From the NCBI GenBank assembly GCA_030613505.1, contig JAUWLW010000021.1, positions 1 through 50,850 on the forward strand: 50,850 nucleotides of DNA, written 5' to 3'. The position numbers and the translations under genes were made by a program. Below the pieces are notes generated by a model. That model saw nothing but the letters and a program-made list of their open reading frames with translations, did no database searches and had not been told where the DNA came from. This DNA comes from Candidatus Zixiibacteriota bacterium (lineage in GTDB: Bacteria > RBG-13-66-14 > B26-G2 > WVWN01). Shown here in pieces: positions 1-50,850 of this stretch; the first letter of the stretch is position 1; every line of letters starts with the position of its first letter.

Positions 1-13
1 CTCGTGCGCGTTT

Positions 14-331
14 TCAGCCGGCATAGAGCTCTACCCCCTCGCACGCGGCCTCTTCGTAGATTACCCCCGGGATGTCGCCGAAGCGAGCCATTATATCTTC
101 CGTTGCCACGATAACGTCGATCGGTTTCCCCAAACCGCCGAGCGCCCGATGGATCTTTATGGCTAAATCCCGCCGCGACGGCGTCTCCTTGACCACCACG
201 AGCAAGTCGACGTCGCTATCGTCGGCCGCGTCGCCGCGAGCGTAAGAACCGAATAAGATAATCCGCGTCGGCGCCGCGACTTCGCGGACGCGCCGGACGA
301 TTTCTTCCCGTAGGTCTTGGTCCAAAGTCAT
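14..331 (-). CDS. MNT-type nucleotidyltransferase domain protein
   Basis: A minimal nucleotidyltransferase of about 105 residues. The family signature is clear: a GSYARG motif about 28 residues in, followed by SDVDLLV, whose two Asp residues bind the metal; a third acidic residue lies near PIDVIV. Stand-alone proteins of this size usually act as the antitoxin of a HEPN/MNT pair, AMPylating the HEPN toxin. No HEPN gene lies on the upstream side; the downstream side is cut off by the window edge, so a partner may lie just outside. The ATG at 331 is preceded by an in-frame GTG at 334, and neither has a clear Shine-Dalgarno. Fold assignment is strong; the antitoxin role is inference. Confidence 0.8.
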   Translation of the reverse strand: MTLDQDLREEIVRRVREVAAPTRIILFGSYARGDAADDSDVDLLVVVKETPSRRDLAIKIHRALGGLGKPIDVIVATEDIMARFGDIPGVIYEEAACEGVELYAG

Positions 332-346
332 CACCGAATATTACGT

Positions 347-371
347 TAAAATGCCGCCTGGTTCAAGCGGC
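347..371 (-). terminator. Possible weak terminator downstream of the 404-1099 gene
   Basis: On the minus strand a GCCGC arm and a GCGGC arm, separated by 9 nt, are followed by ATTTTAA. The stem is only 5 bp, so this is a weak candidate for ending the long membrane-protein operon before the nucleotidyltransferase gene. Confidence 0.3.
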
Positions 372-403
372 GTGTACCCTAAGCTAACCGCCGAATGTCC
401 CGG

Positions 404-1099
404 TTAACCGGCCTTTACGCCCCAAACCGCCACCCCGCCCAGCGCGAAGGCCGCGGCCTGCGCCAGCGTCTGGAAGAAGATGGCGCCGTTCGCGAGCAGC
501 GGCGACTTTCCGGCGAAGCCTATCAGCATGAGGAGAAAGAACGCGACCGTGAGGCCGAAGGCCAGCGCGGCCAGCCGCGCCAGTTTTTCCCGCGTGCGGT
601 AGAACGCCAGCGCCCACAACAGGAACCAGGCGTAGGTCGCCAGCATCATCGGGAGCGCGAGCGCCTCCGCCATCATGTTGAACAGCAGGATTAGGTCGCC
701 GGGCGGCACGAGGGCGAGCAGCGACGCCTCCCCCTCCGGCGCGGAGGCGAGGTTGAACGCCGTCACCTCGATGAGATAGGCTATAAGGCTCACGACCACC
801 GCGAGCGCGCCGACGGCCAGGCCACCCCAGGCCAGCCCCGGCGTCCGCCGCGCCAGGTAGAGGGCGAAGGCCGGCAGCGTCGCGGCCAGCACGAACCACG
901 CGACGACCTCCAACTGCATCGCCGTCGCGGCCGAGCGGCTGCCGTACACCTCGAAGAGCGTGGAGGCGGTGGGGGTGGCGAGCTCGTAGAGGGCGGGGCC
1001 GAAGGCCGCGGCCAATAGCGCCCAGCTTGCGAGGAGAAGGCCGGCGTAGGCAATCGCCAGGCCGCCGGCCCACTTAAAATAAGTGCGATAGTGCTCCAT
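404..1099 (-). CDS. Six-TM membrane protein, function unknown
   Basis: A 231-residue integral membrane protein with about six hydrophobic helices and short charged loops; the longest loop runs between the third and fourth helices. No catalytic or transport motif is recognised. It resembles DUF4386-like small membrane proteins only in general character. It begins 16 nt after the D1 membrane gene of the duplicated cassette on the same strand, so it is probably co-transcribed with it. It has no counterpart after the second cassette, so it may be either an accessory of copy 1 or an unrelated last gene. The start is the only reasonable ATG; no Shine-Dalgarno is obvious. The stop codon lies inside a 12-bp palindrome at 400-411. 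Confidence 0.7.
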   Translation of the reverse strand: MEHYRTYFKWAGGLAIAYAGLLLASWALLAAAFGPALYELATPTASTLFEVYGSRSAATAMQLEVVAWFVLAATLPAFALYLARRTPGLAWGGLAVGALAVVVSLIAYLIEVTAFNLASAPEGEASLLALVPPGDLILLFNMMAEALALPMMLATYAWFLLWALAFYRTREKLARLAALAFGLTVAFFLLMLIGFAGKSPLLANGAIFFQTLAQAAAFALGGVAVWGVKAG

Positions 1100-1115
1100 T
1101 ATTAATTAAGACACG

Positions 1116-1826
1116 TCAACTTATTATGCCCAGCCAGTCGCGGAGGAGGAACGTGAGCCGCCCGATGAGTAGGCTCACGCGCGCCATGACGGTGTAGCCG
1201 AAGGAGGCGCCGAAGCCGATCATAAGGAAGACGATGCCGACCCTGGCGACGCCGCCCACGACCCCCTTGTGCTCCGTCGAGAAGAAGAAGTACGTCAACG
1301 TGCAGATTACGCCGACGATCATTAGCGGCCCGGATGTCGCGAGGACGAACCGTGCCCAGCCGGGGTCGCCGAAGAAATTGCCGAAGAGCGTGAGCGAGAA
1401 GACCGGGTTCGCGGCCGTCACGAACGTTCCGTAGATCTGGGCCAGGATAAACGCCTGCATGTAACCGGTGATGGCGATCCCCTGGAATGCGCCGAAGTAG
1501 AAGCCGATGGCCCACCGGCTCATCCAGGCGATTTTGGGGATGAGTCGGGTCAGGATGATAAGGCCCAAGATGCCGGGTACCAACGCGGCGAGGTCGCCCG
1601 TAAGGCCGCCTCCCGTGAATAGCGTTACGAAACCATTTTTTACGGGCGTCAGGAGGTTGGGGACGATAAGGTTCCAGAAGTATATGACGAAAAAGTACCC
1701 GGCCGAGACGCCCACCAGCAAGTGTTCCGCGAACTTGTAGAACGGATTATCCTTGTACAGGAACGAGTAGATACAGAGCGTCAGGGCCGCGGCGATCCAT
1801 ATCCAGATATCGGTCGATACGTGCAT
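1116..1826 (-). CDS. Cassette protein D1: conserved six-TM membrane protein
   Basis: A 236-residue protein with about six TM helices, paralogous to the product of 8742-9458 over its whole length. Shared landmarks are an N-terminal FLYKDNPFYKFAE block after the first helix, GVSAG in the second, a late HKG loop, and a C-terminal FGYTVMARVSLLIGR stretch. No known family is recognised. It is the fourth gene of the A1-B1-C1-D1 set, and the neighbouring genes are spaced 20-40 nt apart, as expected of an operon. A strong GGAGGA sits 6 nt before the ATG at 1826. The absence of Cys or His clusters argues against an electron carrier. The role is probably structural or as a channel in an envelope complex; that is inference. 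Confidence 0.85.
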   Translation of the reverse strand: MHVSTDIWIWIAAALTLCIYSFLYKDNPFYKFAEHLLVGVSAGYFFVIYFWNLIVPNLLTPVKNGFVTLFTGGGLTGDLAALVPGILGLIILTRLIPKIAWMSRWAIGFYFGAFQGIAITGYMQAFILAQIYGTFVTAANPVFSLTLFGNFFGDPGWARFVLATSGPLMIVGVICTLTYFFFSTEHKGVVGGVARVGIVFLMIGFGASFGYTVMARVSLLIGRLTFLLRDWLGIIS

Positions 1827-1862
1827 AAAGTTTCCTCCGCGCGGGAGGGCCGAAGGCCGTCC

Positions 1863-2693
1863 TTACGCCTCGCGCCTCTTAGCCCGTTGTCCTAAGATGT
1901 AAGCGACGTTGCCTAAGACGATGAAAACTACGATGAGGAGGTGGACGATGGTCTGGGCGTCCATCCCCTTGAGGCCTTCGTCGGGCCGCTCGATGAGCTT
2001 CTCGTATTCGGCGGCGCCCTTGAGGCCGCCAAGGAGGCCGACGAGCTGGCCTGTCTGGAGGAACGGGTAGTAATCCGCGGCCATGACGGCCGTCACGCCC
2101 GCGGCGACCTTCTGGCCGTAGCGTTCGTGGCCGTACGCTACCCACATATCCGGGAACGTCGAGCCGGAGAGGGTAACTACCAGGCCGATGTCGTTGTAGT
2201 TCTTGATGTCCTTCATCAGCGGGATCTTGTCGATCGGCGTATTGAAATAATCGGCCGGGAAACTAACGCGGAAATCCTGGCCTATCGAGAGGATGACCGC
2301 GGACGAGCCGACTTTGTAGCCCAGGAAGACGTAATCTTCGCCATATACAGCGCCCGCCTCTTTCGATATCCGGTCGGATATTTCGAGCGCGAGGCCCGGG
2401 CCGCCGGGGTGCAGGACCGTTATGATTACCGGGAGGTCCCGGGCGAAGCAGTGGCGTAAAATGGCCGTCGTCATCGGCGACAACTCCGGCTGCGTGGAGG
2501 GGTCGTAGTCTACCGAGACCAGGACCGGCGTCCCCGGCTCGAGGCTCTCGATTTCGTTGTAGACGTTCTCGACCGGGGGCGACGTCGTAACGGCGAGCCC
2601 GAGCGGGAATAATAACGGCACGATCACCCCGACCGCTACAAGAATGAAGATGTAACGCCGGTCGATGTGTAGGAATTTTTCTATTATATTCAA
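1863..2693 (-). CDS. Cassette protein C1: two-TM protein with large central domain
   Basis: A 276-residue protein with one N-terminal helix (about residues 14-35), a soluble domain of about 200 residues, and one C-terminal helix (about 247-267) followed by a basic tail. Positive-inside reasoning places the central domain outside the cytoplasm. Motifs shared with the paralogue at 9494-10360 are VSVDYDP near the start of the domain, GYKVG in the middle, and LQTGQLVGLLGGLKGAAEYE near its end. The domain is rich in alternating strands and helices but I do not recognise the family. Translation starts at TTG 2693, supported by GGAGGT 6 nt upstream. Third gene of the A1-B1-C1-D1 set. Confidence 0.85.
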   Translation of the reverse strand: MNIIEKFLHIDRRYIFILVAVGVIVPLLFPLGLAVTTSPPVENVYNEIESLEPGTPVLVSVDYDPSTQPELSPMTTAILRHCFARDLPVIITVLHPGGPGLALEISDRISKEAGAVYGEDYVFLGYKVGSSAVILSIGQDFRVSFPADYFNTPIDKIPLMKDIKNYNDIGLVVTLSGSTFPDMWVAYGHERYGQKVAAGVTAVMAADYYPFLQTGQLVGLLGGLKGAAEYEKLIERPDEGLKGMDAQTIVHLLIVVFIVLGNVAYILGQRAKRREA

Positions 2694-2724
2694 CGCGTTA
2701 CCTCCGCGATAAGAGCCGGCGAGG

Positions 2725-3348
2725 CTAGTCGCCGCCGCCCAACCAGGAGCGTTCGATTCCCAGGATGATTTTAAGGGCCATCGAGATGACGCCCAGGCCG
2801 ATGCCGATCATAATGCCGCGCTTCGCCGCCATGTTCGGGTAATCCAAAATCCACTCGGCGAGGTCCGGCAACCATCGGCCGACGACGGACTCGAGCGGCA
2901 CCCGCCCCAACATGACCACCACCGCGGCTACCAGCAGCAGCGTGGCTTCCAGCGTCCGCGCCCGGAACGTCCGGAAGGCGGCCGAGGCGATGAAAAACGC
3001 CAATAGCGAGAACATCGTCGCCTGCATCGGGATCTGGACGTAGTCGTAGAGAACCATGAACGGGCTGTCGGCCTCGATGCCCCACCCGAAACCCGTTACG
3101 AGGGAAGCCGAGATGCCGAAGAGCGCGACGATGCTGTAGAGCCAGTCGCGCCGCCGGTGTTGGACCTTTTGGGCGTGGAGTTTGATGAGGTTTAAGATCC
3201 CCAGGATCATGGCGAAAGTCAGGACGATGATGAGCCACTTCAACATATTGTCGAAGAGCCATTGGGAGTAGGCGTGCGGGATGAAGAACTGCACCGTCAT
3301 GATGATGCCCATTATGAAACAGATGGCGAGGGGTAATTCTCTACGCAT
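2725..3348 (-). CDS. Cassette protein B1: conserved six-TM membrane protein
   Basis: A 207-residue membrane protein with about six helices, paralogous to the product of 10404-11048. Shared blocks are the MRRE N-terminus, GFGWGIE (GIGWGIG in the copy) after the third helix, FALLAFFxASAAxRxFRART around the fourth, and a C-terminal LGIERSxLG. The family is unrecognised and carries no enzymatic motif. GGAGG lies 5 nt before the ATG at 3348. Positioned second in the A1-B1-C1-D1 set, 18 nt downstream of A1. I infer that it is an integral membrane subunit working with A, C and D. Confidence 0.85.
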   Translation of the reverse strand: MRRELPLAICFIMGIIMTVQFFIPHAYSQWLFDNMLKWLIIVLTFAMILGILNLIKLHAQKVQHRRRDWLYSIVALFGISASLVTGFGWGIEADSPFMVLYDYVQIPMQATMFSLLAFFIASAAFRTFRARTLEATLLLVAAVVVMLGRVPLESVVGRWLPDLAEWILDYPNMAAKRGIMIGIGLGVISMALKIILGIERSWLGGGD

Positions 3349-3366
3349 AGATGCCTCCGGACGGCG

Positions 3367-4515
3367 CTAGCCCGCCGTCTCAAATAATTTCGCGAACCGC
3401 AGGCCGAGGTCGGTTGAGAAAATTAATAATATCGTGCCGAGGATTAAAAAGGCCATTATTACGCCCTTGGCCCAATCCTGCCCCTTGAGGCTGCCCAGGA
3501 ACAGGGGGTCCCGCCCGAGGTACGCCGTCGCGGCGTACAGCTCCTCGCCCATCAGCGTATAGTCGCAGGCGGTGATGAAGAACGGCAGCTGCGTTACGCG
3601 GTCGGTCCCGGCGATTTGGATGGCGCCCGTCTCGGCGCCGGTCTCGGCCAGGATGAGCGATTCGGCGTAGAACGCGCCCATGTAGAAGTTGGTCGCCGGC
3701 TTCTCGCGGAGCATGATGCCGTCCACCGCGGCCACGTAGCCGAACTGGGATTGCGTAACGAAGAAGACGGAGTCCTCGTCGAAGGCGTCCGGCTTGCCCG
3801 CCTCGGTGTAAGCCTGTTTCACCATCTCCTTCTCGACGATCATGACGATGGGGTCGTAGCACGGGACGATGAGCGGCGTCTCGTATTCCGCGGTTTTCCG
3901 GGCCACCTTGGCCAGGATCGTCATGGCCGCGATGGTCGCGATATCGGAGGCGTCGCCGAGGCCCGTGACGTAGAGGATAGGCTTGCCCATCTCCGTCGCG
4001 CGGCCGATGGCCTCGTCTACCGCTTCCAGGCCGGCGATCTTGCGGACGAATAGCTCGGCGCCGCCTTTGGCGCGGTAGATGAAGAAGACGATCACGGCCG
4101 TAACGAAGATGACGCCGATCAAGGCGTTGGTTCGCGCCGTATTGAACCACTGGCCGGAGGCCTTGGCCGAGGCCGTGCCCAGGACGACCGCTTTTTCACC
4201 GGCCGCCAGGGCCTGCACCCGGTACTCGTACTCGACGCCGTCTTCAGCCTCTTCGTCCCGGAAAGCGAGTTCGCCCGGGGCGGTCCGGTCGACCTTTACG
4301 AATTCTTTTTCGCCGGAGGCGCGGCGCTGGACCTCGTAACCCGTGAACGCCGCCTCTTTTTCCGCAGCCGCCGGCTCCCACGCGACGTTGACGGCGCCGC
4401 CGGCGTCGTTGGGGGCGTCGCGGGCGGTGACGGCGGGCGCCGCTTCCTCGGCCGCGGCGCACGCGGCCGCGCCCCACAAGAGAAGAGTGGCGAATGCTAG
4501 CGATAGTCTTTTCAT
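3367..4515 (-). CDS. Cassette protein A1: signal peptide, FN3 domain, two TM helices, cytoplasmic domain (DUF6754-like)
   Basis: A 382-residue protein. Residues 1-22 form a signal peptide; about 25-122 form a fibronectin type III-like beta domain with the typical YEVQRR and YEYRVQA strands; about 130-147 are a TM helix followed by basic RAKGG; about 150-345 are a conserved soluble domain; about 350-372 are a second helix. This topology puts FN3 outside and the conserved domain in the cytoplasm. That domain carries IAGLEAV, GRATEMGKP, VDGIM(L/V)REKPA and FYAESLILAETG blocks also found in the paralogue at 11101-12276. I tentatively associate it with DUF6754. AAGGA precedes the ATG at 4515 by 7 nt. 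First gene of copy 1. Confidence 0.87.
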   Translation of the reverse strand: MKRLSLAFATLLLWGAAACAAAEEAAPAVTARDAPNDAGGAVNVAWEPAAAEKEAAFTGYEVQRRASGEKEFVKVDRTAPGELAFRDEEAEDGVEYEYRVQALAAGEKAVVLGTASAKASGQWFNTARTNALIGVIFVTAVIVFFIYRAKGGAELFVRKIAGLEAVDEAIGRATEMGKPILYVTGLGDASDIATIAAMTILAKVARKTAEYETPLIVPCYDPIVMIVEKEMVKQAYTEAGKPDAFDEDSVFFVTQSQFGYVAAVDGIMLREKPATNFYMGAFYAESLILAETGAETGAIQIAGTDRVTQLPFFITACDYTLMGEELYAATAYLGRDPLFLGSLKGQDWAKGVIMAFLILGTILLIFSTDLGLRFAKLFETAG

Positions 4516-4536
4516 AGCTTTATCCTTTGGCGGAAA

Positions 4537-5673
4537 TTAACGCCGGCCCGACTCGATAAGCTCGACGTTGGCGCGCGGGATGACGTCCTTGCCGCCGGCG
4601 TCGAACTTGACGCCCAGCACGCGGACTTTGGATTCGGATTCCAGGACTTGCAGCTCCACCGGCAGCGACGTGACCTCGCCCAGCTTTCCGAAGTACGGCT
4701 CGCGGATGACGCGGACGCGCGAGCCGACCTCCAGGTTGGACTCGTCTTCTTCTTCGGCGCCCACTTTGGCCATTATTTCGCCCGGGCGCGGAATTATTAT
4801 CTCCGGCCTGATTACGCCGGCGCGGATCTGCGTGGCGCCGTTTATCGAGGCGAACATGCCCTCGCAGCAGGCCAGCAGCTCGAAGGTGGCCTCCGCCATC
4901 GGCATCTCGCCGAACCCCTCCGTGACTACCAGCGTGACGCCCAGCGTCTCGTGGCCCGTTATCGCGACGCCGAGGTCGAAACCCAGGAAGTCGCGCAGGT
5001 CGCGGTCGTGGAAGCCGCCCGCGATGACGCCCACCGCGCCCACGGCGATGGCCTTCTTGAGCGCCGCCGCGGTGGCGAGGCTGCCGCCGAGGATTATTTT
5101 GCCCTCGCACTCCGGGCCTATGTCTTCCGGGGCGAGGACGTCGCGGGGGCCGGAGGCGACGGTCTTCACCTCGCCGTACGCCTCGCCGCCGATGCCGAAG
5201 ATCCCCTGGACGAAGGTCCCGACGCACTCCACGTCCACGCCCTCGCTGCCGACGACGTCGACGACGTCGCCGTCAATATAGGCCGTGACGGATACCGCCA
5301 TCGGCGGCTCGCGGACGATGACCTGGCCCGTTATGTTGGAGACGGTCTCGACCGTTCCTTTGACCGGCGACGCGGCCTTGGAGGTGAAGAGGCCGAAGAG
5401 CTGTTTCATCCGGGCGATTACCTGGCCCTCTTCGATCTGCGTCCCTTCCTCCACCAACATGTACTTCGGTATGTCCTCGGGCGGCATGCCGAGCTTGTTG
5501 GCCACGTTCACCGTCTCGACGTTGCCGGGCAAAAAAGTGCGCGCGACGACGTCCAGCGCCTTGACCTTATCGCCTTTTTCGACCAGCACTTCCCCGGCCA
5601 GCGGCAGCCGTCGCTGTTTACGCACCAGCGCCGTCTCGACTACTTTAAGACCCGGGGTGTACGCGTGAGCCAT
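4537..5673 (-). CDS. Barrel-sandwich and KOW-like domain protein of the MutL-linked membrane system
   Basis: A 378-residue soluble protein without TM helices. Residues about 1-140 contain repeated Gly-centred turns (PLAGEVLVEKGDKV, LVEEGTQIEEGQVIA, SPVKGTVETV) typical of biotinyl/lipoyl-type barrel-sandwich hybrids, but there is no modifiable Lys in an MKM-type motif. The middle part is Gly-rich alpha/beta (about 185-290). The C-terminus (about 315-375) reads like a KOW/L24-type beta barrel (GSRVRVIREPYFGKLGEVTS). It has no Cys ligands, so it is not an RnfC-like iron-sulfur protein. It is single copy, 21 nt upstream of A1, and AGGA lies 7 nt before ATG 5673. I infer a cytoplasmic adaptor for the membrane proteins; no specific function is recognised. 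Confidence 0.8.
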   Translation of the reverse strand: MAHAYTPGLKVVETALVRKQRRLPLAGEVLVEKGDKVKALDVVARTFLPGNVETVNVANKLGMPPEDIPKYMLVEEGTQIEEGQVIARMKQLFGLFTSKAASPVKGTVETVSNITGQVIVREPPMAVSVTAYIDGDVVDVVGSEGVDVECVGTFVQGIFGIGGEAYGEVKTVASGPRDVLAPEDIGPECEGKIILGGSLATAAALKKAIAVGAVGVIAGGFHDRDLRDFLGFDLGVAITGHETLGVTLVVTEGFGEMPMAEATFELLACCEGMFASINGATQIRAGVIRPEIIIPRPGEIMAKVGAEEEDESNLEVGSRVRVIREPYFGKLGEVTSLPVELQVLESESKVRVLGVKFDAGGKDVIPRANVELIESGRR

Positions 5674-5684
5674 AACGAAATCCT

Positions 5685-5714
5685 ACTATATGCAACCGGC
5701 CGAGAGGCTATGAA
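5685..5714 (-). promoter_or_regulatory. Candidate internal promoter before the barrel-sandwich/KOW gene
   Basis: On the minus strand a TTCATA box (5714-5709) and a TATAGT box (5690-5685) are separated by 18 nt, in the 75-nt gap upstream of 5673. The -10 box is good and the -35 box weak, so copy 1 may be partly independent of the 12392 promoter. Confidence 0.35.
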
Positions 5715-5748
5715 GCGTGAGCCGGGGACTTTCGGTTCATTACCGCGA

Positions 5749-6441
5749 TCAAGGTCGGGCCGAGGCGGCGTCGGTCAACTCCAGCGTCACCTTGCCCAGC
5801 GGCGTTTTGCCGACGCGCTTGACCAGGGAGCCGTCCTCGGCGAACCAGAACGTCGCGTCGCCGAAGCCGCCCTTGGCCCGCAGGACCTTCGTCGGCACGC
5901 TCTCGCCCTTGGCCTCCAGCGTCTGGTCCGCGACGTACTCTATTTTGGTTTTGCGGACCTTTCCCTTCTCCAAATCGAGCGCTCGGATTTCGATTTTGCT
6001 TCCCGGCGCCGCGAGCTTGGCCAGCGCCTCGTCGGCCTCGACCATGCCGAAAGACGCCTCGGGAATATCCACCGTTTTGACCTTTTCGCCTTTGGTAATG
6101 GTGAACGAGAACCCCTGGGCCGTACGCGTGGCTTTGACTTCGGTCGTCTTGCCTTTCTCGGTTACGGTCGAAGCGTAGTAGACCAGCGTATCGCCGCTGC
6201 GGTAGCGGTCTTCGGTCTGCATGAACGTATATTGGCCCGCCTTATCGCGCCGGGCCGCGGTTACCGTGGTGAATCGCTGCACCACCGCGCCCCCCAGGTT
6301 GGCGCTGCTTGCGACGACGTGGCAGTAACCCACGTGCTTGTCGCCGTCGTATACGGCGTACCACCAGTCGGCGGCCGCAGGCGCGGCGATTAAGCACGCG
6401 AGCACTAAAAAAGCGAACAACGAACCGTATCGGGAAGTCAT
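5749..6441 (-). CDS. Small secreted beta-rich protein, function unknown
   Basis: About 230 residues. A signal peptide (MTSRYGS, hydrophobic core, cleavage near APAAA-DWW) is followed by a beta-rich domain opening with WYAVYDGDKHVGYCHV. Such openings occur in periplasmic or outer-membrane DUF3108- or LolA-like beta domains, but the match is only impressionistic. There is one Cys and no catalytic motif. The start is ATG 6441, with AGGGGG 7 nt upstream, rather than an upstream in-frame codon at 6471. This overlaps the end of the MutL-like gene region closely (stop of that gene at 6458), so the two are translated from one message. Single copy between the two A-B-C-D sets; perhaps the periplasmic partner of the FN3 domains (inference). 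Confidence 0.75.
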   Translation of the reverse strand: MTSRYGSLFAFLVLACLIAAPAAADWWYAVYDGDKHVGYCHVVASSANLGGAVVQRFTTVTAARRDKAGQYTFMQTEDRYRSGDTLVYYASTVTEKGKTTEVKATRTAQGFSFTITKGEKVKTVDIPEASFGMVEADEALAKLAAPGSKIEIRALDLEKGKVRKTKIEYVADQTLEAKGESVPTKVLRAKGGFGDATFWFAEDGSLVKRVGKTPLGKVTLELTDAASARP

Positions 6442-6457
6442 GACGTCGCCCCCTGAT

Positions 6458-8284
6458 TCATGCGGCCTCACTCGAGCCGTGGTTCGGATAAACGTCCAAC
6501 GCGGCCAGCCACCGCTGGAGGGCGTCGACGCGCGCCGTCTCGTCCTGGGGCAGGTTCAGCGGCCGCCCCCGGCAATCGAAGATGACGCCTGCTACGCCTC
6601 CCTCCAGCTCGGCCTCCAAGGTTTGCCCTTTCCCGTGGCCGAGGTCGAAAGGCCGAACCGGGTCCAGCCGGGCCTTCACCCTCTCGTCCACCGCCAGCGG
6701 CAAGCGCGCCATCTCGCCGTATTTTACCTCTTCTTCGACGTGGCCGCGCCCCGGCCAATCGGCCGTGATTTTCAAACAGGTTTGACCTTTTTTACCGTTG
6801 CCCACCGGCGCCACGCACGAGCCCAACCGCACCAGGCAATCGCGCTCGAAGACCTGGGTCGCGGCGTCGGGCATAACGGTGGAGAGAACGCCGAGTTGCG
6901 GCATCATGAATATGGAGTCCACCGCCAGGAACGTCACCGCCTCCGGCCGGAAGCCGTCGATGAGCATGAGCGCGGCCTGGACCCGCCGCGGCGCGTGCGA
7001 CAACGTCCCGCCCGAGCCGACCAGCATATCGAGCGTAAGCATATTGACCAGCGTCTCGCCGGTCATGGTCTGGGTGAAGGCGTCGGAGATGGTCCGCTCC
7101 TGCTGGATACCCTTCAGGCCCACCGCCAGCTCCTTATGCTGGACGAAGGCCAGCCGGAGCGCCTCCCGGGCGATGGCCTGTTCGATGACGAGTTCGGTCA
7201 GCGTCTGCGGTATGGTGGTGGGCCGGATCATCTTGTTCCGGATGCGGTCGCGCAGGTCGCGCTCGTCGAGCTGGGATTTGGGGAAGGGGACCCACCGTAT
7301 TATGTCCGGCAGGCCGGCCTCGGCCAGGACGTTGGAGATGGAGTACGACATCCCCAGGTTGGCGGACACCGTGCGGTTGAACACTTTTTGGAAGACGGAG
7401 AAGATGTCGGTCGTGGCGCCGCCGATGTCGACGCCGATGACCTCGAAGCCCTCCCGCTCCGCTATGGTTTGGATTATGGCGCCCACGGCCGCGGGGGTGG
7501 GCATTATGGGCACCGCGGTCCACGACATCAGCTTGGAATAACCGGGCGCCTGGGCCATGACGTGTTCCATGAAGAGGTTGTGGATCTCGTTGCGCGCCGG
7601 GCCCAGGTTCTCGCGTTCCAGGACGGGCCTGATATTGTCGACGACGTAGAGGGAAGTCTTTTCGCCGAGCGTTCCCTCGATAATAGGCCGCGCGACTTTG
7701 TTGCCGGCGTAGATGACGGGGAGTTGGAAGCCGGCGCCGAAGCGCGGCCTGGGGTCCGCGGCGCCGATGAGCTCCGCCAGCTCGACGACGTGGCTTATGG
7801 TCCCGCCGTCGATGCCGCCCGAGAGTAGTATCATGTCCGGCCTCAGCCGCCGGATGGCCTCTATCTTCTGGTGGGGGAGGCGGCCGTCGTTGGACGCCAG
7901 CACGTCCATGACAATGGCGCCGGCGCCCAGGGCCGCGCGTTGGGCCGACTCCGCGGTCATCGTCTTGACGACGCCCGCCACCATCATCTGGAGGCCGCCG
8001 CCCGCCGACGAAGTGGACATGTAGATGTCGACGCCTTCGTCCTTGCCTTCGGCGACCAGGACTTTGTGGTCGGCGATGAGTTTGCGGCCCGTCAGCTCCT
8101 CCACTTCGCCCACGGCGTTGAGGACGCCGCGGGTGACGTCCTCGGCCGGTTTCTCGACCGTGGTGGGGGCTTCGCCGCGAACTTGCAGGCGGTACTCGTC
8201 GCCCTCCTTTTTTATCAGGATGGCCTTGGTGGTAGTGCTGCCGCAGTCGGTGGCCAGTATGGTTTTTACGTCGGAAAGTTCCAT
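6458..8284 (-). CDS. MutL/GlmL-family ASKHA ATPase, not associated with a mutase
   Basis: A 608-residue cytoplasmic protein of the GlmL/MutL family (actin-like ASKHA ATPase fold). Phosphate-1 motif DCGSTTTK is at residues 13-20, a conserved LLSGGIDGGT segment at about 153-162, and phosphate-2 motif GVDIGGATTD at 284-293. GlmL proteins accompany glutamate mutase (GlmS/GlmE) and are thought to chaperone or reactivate it. Neither mutase subunit nor any cobalamin-binding DxHxxG protein is present in this window. Instead the gene lies between two sets of membrane proteins, so I infer that its ATPase serves that assembly. It is longer than the roughly 460 residues usual for GlmL. A weak purine run precedes ATG 8284. 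Confidence 0.88.
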   Translation of the reverse strand: MELSDVKTILATDCGSTTTKAILIKKEGDEYRLQVRGEAPTTVEKPAEDVTRGVLNAVGEVEELTGRKLIADHKVLVAEGKDEGVDIYMSTSSAGGGLQMMVAGVVKTMTAESAQRAALGAGAIVMDVLASNDGRLPHQKIEAIRRLRPDMILLSGGIDGGTISHVVELAELIGAADPRPRFGAGFQLPVIYAGNKVARPIIEGTLGEKTSLYVVDNIRPVLERENLGPARNEIHNLFMEHVMAQAPGYSKLMSWTAVPIMPTPAAVGAIIQTIAEREGFEVIGVDIGGATTDIFSVFQKVFNRTVSANLGMSYSISNVLAEAGLPDIIRWVPFPKSQLDERDLRDRIRNKMIRPTTIPQTLTELVIEQAIAREALRLAFVQHKELAVGLKGIQQERTISDAFTQTMTGETLVNMLTLDMLVGSGGTLSHAPRRVQAALMLIDGFRPEAVTFLAVDSIFMMPQLGVLSTVMPDAATQVFERDCLVRLGSCVAPVGNGKKGQTCLKITADWPGRGHVEEEVKYGEMARLPLAVDERVKARLDPVRPFDLGHGKGQTLEAELEGGVAGVIFDCRGRPLNLPQDETARVDALQRWLAALDVYPNHGSSEAA

Positions 8285-8333
8285 ATCTTCAACGGGTACC
8301 GGTGTTCCCGGCGGCGTTGGGGCCGTCTCCCCG

Positions 8334-8687
8334 CTATCGCTTTTTTCGGCGTTTTTTCTTTTCTTCTTTCATCTTCGCCCGCCACTCGGCGTCGTAGCTT
8401 TCGATGGCGGCCAGCAGGCGTTCGACGTTCTCCCGTTCTTCCAGCGCCAGCCGTACGTCGTTGTACCCTCGCAGGTTGAAGATCGACCGGACCAGCGGGT
8501 CGAAGAAGACCATCACTTGTGAGCCGATAAACGAGAGGGGTTTGGTGGACTCCAAAAAGAAGATCGCGGGCGCCGTCAAGCTACGCTCGACGATGGCTCG
8601 GGCGATTTTCCCGATTAACTCGTCGCGCCTCTCGGTCGAGAGTTCGCCGTAATCGGGTTCGCCGGTGGCTTCGAAAAGGCGAGGCAT
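8334..8687 (-). CDS. Small conserved basic protein of the MutL-linked cluster
   Basis: A 117-residue protein. The centre (about 38-75) is a hydrophobic, Gly/Pro-containing segment (TAPAIFFLESTKPLSFIGSQ) that could associate peripherally with the membrane. It is followed by an acidic helix with ENVERLL and a strikingly Lys/Arg-rich tail (KKKRRKKR). No known domain is recognised. It is single copy between D2 and the MutL-like gene, with a 49-nt gap to the latter, and on the same strand. The basic tail suggests binding to membrane phospholipid, nucleic acid or an acidic partner; that is inference. No strong Shine-Dalgarno is visible before ATG 8687. Confidence 0.75.
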   Translation of the reverse strand: MPRLFEATGEPDYGELSTERRDELIGKIARAIVERSLTAPAIFFLESTKPLSFIGSQVMVFFDPLVRSIFNLRGYNDVRLALEERENVERLLAAIESYDAEWRAKMKEEKKKRRKKR

Positions 8688-8741
8688 AAGCGCGGTTGTT
8701 AGGCTTGCGGCGGGAGAGCCGACTTTACGTTATTCCCGTCC

Positions 8742-9458
8742 TTACAACAATCCCAGCGCTATGAGGGTCTCTTTTATCCAGTCGTCGATCAAGAACTCCA
8801 TGCGGCCGATGAGGAGCGAGATGCGGGCCATTACGGTATAGCCGAAGGCGGCGCCGAACGAGACCATCAGGAACCAGATACCCAACCGCGCCGTTCCTCC
8901 CAGTAAGCCTTTGTGTTCCTTCGAGAAATAGAAGTACACCAGCGCGCTCACGACGCCTATTATCAGAAGCGTATTGGCTACGGATGCCCCCCAGTCGAAG
9001 TGCCACCCGGTCGCGCTTTCCGTTATGACGATGGGCGACAGCTGGACTGTTCCCCAAATTTGATAGATGCAGTTGGCCTGGAGGTATACGATGAACATCA
9101 GGCCCGCGCCCAACCCCACCGAGAACGCGATGCCGTACCGCGAGACCCACGCTACCTTGGGGAAGAAGCGGAACAGCATCGTTATGCCGAGGAGGCCGGC
9201 GATTACGGTCAGCAACCGGATGTCCAGCTGGCCTTCCCGGACGAGCTTCGGGAACGCGCCGTCGGCGCCGAAGAGCGGGTCGATCAGGTTCGGCACGAGC
9301 AGGTTGTGGAAATTGTACGCGATCCAGAAGCCCGCCGAGACGCCTATGAAGAGGTATTCCGCGAACTTGTAGAACGGGTTGTCCTTATATAGGAACGACA
9401 GGATGCACAGCGTCAAAAACGCCGCGATCCAAGTCCCGAATAACGTAAGGCCGTCCAT
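8742..9458 (-). CDS. Cassette protein D2: conserved six-TM membrane protein
   Basis: A 238-residue paralogue of the product of 1116-1826, with helices at roughly 7-24, 36-54, 80-97, 105-125, 157-177 and 188-210. The FLYKDNPFYKFAE block and the C-terminal FGYTVMARISLLIGR stretch are almost unchanged between copies, while the loops around residues 55-75 and 130-155 diverge. That pattern suggests conserved subunit contacts and copy-specific loops. GGAGG is 7 nt before ATG 9458. Fourth gene of the A2-B2-C2-D2 set and followed directly by the small basic protein and the MutL-like ATPase. Function unknown. Confidence 0.85.
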   Translation of the reverse strand: MDGLTLFGTWIAAFLTLCILSFLYKDNPFYKFAEYLFIGVSAGFWIAYNFHNLLVPNLIDPLFGADGAFPKLVREGQLDIRLLTVIAGLLGITMLFRFFPKVAWVSRYGIAFSVGLGAGLMFIVYLQANCIYQIWGTVQLSPIVITESATGWHFDWGASVANTLLIIGVVSALVYFYFSKEHKGLLGGTARLGIWFLMVSFGAAFGYTVMARISLLIGRMEFLIDDWIKETLIALGLL

Positions 9459-9493
9459 GGTTGCGCCTCCGAGGGGGAAACCCGCCGCCGGCT

Positions 9494-10360
9494 TCAGGCC
9501 GAGGTCGGCGGTCGGGCCGTCGGCCCTCCGCTCCCCTCCTCGCGTTTCCTGCGCAATATAAAGTACGAGATGTTCGCGAACAAGATGAAGACGATAATGA
9601 CGACGTGCGCCACCGACTGCGAGTCCATGCGGGGCGAGGCCTTGCCGGCGTACGCCGTCACGGTTTCGTATTCCGCGGCGCCTTTAAGGCCGCCCAACAG
9701 GCCTATGAGTTGCCCCGTTTGTAAATATGGGAAGAACTGCGGCGCGGACACCGCGGTGCAACCGGCGGCGGTTCTGGTTTGGAAGAGGGCGTTGGCGATA
9801 ATTACCCATTCCGTGATGCCGGGGACTCCCGCGGAGAGGTCCATGACGAGGTCGACGTCGTAGAGGTTGCTTACATCCTCCATAAGCGGCAACGTCGCCG
9901 TCGACCGGCCGGCCATGTCTTTCGGGAAGATTTCCGCGAAAGAATTCCCGAGCGATTTGATGACGATGGCGCCGCCGGGTTTGTAGCCCAGGTTGACGTA
10001 GTCGCGGCCGTACTCCAGGTCGAAATCCCGGTTAATTTCGGCCATGGCGCTCACCGCCATCTGGGCGCCTTGCGGCCACAACGCCATAATTATTACCCTG
10101 TGTTTTTTCTGGAAGCAGTGGTGGAGGAAGGCCAAGGCCATGGGGTGGACTTCAGGCGCCGCGGCCGGGTCGTAGTCGAACGACACCAGGACGTTCGACC
10201 CCCCCGGCAGATTTTCCACCTCGTCGTAAATAGTTTGTGTCTGGGGGGTTACTTTCACGCGCATGCCGAGCGGGAAGAGGAGCGGGACGACGACGGCCAC
10301 GGCGATTACCACGAAGATAATACGGCGGTCTATATCGGCCAGCCAACGGACGAATTTCAT
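9494..10360 (-). CDS. Cassette protein C2: two-TM protein with large central domain
   Basis: A 288-residue paralogue of the product of 1863-2693: an N-terminal helix (about 12-32), a central domain of about 200 residues, and a C-terminal helix (about 245-265) followed by a basic and Ser/Gly/Pro-rich tail longer than in copy 1. Conserved landmarks are VSFDYDP, GYKPGG, and a nearly identical LQTGQLIGLLGGLKGAAEYE. The ATG at 10360 is chosen over a TTG nine bases upstream because GGAGG lies 9 nt before the ATG but directly abuts the TTG. No family is recognised. Topology suggests an extracytoplasmic central domain. Confidence 0.85.
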   Translation of the reverse strand: MKFVRWLADIDRRIIFVVIAVAVVVPLLFPLGMRVKVTPQTQTIYDEVENLPGGSNVLVSFDYDPAAAPEVHPMALAFLHHCFQKKHRVIIMALWPQGAQMAVSAMAEINRDFDLEYGRDYVNLGYKPGGAIVIKSLGNSFAEIFPKDMAGRSTATLPLMEDVSNLYDVDLVMDLSAGVPGITEWVIIANALFQTRTAAGCTAVSAPQFFPYLQTGQLIGLLGGLKGAAEYETVTAYAGKASPRMDSQSVAHVVIIVFILFANISYFILRRKREEGSGGPTARPPTSA

Positions 10361-10403
10361 CGGGGGCAACCTCCCGCGACTCGTTGCGAACCGCTCGCCA
10401 CGG

Positions 10404-11048
10404 TTATTCTTCTCCCAGGTACGACCGCTCGATGCCGAGTAGTATCCGCAGCGCAGTCGATACCACGCCCAGCGACGCGCCGATCAGGATGGCGCGCTGG
10501 CCGGCGGTGTTGAAGATGTTCATTATACGGTCCTTGAGCCAGTCCGGCGTCAGGAAGACGAGCGAGTCCGGCCACCACGACGGCACCCAGATGGAGCCTA
10601 TGGGCACCTGGCCCAGCATGACGATGACGGCCGCGACGAGGAGGAGCGTCGCGTCTACGGTCCGGGCCCGGAACGCCCGGTACGCCGCGGAGGCCACGAA
10701 GAACGCCAGGAGCGCGAACATGGTGGAGGACATGGGGAACATCAGGTAGTTGAACAGCCAGTCGAAAACCGTTCCTTGTCCGATCCCCCAACCGATGCCG
10801 ACGATTGTCATAGCGAAGAGGCCGACGATGAGGACGATGGAGTAGGGCCAATCGACCCGGCGGCCCCGCACCTTCATATAATTCATGCGAAGGAGGTTAA
10901 ACGCGCCCACCAGGATCGCGAAAGCTACCACGACCAGGTACCATTTCTGGAGTTGACCCGCGACGTTACGGAGCGTCGGTACGAAGAACTCGAGTATTAT
11001 TATTACGCCCGCGACGAAGGCTACGATCATCGGTATCTCGCGCCGCAT
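10404..11048 (-). CDS. Cassette protein B2: conserved six-TM membrane protein
   Basis: A 214-residue paralogue of the product of 2725-3348, with about six helices (roughly 5-24, 35-53, 69-88, 103-125, 132-148, 185-205). The MRRE start, GIGWGIG, the FALLAFFVASAAYRAFRART block and the C-terminal LGIERSYLG are shared. AAGGAGG lies 6 nt before ATG 11048. Second gene in the A2-B2-C2-D2 set, 52 nt after A2. There is no recognisable transporter, protease or enzyme motif; I infer that it is a membrane subunit of the same complex. Confidence 0.85.
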   Translation of the reverse strand: MRREIPMIVAFVAGVIIILEFFVPTLRNVAGQLQKWYLVVVAFAILVGAFNLLRMNYMKVRGRRVDWPYSIVLIVGLFAMTIVGIGWGIGQGTVFDWLFNYLMFPMSSTMFALLAFFVASAAYRAFRARTVDATLLLVAAVIVMLGQVPIGSIWVPSWWPDSLVFLTPDWLKDRIMNIFNTAGQRAILIGASLGVVSTALRILLGIERSYLGEE

Positions 11049-11100
11049 ACCCGGCCTCCTTGCCGGAGAGTTCCGCCGCGAAAAAGCCGCCGGAGAGCGG

Positions 11101-12276
11101 CTACTTCACCACGAAGAGTTGTTCCAGGGCGATGGATCGCCCGAAGATCTCGACGCCGAATTGCGCCAGGAACGCCGTCACGACGCCCAAGATTATAGAG
11201 ATTAGTATTACTACCTTACCCCAGTCTTGCCCCACCAGGCTCCCCAAGAGCCGGGGTTCGCGGCTGAGGTAGGCGCTGGCCGCGAACAGCTCTTCGCCGA
11301 TGAGGGTGTAGTCACAGGCCGCGATGAAGAAGGGGAGCTGCGACGGCATCGCCGTCCCGGCGATTTGTATCGCGCCTATGGAGTGGCCGGTCTCGGCCAG
11401 GATGAGCGATTCCGCGTAGAACGTCCCGAGGTAGAAGTTGGCGGCGGGCTTTTCGCGCACCATGATGCCGTCCACGCCGGCGACGTAGCCGAACTGGTCG
11501 TCGGTGAGGTAGCTGATGTTTTCGCGGCGGTAGGCGTCCGGGCGACCCGCCTCCAGGTACGCTTCTTTGACCACCTCTTGCGCGGTGGACATCACCAGCG
11601 AGCGGGAACACGGCACCAGCAAGCTCGCGTCGTACTCCGCCACCATAGTGGCCACCCGGCCCAGAATCGTCACCGCGGCGATGGTCTGAATGTCGTCGAT
11701 ATCGGCGATACCCGGCACGAACAGCACAGGCTTGCCCATCTCCGTGGCGCGGCCTACCGCTTCCTGTACCGCTTCCAGGCCGGCGATGCGGCGGATGAAG
11801 AGCACCTTACCGGCGCGGGCCTGTGAAATGTAATACAGGATGAACGCCGAAAGTAAAACGGCGGCGATGAGCATGTTGAGGCGGTTCGGATGGAACCATT
11901 CCCGCGTCGCCTTGGCCGGCCCCACCGGCGCCGTATCTGTGCTCATCTCCTCGCCCCGTACGCGTACTTTATAGAAGTACTCGACGCCGTTTTCGGCCTC
12001 TTCGTCCGTAAAGTTATAGCTTTCTTTGCCGGCCTCGACGTCGGCCAATTTCTTGTAATCGCCCGCGGGGCGTCTGGCCCGCCATACCTCGTAGCCGAGG
12101 ACCTTTACTTCGGCCTCGAGTTCGTCCGGCGACGGCGCCCACGTTACGTCGATCGAGCCGCCGGCGTCCACCGCTTTGTCCGCCGCGGCCGCGTTCTCGG
12201 CGGTACGCAACGTCTGACCGTGCGCCGCGGCCGTTAACGCCACAGTCAATAATAGTACGGCGTACGCCGACTTCAT
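11101..12276 (-). CDS. Cassette protein A2: signal peptide, FN3 domain, two TM helices, cytoplasmic domain (DUF6754-like)
   Basis: A 391-residue paralogue of the product of 3367-4515: signal peptide (about 1-20), FN3-like domain (about 30-125), TM helix near residue 140, a conserved cytoplasmic domain of about 200 residues, a second helix near 350-370, and a short tail. The cytoplasmic domain is the best conserved part between copies (IAGLEAV, GRATEMGKP, FGYVAGVDGIMVREKPA, QLPFFIAACDYTL). Start ATG 12276 has GAGG 8 nt upstream; a GTG at 12285 is less well placed. It is the first gene after the promoter at 12364-12392, so it heads the likely operon running to the MutL-like ATPase and beyond. 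Confidence 0.87.
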   Translation of the reverse strand: MKSAYAVLLLTVALTAAAHGQTLRTAENAAAADKAVDAGGSIDVTWAPSPDELEAEVKVLGYEVWRARRPAGDYKKLADVEAGKESYNFTDEEAENGVEYFYKVRVRGEEMSTDTAPVGPAKATREWFHPNRLNMLIAAVLLSAFILYYISQARAGKVLFIRRIAGLEAVQEAVGRATEMGKPVLFVPGIADIDDIQTIAAVTILGRVATMVAEYDASLLVPCSRSLVMSTAQEVVKEAYLEAGRPDAYRRENISYLTDDQFGYVAGVDGIMVREKPAANFYLGTFYAESLILAETGHSIGAIQIAGTAMPSQLPFFIAACDYTLIGEELFAASAYLSREPRLLGSLVGQDWGKVVILISIILGVVTAFLAQFGVEIFGRSIALEQLFVVK

Positions 12277-12363
12277 ACCAAGCACCTCGAGCTCTCGGGA
12301 AGACGCGTTCGGCGTTCCCGTTGCGAAAATCGGTGCGTCAACCTGCTTCGGAGCATTTTGGAA

Positions 12364-12392
12364 AATCTATCACGGCGCCCGTATCGTGTCAA
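12364..12392 (-). promoter_or_regulatory. Sigma70-type promoter of the duplicated membrane system
   Basis: Minus strand: consensus TTGACA (12392-12387), a 17-nt spacer, and TAGATT (12369-12364), about 90 nt before A2. The same two boxes and spacer occur in the divergent bactofilin promoter. Confidence 0.75.
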
Positions 12393-12488
12393 GGGTTAAA
12401 AAAAGCCGGTTGCGGCGGCCGCGAGCTCGCGGGCGTCGTCGCCGTTGCGGCTCGCCTTCGCGCGACGAGTGCCCTTCCGAAATAGGAG

Positions 12489-12517
12489 TTGACACCCGAC
12501 GGGGCGGATGTTAGATT
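12489..12517 (+). promoter_or_regulatory. Sigma70-type promoter of the bactofilin gene
   Basis: Plus strand: TTGACA (12489-12494), a 17-nt spacer, and TAGATT (12512-12517), about 60 nt before the ATG at 12577. It diverges from the promoter at 12364-12392. The remaining sequence between 12277 and 12576 holds no gene. Confidence 0.75.
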
Positions 12518-12576
12518 TCATGGCGTCTTCGGTTAAAGGGTTTAATCACTCCATTATCTAACGCGGCGGGCTCGTT

Positions 12577-12996
12577 ATGGCACGGAGATCCCAGAAGCGG
12601 CGCATAGCCGACGTAGAATACGGTTCTTACATCGCGAACGGAGCCGAGGTTCGGGGCGCGTACCGTGGAAGAACGAATTTGCTCATCGCCGGCGCCCTCC
12701 GCGGCGACGTGGAGGTGGACGGGACCGTTATGATCACGACGCCGGCGGGCGTGAGCGGCGGCGTCTCTGCGGTAAACGTGGTCGTTTCCGGCCGCGTCGA
12801 GGGGGACGTTAACGCCCGCAAGGTGGCCGAGATACGGCGGAAGGCCGTTATAAAGGGTAGCGTCGTAGCCCGGGAAGTGTACGTCGAAGTGGGCGCCCAG
12901 GTGGGGGGCGAGATAATCGCCCACGGTAAACGCGGCGTGACGTCTTACCGGGAGCGACGCCGCGCCATGGAAGCGGCTCGGGCCGGGGGCGAGTGA
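12577..12996 (+). CDS. Bactofilin-family cytoskeletal protein
   Basis: A 139-residue protein with a basic, non-hydrophobic N-terminus, a central right-handed beta-helix type region (about 17-115) built of short repeats with regularly placed Gly, Val and Ile (GALRGDVEVDGTV, SGRVEGDVNARKV, KGSVVAREVYVEVGAQVGGEI), and a charged tail. This is the DUF583/bactofilin pattern: proteins that polymerise without nucleotide and scaffold cell-wall or envelope machines. It is divergently transcribed from the duplicated membrane system through a matching promoter, which makes a functional link possible but not shown. ATG 12577 has no strong Shine-Dalgarno. Confidence 0.82.
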   Translation: MARRSQKRRIADVEYGSYIANGAEVRGAYRGRTNLLIAGALRGDVEVDGTVMITTPAGVSGGVSAVNVVVSGRVEGDVNARKVAEIRRKAVIKGSVVAREVYVEVGAQVGGEIIAHGKRGVTSYRERRRAMEAARAGGE

Positions 12997-13030
12997 CCGA
13001 AGGCGATTAATTGGAGCTAAGGAGATACGC

Positions 13031-14377
13031 TTGACAGTGGAACGCCAGGCCGTGGAAGATATCGTCGCGAGGGCGCTCGAGGCGTCTCGGGCCGATGAAA
13101 CGTTATTACTGGTCGAGTCGTACGAACGCGCGCTAACGCGTTTCGGCGAGAACGAGATTCACCAGAATATAAGCGAGGACCACCTCCGCTTGACGGTCCA
13201 GGCCGCCTTGGGGAAGAAGGTGGGCGTCGCCCGCGGCAACGTCAACGACGCGGCGGACGCCGGCCACGTGGCCGAAATGGCTCTCGCCATCGCCCGCGTC
13301 CAGGGGGAAAAAGAGGACTACGCCGGCTTGGCCGAACCCCGCGACATCCCGGCCGTGAAGGGCTACAGCGAGGCGACGGCCGGTTACACCGCCGACCAGC
13401 GCGCCGACGCCGCGGGCCTCGTCATCGGCGCGGCCCAGGCGGCCAAGATGAAGGCCGCGGGGTCTTTCCGCACCGAGGCGGGGGTACTGGCGGTGGCCAA
13501 CTCCAAGGGCGTATTGGTCCACCACCCCTTCACCGAGGCGGAACTGGTGGCCGTTGCCATGACCGACGACGCGAGCGGATACTGCGAGGGCGGAGGGTGG
13601 GACGTAGCGACGGTGGACATCGAGGCTCTGGCCGAAGACGCCGTGAGGCGGGCCGAACTCTCGAAGAATCCGCGGGAAGTGGAACCGGGTCAGTACGACC
13701 TCGTCGTCGAACCCTACGCCATCGACGCCCTTTTTAGCTGGCTCGCTTTCGTCGTTTTCGACACCCGCGCCTGCCAGGAAGGCCGGAGCTTACTCTCGAA
13801 GCGGATGGGCGAGAAGATAATGGGCGATAACGTCACCGTCGTCGACGACGGCCTTTCCCCCGAGACGGTCCCCCTCCCCTTCGACTTCGAGGGGGTACCT
13901 CGCCAACGGGTAACGCTGATCGACCGGGGCGTCGCGAGCGGCCTGTGCTACGACCTGGCGACCGCGGCCAAAGAGGGTAAGAAGAGCACCGGCCACGCGC
14001 TGCCGCCGGGCATGACCTTCGGCCCTTTCCCGCTCAACATGGCGCTCGAGGCCGGTGACTCCTCCGTAGAGGAGATGATAGCCTCTATGGAACGCGGCCT
14101 CTACGTCACCCGCTTCCACTACGTCAACGGCTTCGTGGAACCCATGCAGGCGGTCTTTACCGGGATGACGCGGGACGGCACTTTCTGGGTCGAGGACGGC
14201 GAGATCAAATACGGCGTTAAGAATTTACGCTGGACAGAGAGCATGCTGCGCGCTTTCTCCAACGTCAAAACGCTCGGGCGGGATCGCAAACTAGTCGGCG
14301 TGGCGGACGGCATACGGACGGTGGCGCCGGCGGTGTACTTTAAGGATTTCACGTTCACCGGCACGACGGAACACTGA
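13031..14377 (+). CDS. TldD/PmbA-family protein, TldE (PmbA)-like subunit
   Basis: A 448-residue protein matching the TldE/PmbA architecture: an N-terminal alpha/beta domain with the NISEDHLRLTVQAALGKKVG stretch, a middle region with VVEPYAIDALFSWL and EGRSLLSKRMGEKI, and a C-terminal domain ending in NLRWTESMLRAFSNV. TldD carries the HExxxH zinc site and TldE does not; no HExxxH is seen here, fitting the non-catalytic partner. TldD/TldE together form a metalloprotease acting on small unfolded peptides. No tldD gene is adjacent, so its partner is elsewhere or this protein acts alone. Translation starts at TTG 13031, supported by AAGGAG 6 nt upstream. It lies 34 nt after the bactofilin gene. 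Confidence 0.87.
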   Translation: MTVERQAVEDIVARALEASRADETLLLVESYERALTRFGENEIHQNISEDHLRLTVQAALGKKVGVARGNVNDAADAGHVAEMALAIARVQGEKEDYAGLAEPRDIPAVKGYSEATAGYTADQRADAAGLVIGAAQAAKMKAAGSFRTEAGVLAVANSKGVLVHHPFTEAELVAVAMTDDASGYCEGGGWDVATVDIEALAEDAVRRAELSKNPREVEPGQYDLVVEPYAIDALFSWLAFVVFDTRACQEGRSLLSKRMGEKIMGDNVTVVDDGLSPETVPLPFDFEGVPRQRVTLIDRGVASGLCYDLATAAKEGKKSTGHALPPGMTFGPFPLNMALEAGDSSVEEMIASMERGLYVTRFHYVNGFVEPMQAVFTGMTRDGTFWVEDGEIKYGVKNLRWTESMLRAFSNVKTLGRDRKLVGVADGIRTVAPAVYFKDFTFTGTTEH

Positions 14378-14390
14378 ACGAGGGGGTTCT

Positions 14391-14591
14391 ATGGGAGGAG
14401 CGCAGACCAAATCCGTTACGGTGCGGCTCGAACTGGGCATTAACGACAAACTCGACCGCTATTGCGCCGACGCTGCGCTGTCCAAGTCGCTCATCGTCAA
14501 TAGCGCGTTGTCGCATTTTTTGCGCGCCAACGAAGCGACGCGGACGGAGATAGTACGCGAGTACGTTAAGCGCGCGAAGAGGAAAGGGTAG
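14391..14591 (+). CDS. Small ribbon-helix-helix-like protein
   Basis: A 66-residue basic protein. The N-terminal strand (KSVTVRLELG), followed by two helices (NDKLDRYCADAAL and SKSLIVNSALSHFL), has the length and pattern of a CopG/Arc-type RHH DNA-binding domain, with a Lys/Arg-rich C-terminal tail. Such proteins are usually autoregulators or antitoxins. No toxin-sized gene follows, so a plain regulator is as likely. A GAGGGGG sequence 4 nt before ATG 14391 and a 13-nt gap to the tldE-like gene indicate co-transcription. Confidence 0.65.
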   Translation: MGGAQTKSVTVRLELGINDKLDRYCADAALSKSLIVNSALSHFLRANEATRTEIVREYVKRAKRKG

Positions 14592-14657
14592 CGGGCCGCA
14601 GGGTCGTCGGGTGCTTGAAGGCGGGGCGTAGCCGCGCATAGGAACGCCCGTTGGCAT

Positions 14658-14689
14658 AAAAAAGGGTACGGGGCATCCCCGTGCCCTTT
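14658..14689 (-). terminator. Strong intrinsic terminator between converging genes
   Basis: A 13-bp inverted repeat (AAAGGG-TACGGGG arm at 14661-14673, partner arm at 14677-14689, one G-T pair, loop CAT) is followed on the minus strand by a run of U from 14663 down to 14658. It ends the sugar-dehydrogenase transcript and may also act on the plus-strand transcript from the RHH gene. Confidence 0.8.
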
Positions 14690-14705
14690 CATATGGGCGG
14701 CGGGA

Positions 14706-15893
14706 CTAGCTCTCGTACGTAATTCGATAAATGGCGCCCGCCTTGTCGTCCGATACGAGAAGCGCGCCGTCGCGCATAACGAGTACGTCGACGGGTCGGC
14801 CCCAGGCCTCGCGCCCCTGCAACCAGCCCTCCGCGAACACCTCGTACGAGATCGCGCGATTGCCGTCCAAGCGGACCAGCGTTACGCGGTAGCCGACCGG
14901 CGTCGTCCGATTCCAGGAGCCGTGCTCGGCTATGAATATCCGGCCGCGATATGCGGGCGGGAACATATTGCCGCCGTAAAACCGCATTCCTAAAGAGGCC
15001 ACGTGGGGCCCGAGCTCCTTGGCCGGCGGCGTAAACCTCGGGGGCTTTCCCTTCTTGCCGTACTTCGGGTCGGGGATGTCTTTCCCGTGGATGTACGGGA
15101 AGCCGAAGTGCAGGCCGGCCTCCGGCGCCCGGTTAAGCTCGTCGGGCGGTGTATGGTCTCCCATCCAATCGCGGCCGTTGTCCGTAAACCACAGCTCGCC
15201 CGTCCGGGGGTGCCAGTCGAAGCCGACGGTGTTGCGCACGCCGCGGGCGAATACCTCGAGTTCGGAACCGTCCGCGTTCATGCGCATAATCGATGCGTAG
15301 CGCTCGTCGTCCCGTTCACATACGTTGCACGGCGCCCCCACCGGGACGTACAATTTTCCGTCGGGGCCGAAGCGGATGAACTTCCAACCGTGATGCTTGT
15401 CTCGCGGGAAGGTGTCGTTGACCACCGCCGGCGCGGGCGGGTTTTGCAACCGGTTCTCGACGTCGTCGAACCTGATTACGCGGTGGATTTCGGCGACGTA
15501 CAGCGCGCCGTCCCGGAACGCGACGCCGTTGGGATTGTTGAGGCCTTCGGCGATCGTCGCGACGTCGTCGGCGCGGCCGTCGCCGTCCCGGTCGGAGATA
15601 GCGTATACGTTGCCTTTTTTACGCGTCCCGACGAAGAGGGTCCCCCTTTCACCCACCGCCAGCGAGCGGGCGCCCGGTACGTCGTAGGCGTAAACGTCGA
15701 TCCGGAAACCGGGCGGGAGCTTTATCTTCTCGAGCGGCAGGCCGTGTCCCCAATCGTCCGCCGCGACGGCCGCCGTACCCGCCGTTAGAGGAGCGGCGTC
15801 GTTAGGCGGAGGGGTCCGGCCGCAAACCGCGCACGCGGCGACGAGCCCCGCCGCGGCAACGCTTATAGAAGGGACTAAATAATTCCTTGCCAA
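14706..15893 (-). CDS. PQQ-type soluble sugar (aldose/sorbosone) dehydrogenase, lipoprotein
   Basis: A 395-residue exported protein: hydrophobic N-terminus with a lipobox-like VAAC at about residues 18-21, a low-complexity linker, then a six-bladed propeller of the GDH/YliI-type sugar dehydrogenase family (PPGFRIDVYAYDVPGARSLAVG, ISDRDGDGRADDV, LNNPNGVAFRDGALYVAE, GFDWHPRTGELWFTDNGRDWMGD). Family members oxidise aldoses in the periplasm using PQQ. It follows a monoheme cytochrome c-like lipoprotein with a 52-nt gap, which would take the electrons. No pqq biosynthesis genes are in the window, so PQQ may be scavenged. Start TTG 15893 is supported by GGGAG 8 nt upstream. Confidence 0.85.
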   Translation of the reverse strand: MARNYLVPSISVAAAGLVAACAVCGRTPPPNDAAPLTAGTAAVAADDWGHGLPLEKIKLPPGFRIDVYAYDVPGARSLAVGERGTLFVGTRKKGNVYAISDRDGDGRADDVATIAEGLNNPNGVAFRDGALYVAEIHRVIRFDDVENRLQNPPAPAVVNDTFPRDKHHGWKFIRFGPDGKLYVPVGAPCNVCERDDERYASIMRMNADGSELEVFARGVRNTVGFDWHPRTGELWFTDNGRDWMGDHTPPDELNRAPEAGLHFGFPYIHGKDIPDPKYGKKGKPPRFTPPAKELGPHVASLGMRFYGGNMFPPAYRGRIFIAEHGSWNRTTPVGYRVTLVRLDGNRAISYEVFAEGWLQGREAWGRPVDVLVMRDGALLVSDDKAGAIYRITYES

Positions 15894-15945
15894 GATATTT
15901 ACTCCCGGCCGTCGGAACGAGTGGGCGTGGGAGCTTGACTAAATA

Positions 15946-16296
15946 TTATTTACCGTACGTCGCGGTGAGGTATTCCATTACCGCTTCGCGCTCGGCATCG
16001 TCCAATTTGGCGCCTTTTTTAATCATATGGTCGACGGTCTTTTCCCAGCCGGCCCGGGCCGCCTTTTTCTTTTGGACGCGCTCGAGGGTGTGACAAACGG
16101 TGCACCGCGTCTCCAAGAGTACTTCGCCGGGCGCTTCGACCTCGGCGCCGGTTTCGGCTTCGGCCTCGTACGGCGCGGCGGTCGAGGCGGGTTGTTCGCC
16201 GGCGGTTTCGGCTGCTTTCTCCTTCGCGCCGCAACCGGCGAACGCGAAGAAGGCGGCGAAAGCGGCTGTCAACGTTATTGTAGCAATCCGCGGCAT
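15946..16296 (-). CDS. Monoheme c-type cytochrome lipoprotein
   Basis: A 116-residue exported protein. Signal sequence with lipobox FAGC (lipidated Cys near residue 22), an Ala/Glu-rich linker (about 25-58), then one heme-binding CTVCH at about residues 65-69 with the invariant His. A Met in the DHMIKKGAKL or VMEYL stretch could be the sixth ligand. The length and arrangement resemble small electron carriers of quinoprotein dehydrogenases. It is directly upstream of, and co-directional with, the PQQ-type sugar dehydrogenase, so I infer that it carries electrons from that enzyme to the respiratory chain. AAGGAGA lies 8 nt before ATG 16296. Confidence 0.88.
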   Translation of the reverse strand: MPRIATITLTAAFAAFFAFAGCGAKEKAAETAGEQPASTAAPYEAEAETGAEVEAPGEVLLETRCTVCHTLERVQKKKAARAGWEKTVDHMIKKGAKLDDAEREAVMEYLTATYGK

Positions 16297-16446
16297 TTGA
16301 TGACTCTCCTTTCGTAGTCCTGGTCCAGCGGCGACGATGAGAAGTTTGCTTGAGCGGTACGGCGAAAATTTACGTCGAGGGCGGTCAAACTAACATAATT
16401 AAAGGGCAATATAAACTCGAAAACCGGCGGCTCTGGCAAGACGTTC

Positions 16447-16475
16447 TTGACAAGGCCGGTTGCGGGTGTTAACAT
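16447..16475 (+). promoter_or_regulatory. Sigma70-type promoter of the M28 peptidase gene
   Basis: Plus strand: TTGACA (16447-16452), a 17-nt spacer, and TAACAT (16470-16475), about 30 nt before the ATG at 16506. The predicted leader is short and contains GAGGAG. Confidence 0.7.
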
Positions 16476-16505
16476 CCCTAATTAAAAAACGGCTGAGGAG
16501 ATGAA

Positions 16506-18962
16506 ATGAAGTCTTTCACGCTTTTAATATTGACGTGCGCCGCTTGCGCCTGGGCGGTTCTTCCGGGCGAGTTGCTGGTCAGCAGTCCCAGACTTGTCGA
16601 GCCTTCCGCCGAGGCGGGTATTTGGTACTTGGCGGAGACGCCGGCGGGGTACTTCTACCTGGCGGACCGGCGGGCGCTGCCGAGTCTCGAGCCTTACCGC
16701 GTTTGGCACGACGACCCGGAGACGTCGACGTACTATATATTGCAGGAGTATTCGCCGGGCGAGGCGACTCGCGCGGGCGCCTACGGCGACGTGACCCCCC
16801 TGGGCGACGGCGTTTACCTCCTGGCCGCGGCGCGCGGTCGCGAGGCGGATTTGAGTTTGGCCGGCTTGCGGGTTCAACTTATGCGCCTGTTGCCGACGAC
16901 GCGGACGCTGCGCCGCGACGCCGGCGAGGAACCGCCCCCCGCGTACGACGCCAACGTCGACGCGGCGCTCAAAACCGTCACCCGCAAGGAAGTTAAAAAC
17001 TACCTCTTGACGCTCCAGGATTTTAAAACCCGGTTCTCGTACGCCGAGGGGTACGCCGACGCCGCGGCCTGGGCGTACGACTTCTTCGACGACCTGGGGT
17101 ACGAGACGTCGTACGACGAGTTCTTCGGCGTCGATTTCGGCGCCGTCTCGACGCCGACCGACGGCCGTAAAACCTGGGTCGTTACCGACGGCGGCACCAT
17201 CTACCACACCAAGAACCGCGGCAACACGTGGAAAAAGCAGGATGGCCCGGCCAAGGGGTTCCTGTGGAGCGTCCAGTTCGTAAACGAGAGCGTCGGCTAT
17301 ACGGTGGGAGCCGGCGGGACTTGCCTCAAAACCGCGAACGGCGGCGCGACGTGGGCCGCGCAGCGCGTTCCGTTCGATAGTTATCTTTTCGGCGTAAACT
17401 TCGTCGACGCGCAAACCGGTTGGATCGCCGCGGACGGCGGCCGGATATTTAAGACGTCGAACGGCGGAGCGTCCTGGACCGGGCAGGCCACGCCCACGAA
17501 CCAACGGTTGTACGACGTCGCCATGGCCGACGCGACGCACGGCTGGGCGTGCGGCCGGGACGGCGTCATACTACGCACCGAGGACGGCCGGACGTGGACG
17601 AAGCAGATTAGCAACACCGTCACCAGGCTTTACGGCATCTACGCCGTGAGCGCCGACGAGGCGTGGTGCTGCGGTTGGTCGAAGATGCTGCTCCACACCA
17701 CCGACGGCGGCACTACCTGGACCCGCGTAAACTTAACCGAACCGACTTACGCGTACTTCACCGACGTTCGCTTCGGCGACGCCCGACGCGGGTACGTCGT
17801 CGGATGGGACGGCGCGTTTCTGTATACCGATGACGGCGGCGCCAACTGGAAATATAAAAAGGTCGGGCCGGAAAGCTTCCAGGGTTGCGACTTCACCGCG
17901 GGCACTTTCGGCATACTGGCCGGCGCCACGGCGCTGTACCGGACCGCGGACGGCGGCGGTTTCTTCGATTCGCTGCTGGATAGTTTCGACGACGAGAAGT
18001 GGTCTAACGTCGTCGCCGAGAAGAAGGGCAAGGTTAGTCCGGACGAGATCGTCATTCTATGCGGCCATATGGATTCCATATCCGAGAGGCCGCTGCAGAG
18101 CGCGCCCGGCGCGGAAGACAACGGCTCCGGCACCACGGCCACGCTGGCGGGGGCGCGCGCCCTCGCCGGCCTGAACTTCGAGCGGACGCTGCGGTTCATC
18201 GCCTGGTGCGGCGAAGAACAGGGCCTTCTGGGGAGCGCGCATTACGCTCGGAGAGCGGCCGAAAACAAGGAGAAGATCGTCGGCGTTGTCAACCTCGACA
18301 TGGTGGCGTACGACGAGGAGAAGGGCAAGCGCGACGATACGTCCGACTTCGCCAACGAAGCGTCGACGTGGCTCGCCCAATACCTTATAGATGTAGGTGG
18401 TATATACAAAATCGACCACATCTTCGACCTCGTCGTGGACCCGCGCGCCGGCGGCTCGGATCACGCCTCCTTCTGGAACGTCGGGTACGACGCTATATTC
18501 CTGATCGAGGGCGAGACGGGCCCCGGCGGCGTTCTCGAGTACCCCTACTATCATACTACCCAGGATACCGTCGACAAACTGAGTATGAAATTCCAGGTCG
18601 ATTGCTCGCGCGCCGCCACGGGTACGGTCGCTCACCTCGCCCGCGTATACGGCATGGCCGGCGTACCCGAGCCCGCGCCTCCAGCCGGCGGGCCGGCGGC
18701 GTTCGCGGTCTATCCCAACCCCTTCAAGGCGGGCTCGGGAGCTGATTACATCCGCTTCGACGGCCTTGTCGGCCTTTGTACGATAGGGGTCTACGACCTC
18801 TCGGGCCACCGGATCTTCTCTTACTATCACACCGCCGAAATGATGTATTACGATTGGCCGGTCGTATCGGATAACGGCGAGGCCGCGGCGTCCGGCGTAT
18901 ACTTCTACCGCGTAACGGGCGACGACATGGACGAGAGCGGCAAGCTGGCGATTATTCGCTAG
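16506..18962 (+). CDS. Secreted M28-family aminopeptidase with an inserted Ycf48/BNR-type propeller and a FlgD-like C-terminal tail
   Basis: An 818-residue exported protein: signal peptide (about 1-19), N-terminal region to about 150, start of an M28 domain (about 155-210), an inserted propeller (about 215-490), then the rest of M28 (about 495-715) and a C-terminal beta domain (about 730-818). M28 zinc ligands are visible: H521 (GHMDS), D538 (AEDNGSG), E570/E571 (CGEEQGLLGS), D598 (NLDM) and H653 (SDHASFW). The propeller has seven Asp-box-like repeats (GGATW, GGASW, DGRTW, GGTTW and similar). The tail has YPNPF, VYDLSGHRI and SGVYFYRV, as in FlgD-like or type IX sorting domains. GAGGAG precedes ATG 16506, a promoter lies just upstream and a terminator follows. 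Confidence 0.9.
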   Translation: MKSFTLLILTCAACAWAVLPGELLVSSPRLVEPSAEAGIWYLAETPAGYFYLADRRALPSLEPYRVWHDDPETSTYYILQEYSPGEATRAGAYGDVTPLGDGVYLLAAARGREADLSLAGLRVQLMRLLPTTRTLRRDAGEEPPPAYDANVDAALKTVTRKEVKNYLLTLQDFKTRFSYAEGYADAAAWAYDFFDDLGYETSYDEFFGVDFGAVSTPTDGRKTWVVTDGGTIYHTKNRGNTWKKQDGPAKGFLWSVQFVNESVGYTVGAGGTCLKTANGGATWAAQRVPFDSYLFGVNFVDAQTGWIAADGGRIFKTSNGGASWTGQATPTNQRLYDVAMADATHGWACGRDGVILRTEDGRTWTKQISNTVTRLYGIYAVSADEAWCCGWSKMLLHTTDGGTTWTRVNLTEPTYAYFTDVRFGDARRGYVVGWDGAFLYTDDGGANWKYKKVGPESFQGCDFTAGTFGILAGATALYRTADGGGFFDSLLDSFDDEKWSNVVAEKKGKVSPDEIVILCGHMDSISERPLQSAPGAEDNGSGTTATLAGARALAGLNFERTLRFIAWCGEEQGLLGSAHYARRAAENKEKIVGVVNLDMVAYDEEKGKRDDTSDFANEASTWLAQYLIDVGGIYKIDHIFDLVVDPRAGGSDHASFWNVGYDAIFLIEGETGPGGVLEYPYYHTTQDTVDKLSMKFQVDCSRAATGTVAHLARVYGMAGVPEPAPPAGGPAAFAVYPNPFKAGSGADYIRFDGLVGLCTIGVYDLSGHRIFSYYHTAEMMYYDWPVVSDNGEAAASGVYFYRVTGDDMDESGKLAIIR

Positions 18963-18984
18963 CCGTAAAATTATAACTCAGAAG

Positions 18985-19012
18985 AAAGCCGGCCTACGCG
19001 GGCCGGCTTTTT
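18985..19012 (+). terminator. Intrinsic terminator after the M28 peptidase
   Basis: A perfect 10-bp inverted repeat (AAAGCCGGCC / GGCCGGCTTT, 6-nt loop) with a U tract starts 22 nt after the stop. Because of its symmetry it may also serve the converging 19034-20497 gene. Confidence 0.85.
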
Positions 19013-19033
19013 AATTTGGGGAAATTTCAGCGC

Positions 19034-20497
19034 CTAGCCGAGTTCGGTGGTGGGCGCGGCTTCGGGGTTGTAGGAGGGGACGAGTTCGCCCAGAAGCTTC
19101 GCCGTCAAGTCGCGGTCCATCGCCGCCGCGGCCTCTTCCAATTGCCGGATTTTAGGCGTTACCGCGTCGGCCTTGGCTTTTATGGGCGGTGGGATAGCCA
19201 TCATGATCTCGTCGATGGGGGTCTCCTTCAGGTCCTCGTACGAGGCGAAGAGGTCCTCGCTCAACCGCTCGCCGGGTTTTATCCCGATGAACTCGAGCGA
19301 AATATCTTTCTCGGGGACGTATCCCGAAAGGCGTATGAGGTCGTACGCCAGGTCGACGATGCGGACCGGCTTGCCCATGTCGAGGATCATTATCTCGCCG
19401 TTTCGGCCGATGGCCGCCGCCTGGATGAGGAGCTGCACGGCTTCGTACACCGTCATGAAGTAGCGCGTCATGTCGCGGTGAGTTATGGTCACCGGCCCGC
19501 CTTGCGCGATCTGCTTCTTGAAGAGCGTGATCACGCTGCCGCGGGAGCCGAGGACGTTGCCGAAGCGGACCGTGACGAACTCGGTGGGGCCCCGGTCGCG
19601 TATGCACTGCACCACCAGCTCGGCGACCATCTTCGCGGCCCCCATGGCGCTGACCGGATTCACGGCCTTATCGGTGGATATCAGGACGAAGCGCCCCGCG
19701 CCGGCCCGCAGCGCCTCCTGCGCGACGACGTGGGTGCCGGTAACGTTGTTCTTGACCGCTTCCTCGATGTTCCGTTCCATCAGCGTTATGTGCTTGTGGG
19801 CCGCGGCGTGGTATATGATGTCGGGTCGGTAGCGCTCGAATATCGCCCTCATATGCGCCCGGTCGCGGATGTCGCCCACCACCGGGACGGCTTTCGCCGC
19901 GGCGAATTTCTGCTCGAGCTCGAGGGCGACGTTGAAGATGCTGTTTTCGCCGTGGCCCAGCAGTACCAGGAGCGCCGGGTCGAACGACGTGAGCTGGCGG
20001 CAGAGCTCCGAGCCGATGGACCCGCCCGCGCCGGTGACGAGGATGCTTTTGCCGGTCACGCTCTCCCGAATCGACTCCAAGTCGAGGTCGATGGGGTCGC
20101 GCTTGAGCAGGTCTTCGACCTCGACCTCGCGGAGCTGGCTCAGGCGCGCGTCGCCGTGGATGATCTCGAAGATGCCGGGTAGGATGCGGTACGTGACGGC
20201 GGCGGCGATACACCGTTCCGCTATCCGGCGCACGACGGCGCCGCCGGCCGACGGCATCGCGATCAGGACCTCGTCGGCGCCGAGCCGTTCGGCCGCGGTG
20301 GTCACTTCGTCCGTGACGCCCACTACCGGTATGCCGGCGACCTCGCGGCCGGTCTTGCCGCGGTCGTCGTCCAGGAAGGCGACGACTTCCAGGCCCAGGC
20401 GGGGGTGCTTGTTTATCTCCCGGGCGATCATTTCGCCCGCCTCGCCGGCGCCGCATATAATTACCTTTTTAATCTTGCTCGAGGTGGGAAAATCCAT
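19034..20497 (-). CDS. CapD/PglF-like nucleoside-diphosphate-sugar 4,6-dehydratase lacking the membrane domain
   Basis: About 487 residues. An N-terminal Rossmann domain (VIICGAGEAGEMIAREI, about 10-130) precedes an extended SDR domain (GKSILVTGAGGSIGSELCRQL near residue 145). The catalytic region is STDKAVNPVSAMGAAK, with the Met-x3-Lys that replaces Tyr-x3-Lys in inverting UDP-HexNAc dehydratases of this family. Most CapD/PglF homologues have four N-terminal TM helices and exceed 600 residues; this one starts at the Rossmann domain, so it is cytoplasmic. It probably makes a 4-keto-6-deoxy amino sugar for surface glycan. ATG 20497 is chosen; a TTG three codons upstream (20506) is possible. 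It follows the LytR_C gene by about 24 nt. Confidence 0.88.
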   Translation of the reverse strand: MDFPTSSKIKKVIICGAGEAGEMIAREINKHPRLGLEVVAFLDDDRGKTGREVAGIPVVGVTDEVTTAAERLGADEVLIAMPSAGGAVVRRIAERCIAAAVTYRILPGIFEIIHGDARLSQLREVEVEDLLKRDPIDLDLESIRESVTGKSILVTGAGGSIGSELCRQLTSFDPALLVLLGHGENSIFNVALELEQKFAAAKAVPVVGDIRDRAHMRAIFERYRPDIIYHAAAHKHITLMERNIEEAVKNNVTGTHVVAQEALRAGAGRFVLISTDKAVNPVSAMGAAKMVAELVVQCIRDRGPTEFVTVRFGNVLGSRGSVITLFKKQIAQGGPVTITHRDMTRYFMTVYEAVQLLIQAAAIGRNGEIMILDMGKPVRIVDLAYDLIRLSGYVPEKDISLEFIGIKPGERLSEDLFASYEDLKETPIDEIMMAIPPPIKAKADAVTPKIRQLEEAAAAMDRDLTAKLLGELVPSYNPEAAPTTELG

Positions 20498-20521
20498 AGC
20501 CGTCAAGGCGTACGTTGAGCC

Positions 20522-21349
20522 TTAGGGCACCTCCGTTGCCACCGTATAGTCGTCGCTGATGATGATTTTAACGTCGTAGGCGGGCGGCTCGAGCCTCTCG
20601 TCGCCGAGGCCGAAGAGCGCCGCGGCGCGGAGTGCGGCCTCGCGCTCCGCCTCGGCCGCTTCGATAACGGTCTCTTTGTAGTCGAAGGTGGCGGCGTTGC
20701 CCACCGCTACGACGGTGTAGCCGTTGGCCTCCAGCCGTTCCCTCATCTTGGCCGCCGCGCCTTCTATGCCGCACCCGTTCAAGACCTCGACGTTGGTACC
20801 CTCGGGCGCGGGAACGTTCTTGGCCAAAGCTTCCAGGATGAGCTTCGAGATATCCTGGCCGCATATTATCGTGACGTCCACCCGCTCCCGGGGAATGTCG
20901 GCGGCCAGCGCCGCCGCCAGTTCCTCGGCCCAGTCGTCGAAGCCGTCCCGGTAGTACACCGACGATTCGCCGGTATACGCGAATTTAGGCCTGTACTGCT
21001 CGATGCGTACCGCGTTTCCGCTTTCGACGTTGAAGTCTTCCAGCGCGGCGAGGGCGTTGCCGAACCGCTGCGGGACGTTCGTGCCGTTGACGATCAGCGC
21101 CAGAACTTGCTCCGCGGCGGGCGTCACCGCCTCGGCCGTGGCCGCCGTGGGCGGTGCCGCGGCTGTTTCCGCCGTCGTCGGCTGCGGTTCCTCCGCTTTC
21201 TCTTGTTTATATTTGTGACGGAAGGCGAAGATGATGACGACCACTACTACGCCCGCGGCCACGACGCCGAGCACGATCCGCCACTTCCGGCCCCGCCGCC
21301 GTCGTGCGACCCTGACCAGCCTTCCCGATGATGCGCGTTTTTCAGCCAT
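20522..21349 (-). CDS. Membrane-anchored LytR C-terminal-domain protein
   Basis: A 275-residue protein: basic N-terminus, one TM helix (about 24-44), an Ala/Thr/Pro-rich linker (about 50-80), a middle domain, and a LytR_C domain at about 190-240 (TNVEVLNGCGIEGAAAKMRERLEANGY and GNAATFDYKET), the typical VxNG-G-A-xLxxxGY-x-A-DY pattern. LytR_C domains often follow LCP glycan ligases in Gram-positives; in diderms they occur alone, facing the periplasm. There is no LCP domain here. Gene neighbours are surface-sugar genes, consistent with an envelope role. The exact function is not known. Confidence 0.8.
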   Translation of the reverse strand: MAEKRASSGRLVRVARRRRGRKWRIVLGVVAAGVVVVVIIFAFRHKYKQEKAEEPQPTTAETAAAPPTAATAEAVTPAAEQVLALIVNGTNVPQRFGNALAALEDFNVESGNAVRIEQYRPKFAYTGESSVYYRDGFDDWAEELAAALAADIPRERVDVTIICGQDISKLILEALAKNVPAPEGTNVEVLNGCGIEGAAAKMRERLEANGYTVVAVGNAATFDYKETVIEAAEAEREAALRAAALFGLGDERLEPPAYDVKIIISDDYTVATEVP

Positions 21350-21405
21350 AGCTTCGCGGCCGCTCGACCCATGCCTTTATAACATACTTGGGGCGCACGG
21401 GCAAG

Positions 21406-22176
21406 TTAAGGCGCGGCGTTCTCCTCGCTCAACTTTAGGTAGTGTTCTACCACGGCCGCCAGGTCCTGCGGCGTGTCGACGCCCCGCGAAGTGAAGTCGC
21501 CTACGACGACGCGGACTTTAAAGCCGTGCGCCAGCGCGCGCAGCATCTCCAGGCCCTCGGTCGCCTCCAGCGGCGTGGGTTCCAGCGTGGTGAACCGCAA
21601 GAGGAAATCGCGGCGGTAGGCGTAGATGCCCACGTGCCGGAGGTAGGGGAGGTTGACCTGCGGCCGGTATCGGAAAGGTACCATCGCCCGCGTGAAATAC
21701 AGCGCGTCGCCGTTTCGGTCGACGACTACCTTACAGACGTCGGCCGAAGCGAGTTCGGTGGCCGCCGAGGGCGGGAACGGCCGCGCGAGCGTCGTCATTT
21801 GGACGCCCTCGTCGTCGTCAAACGGCCCGGCCACCGCGTCGACGGCCGCGGCTTCTATGAGCGGCTCGTCCCCCTGAATGTTGACGTATACGTCGCCGGC
21901 GGTTTGGGCGGCTACCTCCGCTACGCGGTCGGTACCGCTCGGGTGCTCGGCCGCGGTCATGACTACGTCGTCGGTGAAGGCCTTCGCGGCGTCGAATATG
22001 CGCCGGTCGTCGGTCGCTACGTACAGCCGCCCGAGGCACGCGGCCTCGGCGCACCGCTCGTAAACCCGTTGGATCATGGGCTTGCCGGCGACGTCCGCCA
22101 ACGCCTTGCCCGGAAACCGGCTCGACGCGTACCGCGCCGGGATGACGCCTACGACTGTCAGACGTTTAGTCGCCAC
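21406..22176 (-). CDS. kdsB: CMP-Kdo synthetase (3-deoxy-manno-octulosonate cytidylyltransferase)
   Basis: About 256 residues, close to the usual 245-255. The nucleotidyltransferase signature ([17 protein letters not shown]), [10 protein letters not shown] and the metal-binding [10 protein letters not shown] are all present, followed by the [16 protein letters not shown] block typical of KdsB. The enzyme activates Kdo with CTP for lipid A-core assembly, so the organism makes LPS. Start GTG 22176 is preferred to a GTG seven codons upstream because GGGAGG lies 5 nt before it. The start overlaps the 3' end of rfaE2 by 11 nt, implying coupled translation. Confidence 0.94.
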
Positions 22177-22678
22177 CGTCGCCTCCCTCGCACCCACGGC
22201 CTTTTATTATGCGTTCGATAAGCGCCGTCGTGGAATACCCCTCTACATACGGCAGCGAGAGCACCTCGCCGCCCGCGGCGGTAACGACGTCGGCGCCGAC
22301 GATGTCCCCCGGCGGCCAGTCTCCGCCCTTGACCAATACGTCGGGAACGAGGAGTTTTATCAGCTCGAGCGGAGTGTCCTCGTCGAAGACGGTGACGAAG
22401 CTTACGCACCACAGCGCCGCCACGACGAGGGCGCGGTCGTCCGCGGCGTTGAAAGGCCGCCCCGGGCCCTTTGCCAGCCGCCGCGCGGAACGGTCCGAGT
22501 TCACCGCCACCACCAGCACGTCGCCCAGACGGCTCGCCTCCTCCAGGTAGCGGACGTGGCCGACGTGCAATATGTCGAAGACGCCGTTGGTGAAGACGGC
22601 CTTTTGCCCCGCGGCCTGGAGGGCCCGGGTATGGTCCCGAAGTTCGGCGGCCTCCAAAATCTTGGTGTTATAGTCCAT
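22166..22678 (-). CDS. rfaE2: RfaE2-type ADP-heptose synthase domain (heptose 1-phosphate adenylyltransferase)
   Basis: A 170-residue cytidylyltransferase-fold protein: [20 protein letters not shown] with the nucleotide-binding HVGH at about residues 38-41, then [19 protein letters not shown] and the DVLVKGGDW region, and a C-terminal [10 protein letters not shown] corresponding to the STT of the family. It matches the C-terminal half of HldE (RfaE), which converts D-glycero-beta-D-manno-heptose 1-phosphate and ATP to ADP-heptose. The kinase half is missing; the only heptose kinase in the window is a HddA-like GHMP protein at 37743-38774. Operon with kdsB. Confidence 0.92.
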
Positions 22679-22720
22679 TTCGATATCCGCGAACGCCGGC
22701 CCTTTCTCGTCTCGTACGCG

Positions 22721-23956
22721 TCACCGGCCCCATATCATTCGCGATACGCGCTTGCGCGCCGGTTCGAAGAACCACGTCAAAAGTGACATCCCGCGCGGCC
22801 GCCGGACCATCGATAGCTTCAACAGCGGCGGCGCCAGAAACGTCGTGAGCGCCATGACGACGACTATCGCGGCGAAGAGGTCCCCGGTTACGATGCCGGC
22901 GCGGCGGCCGACTTCGGCGAAGATTAGGCCCACCTCGCCCCGCGGCGCCATCCCCACGCCGACGGCGGTAGAGTTGATGCGTTTGTCGAAAACCGCAAAC
23001 CCCGATAGGACCTTTCCCAGCATGGCTATTACGAAGAGGGAGCCCGCGACGATGAGGACGGCGTGGTTGGCTTCGTTGAAAGGATTGAAGTACCGCACGT
23101 CCACGTCGGCGCCGATTTTGACGAAGAATATGGGCGTGAAGATAAACGCCACCGGCTTGAGCTCCGTAGCTATAACCTCGAATTTGCGGGTTCGGCCGAG
23201 GGCGAGGCCCGCGGCGAATGACCCGACGATGGCCGCCAAACCGACCACCTCGGCGCCCAGCGACCACAGGAAAGCGAACGTGATCGAGCCTACGATAAGG
23301 GTCCCGCTGGTGCGCATTTTTTCGATAATCTTTACGAGCCGTTTCGCGAATATATTGCCGACGACGATGGCGGCGATGAAGAACACGACGGCGAGAGCGG
23401 TGATTTGAATTATTTTTAACGGGCTTACGTCGCCCCGCAGGCCGAGGTCGCGGACTACGGCGAGTATGATTAAGGCGACGATGTCGTCCGCCACCGCGGC
23501 CGCCAAGATTATCTTTGCCTCTTTGGTTTTTAACTTGCCCAGGTCCGCAAGGACCCGCACCGTAATGCCGACGCTGGTCGCGGTGAGGGCCGCTCCCAGG
23601 AATATCGCCACCAGGTTGGTGTAGCCGAAGGCCACGGCGAAGACGAAGCCGCCGACGAAGGGTAGGATTACGCCTACCACGGCCACCCCCAGCGAATGCC
23701 AACCCACTTCCAGGAGTTCCCGGATGTCGGTGGCCAGGCCGATCTCGAAGAGCAGGATGATTACGCCGATGTCGGCGAGAAGGATTATTACGTTGGCGTG
23801 GGGGTCGATCAGCTTGAGGCAGCCCACGCCCAGGATGACGCCGGCGACGAGCTCGCCCAGCACCGTCGGTTGGCCGACGCGGTTGGCCAACTCGCCGAAC
23901 GCCTTCGCGCCGACGAAGATGAGGATTAGCGTTATGAGGAGATGCGTGAGGTCCAT
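22721..23956 (-). CDS. CPA2-type cation/proton antiporter
   Basis: A 411-residue membrane protein with about 12 hydrophobic segments of the KefB/NapA-like CPA2 family. The discontinuous-helix motifs are seen: VLGELVAGVILG near residue 35, LFEIGLATDI near 90, and the ion-binding pair in AAVADDIVALI at about 165-175 (DD, suggesting electrogenic exchange). There is no RCK/TrkA-N regulatory domain after the membrane part. It probably exchanges Na+ or K+ for H+ across the inner membrane. It has its own promoter at 23978-24007. Confidence 0.88.
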   Translation of the reverse strand: MDLTHLLITLILIFVGAKAFGELANRVGQPTVLGELVAGVILGVGCLKLIDPHANVIILLADIGVIILLFEIGLATDIRELLEVGWHSLGVAVVGVILPFVGGFVFAVAFGYTNLVAIFLGAALTATSVGITVRVLADLGKLKTKEAKIILAAAVADDIVALIILAVVRDLGLRGDVSPLKIIQITALAVVFFIAAIVVGNIFAKRLVKIIEKMRTSGTLIVGSITFAFLWSLGAEVVGLAAIVGSFAAGLALGRTRKFEVIATELKPVAFIFTPIFFVKIGADVDVRYFNPFNEANHAVLIVAGSLFVIAMLGKVLSGFAVFDKRINSTAVGVGMAPRGEVGLIFAEVGRRAGIVTGDLFAAIVVVMALTTFLAPPLLKLSMVRRPRGMSLLTWFFEPARKRVSRMIWGR

Positions 23957-23977
23957 AGTGTAAGGCCGATTGACGTC

Positions 23978-24007
23978 ATTCTATAATAAATCGGTCGCAT
24001 ATGGCAA
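23978..24007 (-). promoter_or_regulatory. Promoter of the antiporter gene
   Basis: Minus strand: TTGCCA (24007-24002), an 18-nt spacer, and TAGAAT (23983-23978), about 22 nt before the ATG at 23956. Confidence 0.6.
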
Positions 24008-24045
24008 ACCGATTTTAACGGAACGCGCCTGCGCCGGGGGGTATC

Positions 24046-24070
24046 GAAAAAGCGCCCGACCTCGGCGCTT
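24046..24070 (-). terminator. Intrinsic terminator after the histidine kinase gene
   Basis: Minus strand: an AAGCGCC arm, a 7-nt loop and a GGCGCTT arm run into TTT, about 33 nt after the kinase stop at 24103. The arms lie at 24064-24070 and 24050-24056. Confidence 0.6.
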
Positions 24071-24102
24071 CCTTTTTCCTATGCTGAGACTGGCCGCGCC
24101 TT

Positions 24103-27100
24103 CTACGACTCTTCCGCGGCCGGGACCGTGAAAGTGAACGTGGAACCTTTGCCTTCCTCGCTCGCTACGTTGATGGCGCCGCCGTGGGCCTCGATTATCG
24201 CGCGGGCTATGTACAAGCCAAGGCCGGAGCCGCGCACGCGCCGGTCGCTGTCGGTCCGGAAGGTTTTAAATTTTTCGAAGAGGTGGGGGATGTCGGCCTT
24301 CGGGATCCCGACGCCGGTATCGGCCACCCCCATGGTGACCATCCCGTCGGCGACGCCCCCGGCGAAGATCTTCACCGAGCGTCCGGAGGGCGTAAACTTA
24401 AGGGCGTTTCCGACGAGGTTGGAGAGGACCTGCAGTAGCTTGGCCTCGTCGCCTACGATCATCGGTAGGTTGGGCTCCACCGACGTTGTGAACTTTACGC
24501 CCTGCTTGCCGGCGATAACTTTGGCGCCGTCGTACGCTTCGCGGACGAGCTCCTCCACGGAAATAGGCCGCGGCGTCACTTTTATGCCCGCTTCCTCGAG
24601 GCGGTAGAAATCCAAAATATTGTTGATGAGGTCTATGAGGCGTTTGGACTCTTTGGGGATGATGCGGACGAGGTTCATTATCCGCTCGTCGACTTCGCCC
24701 ACCAAGAGCTCTTCGATAATTTCGCCCGAGCCGAGGATCCCGGTCATGGGCGTGCGGAGGTCGTGGACCAGCATGGAGACGAAGTCCGCCTTCATCTCGT
24801 CGAGGCGCCGCAATTCTCTGTTGGCGCGCTCCAGCTCCTCCGCCTTCTGCGTAACCTCCTCGATGAGCATCGAGTTGCGAAGCGCCACCGCTACCTGCCC
24901 GGACAGCGTCTCGAGCGCCGCGACGTCGGCCTCGTCGAACGCGTTGGGCCACCGGCTCTCGACGTTGAGCACCGCCATTACCTCGCCGCCGATCTTAATG
25001 GGCACGCCGAGCTCCGAGAGCATGGGCGGTAGGAAATCCACTTCCCGGAAGTCCTGGTCGCGCGTCGTGTCCGGGACGAGCGCCGTTTTACCGGTGCGAA
25101 CGACGCGGCCGCATACGCCCGAGGTGATGCTCTGGTGGTAGTCCACGCTCAGCGCCCTCGCCGCTCCTTGAACCTTGTACGCCTGTAGGACCAGCGAATT
25201 GCTTTCCCTGTCCACGGTGAGCAGCGTTACGTTCTGGAAGCGGAGGTCGTTTTGCACGCGCTCGACGACGGTGGGGTAGAGTTCGTTTATGTCCAGCACC
25301 GAAGACAGGAGGTTGCCGATGGCGTTGAGGTCGTACAATTGGCGGGTGCGTTGGGCCGCTTCCTCGAAGAGCCTGGCGTTCTGCAGCGCCACGGCGACCT
25401 GGTCGGCGAACGTGGTCAGGATGTCCAGGTCCCCCTGGTGGAAGGTGCCCGCCTCATCGTGCGACACGCCGATGCAACCCAAGCTCCGGCCTTCGTAGAC
25501 GATGGGGGCGTAGATCTCGGAACGGGCGTCGTCGTCGCCCTCGTCCGGGAAGCGGCCGTCGGCCTCCGTGTCGGCGACGAGCAGCGGGCGGCGGTTTTCG
25601 ACCACCCACCCCGGCCGGCGCCGGTGGGCGGTCAGCTCGGCTATCTCGGCGTCCTCGGCGCTGAGGTTCAAACTGGCTACGATTTTGAATTGGCGGTGCG
25701 TGTCGTCGTAGAAGTAAACCGCCCCGCGGAGGAAGTCCAGGAAATTCCCCAGTTCTTTCAATACCCGCACCATCAACCGTTCGGGTTCGTGGATGGAGTT
25801 GATGACCTTGGTGATGTTGGCCATGGCGTGGAGGCGTTTGGTGCGATTTTTGAGCGTGTCGACCGCGGCCGCTTCCTCCGCCACGAGCGCCGCGTAACTC
25901 ACGAAGAGCTCCAACATGAAGAGGCTTTCGTCGCCCGGCTTCTTGTTTTCGATGGGGCCGTCCAGGACGACGTAGCCCACGGCTTTACCCTCGCGGCCGT
26001 ACATCTTTACCATGAAGAGGTCGCGCGAATCCCAATCGCCTACGCGGCCGCCGCCCTCCAGCGGCTTCACCAGGCGTACGAGGTCCGCCGTTTCGGCGCT
26101 GAAGGGGACGTGGTAGATGTTGCCGCTCCCGTACGGCCGCAGCGCTTCGCTTTCCAGCGCCTCCTTCGTCTGCTGCGCCGACTCGAGCGTATCGGCGAGA
26201 GCTTCGATTTCTTCGTCGCCGTAACCGACGGAGGCGGTTTGGGCCGGGCCGGCGCCCGGGCCGAAGACCTTCAGATAAACCTTCGCCCAGCCCAACCCCT
26301 TTATTCCCTTCACGATTAACTGGAACTTATCGGCCAGGCTCTCGTGTTCGCGGATGCGGCCCGCGACGCGGAAGAGGTGAGCCAGCCGGTTGCGCTCGAA
26401 GACCAGACGGTCCGTTTTCTCTTCCAGTTCCTCTTCCAGCCGGACGTGAGGGGTGACGTTGTCGTTTATAGCGACCAGGCCGACGACGTGGCCTCGCAAG
26501 TTGCGCAGCGGCGAAATCCTGAGGTCGAGGAACTCTTCCCGGCCGAAGCGGTCCTTGTGGCGGAAGCGCTCTATACGGTAGGGCTTGCCCGTCTCCAGCA
26601 CGTCCCGCAGCCTTTCGCGGATTTTCTTGCGGCCCATCTGCTCGAGCTCGAGGTTGGGCAGTAGTTCGAATAAATTGCGGCCCAGCGCTTCCTCTTCCGG
26701 TATCCCGGATTCTACCTCCTGCCCCTGCGACCAGTACGTTATCCGAAACTGGCGGTCGCAGGCGATGATCCCCACGGGGAGGTTGGCCAGGAGGTATTCT
26801 TGGGGCGGCCCGGTCGGGCTTTCGCGCTCGGTTTGGACGGTCGCGATTAGTATCTCCTCGCCGTCCGCGGTGACGGGTCTGGCGTCTAGGAACGCGTCGG
26901 CGACGTCGCCCTCGCTCGATATAATTTTTACGGCCGCGGCCGCGACGCCTCCCTCCGCCCGGGCGCGGACCCACAGCTCGTCCACTTGGCCTTCGCCCCC
27001 CGTCAGGATGCCGGCGAAGCGCCGGCCGACGATATCGGCGACGTCGTAACCGAATATCGTCCCCGCGGCGTTGGCGGCGGCGGCGATTATGCCGTCGGCG

Positions 27101-27198
27101 TTGACGATGAACGCCGGCTTCCCGCCCAGGCTGGCGGCGTGTGCCAATGCGCCCGCGAAATCCGCGGCGGGGCCCCTTCTATACGAGGTAGTCGCCAT
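24103..27198 (-). CDS. Soluble multi-sensor histidine kinase (PAS-PAS-GAF-GAF-GAF-HisKA-HATPase)
   Basis: About 1031 residues with no TM helix. Two PAS domains (about 20-120 and 140-260; the second contains YLLANLPVGIIACDRQFRITYW), three GAF-like regions (about 290-450, 470-620, 630-790), then HisKA with the phospho-acceptor in VHDLRTPMTG (about residue 810) and an HATPase domain with N box VLSNLVGNALKFTP, G1 DTGVGIP, F box FEKFKTF and G2 RGSGLGLYIARAI. It should sense a cytoplasmic signal and phosphorylate a receiver protein. No response regulator is adjacent; the PorX-like protein at 47380-48948 is a candidate. ATG 27198 is chosen over TTG 27213; neither has a good ribosome site. Confidence 0.9.
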   Translation of the reverse strand: MATTSYRRGPAADFAGALAHAASLGGKPAFIVNADGIIAAAANAAGTIFGYDVADIVGRRFAGILTGGEGQVDELWVRARAEGGVAAAAVKIISSEGDVADAFLDARPVTADGEEILIATVQTERESPTGPPQEYLLANLPVGIIACDRQFRITYWSQGQEVESGIPEEEALGRNLFELLPNLELEQMGRKKIRERLRDVLETGKPYRIERFRHKDRFGREEFLDLRISPLRNLRGHVVGLVAINDNVTPHVRLEEELEEKTDRLVFERNRLAHLFRVAGRIREHESLADKFQLIVKGIKGLGWAKVYLKVFGPGAGPAQTASVGYGDEEIEALADTLESAQQTKEALESEALRPYGSGNIYHVPFSAETADLVRLVKPLEGGGRVGDWDSRDLFMVKMYGREGKAVGYVVLDGPIENKKPGDESLFMLELFVSYAALVAEEAAAVDTLKNRTKRLHAMANITKVINSIHEPERLMVRVLKELGNFLDFLRGAVYFYDDTHRQFKIVASLNLSAEDAEIAELTAHRRRPGWVVENRRPLLVADTEADGRFPDEGDDDARSEIYAPIVYEGRSLGCIGVSHDEAGTFHQGDLDILTTFADQVAVALQNARLFEEAAQRTRQLYDLNAIGNLLSSVLDINELYPTVVERVQNDLRFQNVTLLTVDRESNSLVLQAYKVQGAARALSVDYHQSITSGVCGRVVRTGKTALVPDTTRDQDFREVDFLPPMLSELGVPIKIGGEVMAVLNVESRWPNAFDEADVAALETLSGQVAVALRNSMLIEEVTQKAEELERANRELRRLDEMKADFVSMLVHDLRTPMTGILGSGEIIEELLVGEVDERIMNLVRIIPKESKRLIDLINNILDFYRLEEAGIKVTPRPISVEELVREAYDGAKVIAGKQGVKFTTSVEPNLPMIVGDEAKLLQVLSNLVGNALKFTPSGRSVKIFAGGVADGMVTMGVADTGVGIPKADIPHLFEKFKTFRTDSDRRVRGSGLGLYIARAIIEAHGGAINVASEEGKGSTFTFTVPAAEES

Positions 27199-27278
27199 CT
27201 TCGGTTCGCGCAAACGCCGGCCGGCCGCGGCCTTCCGCGGCCGTGCGAAGCCCTTTTCCGGCGCTGCTTTCGTTAAAA

Positions 27279-27307
27279 ATTATAACACTTTCCGGTTAAT
27301 ACGTCAA
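27279..27307 (-). promoter_or_regulatory. Consensus promoter of the histidine kinase with a flanking inverted repeat
   Basis: Minus strand: TTGACG (27307-27302), 17-nt spacer, perfect TATAAT (27284-27279). The -35 box is bracketed by an inverted repeat, CGGTTAA at 27293-27299 and TTAACCG at 27317-27323, a possible operator. Confidence 0.75.
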
Positions 27308-27332
27308 ACAAACGCTTTAACCGCGGGGTAGT

Positions 27333-28082
27333 TTATATCAGGTTCGCAAAGGCTAAGCTCTTTATTTCCAGGCCGGTGTGATAACGGAGGTGGGCGTGGA
27401 TAAAGGAAAGGGCTTGTTCGACGAGTTCGGGGCCGGCCTTGACGAAACCGACCCGCGACGGCTCGAGCGACGTTAACGTATTTACGTATTTATAAGCCGC
27501 GGGCGACAACGTTATAAGGTCGCCGACGGGCGGTTGGCAATCGCGACATACGACTGTCCCCTCTTTGAGGACCAGCGCCACTCCCTCCCGGGGCTCCGTT
27601 CGGCCGCAGCTCGCGCACTTGCCGATGTCCGGTTTTAATCCCAGCTGCGCCGCCAGCTTGAATAGGAATTGCGAGAGCAACGCCGCCGGCGGCCCGCCGC
27701 TATCGAGCGCCGCGAGCGACGACGCCACGAGTTCGAACAACGCCGCGTCGGCGTCGCCTTCGCCGCTCAGTTTGTCGGTGGCTTCTATTACGGCCAGGCC
27801 GAAGGGGAGGCATTTCGCGTCCTCGCGTATGAAACGCCCCGGCCTTGTGATCGCGGTTTCGGCGAGCGTGAACAGCTCTTTACTCTCGCGCCAGTAGAAG
27901 ACGAACTCGCCGCGGCTCAAGGGCTCGAGCGCGGCGCCGAATTTATTTTTAGGCATACGCGCTCCCCGGGCCAAAAGTTGGACCTTGCCGGCGTCGCGGG
28001 TGTAGACCACGGCGATGCGCGAGGACTCGCCGAAGTCGCGCCGCCGGAGCACGACGCCCTCGGTTCGGATTATTTCCGTCAC
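27333..28082 (-). CDS. recO: DNA repair protein RecO
   Basis: A 249-residue protein with the RecO layout: an N-terminal OB fold (EGVVLRRRDFGESSRIAVVYT, KVQLLARGARMPK), a helical middle part, and a zinc-binding CASCGR at about residues 162-167 with CRDC at about 186-189. RecO promotes RecA loading onto SSB-coated DNA in the RecFOR gap-repair pathway. Start GTG 28082 is 6 nt after the stop of the upstream phosphodiesterase gene, so the genes are probably co-transcribed although functionally unrelated. Confidence 0.92.
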   Translation of the reverse strand: MTEIIRTEGVVLRRRDFGESSRIAVVYTRDAGKVQLLARGARMPKNKFGAALEPLSRGEFVFYWRESKELFTLAETAITRPGRFIREDAKCLPFGLAVIEATDKLSGEGDADAALFELVASSLAALDSGGPPAALLSQFLFKLAAQLGLKPDIGKCASCGRTEPREGVALVLKEGTVVCRDCQPPVGDLITLSPAAYKYVNTLTSLEPSRVGFVKAGPELVEQALSFIHAHLRYHTGLEIKSLAFANLI

Positions 28083-28088
28083 GGCCGC

Positions 28089-29642
28089 TTAGCCCAGATA
28101 ACCCATGCCCTCCAGCCGGGCGCGGACGGCGGCGTCTTCGCCGTCGGCGTAGCCTACGCCGCCGACGTCGTAATCGAGATAGGTCGGCGGCGCCGCGGCC
28201 AGGAGTTCGGGGTTTACGATTTCGGCCAGAACGCGCCCGTCCAGCCCCGCCGGCACGGCCTCTCCCATCAGGTACATCGCCGTCGGGTAAACGTCGGCCA
28301 GGTTCGCTTCCGCGAGCGCGGCGCCGGCCGCTACGGCGGGCCCCCGGACGAATATGATACCTTCCCGCCGGTGTTCGCCCGGGCGCCGCCGCCGCGGCGC
28401 GACCGCCGGGTCGTCGGAGAATTCCTTTAGGCGAACGCCGTCCTCCCACAGCGGCAGGTAGACGTCGGGCGCGTCGTCCAAGGCCGGCCCGTAGTACACC
28501 TCTTCCCGGCGCAGCGCCCGAGCGGCCAGGCCCGGGTACAGCTCGTCCAGGCTCGTTATCAATTCTTCGCGGACCCTTTCGTAGTCGGCGCGGCGGACGA
28601 TGCCCTCGCGCTCCCGGCCGGCGACGTTGAGGTAGACGCCGTACTGGGTCGCGGTCCCCGGGAAGGCTTTCGTTTCGCTCCAATCCACCGCGGCGAATAC
28701 GGAAAGGCGCTCCATAATTCGGCCCCGCGCCGCGGCGCGCCAGCGCCGCGGCAGCCGCTTGCGGAGGTTGAACGCGTCCAGTTTGGCTACGGCGTCCATG
28801 AAGCGGCGCGGCGACGGCCCCTTCTTTTCGTGCAGCGTCATAAAGCCGCGGCTGACGAGGTGCCCGGCGAGGTCGACCTCGCGCTCGGCGGGGCCGAAGC
28901 CGTGGTCGGAGACGACCAACGCCGTAACGTCGGCGCCGCCGGCTTCCAGGAATTCGCCCAGCGCGCCGTCGAGCCACTCGTAGTGTTCGCGGACGAGCTC
29001 GAGCCGGTCCCAGTAAAAATGCATCAAGCGGTCGACGCCCGTGAAGACGACGGCGAAGAGGTCCGGCCGCTTCGATTCCCACAGGTGAAGTGCCACCCTC
29101 TTGCGCGCTTCCTCGACGCGGCGCAGCTCCCGGAGAAAGTCCTCCTCGCCGACCTCCTCGAAGTAGGCGGGGTCCATATCGACGAAGTAGTCGCCCACGG
29201 CGCGAATCTCCGCGCCGAGGGAGGGGGGATAGAGGTATTCGTCCGCGAATTTCGGCGTGAGCATCCCCGGGACGACGAAGCCGTTGACGGGGCGCGGCGG
29301 AAAAGTGAGCGGCACGTTCACGGCGCCCACCGTCCGTCCGGCCGACGACAACGCGTCGAAGATGCGCGCCGCCCCCAGCGCCGACGCGTTCTGCAGGCGG
29401 CGATGGTAGCCGAGCCTGGGCGGCGCCAGGAAGTCGAAGACGCCGTGGCGCCCGGGGTTAAGGCCCGTCTGGAAGGTGGCCCAGGCCGGGGCCGTCAGCG
29501 GCGGATACACCGTATACAATACGCCGGCCGCGCCCTCCGCCTTCAGCCGGGCGAGGTTGGGCAGGCGCCCCGCCTCGAGCAGGGGCTCGATCACGTTGAA
29601 CGTCCCGCCGTCTATGCCGAATATGAGGACCCGGCTTTTCAC
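28089..29642 (-). CDS. Alkaline-phosphatase-superfamily phosphodiesterase (type I phosphodiesterase/nucleotide pyrophosphatase-like)
   Basis: About 517 residues. Metal-site landmarks of the superfamily are present: FGIDGGTF at the N-terminus, nucleophile Thr in PPLTAPAWATFQTG at about 45-55, TGVDRLMHFYW in the middle and VVSDHGFGP at about 245-253. There is no signal peptide, so it appears cytoplasmic. Members with this layout cleave phosphodiester or pyrophosphate bonds; the substrate is unknown. Start GTG 29642 overlaps the stop codon of the upstream O-antigen-ligase-like gene (GTGA overlap), indicating translational coupling and perhaps a shared glycan substrate. Confidence 0.82.
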   Translation of the reverse strand: MKSRVLIFGIDGGTFNVIEPLLEAGRLPNLARLKAEGAAGVLYTVYPPLTAPAWATFQTGLNPGRHGVFDFLAPPRLGYHRRLQNASALGAARIFDALSSAGRTVGAVNVPLTFPPRPVNGFVVPGMLTPKFADEYLYPPSLGAEIRAVGDYFVDMDPAYFEEVGEEDFLRELRRVEEARKRVALHLWESKRPDLFAVVFTGVDRLMHFYWDRLELVREHYEWLDGALGEFLEAGGADVTALVVSDHGFGPAEREVDLAGHLVSRGFMTLHEKKGPSPRRFMDAVAKLDAFNLRKRLPRRWRAAARGRIMERLSVFAAVDWSETKAFPGTATQYGVYLNVAGREREGIVRRADYERVREELITSLDELYPGLAARALRREEVYYGPALDDAPDVYLPLWEDGVRLKEFSDDPAVAPRRRRPGEHRREGIIFVRGPAVAAGAALAEANLADVYPTAMYLMGEAVPAGLDGRVLAEIVNPELLAAAPPTYLDYDVGGVGYADGEDAAVRARLEGMGYLG

Positions 29643-30928
29643 GTGGCCCGGGGCGCCTCCGTTCGCGACGCCTCCCACCGCTGCGCCGCCACCAGGGCGC
29701 CGGCGAGCGCGTACAGTATGGCCATAATTTCGTAGTCGCCGAAGGTATACTCGAAGAAGCCCTCCACCAGGAACCCGGTCGTGGCGCCGATGCCCGCCAG
29801 GCCCAGGACCCGCGTCGTCGGCGAGCGGGCTTGCCGGTAGCCGCGCGCGAACAGCTTGAAGAGCGCGACTATAAAGAAAGTGAAAGCGGCTAGGCCCAAA
29901 ACGCCGCGCTCGACGACGAGTTGTATGTAGTTGTTGTGCGCGTGCGGCACCTGGCTCTCGACCGACGTTTCGTCTTTATATTGATCGTAGAGGTATAGCG
30001 TGTTATGGACGCCGACGCCCGTTAGCGGGTAATCGCGGGCTATCCTCAGCGTCGTTCGCCAGATGTCGACCCGGAATTCGGGCGGCCCTCCGGCCTCGGC
30101 CGTACCGCGGTCGGTAGCGGCGTTTAGGATGGATTCCGCGCGCTTAATGATAGGGCGGGGCGCGATGAGGACCGTCAGCAATACTACCGCCGGAAACGCC
30201 CACAGCAGGCGGCGGTCCGCGATCACCGCCATGACGAAGACCGCCGCGGCCAGGCCCACCCACGCCGAGCGGACCAGCGACACGGCCAGGCCCGCCAGCA
30301 TTATCGCGAACAGGACGCCGAGGCCCAGGCGGCTCCGCGACGAAAGGCGGCCCCGCAGGAAGAGCGCCAGCGCCACCGTCAATACGAGCATCATCACGCC
30401 GCCGTACGTCATGTAGAACAACCGGCCGCCGGGCCGGACCGTGAAGACGTCCGCGCCTTCGGCGACCGCGCGTGCGAATTGGATGACGGCGTACGCGGAG
30501 TTCGCCGCCGCCCCCGCGAAGAAGGCGACCAGCATCGCCTTGGGCAGCCAACGCGGCGGGTCCGTCAAGCCGAAGGCCACGGTGTAGTAGACCAGCGGCG
30601 CGGCGAACGTGAACGTCCAGAAGAACGAGCGATTGCCGAATTCGGCGCCGCCGACGAGGTAGGCCGTCGCCGACGAAATTACCATGGAGCCGTAGAGCGC
30701 CGCGAAGGGCCAGTCGAGTCGCGTGTGGAACAGGGGAGGTTTACGCGTCAGGTCGGCCTTTATGATGAGCGGCAGCAGGACGAACGCGAAGATGGCCCAG
30801 TTGCACAGCGAGATGGAGAAGGCCAATCCCGCGGCGAAAAGTATCCACCCCGGGTATTGCCACCTCCGCAGGAATCCGAGGACCCGGCGGAAGGCGGGAC
30901 TATCTTCTATGGATGTCGGTACGGCCAC
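29639..30928 (-). CDS. O-antigen ligase / Wzy-like polymerase membrane protein
   Basis: About 429 residues with 10-12 TM helices. The Wzy_C/O-antigen ligase landmarks are visible: a large periplasmic loop rich in Arg and Asp (about residues 270-330, EFRVDIWRTTLRIARDYPLTGVGVHNT) followed by QVPHAHNNYIQLVVERGVLGL, the HxHN-type ligase motif. WaaL-type proteins attach glycans to lipid A-core; Wzy-type polymerise repeat units. They cannot be told apart from sequence alone. GTG 30928 is taken as start because it lies just after the helicase-loader stop; codons upstream of it belong to that gene. Confidence 0.85.
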   Translation of the reverse strand: MAVPTSIEDSPAFRRVLGFLRRWQYPGWILFAAGLAFSISLCNWAIFAFVLLPLIIKADLTRKPPLFHTRLDWPFAALYGSMVISSATAYLVGGAEFGNRSFFWTFTFAAPLVYYTVAFGLTDPPRWLPKAMLVAFFAGAAANSAYAVIQFARAVAEGADVFTVRPGGRLFYMTYGGVMMLVLTVALALFLRGRLSSRSRLGLGVLFAIMLAGLAVSLVRSAWVGLAAAVFVMAVIADRRLLWAFPAVVLLTVLIAPRPIIKRAESILNAATDRGTAEAGGPPEFRVDIWRTTLRIARDYPLTGVGVHNTLYLYDQYKDETSVESQVPHAHNNYIQLVVERGVLGLAAFTFFIVALFKLFARGYRQARSPTTRVLGLAGIGATTGFLVEGFFEYTFGDYEIMAILYALAGALVAAQRWEASRTEAPRAT

Positions 30929-30936
30929 GGATTGAA

Positions 30937-31749
30937 TTATAGATTCCTCAGGATGCCGGTCTGACGCTGCTCTCTGCGGAAATCGCTTCCGCCGAGGGGA
31001 ACCGTCTTGCACATTTCAAGCAAGCGCGAGCGGAGCCGCGGGCCTATTCGTTCGGCCAACGTTTCCTCTCGCCGGGCGAATTCGGCGAGCGTTTCTCCCG
31101 TGGGAGGTTCGTCGAGGTAGTTCGTTGTAGCGACTACTATGCGGCGGTTAACGTAACGTTGGTTAATGACGTAGGAGAGGAAGTCGAGGGTCCAATCGCG
31201 TATCTTCATCGAGCCCAAATCGTCGAGGAGTAATACTTCCGCGCCGACGAGCGGCTCGAGAATGACGTATTCGTCGAACGTGCTGCCGGCATACCTTTTC
31301 TTGACCTCGGCCAGCAGGTCGGAGAAATCGCACCAGCGGCAGCCGGCTCCTTTCTGCTCCGTAAGGGCTTTTACGACCCCGGCGGCGAGGTGGGTCTTGC
31401 CGACCCCCACCGGGCCCATAAAAAGCAGGCCGGCGTCCACCGCGGGGTAGTTGTCGACGAAGCTCTCCGCGAAGCGCTTCGCCCTTATTACGCTCTCGTG
31501 GGTGAAGCCGGATACGATGTCGAAATTGTCCAGCGAGCACTCCCGGTAGCGGGCCGGAATGCCCGCGGCTGCGGTCCGGCGCCTGGTCGCAAGGCCGCGC
31601 TGGCAGTCGCACACCCGGCCTCGCCGGACGCCGTCCTCCTCCTCCACCACGACGCCGGCGCCGAAGCACTTGGGGCATACTTTCACGTCGTCGTCGAACT
31701 CGACGTCCGGCAATTTGAATTCCAGGCGGTCGTCTTCGGCCGTAGTCAT
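30937..31749 (-). CDS. DnaC/DnaI-like helicase-loader AAA+ ATPase
   Basis: A 270-residue protein. An N-terminal zinc ribbon (CPKCFGAG at about residues 25-32, CDCQRG at about 48-53) is followed by an IstB/DnaC-type AAA+ domain with Walker A GPVGVGKTHL (about 112-121), Walker B LLLDDLGS (about 175-182), a sensor ATTNY and C-terminal Arg residues (GPRLRSRLLEM). No transposase lies nearby, so a replicative helicase loader is more likely than an IS21-type IstB. Its start overlaps the preceding gene by 4 nt (ATGA), which points to a joint role with that protein. Confidence 0.85.
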   Translation of the reverse strand: MTTAEDDRLEFKLPDVEFDDDVKVCPKCFGAGVVVEEEDGVRRGRVCDCQRGLATRRRTAAAGIPARYRECSLDNFDIVSGFTHESVIRAKRFAESFVDNYPAVDAGLLFMGPVGVGKTHLAAGVVKALTEQKGAGCRWCDFSDLLAEVKKRYAGSTFDEYVILEPLVGAEVLLLDDLGSMKIRDWTLDFLSYVINQRYVNRRIVVATTNYLDEPPTGETLAEFARREETLAERIGPRLRSRLLEMCKTVPLGGSDFRREQRQTGILRNL

Positions 31750-32387
31750 ATCGTAAACGACGGGAGGCGGAACCGCTCCCGCAGTTTCCGCGTCGTTATC
31801 GCTCGTACCGTTCGCCGGGCGGCCTCGGCCTCGAGGTCTCGGCCGCGGAGTTGCGCGCGCGCGTCGCGCTCGAGGCCGGCCGCCTCATCGGCCGTGAGGG
31901 TTTTCCTTATCTCGGTAAAAAGCTCGTTCTCTATCTCGTCCAGCTCGTTTTGTACTTTTACGGCGTTCCCCGTCTCGGCGCCCTCGGCTAGTTTTCGCGC
32001 GGCGGCCGCGGCGTCGTGGATAGCGGCCTTGGCTCGGGCGTCCGCGGCGTCGCGCGCCGCGTCTTCCAGCGCGGCCTCGAGCGCGGCCAGCTTTTCGTCG
32101 AGGCTTTTTTCGCCGAGGCGGTCGTCGCCCGGGCTTCGGGCGCCGGCCTGGCTACGGCGGCGCTCCTCCTCCACCGCCCAACGGCACTGGTGCAGCGAGC
32201 GGATTTCACCCCCCCGCCGGAACGCCTCGTCTATTCCCCGAATGGCGGCGGCGGCGCCGACGCCGGCGCGCTCCCAATCCGCCAGGCAGGCTAAATCGGC
32301 GGGCGAGAGCATGGTCCCGCGGCCGCGGCGGTTGACGAAGTGTTCGGCCACGGCGGCGATGAAGTCGCCGTCAGCGGCCGCTTTCAT
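31746..32387 (-). CDS. Putative replication-initiation (DnaD/DnaB-like) partner of the helicase loader
   Basis: About 213 residues. The N-terminal third (AAVAEHFVNRRGRGTMLSPADLACLADWERAGVGAAAAIRGI) resembles the helical domain of proteins found immediately upstream of dnaC-like genes. The rest is a long Ala/Glu/Arg-rich, probably coiled-coil stretch with a basic C-terminus. No catalytic motif. ATG 32387 is chosen because the codons upstream lie within the preceding membrane-protein gene; the overlap is 17 nt, and the 3' end overlaps the loader by 4 nt. The assignment to DnaD/DnaB-like function rests mainly on neighbourhood. Confidence 0.6.
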   Translation of the reverse strand: MKAAADGDFIAAVAEHFVNRRGRGTMLSPADLACLADWERAGVGAAAAIRGIDEAFRRGGEIRSLHQCRWAVEEERRRSQAGARSPGDDRLGEKSLDEKLAALEAALEDAARDAADARAKAAIHDAAAAARKLAEGAETGNAVKVQNELDEIENELFTEIRKTLTADEAAGLERDARAQLRGRDLEAEAARRTVRAITTRKLRERFRLPSFTI

Positions 32388-33435
32388 CTCGCGCTCGCTC
32401 GAGCGCGGGTTTTTTCCGCTCGTGCTCTCTCGCACGTCCGACGAACCACAGCGTTATGGCGCCGGCGAGGAGCGCCGCGGTTACGAGCGAGGCCGGGAGT
32501 ATATGGCCTTCCACGAGATTCAGCGCCCGCATCAGGACGTGGCCGGCCGCCAGCGCCGCGGCGAAGAGAACCGCGTCCGCGAAGCTCGCCCCCGGCGCGC
32601 GGCTGAATAATAACGAGAAGAAACCGCCGACGGCGCGCAACACGCGGCGGCGTTCGGCCAACAGGACCTCGGCCGCGGCCAGGAATATCATCAGGCACGC
32701 GAAAAGGAAAGGCCAATTTCCGAATATGCCGTAGATGCCGACGCCCACGGCGCTGAACCATTCGAGCAGAAAGGCGGCGACGAGCGGCGCCAACACGTTG
32801 CGCGTTCGCTCGCACAGGTAGGCGAGCGCGAGGGCTTCGGGCAGCCGCCAGGCCAGGAACGCCGCCCACGGCGCGTATCCCCCCAGCCAGTACGCGCCGC
32901 CCACGGCGGGCCATATCGCCGTCGTCGCGGCCAGCGTCGCCGCCGCGGCGAGGCCCGCGCGCCGACCCAGCGCGCCGCCCACGAACCCCTGGACGTACCC
33001 GTAGAACAAGTAGGCCGCGGCGACGCCCAACAAGACGCGCGCCATAATGGCGAAGGGGCCCTGGGCGAGCAACGAGGTCGGCAGCGTTGTGAAAAAGTCC
33101 GTACCCTTGAAGTGCAGCGCTACCAGCAGCGCGGCGCGATACAGAGTCAGTACGACGGCCGCGGCGAAGCCGTAATATAGCGTTCGGCCGAACGACGAGC
33201 CGCCCGGGCGGTAAAACGGCGCGCCCGGCCCGGGCCCGGGCAGAACGAGCCGCAGGAGCGCGGTGCCGGCCAGCGCCATCCCGAACAAGAACGACGCCTT
33301 TATAAGGCTTGCCGGCGCGCCGTACATCGCCGCCAACGAGCCGGTAGGGCAGAAGGCCAATACGACGGCGAGCACTTCGAAGAAGACCGCGAAGGCGAGG
33401 AGCATAGAGATGTCTTTCCGGTTGCCGGCGTTCAT
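32371..33435 (-). CDS. Multi-pass membrane protein, degenerate CPBP-protease-like
   Basis: A 354-residue protein with about ten TM helices. Two stretches follow the CPBP (Abi/Rce1) intramembrane protease pattern: AYLFYGYVQGFVGGALGRR occupies the place of the E-E-x-x-x-R motif, and ALALAYLCERTRNVLAPLVAAFLLEW the place of the final GxxxG-xxxxT-x-LxxP-xxxH-xxxN motif. The catalytic Glu pair and His are absent, so if the homology is right the protein is an inactive relative. The function is unknown. It lies between uvrB and the replication pair and overlaps both neighbours or abuts them. Confidence 0.65.
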   Translation of the reverse strand: MNAGNRKDISMLLAFAVFFEVLAVVLAFCPTGSLAAMYGAPASLIKASFLFGMALAGTALLRLVLPGPGPGAPFYRPGGSSFGRTLYYGFAAAVVLTLYRAALLVALHFKGTDFFTTLPTSLLAQGPFAIMARVLLGVAAAYLFYGYVQGFVGGALGRRAGLAAAATLAATTAIWPAVGGAYWLGGYAPWAAFLAWRLPEALALAYLCERTRNVLAPLVAAFLLEWFSAVGVGIYGIFGNWPFLFACLMIFLAAAEVLLAERRRVLRAVGGFFSLLFSRAPGASFADAVLFAAALAAGHVLMRALNLVEGHILPASLVTAALLAGAITLWFVGRAREHERKKPALERARDESGR

Positions 33436-35475
<2,040 letters not shown>

Positions 35476-35637
35476 TCGTGTAATTCGGTTTGGTCCATTT
35501 CCTAGCCGATTTATCGTACGTCGTATGGCGAGGTATCGTTGCGGTTCTTATTGCCAGGGTATAGGTAAGTATATTATTAAAAAGGTAGCGAATAATACGG
35601 ACTTTAGATTTTTAGTAAAAGGGTACTTGAACCGCCT
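35476..35637. other. AT-rich gap between uvrB and the horizontally acquired pair
   Basis: 162 nt without a gene. It contains AT-rich runs around 35570-35620 that continue the composition of the neighbouring island; I see no convincing promoter, terminator or LexA-like box for uvrB. Confidence 0.5.
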
Positions 35638-36102
35638 CTATTCTTGTTGTTCTGTTTCCGGGAGCAACCGCGTTATTAGGTTTTCGAAAACCAGAGCAAT
35701 GACAACGCCCAAGGCTAAAAAGAAAACGGCCGTTAATCCCACAACCGATAGAGATAATATAACTTGCCCAGCTTTTGCTAAAGCGATAGCGTGACCGCCA
35801 AGCCATTCGGCTACGGCCCCTACGCCGACGCCTATAGCTGCTATGACCGCGACGGCTTTTACGCTCCTTCTAACCCGAATATATTTTAACCTTTTCGCGT
35901 CTTTTAATATATGGTTCAGGAATTCTATTTTAATTAGATTGTTGATTAAACCGGTGAGGAGATGGGCGTAAAATTTACCGTCGTGTTTAGACGAAGCTCC
36001 CGTGTCAAACTCCCCATCGGCGTAGAAAATTATTTTCGTATCGATCGGGACTATTTTACAATTTGGTAGGACCTTACGCGTGTGATTTTTGCGTTCCTCC
36101 AT
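35638..36102 (-). CDS. Small two-TM protein of the AT-rich island
   Basis: A 154-residue protein. The N-terminal half is soluble and mixed (LPNCKIVPIDTKIIFYADGEFD, then a helical stretch), and the C-terminal half has two adjacent TM helices (about 80-105 and 110-140) with an acidic tail. The family is unrecognised. Codon use and composition are clearly more AT-rich than in the surrounding genes. It overlaps the upstream receiver-like gene by 52 nt. A soluble sensor-like part joined to two TM helices is common among membrane-acting effectors of two-gene conflict systems, but nothing here proves that role. Confidence 0.65.
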   Translation of the reverse strand: MEERKNHTRKVLPNCKIVPIDTKIIFYADGEFDTGASSKHDGKFYAHLLTGLINNLIKIEFLNHILKDAKRLKYIRVRRSVKAVAVIAAIGVGVGAVAEWLGGHAIALAKAGQVILSLSVVGLTAVFFLALGVVIALVFENLITRLLPETEQQE

Positions 36103-36593
36103 CCCTGAAGTAAGTCAATTAATTCCTTGCTCCTGTACGAATAAAGTCCGAGCTTATATTTGAATCCTAGGAAATTTTTTTTTAGGTTTTCACGCTTTTG
36201 TGTATCTAAACACAGGTTTTTAGAGTAACTCCTTACTGCTTTTCCTAAATCGTTAAGCGTGAAAATTTTACCTTTGACATCCTGTTCTGTGATTACGTAT
36301 TTTTCATTGTATAGAGCGCGAAGTTTGGCCATTTCTTCTTTATTAGCGTACCCGTAATCAGCAAAGATTACATGGGGCATTTCGTGGCATTTTTCGGCTA
36401 GTTCTGCTAGGGTTTTGGTCGATATTAGGAATCCACCGTTCGGCCGATTTTCGATTTTTACGTGGACCGTTTGTAAGTCAATTCGCCAAATCCGCCCTTC
36501 GAATTCACGTTCTTCCGTGTTTACTTTCCCTGGTAATTCTTTTAGGACTTCATCATCATCATCTATTACGAGAACCCTAAAATTGCGTACCAT
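36051..36593 (-). CDS. Receiver-like protein of the AT-rich island
   Basis: A 180-residue soluble protein. The first strand and acidic cluster (RVLVIDDDDEV, about residues 6-16) resemble a response-regulator receiver, and VIFADYGYA near residue 95 could supply the phospho-acceptor Asp. The expected Thr and Lys positions are not clearly aligned, so it is either a divergent receiver or a pseudo-receiver. The C-terminal 50 residues are basic and helical. AAGGAGG lies 10 nt before ATG 36593. The gene is AT-rich like its partner at 35638-36102 and they overlap, so they move and act together. Confidence 0.65.
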   Translation of the reverse strand: MVRNFRVLVIDDDDEVLKELPGKVNTEEREFEGRIWRIDLQTVHVKIENRPNGGFLISTKTLAELAEKCHEMPHVIFADYGYANKEEMAKLRALYNEKYVITEQDVKGKIFTLNDLGKAVRSYSKNLCLDTQKRENLKKNFLGFKYKLGLYSYRSKELIDLLQGWRNAKITRVRSYQIVK

Positions 36594-36626
36594 AGTATTG
36601 TTTCCTCCTTCCGTTAGTTAATTACT

Positions 36627-37121
36627 TTACAAACTTCCCTCCGCCGATTCGTCCAGCGACACGCGCGCGCCGGTCAGGCCCTCCTTGAGGACGTCGAGTT
36701 TCAGCAGACGGCGGATCTGGTCCTCGCGGTAGCGGCGCTTCTTGAGGATCTCCAGCTCGTTTTTGAATAACGTTATGAGCGTTTTGAAGGGGACGTCGGC
36801 GGGGGCCGCGGCCGAGACCTCCCGCAGGAAAGAGGCGACGGTCCGCGCGATAGTGGGGTAGGCGTAGAACTCGAACGGCCGGCCGTCGGCGGGGAAACTT
36901 TTTATTATCAATAACTCGTCGGCCGGCAGGTACAGCGCCGGGTGGAGCAGCTGGCCTTTTTTAACGACGCCCTTACATTTTCGCAAGACGAGTATGCGGT
37001 TGTGGACGACGGCGAGCGCTTGCAGCAACTCCGCGAATTCGACCGGCGCCTCCCACGACGCGAGCTCGAGTTTGATTACGCTGGCCGGGTACCGGCCTGT
37101 CGCTCCGAATAGGGTTTCCAC
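36627..37121 (-). CDS. Protein of unknown function between gmhA and the AT-rich island
   Basis: A 164-residue soluble protein without a recognised domain: an N-terminal helical region (EFAELLQALAVVHNRILVLRK), a central beta-rich part, and a C-terminal basic helical region (NELEILKKRRYREDQIRRLLKLDVLKEG). Its composition is GC-rich like the host genes rather than like the island on its other side. GTG 37121 follows the gmhA stop by 12 nt, with AGGGAAA upstream, so it is read with the heptose genes. It could be a host gene at the insertion border or the first gene of the acquired set. Confidence 0.55.
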   Translation of the reverse strand: METLFGATGRYPASVIKLELASWEAPVEFAELLQALAVVHNRILVLRKCKGVVKKGQLLHPALYLPADELLIIKSFPADGRPFEFYAYPTIARTVASFLREVSAAAPADVPFKTLITLFKNELEILKKRRYREDQIRRLLKLDVLKEGLTGARVSLDESAEGSL

Positions 37122-37133
37122 CGGCGGCTTTCC

Positions 37134-37736
37134 CTAAAGCGCGTCCGCCTTCCCGTCCACCTTGTCGCCGCCCATGCGGTCCCGCAGCAGCGTGAAGATG
37201 ACGTGGCCCAACGCCATGTGGACGTCCTCGACGATTTGCATGTTGGAAGACGGTACCAGGACCGCGACGTCGGCGTGCTCCTTGGCCTTGCCGCCGTCGC
37301 CGCCCGAGAAGAGGACCGCGGTCCCGTCCAGTTCCTTTATAACCTTGAGGGCGTTGATGACGTTGGGCGACATCCCGCTGCCGGAGAAGGCTACGGCGAC
37401 GTCGCGCTCGTCGGCCAGGTTGTAGAGCTGCTCGCCGAAGGTGTTGGTGTAGTCCGTGTCGTTGGCCCAGGCGGTTATTACGGCGACGTTCGTCGAGAGT
37501 GACAACGCCTTTATGCGCCGGCGCCCCACGGCGGCGGTCCCTTTGGAGAGGTCGCACGCCATGTGCGCCGAGGTGGCCGCGCCGCCGCCGTTCCCGAAGA
37601 GGAATATGGTGCCGCGCTCCCGGTACGCGCGGTCGAAGAGGTCCACCACGTCGCGCACCGCCTTGGCGTCCACCCGTCGAACCACCGCCGCCACCGACGC
37701 CAAGTATTCGTTTATTTCTTTTTCAACTCGCGACAT
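37134..37736 (-). CDS. gmhA: Sedoheptulose 7-phosphate isomerase
   Basis: A 200-residue SIS-domain protein of GmhA type: FLFGNGGGAATSAHMACDLSKG at about residues 45-66, FSGSGMSPNVINAL near 117, and the C-terminal NMQIVEDVHMALGHVIF, whose Glu and His are expected in the zinc/active site. It converts sedoheptulose 7-phosphate to D-glycero-D-manno-heptose 7-phosphate, the first committed step of heptose synthesis. It follows the HddA-like kinase gene directly, giving the first two pathway steps side by side. Confidence 0.93.
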   Translation of the reverse strand: MSRVEKEINEYLASVAAVVRRVDAKAVRDVVDLFDRAYRERGTIFLFGNGGGAATSAHMACDLSKGTAAVGRRRIKALSLSTNVAVITAWANDTDYTNTFGEQLYNLADERDVAVAFSGSGMSPNVINALKVIKELDGTAVLFSGGDGGKAKEHADVAVLVPSSNMQIVEDVHMALGHVIFTLLRDRMGGDKVDGKADAL

Positions 37737-37742
37737 ATCGAC

Positions 37743-38774
37743 CTAAACCTCGTCGTCTAAGGCGCGGACGCCGTCGTAGTCGAACCCGAAGTCGTACCGT
37801 TTGAAACCCTCTCCTTCGAGGTACGTCGCGACGCCGTCCTGGGCGGGGGGCGGCGCCATCACGAGGTAGAAGCCGCCGGCCCCGGCGCCGGTAACCTTGA
37901 CGGCCCAGGCGCCGAGTTCGCGGGCCCGGGCGCAGGTCGCCGCCGTCTTCTCGTCCGCCACCCTGGCCGAGACCTCTCTCTTGGCCAGCCACGCCTGTTG
38001 CATGTGCTCGCCGAAGCGGGGCCAGTCGGCTTCCGTCACGGCCGCGCGCATCTCGCCGGCCAGTTCCTTCATACGGTGAAGGGCTTCGACGGTTTGCCGG
38101 TCGCCCGCGGCGACGCGGGCCCGCTGGCCGGTGAGGACCTCGGCGGAGTCGCGGCGACGCCCGGAAAAGAATAACATAAAATGGCGTTCGAAGTCGCGCC
38201 GTTTTGACGCGGGAAAGTTTACGGGCTCGTGGCTTACGCCGTCGCCGTCGAAGCGGAAGTAGTTCAGGCCGCCGAAGGCCGCGGCGTACTGGTCCTGGCG
38301 GCCTATGGGCCGGCCTAGCTTTTCAATCTCTATGACGGACGCGGCCTCAGCCACCTCTTCCTTGGCGGGGCGGCGGCCGGCGAAGACGTGGAGCGCGTAC
38401 GCAACCGCGACGCCGACGGCACCCGAGGCCCCAAGGCCCGAGCCGGGCGGTAGGCCCGTCCGGACGGTTATTTCCACGCCCCCCGCGGGCCTGAGCTCCG
38501 CCAGGGTCCGACCGACCAGCGAGACCTCGGCTCGAGGGTCATTCAGGATTTCGGCCGGGTCGCCGTAGTCGGCGCGTATTTCAAAGTCGTCCAGGATAAG
38601 CGCTACGGTGCGGATGTCGAGGGGGCGGACCCGCACGCGCGCGCCCAGGCTAACCGCGGCCGAGAGGACCGCGCCGCCGTAGCGCTCCGCGTACGCCGGA
38701 AGGTCGGTCCCGCCGCCGGCGAAAGCTATGCGGCAGGGGGCGAAGGCGGTCACTATTTCCGATTTCGTGGCCAT
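37743..38774 (-). CDS. hddA: GHMP kinase, D-glycero-D-manno-heptose 7-phosphate kinase-like
   Basis: About 343 residues. GHMP motif 1 (APCRIAFAGGGTDLPAYAERYGG) and the ATP-binding PPGSGLGASGAVGVA (about 110) are present; the GRPIGRQDQYAAAFGG block near 165 and a C-terminal VTGAGAGGFYLV complete the family pattern. The GGGTDLPA segment is characteristic of HddA, which phosphorylates heptose 7-phosphate at C1. Start ATG 38774 is preferred to an upstream codon at 38828 because it follows the methyltransferase stop by 5 nt. Encoded with gmhA. Confidence 0.87.
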   Translation of the reverse strand: MATKSEIVTAFAPCRIAFAGGGTDLPAYAERYGGAVLSAAVSLGARVRVRPLDIRTVALILDDFEIRADYGDPAEILNDPRAEVSLVGRTLAELRPAGGVEITVRTGLPPGSGLGASGAVGVAVAYALHVFAGRRPAKEEVAEAASVIEIEKLGRPIGRQDQYAAAFGGLNYFRFDGDGVSHEPVNFPASKRRDFERHFMLFFSGRRRDSAEVLTGQRARVAAGDRQTVEALHRMKELAGEMRAAVTEADWPRFGEHMQQAWLAKREVSARVADEKTAATCARARELGAWAVKVTGAGAGGFYLVMAPPPAQDGVATYLEGEGFKRYDFGFDYDGVRALDDEV

Positions 38775-38779
38775 AAGAC

Positions 38780-39724
38780 TCAAGCGGGCGTCGCGACGTA
38801 AATTACGCCGCTCCCCTGTTTGAACCATAAAGCGAGCGTTTGCAGCGCGGGCCGCAGGCCCAGTTTATAGTATATAAAACGAGCGGCAGTCTCCAGGGTG
38901 GAACCCACTCGGATTTCCGGCGGCGACAGGTACTTGCGGATGGTTCCGTAATTGCCGCTGTAGCGAGCGAGGACGGCGAAGCCGTTTCTTTGGAGCATCG
39001 CCTTCAACGTCCGCGGCGTGAAGAAGGTGACGTGGTAGGGGACCGCGTCCGGCGCGACGGTCCCCGGCCTTTTCCTCTCCCATAGCGCCTGGCCGATTTT
39101 CTCCCAACGGTAGAGCTCGTACGGGACTTGGACCAGGATGACGCCGCCCGGTTTGAGGGCCGCGCGGACGTTGGCGAGGGCGGCGCCCGGGTTGTAGAGG
39201 TGTTCGACGATGTCGACGAGGTAGGCCGCGTCGAAGGACGCCGGCTCGAGCGCCGCCTCCTCCAACGGTGCCTCCACGACTTCCAGGCCGAAATGTTGCC
39301 GGGCGTACGCCGCGGCCTCGGCGGAGACGTCGTTGCCCGCGACCTCCCAACCCTGCCGCCGCAGCCACTCGAGTTGGAAGCCGTGGGCGCAGCCGCACTC
39401 CAACAGGCGCCCGGGCCCGGCGACGTAACGACTGAGCAGCGCCAGCCGCTTTGCGAAAAGGCGTTCGTATACGTCGCGGAAGCGCTCGAAGGTCTTCACG
39501 TAATCGTCGTAGCCGCCGGCGGCGTAGTACGTCGCGTCGTACAGGCGACGCGCCGCTTCGCGCGTGGGGCGCGGCGAAAGGCGGACCAGGCCGCACCGCC
39601 GGCACTTGACGACGCCGAAGCGCCCCTGCTGCGTCGATAGGAGGCGGCCGTCGTCGGCGTCGCACAGCGGGCAGGGCACTTCTTCTACCGGTAGCGTCGC
39701 GAGCTCGAGCGGTGGTTGTGCCAT
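38780..39724 (-). CDS. Class I SAM-dependent methyltransferase with N-terminal zinc ribbon
   Basis: A 314-residue protein. A treble-Cys zinc ribbon (CPLC near residue 18 and CRRCG near 42) is followed by a class I methyltransferase: motif I LLECGCAHGFQLEWL at about 108-122, the post-I acidic region GNDVSAEA, and motif II/III VDIVEHLYNPGAAL. This architecture is common for methyltransferases in glycan gene clusters that modify sugars. Its position just before hddA and gmhA fits surface polysaccharide work; the substrate is unknown. Confidence 0.87.
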   Translation of the reverse strand: MAQPPLELATLPVEEVPCPLCDADDGRLLSTQQGRFGVVKCRRCGLVRLSPRPTREAARRLYDATYYAAGGYDDYVKTFERFRDVYERLFAKRLALLSRYVAGPGRLLECGCAHGFQLEWLRRQGWEVAGNDVSAEAAAYARQHFGLEVVEAPLEEAALEPASFDAAYLVDIVEHLYNPGAALANVRAALKPGGVILVQVPYELYRWEKIGQALWERKRPGTVAPDAVPYHVTFFTPRTLKAMLQRNGFAVLARYSGNYGTIRKYLSPPEIRVGSTLETAARFIYYKLGLRPALQTLALWFKQGSGVIYVATPA

Positions 39725-39735
39725 CGCGGGTCTTC

Positions 39736-40149
39736 TTAATCCAACTCCTCCGGCCCAAGGAAGTCGTCGAGCGCCACGGCCTCGTAGTGTTCGATCTCGT
39801 AGCCGCTTTTTCCCTTCACGGCGACCAGGAAGTCGAAGCGGAAGTCCGGCTCTTCCGCGGGGCGCTCCTTCTCGAGGAAGTGGAGCGCGGCCCGGTATAC
39901 GCGCGACACTTTCCGGCGCGTGAATTGGGAGCGGGGGTCCACGCTCGCGCCCGCCCGGGCGGTCTTTACCTCCGCGAAGACGAGGCTGCCTTCCTTCGAC
40001 GCGACGACGTCGAGTTCGCCGAAGGGGGTGTGGTAGTTGCGGGCGACGACGTCAAAGCCGCGGCGGCGTAAAAAATCGGCCGCGGCGTCCTCGCCCGCGC
40101 GGCCGAGCGTTCGGCGCTTCGCGGCCCGGCGTTCGCCGTCGCGCGTCAT
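39736..40149 (-). CDS. yraN: YraN/UPF0102 family endonuclease-like protein
   Basis: A 137-residue protein of the restriction-endonuclease fold: GEDAAADFLRRRGFDVVARNYHTPFGELDVVA, followed by LVFAEVKTA, gives the E, D and ExK active-site residues of the family. YraN proteins commonly sit next to rnhB, as here. The true start is ATG 40149, which overlaps the rnhB stop (ATGA, 40146-40149). Role in DNA metabolism is inferred from the fold. Confidence 0.9.
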   Translation of the reverse strand: MTRDGERRAAKRRTLGRAGEDAAADFLRRRGFDVVARNYHTPFGELDVVASKEGSLVFAEVKTARAGASVDPRSQFTRRKVSRVYRAALHFLEKERPAEEPDFRFDFLVAVKGKSGYEIEHYEAVALDDFLGPEELD

Positions 40150-40829
40150 TGCCGGAAGAGGTCGCCGGCGGCCTCGCCGAAGTAGCGGGCCACGGGCGCG
40201 AAGCTGCGCCGGTGGGCCGGCGACGGCCCGAGCGCCGCCAACGCCTTGAGGTGGCCCGCAGTACCGTAGCCCTTGTGGACGGCGAAGCCGTATCCCGGGT
40301 ACTTGGCGTCCAGAAGCGTCATAAGGCGGTCGCGGTAAACCTTGGCGATTATGGACGCCGCGGCGATGGAGACGCACCGCGCGTCGCCCCGCACGATGGT
40401 CTTTTGCCGCACCACCATCGGGACGGGCGTATTGCCGTCAACCAACAATAAATCGGGCGCCGGCGTAAGCCGCAGGCACGCTTTCTTCATCGCGAGCAAA
40501 GCGGCGTTTAGGATGTTTACGTCGTCTATGACTTTGGCCGACGCCACGCCCACGGCCCAGGCCGAAGCGCCGTCGGCCAGCGTCGCGAAGAGCTCGTCGC
40601 GCGAGCCGGCGTCGAGCTGCTTGGAGTCGCGGATGCCGGAGCAATCGAACCCCGGCGGCAAGACGACCGCCGCGGCTACCACCGGCCCCGCCAGCGCGCC
40701 GCGGCCCGCTTCGTCCACCCCCGCCACGTGTGCGAGACCCTCCTCCCAGAAGCGCCGCTCGAATTCTTCCAGCGCGAGCGGCCCGTCGGGCGAGGAGGGC
40801 CCGAAAAACGTCGGCGCGTCGTCCGCCAT
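40146..40829 (-). CDS. rnhB: Ribonuclease HII
   Basis: A 227-residue protein with the RNase HII signature AGVDEAGRGALAGPVVAAAVVLP at about residues 37-59 (catalytic Asp-Glu), RDSKQLD, and LLVDGN further on with conserved IIAKVYRD. It removes ribonucleotides from DNA and RNA-DNA hybrids. It starts 4 nt after the rplS stop and overlaps yraN. Confidence 0.95.
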   Translation of the reverse strand: MADDAPTFFGPSSPDGPLALEEFERRFWEEGLAHVAGVDEAGRGALAGPVVAAAVVLPPGFDCSGIRDSKQLDAGSRDELFATLADGASAWAVGVASAKVIDDVNILNAALLAMKKACLRLTPAPDLLLVDGNTPVPMVVRQKTIVRGDARCVSIAAASIIAKVYRDRLMTLLDAKYPGYGFAVHKGYGTAGHLKALAALGPSPAHRRSFAPVARYFGEAAGDLFRQ

Positions 40830-40832
40830 AAT

Positions 40833-41249
40833 TTAGGACGTATCTTCGGCGGTCGTCTCGTCCTCCGGCGCCTTTTTCTCTGCGGCCTTGGCGCCGGGGC
40901 GGCGTATCCTGCCTTCCTTCACGCGTGCCTTCTTGCCGACCTTGCGGCGCAAGTAGTACAGCTTGGCCCGGCGCACTTTGCCGTGGCGCACGACCTTCAG
41001 GTTCTTTACCCGCGGCGAATGCAGCAGGAAGATTCGCTCCACGCCCACGCCCGAAGCTATACGCCGGAGCGTAATGGTCTCGCGCGGACCGGCGCCCTTG
41101 CGGGCGATGACGACGCCTTCGAAGGGTTGGGTTCGCGTTCGGTCGCCTTCGACGATCTCGACTTCTACCCGGACGGTGTCGCCCACCTTGAAATCCGGGA
41201 TATTATCTTTGAGCGCCGTCTTCTCTATTTCGCGAACGGCGGGATGCAT
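40833..41249 (-). CDS. rplS: Ribosomal protein bL19
   Basis: About 138 residues with the L19 core: [60 protein letters not shown], and the basic [22 protein letters not shown]. The C-terminal extension is Lys/Arg/Glu-rich and longer than usual. ATG 41249 is supported by GAGG 8 nt upstream, better than the GTG at 41258. Together with rimM and trmD it forms the classic rpsP-rimM-trmD-rplS cluster, here interrupted by khpA and a SPOUT gene. Confidence 0.96.
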
Positions 41250-41303
41250 TTCGGACACCTCGTTGCGTTGGCTGATGTTTTATATGACAGCTGGTATCAG
41301 ATG

Positions 41304-41897
41304 CTACAGTTTGCTCGAATTTAGGTTGCCGTCGAGTATGCGGTAGACGTATATAGCGACCGCGGCCCTAACCGGGAGGTGGTTGAAGTCACCGCTTCCC
41401 GAGATCGGCTCGAGGACCGCGTCCGCGGCGAACAATATATCTTCCGTCAGGCCGGAGCCGGTGCCGAACAGCAGCAGCACCGGCCGCCCGCCGGCCGCCG
41501 TCCACAAATCTTCGGCCGGCAAAGCGTCTTGCGTGCGCCGGGCCGTAGTAGCGACGACAAACGGCTCTCGGCCTTCCGCCGCGGCCACGTCGTCGAAGGC
41601 GGCTTCCACGGTCGGGACCATTTTCGCCGTCGCGAGCGCCCGCTTCCGCTGCGGGCTGTGCTCGCCGCCCACCCCCTCGCGCCAGTGGTAAATTATTTCT
41701 TCCACCAGGCGTCGCTGCGACTCGTACGGGTTCGTGACGTAATATCCGGCGGCGCCGTACGTCAGCGCGATGCGGCCCAGGTCGTGCAGGTCCAGCGGCG
41801 TTACCGACGTGGCGACCGTTTCCCCCTCCCGGTTGTATACCGGCCAGTGGACGAGCGCGACGTACAGGTTACCCTTTTGGGCACGTTTGGGGGCCAC
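41304..41897 (-). CDS. SPOUT-type RNA methyltransferase-like protein
   Basis: A 197-residue protein matching the SAM-dependent RNA methyltransferase family that accompanies trmD: it opens with LYVALVHWPVYNREGETVATSVTPLDLHDLGRIALTYG and has the deep-knot region LLLFGTGSGLTEDIL and a C-terminal FNHLPVRAAVAIYVYRIL. The gene follows trmD by 19 nt and precedes rplS. The position and fold suggest modification of tRNA or rRNA; the target is unknown. Confidence 0.85.
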   Translation of the reverse strand: MAPKRAQKGNLYVALVHWPVYNREGETVATSVTPLDLHDLGRIALTYGAAGYYVTNPYESQRRLVEEIIYHWREGVGGEHSPQRKRALATAKMVPTVEAAFDDVAAAEGREPFVVATTARRTQDALPAEDLWTAAGGRPVLLLFGTGSGLTEDILFAADAVLEPISGSGDFNHLPVRAAVAIYVYRILDGNLNSSKL

Positions 41898-41916
41898 GGC
41901 CGTTCGCCCGCCTTCT

Positions 41917-42612
41917 TTAATCTTTACCTTCCAGCAGCTCGGGCCGGACGGCTCGCGTCCTCTTCAGCGCCTGCTCGCGGCGCCATTTCTCGACCTCGCC
42001 GTGGTTTCCCGAGAGCAGGACCTCGGGGACCGCCATTCCCCGGAACTCCCGCGGCCTGGTGTAGTGCGGGTGGTCCAGCAGGCCGGTGGCGAACGAATCC
42101 GTGGCCGCGGAGTCCTCGTCCCCCAGGACGCCCGGGACCAGCCGCGCCGCGGCGTCCACCACCGCCAGCGCCGCGGTCTCGCCGCCCGAGAGGACGAAGT
42201 CGCCTATCGATATCTCCTCGTCGGCCAGGCCCTCGCGGACGCGCTCGTCTACGCCTTTGTACCGGCCGCAGAGCAGTATTAAATGCTCCCTTTCCGCGAG
42301 CGACCGGCAGACCTCCTGCGTAAGCGGTTTGCCCTGGGGCGTGAGGAAGACGCGCCAACCCCGGCCGAACTGCGCCTCCACTTCCTCCACCGCGCGGAAG
42401 AACGGCTCCGGCTTCATGACCATGCCGACGCCGCCGCCGTACGGGTAGTCGTCCACCGAGCGGTACGCGTCGTCGCTGTAGGAGCGCAGGTCGTGGACGC
42501 GTACTTCCACCAGCCCCCGCTCGAGCGCCTTGCCCAACACGCCGACGGCCAGCGCGCCGTCGAAGAACGTCGGGAATATCGTCGCGATGTCGAAGGCGAG
42601 CGTCGGCGCCAT
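41917..42612 (-). CDS. trmD: tRNA (guanine-N1-)-methyltransferase
   Basis: A 231-residue TrmD of typical length: [10 protein letters not shown] at the N-terminus, [17 protein letters not shown], the SAM-knot segment [13 protein letters not shown] and [11 protein letters not shown], and [14 protein letters not shown] at the C-terminus. It methylates G37 of tRNAs. It starts directly after the rimM stop (1-nt gap). Confidence 0.97.
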
Positions 42613-42613
42613 A

Positions 42614-43111
42614 CTATCCCTCGCGGTGGGGTACGACGACGATTTTTTCCCCCCGGCGAACTTCCGCTACGTGGGCCCGGACGAAGGGTACGTCGTACGT
42701 CCTCTCGCCGGCCTCGATTACCAAAACGTCGTGCGGGCCGGCGCTGTAAACGGCGACCACGGTGCCCGCGGTTTCGCCGGTCGTAGTTTCTACGGGCAGG
42801 CCGACGAGTTCGAACTCGTAGTAGGCGTCGGACGGCGCTGCGGGGAGGGCCTCCGCCGGTACCGCGACCCTCCAATCTCTGTATTTTTCGGCCGCGGTGC
42901 GGTCGTCGATGCCGGCGAGCTTCGCCAGGAAGCTGTCGCCCCTGGGCCGCCAGCCCTCTACCGCGGTCGCCACTTGGCACGTCGGCCCGAGCAGGACTAC
43001 CGCCAGCCCGGGCCCCGGCACGAAAATCCCTTCCGTGAAATCGGTAACGACGACCTCGCCCTTAAGGCCGTGGGGTCGGCGGATTAAGGCGATGGTGATT
43101 GCGCCGCCCAC
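42614..43111 (-). CDS. rimM: 16S rRNA processing protein RimM
   Basis: A 165-residue protein with the N-terminal RimM domain ([17 protein letters not shown]) and a C-terminal PRC-barrel domain ([22 protein letters not shown] ... GPHDVLVIE, and [11 protein letters not shown]). RimM helps mature the 30S head, near S19. GTG 43111 follows khpA by 6 nt; the product is close to the family length. Confidence 0.93.
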
Positions 43112-43117
43112 CGGGCG

Positions 43118-43348
43118 TTATTCCAATATCTCGAGCGACGCGCGCTTGTTCTGTTTCATCGCCGCGGCGTTCAATATCGTCCTGAGCGCCCGGGCCGTCC
43201 TACCTTTCTTTCCGATTATCCGGCCGATGTCCTCGCGGTCAACCGAGACCTCTATTATCGTCGTCTTCTCGCCCGCGACCTCGTGGACCACTACCGCTTC
43301 CGGCTTCTCGACCAAATTCTTCGCGATGTATTCGATCAGGTCTTTCAT
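43118..43348 (-). CDS. khpA: KH-domain RNA-binding protein KhpA
   Basis: A 76-residue protein consisting of one KH domain with [18 protein letters not shown] (GxxG loop). KhpA usually lies between rpsP and rimM, as here, and binds RNA together with KhpB. A very strong AGGAGGT lies 6 nt before ATG 43348. The 120-nt gap to rpsP holds no gene; I see no clear promoter or terminator in it. Confidence 0.93.
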
Positions 43349-43468
43349 CTCGGCACCTCCTGTGCCTCGAGCTCCGGTTTGGGGTTTAGGACTAATATCA
43401 GAAATCGAAATGACAACTAATCGAAACTGATCTGGTCTTAAGCCTTGGTCGAATATTTAATCGGCCTT

Positions 43469-43741
43469 TTAGCCGGTTGTTTTTCGTTCCGCGAACTTCT
43501 TCAGTACGCCGGCCTTCGACAAAAGGTGCTTCGCCGTCTCGGAAGGCGTCGCGCCCACCGAAAGCCAATACAGCGTTCGTTCCTCGTTCACCTCGGAGAC
43601 CGCGGGGTCCGCCGTAGGGTCGTAGTACCCCAGCATCTCGATGAAGCGGCCGTCGCGCTTGGCGCGGCCGTCGGTTACTACGAGTCGGTAGCGCGGCGCG
43701 TTCTTTGCGCCCGTGCGTCGAAGTCTAATGCGAACAGCCAA
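43469..43741 (-). CDS. rpsP: Ribosomal protein bS16
   Basis: A 90-residue protein with the S16 pattern: AVRIRLRRTGAKNAPRYRLVVTDGRAKRDGRFIEMLGYYDP and SVGATPSETAKHLLSKAGVLKKF. Translation begins at TTG 43741, with GGAGGTG 7 nt upstream. It is the first gene of the ribosomal/tRNA-modification block and follows rpe by 34 nt. Confidence 0.97.
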   Translation of the reverse strand: MAVRIRLRRTGAKNAPRYRLVVTDGRAKRDGRFIEMLGYYDPTADPAVSEVNEERTLYWLSVGATPSETAKHLLSKAGVLKKFAERKTTG

Positions 43742-43775
43742 AAAATTCCACCTCCGAGCCGACGTGTTTTCGGCT

Positions 43776-44447
43776 CTAAGAGTCGAGTGCCGATTGAAGT
43801 TCCGTTATGGCCGCGGCGGGATCCGGCGCGCCGAAGACCGCGCTCCCGGCGACGATCACGTCCGCGCCGGCGTCCGCCACGCGCCTAATATTATCACTTT
43901 TTACGCCGCCGTCAACCTCAATTAATACCTCGCGGCCTGAGGCGTCGGCCATTTCCCGCGCCCGCGCGATCTTGGCCAGGCCGCCCTCGATGAACGCCTG
44001 GCCGCCGAACCCCGGGTTGACCGTCATTATTAATATAAAATCGGCCAGGCCCAAGACGTCTTCCAATACCCCGAGCGGCGTCGCCGGGTTGACCGCGGCC
44101 CCGGCCCTCTTGCCGGCCGCCTTTATCTGCTGCAGCGCGCGGTGAAGGTGAGGCGTGGCCTCGGCGTGCACCGTCACGACGTCGGCTCCCGCGGCGGCGA
44201 AGTCGTCGACGTACCTTTCCGGTTTCGCCACCATCAAATGCGCTATCATGACGAGGTCGCCGGCGTCGTCCCGCAGGTCGGCCACCATCTTGGGGCCGAA
44301 AGTTATGTTGGGCACGAACTCGCCGTCCATCACGTCGAAGTGCACGTACGTCAGGCCCGCGTCGCGGACGAGCTTCGTCGCCTCGGCCATCAGGCCGAAG
44401 TCCGCCGATAAAAGCGACGGCGCGAGTTCCGCTTTTCGCTTCGCCAT
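43776..44447 (-). CDS. rpe: Ribulose-phosphate 3-epimerase
   Basis: A 223-residue TIM barrel: LAPSLLSADFGLM at the start, YVHFDVMDGEFVPNITFGP with the metal-binding His and Asp, MTVNPGFGGQAFI, and EVDGGVKSDNIRRVADAGADVIVAGSAVF. It interconverts ribulose and xylulose 5-phosphate in the pentose phosphate pathway. The ATG at 44447 is 4 nt after the stop of the PASTA gene, so the two are co-transcribed. A PASTA-kinase gene upstream of rpe is common in Firmicutes; here only the PASTA part remains. Confidence 0.96.
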   Translation of the reverse strand: MAKRKAELAPSLLSADFGLMAEATKLVRDAGLTYVHFDVMDGEFVPNITFGPKMVADLRDDAGDLVMIAHLMVAKPERYVDDFAAAGADVVTVHAEATPHLHRALQQIKAAGKRAGAAVNPATPLGVLEDVLGLADFILIMTVNPGFGGQAFIEGGLAKIARAREMADASGREVLIEVDGGVKSDNIRRVADAGADVIVAGSAVFGAPDPAAAITELQSALDS

Positions 44448-44451
44448 AGTT

Positions 44452-45225
44452 TTAAGGCGCGGGCGGCCCGCTCGAGATGACGAGGTCCACCGCCTCGCCC
44501 TTCTTTACCTGCTCGCCGATGTCGGGCGCCTGGCGGATTATCCGGCCGGCCGGGACGATCGTCGACGGCTCGGTGGTGACGCTGCCCACGGCGAGCTCGT
44601 ATTCCTTCAGCGTTTTGGCGGCCTCGTCCACCGTGAGGCCGACGAGGTTGGCCGGCATTAGTATCGTAACCTCTTCCGAGCCCAGGCTTACAAGCAGGTT
44701 CACCTTGGTTCCGCGGTTTACCTTCTCGCGCGGCTTAGGCGTCTGGTCGATGACGTGGTCCTTGGGTACGGTGTCGTCGTGGACGTCGGTCACCTCGCCG
44801 ATGTTAAGGCCGATGCGCGTGAGGACCAGCTCGGCCTGGCGCAGCGTCCGGCCGACGACGTTGGGGACGTGGACCTCGGCCAGGCCCGCGCTAACGCGAA
44901 CTTTGACGGTCCGCCCCTTGCGCACCTTGATGCCCGGCTCCGGGTCCTGCTCGACGACGAACCCCTCGGGCAGCGACGAGCCTTTGGCGACGCCCATTTC
45001 CTTCATCACCAGGCCGGCGTCGGCGAGCATCATTTCGGCCTCGTCGACATTGTGGCCTATAATCTCCGGCACTCCGACCTCCTCGCCGCCGGCGACGAAC
45101 ATACGGCCGAAGCCCACGACGAGGACGAGATACCCCAACAATATCGCCACCAGCGCCGCGGCCACGAGGCGCAGGAAACGAAGGAGCCCTTTTACCAGGT
45201 CGACGCGTCCGATTTTCAGCTGCAT
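44452..45225 (-). CDS. Kinase-less membrane protein with three PASTA domains
   Basis: A 257-residue protein: a cytoplasmic stretch of about 15 residues, a TM helix (about 16-40), and three extracytoplasmic PASTA domains (about 48-113, 115-185, 187-255), each with the V-P-x-[VLI]-x-G and QxPxPGxxV-type pattern (DPEPGIKVRKGRTVKV, QTPKPREKVNRGTKVNL, QAPDIGEQVKKGEAVDL). PASTA domains bind muropeptides or lipid II. There is no kinase or transpeptidase domain in this gene. The ATG at 45225 is preceded directly by the U tract of a terminator-like hairpin; GGGGCG within that hairpin is the only Shine-Dalgarno-like sequence. Confidence 0.88.
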   Translation of the reverse strand: MQLKIGRVDLVKGLLRFLRLVAAALVAILLGYLVLVVGFGRMFVAGGEEVGVPEIIGHNVDEAEMMLADAGLVMKEMGVAKGSSLPEGFVVEQDPEPGIKVRKGRTVKVRVSAGLAEVHVPNVVGRTLRQAELVLTRIGLNIGEVTDVHDDTVPKDHVIDQTPKPREKVNRGTKVNLLVSLGSEEVTILMPANLVGLTVDEAAKTLKEYELAVGSVTTEPSTIVPAGRIIRQAPDIGEQVKKGEAVDLVISSGPPAP

Positions 45226-45251
45226 AAATAAAACGCCCCGCGAAGCGGGCG
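45226..45251 (-). terminator. Terminator-like hairpin abutting the PASTA start codon
   Basis: Minus strand: CGCCCGC, loop TTC, GCGGGGCG (one bulged G) and then TTTTATTT, which ends at the base before ATG 45225. It lies about 180 nt after the hpt stop. The upstream gap 45252-45429 is AT-rich and gene-free, with a weak TTGCTT ... TTAAAA promoter-like pair. Confidence 0.65.
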
Positions 45252-45429
45252 CGGCAAGTCGTAATTTTTAACATAAAAACGTTTTTAAAGCAAGGTTAAA
45301 AGGCTTTTGGCACTTTGAATTAGAGTTAAAAAAGACCCCTCGGGCGTTTTCGACCCCGGTATTCCCTGGTATTTAACACTGTACGCGCAGAACAAGCCCC
45401 GGCGGCGCTTAACGCGCAGGTCGTTTTCG

Positions 45430-45975
45430 TCATTCCTCCGGGGGGATTTCCTTAAGCGTCACTATATCCGGGAGGTTGCGGTATTGGCCGGCGTAGTCGA
45501 GGCCGTAGCCGACGGCGAAGACGTCGCCCACCTCGAAGCACACGTACCGGAGCGGTACTTCGACGCGCTGCATCGCCGGCTTATAGAGCAGCGCGCAGAT
45601 CTGGATGCTGCGCGGGTCGCGGATGCGGAGGTGGTCCACCAGGAAGGCGGTCGTCAGGCCCGTGTCGACGATATCCTCGACTATCAGGACGTCCCGGCCT
45701 TTCACGTTGACGGCGACGTCCTTCGTCAGCACGACCTCCTCGGCGATCTCCGTGCCCTCGCCGTAGCTTATTATCTCGGCGAAGTCGACCGCCATCGGCA
45801 AATCTATTGCGCGGATGAGGTCCGCGGCGAAGACGAACGCCCCCTTGAGTACGGTCACTGCGACGAGGTCCTTACCGGCGTAATCGGCCCTTATCTGTCG
45901 GCCCACCTCGACGACGCGGGCCGCCAGTATGTCCCGGTCATACAGGACTTTATCTATGTTCTTTTTGTAATCCAT
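45430..45975 (-). CDS. hpt: Hypoxanthine phosphoribosyltransferase
   Basis: About 181 residues. PRTase features: the flexible-loop region ISYGEG, the PRPP-binding motif VLIVEDIVDTGLTTAFL at about 95-112, and the C-terminal YVCFEVGDVFAVGYGLDYAGQYRNLP typical of Hpt. It salvages hypoxanthine (and often guanine). ATG 45975 is supported by AAAGGAC 5 nt upstream; this start overlaps the end of tilS by 26 nt. tilS-hpt adjacency is conserved in many bacteria, usually followed by ftsH, which is absent here. Confidence 0.94.
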   Translation of the reverse strand: MDYKKNIDKVLYDRDILAARVVEVGRQIRADYAGKDLVAVTVLKGAFVFAADLIRAIDLPMAVDFAEIISYGEGTEIAEEVVLTKDVAVNVKGRDVLIVEDIVDTGLTTAFLVDHLRIRDPRSIQICALLYKPAMQRVEVPLRYVCFEVGDVFAVGYGLDYAGQYRNLPDIVTLKEIPPEE

Positions 45976-47377
45976 GATAGGTCCTTTCGCGGCTCGCGGG
46001 CGGCGCTGACGGCTCCAGCCGTCGCATATGGACCGCCGGCTCACCCGCCGGCGCCCCGGCGCCCTCCGCCAACACGATCCCCGGCACCCATAAAATGTCC
46101 CGGCCCGCGCAAACTACGGGCCGGCGCCGGCGTTCCGAAGCCGGCACTTTGGCGTCTACGAATATATCTTGCAGTTTTTTAGTGCCGCCCAGGCCGACGG
46201 GCCGTACGCGGTCGCCGTCGCGCCACGCCCTCACATATAGCCGCGCCGCGGCGAAGCGTTCGTCGAGCCAGACCTCGCCCAGGCCGCGGCCGCGCAGCTC
46301 CTCGGGCGCCCGCGCGAGAGTCGCCACGATTTCGACGCCCGCCGGCGCGACGTGCGTCCGCCCCGGGACCGCTACCTCGGCCGACCAACGCCGCAGCGCC
46401 GGCCCGACCCTCGTTCGCTCGAAGTGCACGCCGCCGGCCGTGCGCCGCGCGGTGACGCCCGCCGGTAGGCATACCGCGCCGTCCTCGCGAAGCGAGAGCA
46501 CATCCTCTACGTGCCGGCGGTCCAAACCCCGCCTCGAGCCTGCGAGCTCGCCGTAAAGCTGCCGCACCGCGCGGCCGCGGAGCGCCTCGGGCAGAGCCGC
46601 CGGGAAAGCCGGCGCGAGGCCGATCCGGCCGTCGCCGCGGCCTACTACCAGGCGCGAGAGCAGCGCCGCGGTCTTTCGCTCCAGCGCCGCTTCGTCGGCT
46701 CGAGCCGAGGCCGCGAGCGCCGCGAACGACTTCCGCACGCCGGGCACGCGGGCCTCCAGCGTCGGTAGGACCTCGAGGCGGAACCAGTTGCGTAAAAAAG
46801 AGGGGGCGCGGTTAGTCGGGTCTTCGCGCCACGGGACGCCCAGCTCATCCAGGTAGGCCAGAACGTCGGCGCGGCTTCGCGCCAGCAGCGGCCGGACGAA
46901 TATACCCGCGGCGGGCGGCATCGCGGCCAGCCCCAACGTCCCGGCGCCGCGCGTCAAATTTAGGAGGACCGTCTCGGCCTGGTCGTCGACGGTGTGGCCC
47001 AACGCGACGGCGTCGAACTCGCGGGCGGTGCGTCTGAGAAACGAGCGCCGGGCGAGGCGGGCGGCCTCTTCGGTTGAGCGGCCGACGCTGCCGGGAAGCG
47101 ACTTTACGTCGACCCGCGCGCTGAAGAACGGGAGGCCCAGCGACGCGGCCTGTTGCCGTACGAACGCGGCGTCGTCGGCGCTTTCGGGTCGCAGCGCGTG
47201 GTCGAGGTGCGCTACCGCGAGACGCCACCTCCGGCCGGCCGCCAGCGCGCCAAGGGAGTACAGTAGCGCCGTCGAGTCCGGCCCGCCCGAGGCGGCGACG
47301 AGCGCCGACGCGCCCGGGGGCAATATGCCTTCCCGCCGGCACCACGCCAGCACCTCATCCTCGAAGCCGGCACCCAT
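45950..47377 (-). CDS. tilS: tRNA(Ile)-lysidine synthase
   Basis: About 475 residues. N-terminal PP-loop ATPase with SGGPDSTALLYSLG at about residues 30-43, HLDHALRPES and HTVDDQAETVLLNLTRGAG, then a TilS central domain and a C-terminal TilS_C region with VRPVGLGGTKKLQDIFVDAKVPASERRRRPVV. It makes lysidine at the wobble position of tRNA-Ile(CAU), an essential step. ATG 47377 follows the PorX stop by 2 nt; longer upstream reading belongs to that gene. Confidence 0.95.
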   Translation of the reverse strand: MGAGFEDEVLAWCRREGILPPGASALVAASGGPDSTALLYSLGALAAGRRWRLAVAHLDHALRPESADDAAFVRQQAASLGLPFFSARVDVKSLPGSVGRSTEEAARLARRSFLRRTAREFDAVALGHTVDDQAETVLLNLTRGAGTLGLAAMPPAAGIFVRPLLARSRADVLAYLDELGVPWREDPTNRAPSFLRNWFRLEVLPTLEARVPGVRKSFAALAASARADEAALERKTAALLSRLVVGRGDGRIGLAPAFPAALPEALRGRAVRQLYGELAGSRRGLDRRHVEDVLSLREDGAVCLPAGVTARRTAGGVHFERTRVGPALRRWSAEVAVPGRTHVAPAGVEIVATLARAPEELRGRGLGEVWLDERFAAARLYVRAWRDGDRVRPVGLGGTKKLQDIFVDAKVPASERRRRPVVCAGRDILWVPGIVLAEGAGAPAGEPAVHMRRLEPSAPPASRERTYHGLQKEHR

Positions 47378-47379
47378 TT

Positions 47380-48948
47380 TTACTTCGGCGTCATAGTCGC
47401 GACCGGCAGCACCAGCTCCGGCAGCGAGACGCCGCCGTGATAAAATCCCCCTTCGAAGCGCCGGTGGTACTCGCGCAGGTGATGGGAGAAGACGAGGTGA
47501 TGGCTGCCCTGCGCCAGTACGTACGTCTTGGCGAGGTAATCGTCGGGGAGGCCGAAGGCCTCGGGGTGGCGCACCAGGAAGGCCCCCTCGCCCTCGGGGC
47601 GGAGGTCGCGGCCTACCCAATACCGCGGCGTCTTAGTCGCGTCCTTGTCGGCGTACACCACAGCCGGCGTGTCGGTAAGCGTCGAGCCGTGGTCCGAGGT
47701 AAGTATCACCGTTGCGCTCTTATCCTCGGCGATTTTTCTTAGCAGCTGCTCGAGCGGTGAGCCGAGGTACCAGGTGAGGGCGAGGCGGGGTAGCGCTTCG
47801 GCCGTGGGGACGAGCGAGTTCAGCGCGCCGCCCGGGCCCGACTCGTGCGTAACGGTGTCGATGAAATTGAAGACGAACGCCGTGAAGGGGCGCGGCGACA
47901 GCGTGTCGATTATCTTGCGGGCTTTCTTCTCCTGCTCGCGGTTGGCGAATTTGTAGTAGCGGATCTTTTTGGCCTTGGGTGCGTGTCGCGCGGTGTGGTC
48001 GGAGAGGAATTGTTCCTCGTAGCGGTTCAGCGACTCCCCCTGGCCGCCCTCTTCGCGGAAGTTCTCCTTATACGCCGCCGCGATCTCTGCCGGCTTCTTC
48101 CCGGCGAAGATGGCGTTGCGGGCGTACAAGGTAGACGAGGGTACGGCGCCGCAGTATAACGACCGCTCGATGCGGTACAGCTGCCCGAGCCGCTCCTCGA
48201 GTAACAACCATTGGTCCAGACGAAGGCAGTCGACGACGACGAAGTAAACCGGGCGCCCGGTCGCGATCTGGGGGAGGGCGAACTTGTCCAGGACGTCCCA
48301 CGAGAGGGGTGGCGCGTCTTCCGCCCCCGCCACCCACGACGGGTATTGCTCGCACGCGAACGCGGCGAAAGTCCTGTCGGCCTCCGCAACCAGCTCGTTT
48401 TGCAAGGGCGCCAAAGCCCGGAGTGTCAATTCGCTTATCTCGCGTTGGGCGCGGCATATATCCAGGTAAAGGTCGGCCCAGTCGCGGAACGTGGCCGCCG
48501 GGTCGTTTATGACGCGCTGCGCCCGGTTGTAGTATTCTCCCCACGACCCCACGAACCGGTCGCGCCGGAGCTGTTCGATGTCTAGGACTTTTTTAAGCGA
48601 AGACAGGATCTGGTGGGGGTTCACCGGTTTCACCAGGAAGTCGTCGATCTCGCCGAAGTAGGCGTCGTCCATCAGCGTCTCTTCGGTCGACTTGGTGACC
48701 ATAATTACGGGCAGCGACGCGTCCACCGCCTTGAGCTCCCGCAGCGTCTCGATGCCGTCCATCCCCACCATTATCTCGTCCAGGAGGACGGCGTCGAAGG
48801 ATCGCTCCTTCACCAACGCCACGGCGTCCGGGCCGTTGGTCAACGTCGTCACGCGGTAACCGTGGTTCTCCAGGAATTGGATCTGTGACTTCAACAGGTC
48901 TATCTCGTCGTCGACCCACAGGATTTCGGGACGTCGTGCTTCGGCCAT
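47380..48948 (-). CDS. porX: PorX-like response regulator with PglZ phosphodiesterase domain
   Basis: A 522-residue two-domain protein. Residues 1-125 are a receiver: acidic pair D13/D14, phospho-acceptor D57 (AVLLDEIM), T85 and K107 (VKPV). Residues about 190-515 are a PglZ/alkaline-phosphatase-type domain with D240 (VVVDCLRLDQW), nucleophile candidate T273 (PSSTLYARNAIF) and D419-H420 (TSDHGS). This is the PorX layout; in Bacteroidetes PorX works with the kinase PorY, and the PglZ domain is a phosphodiesterase that switches on type IX secretion genes. The FlgD-like tail of the M28 peptidase would fit such export, but type IX structural genes are not in the window. It starts a few bases after aspS. 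Confidence 0.85.
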   Translation of the reverse strand: MAEARRPEILWVDDEIDLLKSQIQFLENHGYRVTTLTNGPDAVALVKERSFDAVLLDEIMVGMDGIETLRELKAVDASLPVIMVTKSTEETLMDDAYFGEIDDFLVKPVNPHQILSSLKKVLDIEQLRRDRFVGSWGEYYNRAQRVINDPAATFRDWADLYLDICRAQREISELTLRALAPLQNELVAEADRTFAAFACEQYPSWVAGAEDAPPLSWDVLDKFALPQIATGRPVYFVVVDCLRLDQWLLLEERLGQLYRIERSLYCGAVPSSTLYARNAIFAGKKPAEIAAAYKENFREEGGQGESLNRYEEQFLSDHTARHAPKAKKIRYYKFANREQEKKARKIIDTLSPRPFTAFVFNFIDTVTHESGPGGALNSLVPTAEALPRLALTWYLGSPLEQLLRKIAEDKSATVILTSDHGSTLTDTPAVVYADKDATKTPRYWVGRDLRPEGEGAFLVRHPEAFGLPDDYLAKTYVLAQGSHHLVFSHHLREYHRRFEGGFYHGGVSLPELVLPVATMTPK

Positions 48949-48952
48949 ATTT

Positions 48953-50728
48953 CTACTTGCCTTCCGGTTCTTTTTCTTTGAGCGATAGGCCGAGCTCGTC
49001 GAGCTGCTCGCGCGCTACCGGCGCCGGCGAGCCGTCCATCGGCGACGACGCCCGCAGCGTCTTGGGGAACGCGATGACCTCGCGAATCGATTCCTCGCCG
49101 CACATCACCATGATCCAACGGTCGAGGCCGGGCGCGATGCCGGCGTGGGGCGGCGTGCCGTACTCCAGCGCCCGCAGGAAGAAGCCGAACCGCGTCTCTA
49201 TCTCGTCGTCGGTATAGCCGAAGGCTTGGAATACGCGGCGCTGCAGCGCGGCGTCGTGGATACGGACGCTGCCCGAGCCGAGCTCGACGCCGTTGACGAC
49301 GACGTCGTACGCCCGCGACATTACGTCGAAGGGCGCGGCCTCCAACTTATCCACGTCCTCGAGCCGGGGCGACGTGAACGGGTGGTGGGACGGCACCGGC
49401 TCGCCCGTCGACGCGTCCCGCTCGAAAAGCGGGAAGTCCGTGACCCACAGGAAGTGAAAGCCTTCCTCTTTCTTGACGTTCGACATTTCGGCCAACCTGA
49501 GCCGTACGGACCCCATAGCGGCGGCGGCGGTCTCGAACGGGCCGCCGCAAGCGACGACGACGTCACCCTCCTCCGCGCCGGTTTTCGCGAGCAGCGCCGC
49601 CGCGGCGCCGTCGTCGAAGAACTTCGCCAGCACTCCGGAAAGCGCGCCCCCCGGGCCCACTTTGAGGGAGGCCAGGCCGCCGGCGCCCTCCGCCTTGGCG
49701 GCCGCCTCCAGCTCGTCGAGCTGCTTGCGACTCAATCCGCCGGGCACCCGCAGCGCGAAGACGCTGCCGCCGGCGTCGACGATTTTGCGGAATATCTCCG
49801 CGGACGTTTCGGCGAAGATATCCGTCGCGTCGTCGAGGAGGAGGCCGAAGCGGGCGTCGGGTTTGTCGCGGCCGTAGCGCGACATCGCCTCCCGCCAGCT
49901 TAGCCGCGGCCAGGGCGTCGCCAACTCGACGCCGACGCCGTCGCGGAAGGACGCGGCGAAGACGCCCTCGGTTATCTCGAAGATATCCTCCTCGCCCGCG
50001 AAGGACATCTCGACGTCGAGCTGGGTGAACTCCGGCTGGCGGTCGGCGCGCTGGTCCTCGTCGCGGAAGCAGCGCGCTATTTGGAAGTAGCGGTCCACGC
50101 CCGCGGCCATCAACAGCTGCTTGTATATCTGCGGCGACTGCGGCAGCGCGTAAAATTTCCCGCGGTGGATGCGGCTGGGGACGAGGTAGTCGCGCGCCCC
50201 CTCCGGCGTCGACCTCATCAGGATGGGGGTCTCGACTTCCAAGAAACCTCGAGCCGAGAGGTAGTCGCGGATGGCCTTGACGGCGCGGTGGCGGACGGCG
50301 AGGTTGCGCTGCATGTGCGGCCGGCGGAGGTCCAGGTAGCGGTACTCGAGCCGGAGCTCCTCGTGCACCTCGAGCTCTTCTTCCGCCAGGTTGAAGGGGG
50401 GCGTCTGGGCCCGGGCCAGGACCTCCAGCTCGCGCACGCGGAGTTCGACCGCGCCGGTCGGCGCGTCGTCGCGGCGCTGCTCCTCGGGCCGAAGGCGCAC
50501 CTCACCCGCGACGCGGACGACGTACTCGCCTCTGAGCTTCGAGGCCGCCTTGTGCAGTCCCTTACCGACCGCCGGGTCGACGACGAGCTGCGTGAAGCCG
50601 TAGCGGTCGCGGAGGTCGACGAAGAACAGGCCGCCAAGGTCGCGGCTCTTCCAGACCCAGCCGCACAGCGCCGCCTCTTGACCTACGTTACTTTCGTTCA
50701 GTTCGCCGCAGGTGTGGGTGCGTAGCAT
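48953..50728 (-). CDS. aspS: Aspartyl-tRNA synthetase
   Basis: A 591-residue bacterial-type AspRS: OB-fold anticodon-binding domain (GWVWKSRDLGGLFFVDLRD at about 24-42), class II motif 2 region QIARCFRDEDQRADRQPEFTQLDVEMSF at about 205-235, a GAD insertion domain (about 275-410), and motif 3 GIAPGLDRWIMVMCG near 530. ATG 50728 has AGGAAG 9 nt upstream. A structured region lies in the leader at 50771-50838. Confidence 0.96.
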   Translation of the reverse strand: MLRTHTCGELNESNVGQEAALCGWVWKSRDLGGLFFVDLRDRYGFTQLVVDPAVGKGLHKAASKLRGEYVVRVAGEVRLRPEEQRRDDAPTGAVELRVRELEVLARAQTPPFNLAEEELEVHEELRLEYRYLDLRRPHMQRNLAVRHRAVKAIRDYLSARGFLEVETPILMRSTPEGARDYLVPSRIHRGKFYALPQSPQIYKQLLMAAGVDRYFQIARCFRDEDQRADRQPEFTQLDVEMSFAGEEDIFEITEGVFAASFRDGVGVELATPWPRLSWREAMSRYGRDKPDARFGLLLDDATDIFAETSAEIFRKIVDAGGSVFALRVPGGLSRKQLDELEAAAKAEGAGGLASLKVGPGGALSGVLAKFFDDGAAAALLAKTGAEEGDVVVACGGPFETAAAAMGSVRLRLAEMSNVKKEEGFHFLWVTDFPLFERDASTGEPVPSHHPFTSPRLEDVDKLEAAPFDVMSRAYDVVVNGVELGSGSVRIHDAALQRRVFQAFGYTDDEIETRFGFFLRALEYGTPPHAGIAPGLDRWIMVMCGEESIREVIAFPKTLRASSPMDGSPAPVAREQLDELGLSLKEKEPEGK

Positions 50729-50770
50729 ATCGTATTTCTTCCTGGTAGCGTCGGGTATTGGTATGGCGCC

Positions 50771-50838
50771 GGGTGGCTTGATTGGCGGCGGGGTGGAACA
50801 CCCGCCGACCCCCTTGCCCGGAGGTGGGAATCAAGGCC
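50771..50838 (-). promoter_or_regulatory. Structured leader-like inverted repeats upstream of aspS
   Basis: Two nested inverted repeats: outer arms GGCTTGATT (50775-50783) and AATCAAGGCC (50829-50838), and an inner hairpin CGGCGGGGTG (50786-50795, plus-strand reading) with CACCCGCCG (50799-50807). As RNA from the minus strand it would form a long stem with an inner hairpin about 40 nt before aspS. It could be a cis-regulatory leader or the terminator of the upstream gene; it has no T-box features that I can see, and the window edge cuts the context. Confidence 0.4.
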
Positions 50839-50850
50839 GCCCCCGTGGAG

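Follow-up and report, generated by a model that had tools for sequence, protein, structure and literature searches.

We describe a conserved gene set that may encode an envelope machine of a class not yet described: a four-subunit inner-membrane complex driven or cycled by a MutL-type ASKHA ATPase together with a barrel-sandwich adaptor. This machine would serve a core function not only in Armatimonadota and Coatesbacteria but also in a dozen further diderm phyla, most of them uncultured, and would exist in two ancient paralogous types, I and II; we give this reading a probability of roughly 0.5. The genes come from a window of 50,850 nucleotides (the whole stretch of DNA analyzed), in which a run of 12 genes occupies positions 1116 to 12276, all on the minus strand and separated by short gaps or none. 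A divergent bactofilin (PF04519) adjoins the locus at 12577 to 12996. Each gene listed here is an open reading frame at the coordinates given:

A1 (type I set), 11101 to 12276, minus strand: predicted signal peptide, extracytoplasmic FN3 domain, TM segment, cytoplasmic DUF6754 alpha/beta domain, TM segment
B1, 10404 to 11048, minus strand: predicted six-TM protein, N-in, without a Pfam family over cutoff
C1, 9494 to 10369, minus strand: TM segment, predicted extracytoplasmic Rossmann-like domain, TM segment; fold taken from its paralogue C2
D1, 8742 to 9458, minus strand: about six predicted TM segments; motif GA(S/A)FGYTVMARISLLIGR at the C terminus
SMALL, 8334 to 8687, minus strand: basic protein of 117 amino acids; core component, one copy per genome
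MutL, 6458 to 8284, minus strand: MutL-type ASKHA ATPase (PF13941), nucleotide motifs judged intact
DUF6134-like secreted protein, 5749 to 6471 (probable start, 6441), minus strand: genus-specific operon insertion, outside the core system
KOW, 4537 to 5673, minus strand: soluble core component; the N-terminal part is of the barrel-sandwich (lipoyl-like) kind and the end resembles SH3/KOW
A2 (type II set), 3367 to 4515, minus strand: FN3 and DUF6754, like A1
B2, 2725 to 3348, minus strand: predicted six-TM protein
C2, 1863 to 2693, minus strand: like C1; AlphaFold2 model with a mean pLDDT of 96.6
D2, 1116 to 1826, minus strand: like D1

As the preliminary description had proposed, A, B, C, and D are present twice in the same order and on the same strand, with 44 to 53% protein identity between the sets (BLASTP: A, 53% over 328 amino acids, E = 2e-121; B, 48%, 3e-66; C, 44%, 6e-63; D, 50%, 3e-67). 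Cassettes with this gene order, in one to three copies, occur in genomes labeled with about 15 candidate phyla, and the relatives yielded 104 complete A-B-C-D cassettes. The same division into two types appeared in the separate trees of all four genes, with 0 of the 100 cassettes misplaced compared to approximately 30 in shuffles. Types I and II are ancient, and the recurrence of this division in all four trees indicates that the A-B-C-D sets evolve as units. The two sets had been suggested to build either one hetero-oligomer or two alternative complexes. Considering that the types do not exchange subunits, the trees favor two parallel complexes and disfavor a single mixed one.

The tentative assignment of A to DUF6754 was borne out, with A1 scoring 416 bits and A2 scoring 399 to 400 bits against a PF20539 cutoff of 27. 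The FN3 domain of A2 reached 21 bits in Pfam, just below the cutoff of 25, while the A family profile also picks up FN3 chains (E values down to 4e-36), and residues 28 to 121 of the A model align with an FN3 domain of solved structure (Z = 12.4; rmsd, 1.8; 89 aligned residues). By this model, the N-terminal domain of A has an FN3 fold. The structural match list for A was filled by FN3 and not by the DUF6754 domain. Hydropathy profiles contain six hydrophobic peaks in B, about six in D, and two TM segments flanking a domain of ~210 amino acids in C; the predicted topologies of A to D derive from hydropathy together with charge. A Pfam search found no family over cutoff for B, C, D, SMALL, or E, a further small membrane protein that often accompanies the core. 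For the fold of C, Foldseek returned a single match under 0.001, and the best VIA-align match was the epsilon subunit of CODH/ACS (Z = 10.0; rmsd, 3.1; 145 aligned residues), with TrkA at Z = 9.5. Because these matches are weak and unspecific and correspond to a common Rossmann arrangement, we give C no family name. Homology between A and C and between B and D (a dual-topology arrangement) was rejected, with hhalign giving 6.4% and 0.3%, respectively, and no profile support. The predicted order of secondary-structure elements is alike in A and C.

MutL matched Pfam family PF13941, the MutL family of GlmL and Or-4 and not that of the mismatch-repair MutL, with 414 bits (cutoff, 27) over profile positions 1 to 450 of 450. 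In our MutL alignment (A4), residues D13, G15 to K20, D286, G288 to D293, G423, G425, and G426 (window numbering) are invariant, and the ASKHA phosphate 1, phosphate 2, and adenosine motifs read DCGSTTTK (in most), DIGGATTD, and GSGG; at the sequence level, these nucleotide motifs are intact. Known MutL relatives are soluble accessory proteins of mutases. Against the NCBIfam GlmL and Or-4 models, MutL scored 221.7, 196.4, and 165.8 bits, all below the respective cutoffs of 475, 600, and 204.05, which are set at the equivalog or subfamily level, and the MutL of Fimbriimonas showed the same pattern. Glutamate mutase (PF06368), the one cognate mutase searched for, was over its cutoff in 0 of 14 Coatesbacteria. 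A role for MutL as a glutamate-mutase accessory protein was rejected on these two results.

The barrel-sandwich stretch of the window KOW protein scored below cutoff (RnfC_N, 19.4 against 25.6; also 16.9 against 25), and an Armatimonadota relative reached 25.9 against the RnfC_N cutoff of 25.6. No iron-sulfur motif (CxxCxxCxxxC) was found in the KOW sequence or alignment. Internal TGA codons in KOW relatives were rejected as selenocysteine, being stops at gene ends in the two cases checked (L142 and L143). In a 920-amino-acid paralogue of MutL, the polypeptide also includes a KOW-like domain, and this fusion implies that MutL and KOW interact. An alternative reading of this pair is that A-B-C-D forms a membrane-bound enzyme whose cofactor or adduct is labile, with MutL-KOW acting as its reactivase, following the supposed working of the accessory proteins of adenosylcobalamin mutases. 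The PF13941 ancestry of MutL and the resemblance of the KOW barrel-sandwich to lipoyl/RnfC-type carrier domains would fit such a role, as would the many invariant polar residues in the cytoplasmic domain of A (R158, R172, E175, Q300, C317, D318, Y319, E324, and E325), which recall a ligand site. However, a cofactor-binding family was recognized in none of A to D, the Rossmann-like matches of C lack specificity, and the Coatesbacteria searched have no glutamate mutase over cutoff, so that we consider a reactivase unlikely.

The gene content recurs well beyond the window. The run SMALL-MutL-KOW-(ABCD)n was found in several phyla and SMALL-A-B-C-D in Armatimonadota, and the core is SMALL, MutL, KOW, and (A-B-C-D)n, often with E. 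No extra neighbor gene other than E is common across phyla, and the surrounding genes are housekeeping genes that vary between genomes. The preliminary description had treated all 12 genes as one system around one ATPase. In our co-occurrence analysis, A to D, MutL, KOW, and SMALL recur together, but the beta-rich secreted protein, which scored 34 bits against DUF6134, is confined to the window's own genus; it is therefore a local extra outside the conserved set, and its membership in the system falls away. Rather than being scattered as single genes without MutL, A to D travel as an intact block in many phyla, and MutL is nearly always present: it was found in 13 of 14 Coatesbacteria with the cassette, and a MutL match of at least 380 bits was found in 45 of 50 other cassette genomes. 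Most of the few cassette genomes without MutL are draft assemblies. Since MutL is often encoded far from A to D, it is a genomic partner and not an obligatory neighbor. In G005, the closest complete genome, the second half of the locus is inverted with breakpoints at runs of N inside MutL; this arrangement is probably a scaffold error and was set aside.

In the Armatimonadota (205 species), these genes are usually unlinked. DUF6754, MutL, and KOW are each present in 192 to 194 genomes, and all three are absent from the same ten. Counted without correction for kinship, DUF6754 and MutL are both present in 189 genomes, both absent from 10, and discordant in 3 + 3, while MutL and KOW are both present in 192, both absent from 11, and discordant in 2. 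The ten triple absences probably represent about four losses. Omp85 was present in 36 of 36 Armatimonadota tested, in holders and losers of the system alike, so loss of the outer membrane does not explain loss of the system and was rejected as its cause. These data bear on the view that A-B-C-D on the one hand and MutL-SMALL-KOW on the other are housekeeping genes with no relation to each other, adjacent by chance in some lineages. The distance of MutL and KOW from A to D in many genomes and the variable housekeeping flanks are what such a view would predict, but the joint losses in Armatimonadota, the position of SMALL (beside MutL in some phyla and beside A-B-C-D in others), and the repeated joint operon in several phyla contradict it. 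Chance adjacency is already largely refuted, and we regard it as highly improbable.

MutL, KOW, and SMALL are mostly single copy where cassettes number one to three, and SMALL was single copy in 37 of 38 genomes tested. A further possibility is that the locus encodes a directly energized exporter or inserter in which ATP hydrolysis by MutL-KOW powers each cycle of lipid, glycan, or protein transport through a B/D core. Together, B and D would supply about twelve TM helices, sizeable soluble domains of A and C would lie on either side of the membrane, an ATPase accompanies the set, and the parallel paralogous sets are reminiscent of substrate-specialized transporters. Nevertheless, Pfam and NCBIfam detect no transporter family, no ASKHA protein is known to act as a transport motor, and an often unlinked, single-copy MutL would be odd for a stoichiometric motor; this explanation is doubtful. 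An anti-phage defense system was rejected, as eight proteins gave no PADLOC match at an E value of 0.01.

We instead favor, tentatively and at slightly less than even odds, a single system in which an A-B-C-D inner-membrane complex that works in the envelope is switched or assembled by the soluble MutL-KOW ATPase. MutL and KOW would form a soluble cytoplasmic pair that docks on the cytoplasmic DUF6754 domain of A, possibly through SMALL as a link to A-B-C-D, and an ATP-driven clamp movement of the pair would load or reset the membrane complex or bring about its assembly. The complex would act in the envelope by means of two extracytoplasmic domains, the FN3 domain of A and the predicted Rossmann-like domain of C, with a single MutL-KOW-SMALL set serving one to three parallel A-B-C-D complexes. 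The gene content and order, the co-occurrence, the evolution of the cassette as a unit, the ATPase motifs, and the MutL-KOW-like fusion in the paralogue are observed; the A-D complex, its docking site, its use of ATP, and its envelope task we infer. We know of no precedent for a MutL-like protein driving a membrane complex. FtsA and PilM are ASKHA proteins that scaffold membrane complexes, and MutL might similarly position an envelope complex as a cytoskeletal or divisome-like scaffold that includes the nearby bactofilin. However, the PilM model gave only 11.8 bits against MutL (cutoff, 133), and bactofilin is absent among the conserved neighbors in other phyla, making a scaffold very unlikely.

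The set comprises at least seven conserved gene families and has no name, and most of the subunits lack a Pfam family. It is near-universal in Armatimonadota (192 of 205 species) and was found in 13 of 14 Coatesbacteria, and this near-universality suggests a core role in the cell envelope across a large share of bacterial diversity. The switching or assembly system proposed here would, if correct, widen the reach of the MutL/GlmL ATPases beyond mutase accessory functions and into membrane biology. It is apparently a core, unstudied envelope machine kept by many little-studied phyla, and because the whole set occurs in a cultured soil isolate whose genome is complete, Fimbriimonas ginsengisoli Gsoil 348, a direct laboratory test is possible.

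Among known families and systems, A is a member of DUF6754 (399 to 416 bits), a family without an assigned function, and the literature library searched contained no paper on DUF6754, PF20539, or the gene cluster. The PilM-PilN-PilO platform of type IV pili and GspL likewise combine a cytoplasmic ASKHA-fold protein with small membrane proteins, but this locus has no pilus genes, and A to D are not PilN/O/P-like by Pfam. RnfC and NqrA share the barrel-sandwich stretch with KOW (below cutoff in the window), whereas KOW has no CxxCxxC iron-sulfur motif and the locus has no Rnf/Nqr partners. GlmL and Or-4, the accessory proteins of methylaspartate mutase and ornithine aminomutase, match the window MutL across the full length of PF13941 and in the ASKHA motifs; unlike them, MutL scores below the curated cutoffs and would work with KOW, SMALL, and membrane proteins.

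The preliminary description had proposed that four membrane-protein genes (A, B, C, and D) occur twice in a common order and on a common strand, and this duplication was borne out. Both A-B-C-D sets and the four genes that separate them have reading frames on the minus strand of the window (1116-12276), at the positions described. Pairwise BLASTP between set 1 (upstream) and set 2 (downstream) gave identities of 53% (A), 48% (B), 44% (C), and 50% (D) over nearly the full length, with E values from 2e-121 to 6e-63, a similarity far beyond chance. The twelve genes share one direction with short gaps or none, which suggests a single transcription unit. Pfam assigned A, which has an FN3 domain at its N-terminus, to DUF6754, securing what had been a tentative assignment; it placed the ASKHA ATPase (MutL) in PF13941 and the beta-rich protein in DUF6134. 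No family exceeded the cut-off in Pfam or NCBIfam for B, C, D, the small basic protein (SMALL), or the soluble barrel-sandwich/KOW-like protein (KOW) of the window. A bactofilin gene (12577-12996, plus strand) is divergent from the operon, an adjacency not conserved in other phyla, and 47380-48948 (minus strand) encodes a response regulator-PglZ fusion in this Coatesbacteria-like genome. Response regulator plus PglZ is the architecture of PorX, a regulator of type IX secretion in Bacteroidota.

The window's genome groups with Candidatus Coatesbacteria, a phylum in which 13/14 genomes carry the A gene, in one to three copies each. When named genomes were scanned, at least 571 relatives emerged, of which the best 80 loci were studied. 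In profile searches of these 80, A-B-C-D occurred in conserved order in Edwardsbacteria, Latescibacterota, Fermentibacteria, Stahlbacteria/WOR-3, TA06, Zixibacteria, Poribacteria, Eisenbacteria, Armatimonadota, Cloacimonadota, Gemmatimonadota, CSSED10-310, UBP2, and others, all by genome label, some phylum labels of metagenome-assembled genomes being unreliable. The block occurs there as one, two, or three tandem sets, and several relatives have the order SMALL-MutL-KOW-(A-B-C-D)n, from which the window differs in having its first set upstream of SMALL. One Coatesbacteria family (L034, L036, L037, and L038) has extra tandem C copies after D, which suggests that the extracytoplasmic subunit has diversified. 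One near-complete Coatesbacteria assembly from the window's genus (L032, G005:C1:379001-399000) shows an inversion that extends from the middle of MutL to D2; each of its breakpoints lies at a run of N, and it is probably an artefact of scaffolding.

MutL was present in 13/14 Coatesbacteria genomes and KOW in 14/14, and the two adjoin in most of these genomes, even with A-D on a separate contig. Among 50 genomes of other phyla picked for having A-D, 47 had a MutL match and 45 had one of at least 380 bits. SMALL was found exactly once in 37 of 38 genomes and adjoins MutL in most of them; in Armatimonadota it is instead the first gene of a SMALL-A-B-C-D operon. In Armatimonadota, as well as in some other phyla and at L049, L050, L056, L060, and L103, SMALL is immediately preceded by a gene (E) for another conserved small membrane protein, with a hydrophobic hairpin and a soluble domain; it matched no Pfam family and was not found in the window. 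Profile searches of relatives placed the DUF6134 protein in the window's genus only, and it was therefore excluded from the core. Of the twelve genes, A-D, MutL, KOW, and SMALL make up the core, and the secreted beta-rich protein does not belong with them.

L183:10124-10618, L185:8752-9276, L187:8645-9133, L050:3338-3781, and others; E, 5' of SMALL
Window 5749-6471; minus strand; DUF6134-like secreted protein, an operon insertion in the window's genus only

Across 205 Armatimonadota species, DUF6754 was present in 192, MutL in 192, and KOW in 194, and ten genomes lacked all three. The two-way counts (both, first only, second only, neither) were 189/3/3/10 for DUF6754 and MutL, 191/1/3/10 for DUF6754 and KOW, and 192/0/2/11 for MutL and KOW, with Fisher p values, kinship ignored, from 3e-12 to 2e-16. 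Linkage does not explain this co-occurrence, as the genes are often separated by hundreds of kilobases or sit on separate contigs. The ten triple absences fall into roughly four groups of adjacent entries and perhaps represent four losses. Loss of the outer membrane was ruled out as the cause, since Omp85 was retained in 36/36 genomes tested, including those without the system.

ASKHA motifs are invariant in the alignment of the system's MutL. This MutL falls well short of the curated GlmL and Or-4 cut-offs, and its score is also under the cut-off of the GlmL family. No glutamate mutase exceeded the cut-off in any of the 14 Coatesbacteria genomes. Several genomes encode a second MutL, about 41-45% identical in Coatesbacteria; at L044 it is one long chain with a C-terminal KOW-like part, MutL spanning residues 10-474 and the KOW-like part about 565 to 915 (E 9e-18). 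The strongest evidence for joint action of MutL and KOW comes from this natural fusion.

L044:17777-20536, G012:C59, and G003:C1:898119-899804; MutL paralogue, in addition to the MutL of the main system

From hydropathy and charge, taken as alignment averages, A is predicted to have its FN3 domain outside and its DUF6754 domain inside, B to have six TM segments with positive loops inside, and C to have both ends inside, each positively charged (IDRR at the N-terminus, RR at the C-terminus), with a domain of ~210 aa outside; the same hydropathy analysis gave no TM segments in SMALL or KOW. Most of the invariant polar residues of A lie in its cytoplasmic domain (R158, R172, E175, Q300, C317, D318, Y319, E324, E325, and D347), and C has conserved polar H250 and N261 within its last TM helix. 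The model of A (pLDDT 93.2) confirms the FN3 fold, and that of C (mean pLDDT 96.6) is Rossmann-like, with no convincing family match in fold comparison.

Trees of 106 cassettes separated a type I, which includes set 1 of the window, from a type II, which includes set 2. Omitting four divergent second sets (L049, L050, L056, and L060) and two FN3-less cassettes (L026 and L029), the four separate gene trees placed 100 cassettes on identical sides each time, with 0 misplaced, compared with ~30 in label shuffles. Support for the dividing branch was moderate (0.76-0.85), and it was lower, at 0.20, when the genes were concatenated. At the ten loci listed as having both types, type I comes first. A, B, C, and D of each set have thus remained a unit from a time before the phyla diverged, as expected if each set forms one complex without subunit exchange. 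The two paralogous sets proposed earlier are thus ancient types that fit separate complexes, a single hetero-oligomer being less expected. Most Armatimonadota cassettes are without FN3 and form an outer group. A third, FN3-less type in two Coatesbacteria genomes (L026:1-2844 and L029:6504-10152) branches near the base, beside these.

The data support one system, in which SMALL and one soluble MutL-KOW module serve between one and three A-B-C-D membrane units; its energy use, complex, and substrate we infer. MutL-KOW would be an ATP-driven cytoplasmic clamp for assembling, loading, or resetting the membrane unit, which would work in the envelope via FN3 and the domain that C has outside. The main rivals are that an ATP motor drives transport directly and that a membrane enzyme is reactivated; the clamp is favoured by the nature of MutL's family. 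An Armatimonadota genome (G123) carrying E-SMALL-A-B-C-D (L188), MutL (L195), and KOW is putatively that of Fimbriimonas ginsengisoli Gsoil 348, a cultured, Gram-negative soil bacterium (PMC4072686), and would then offer a testable host. Within literature coverage that left out most subscription papers and preprints, we found no paper on DUF6754 or PF20539 and no described system of this composition.
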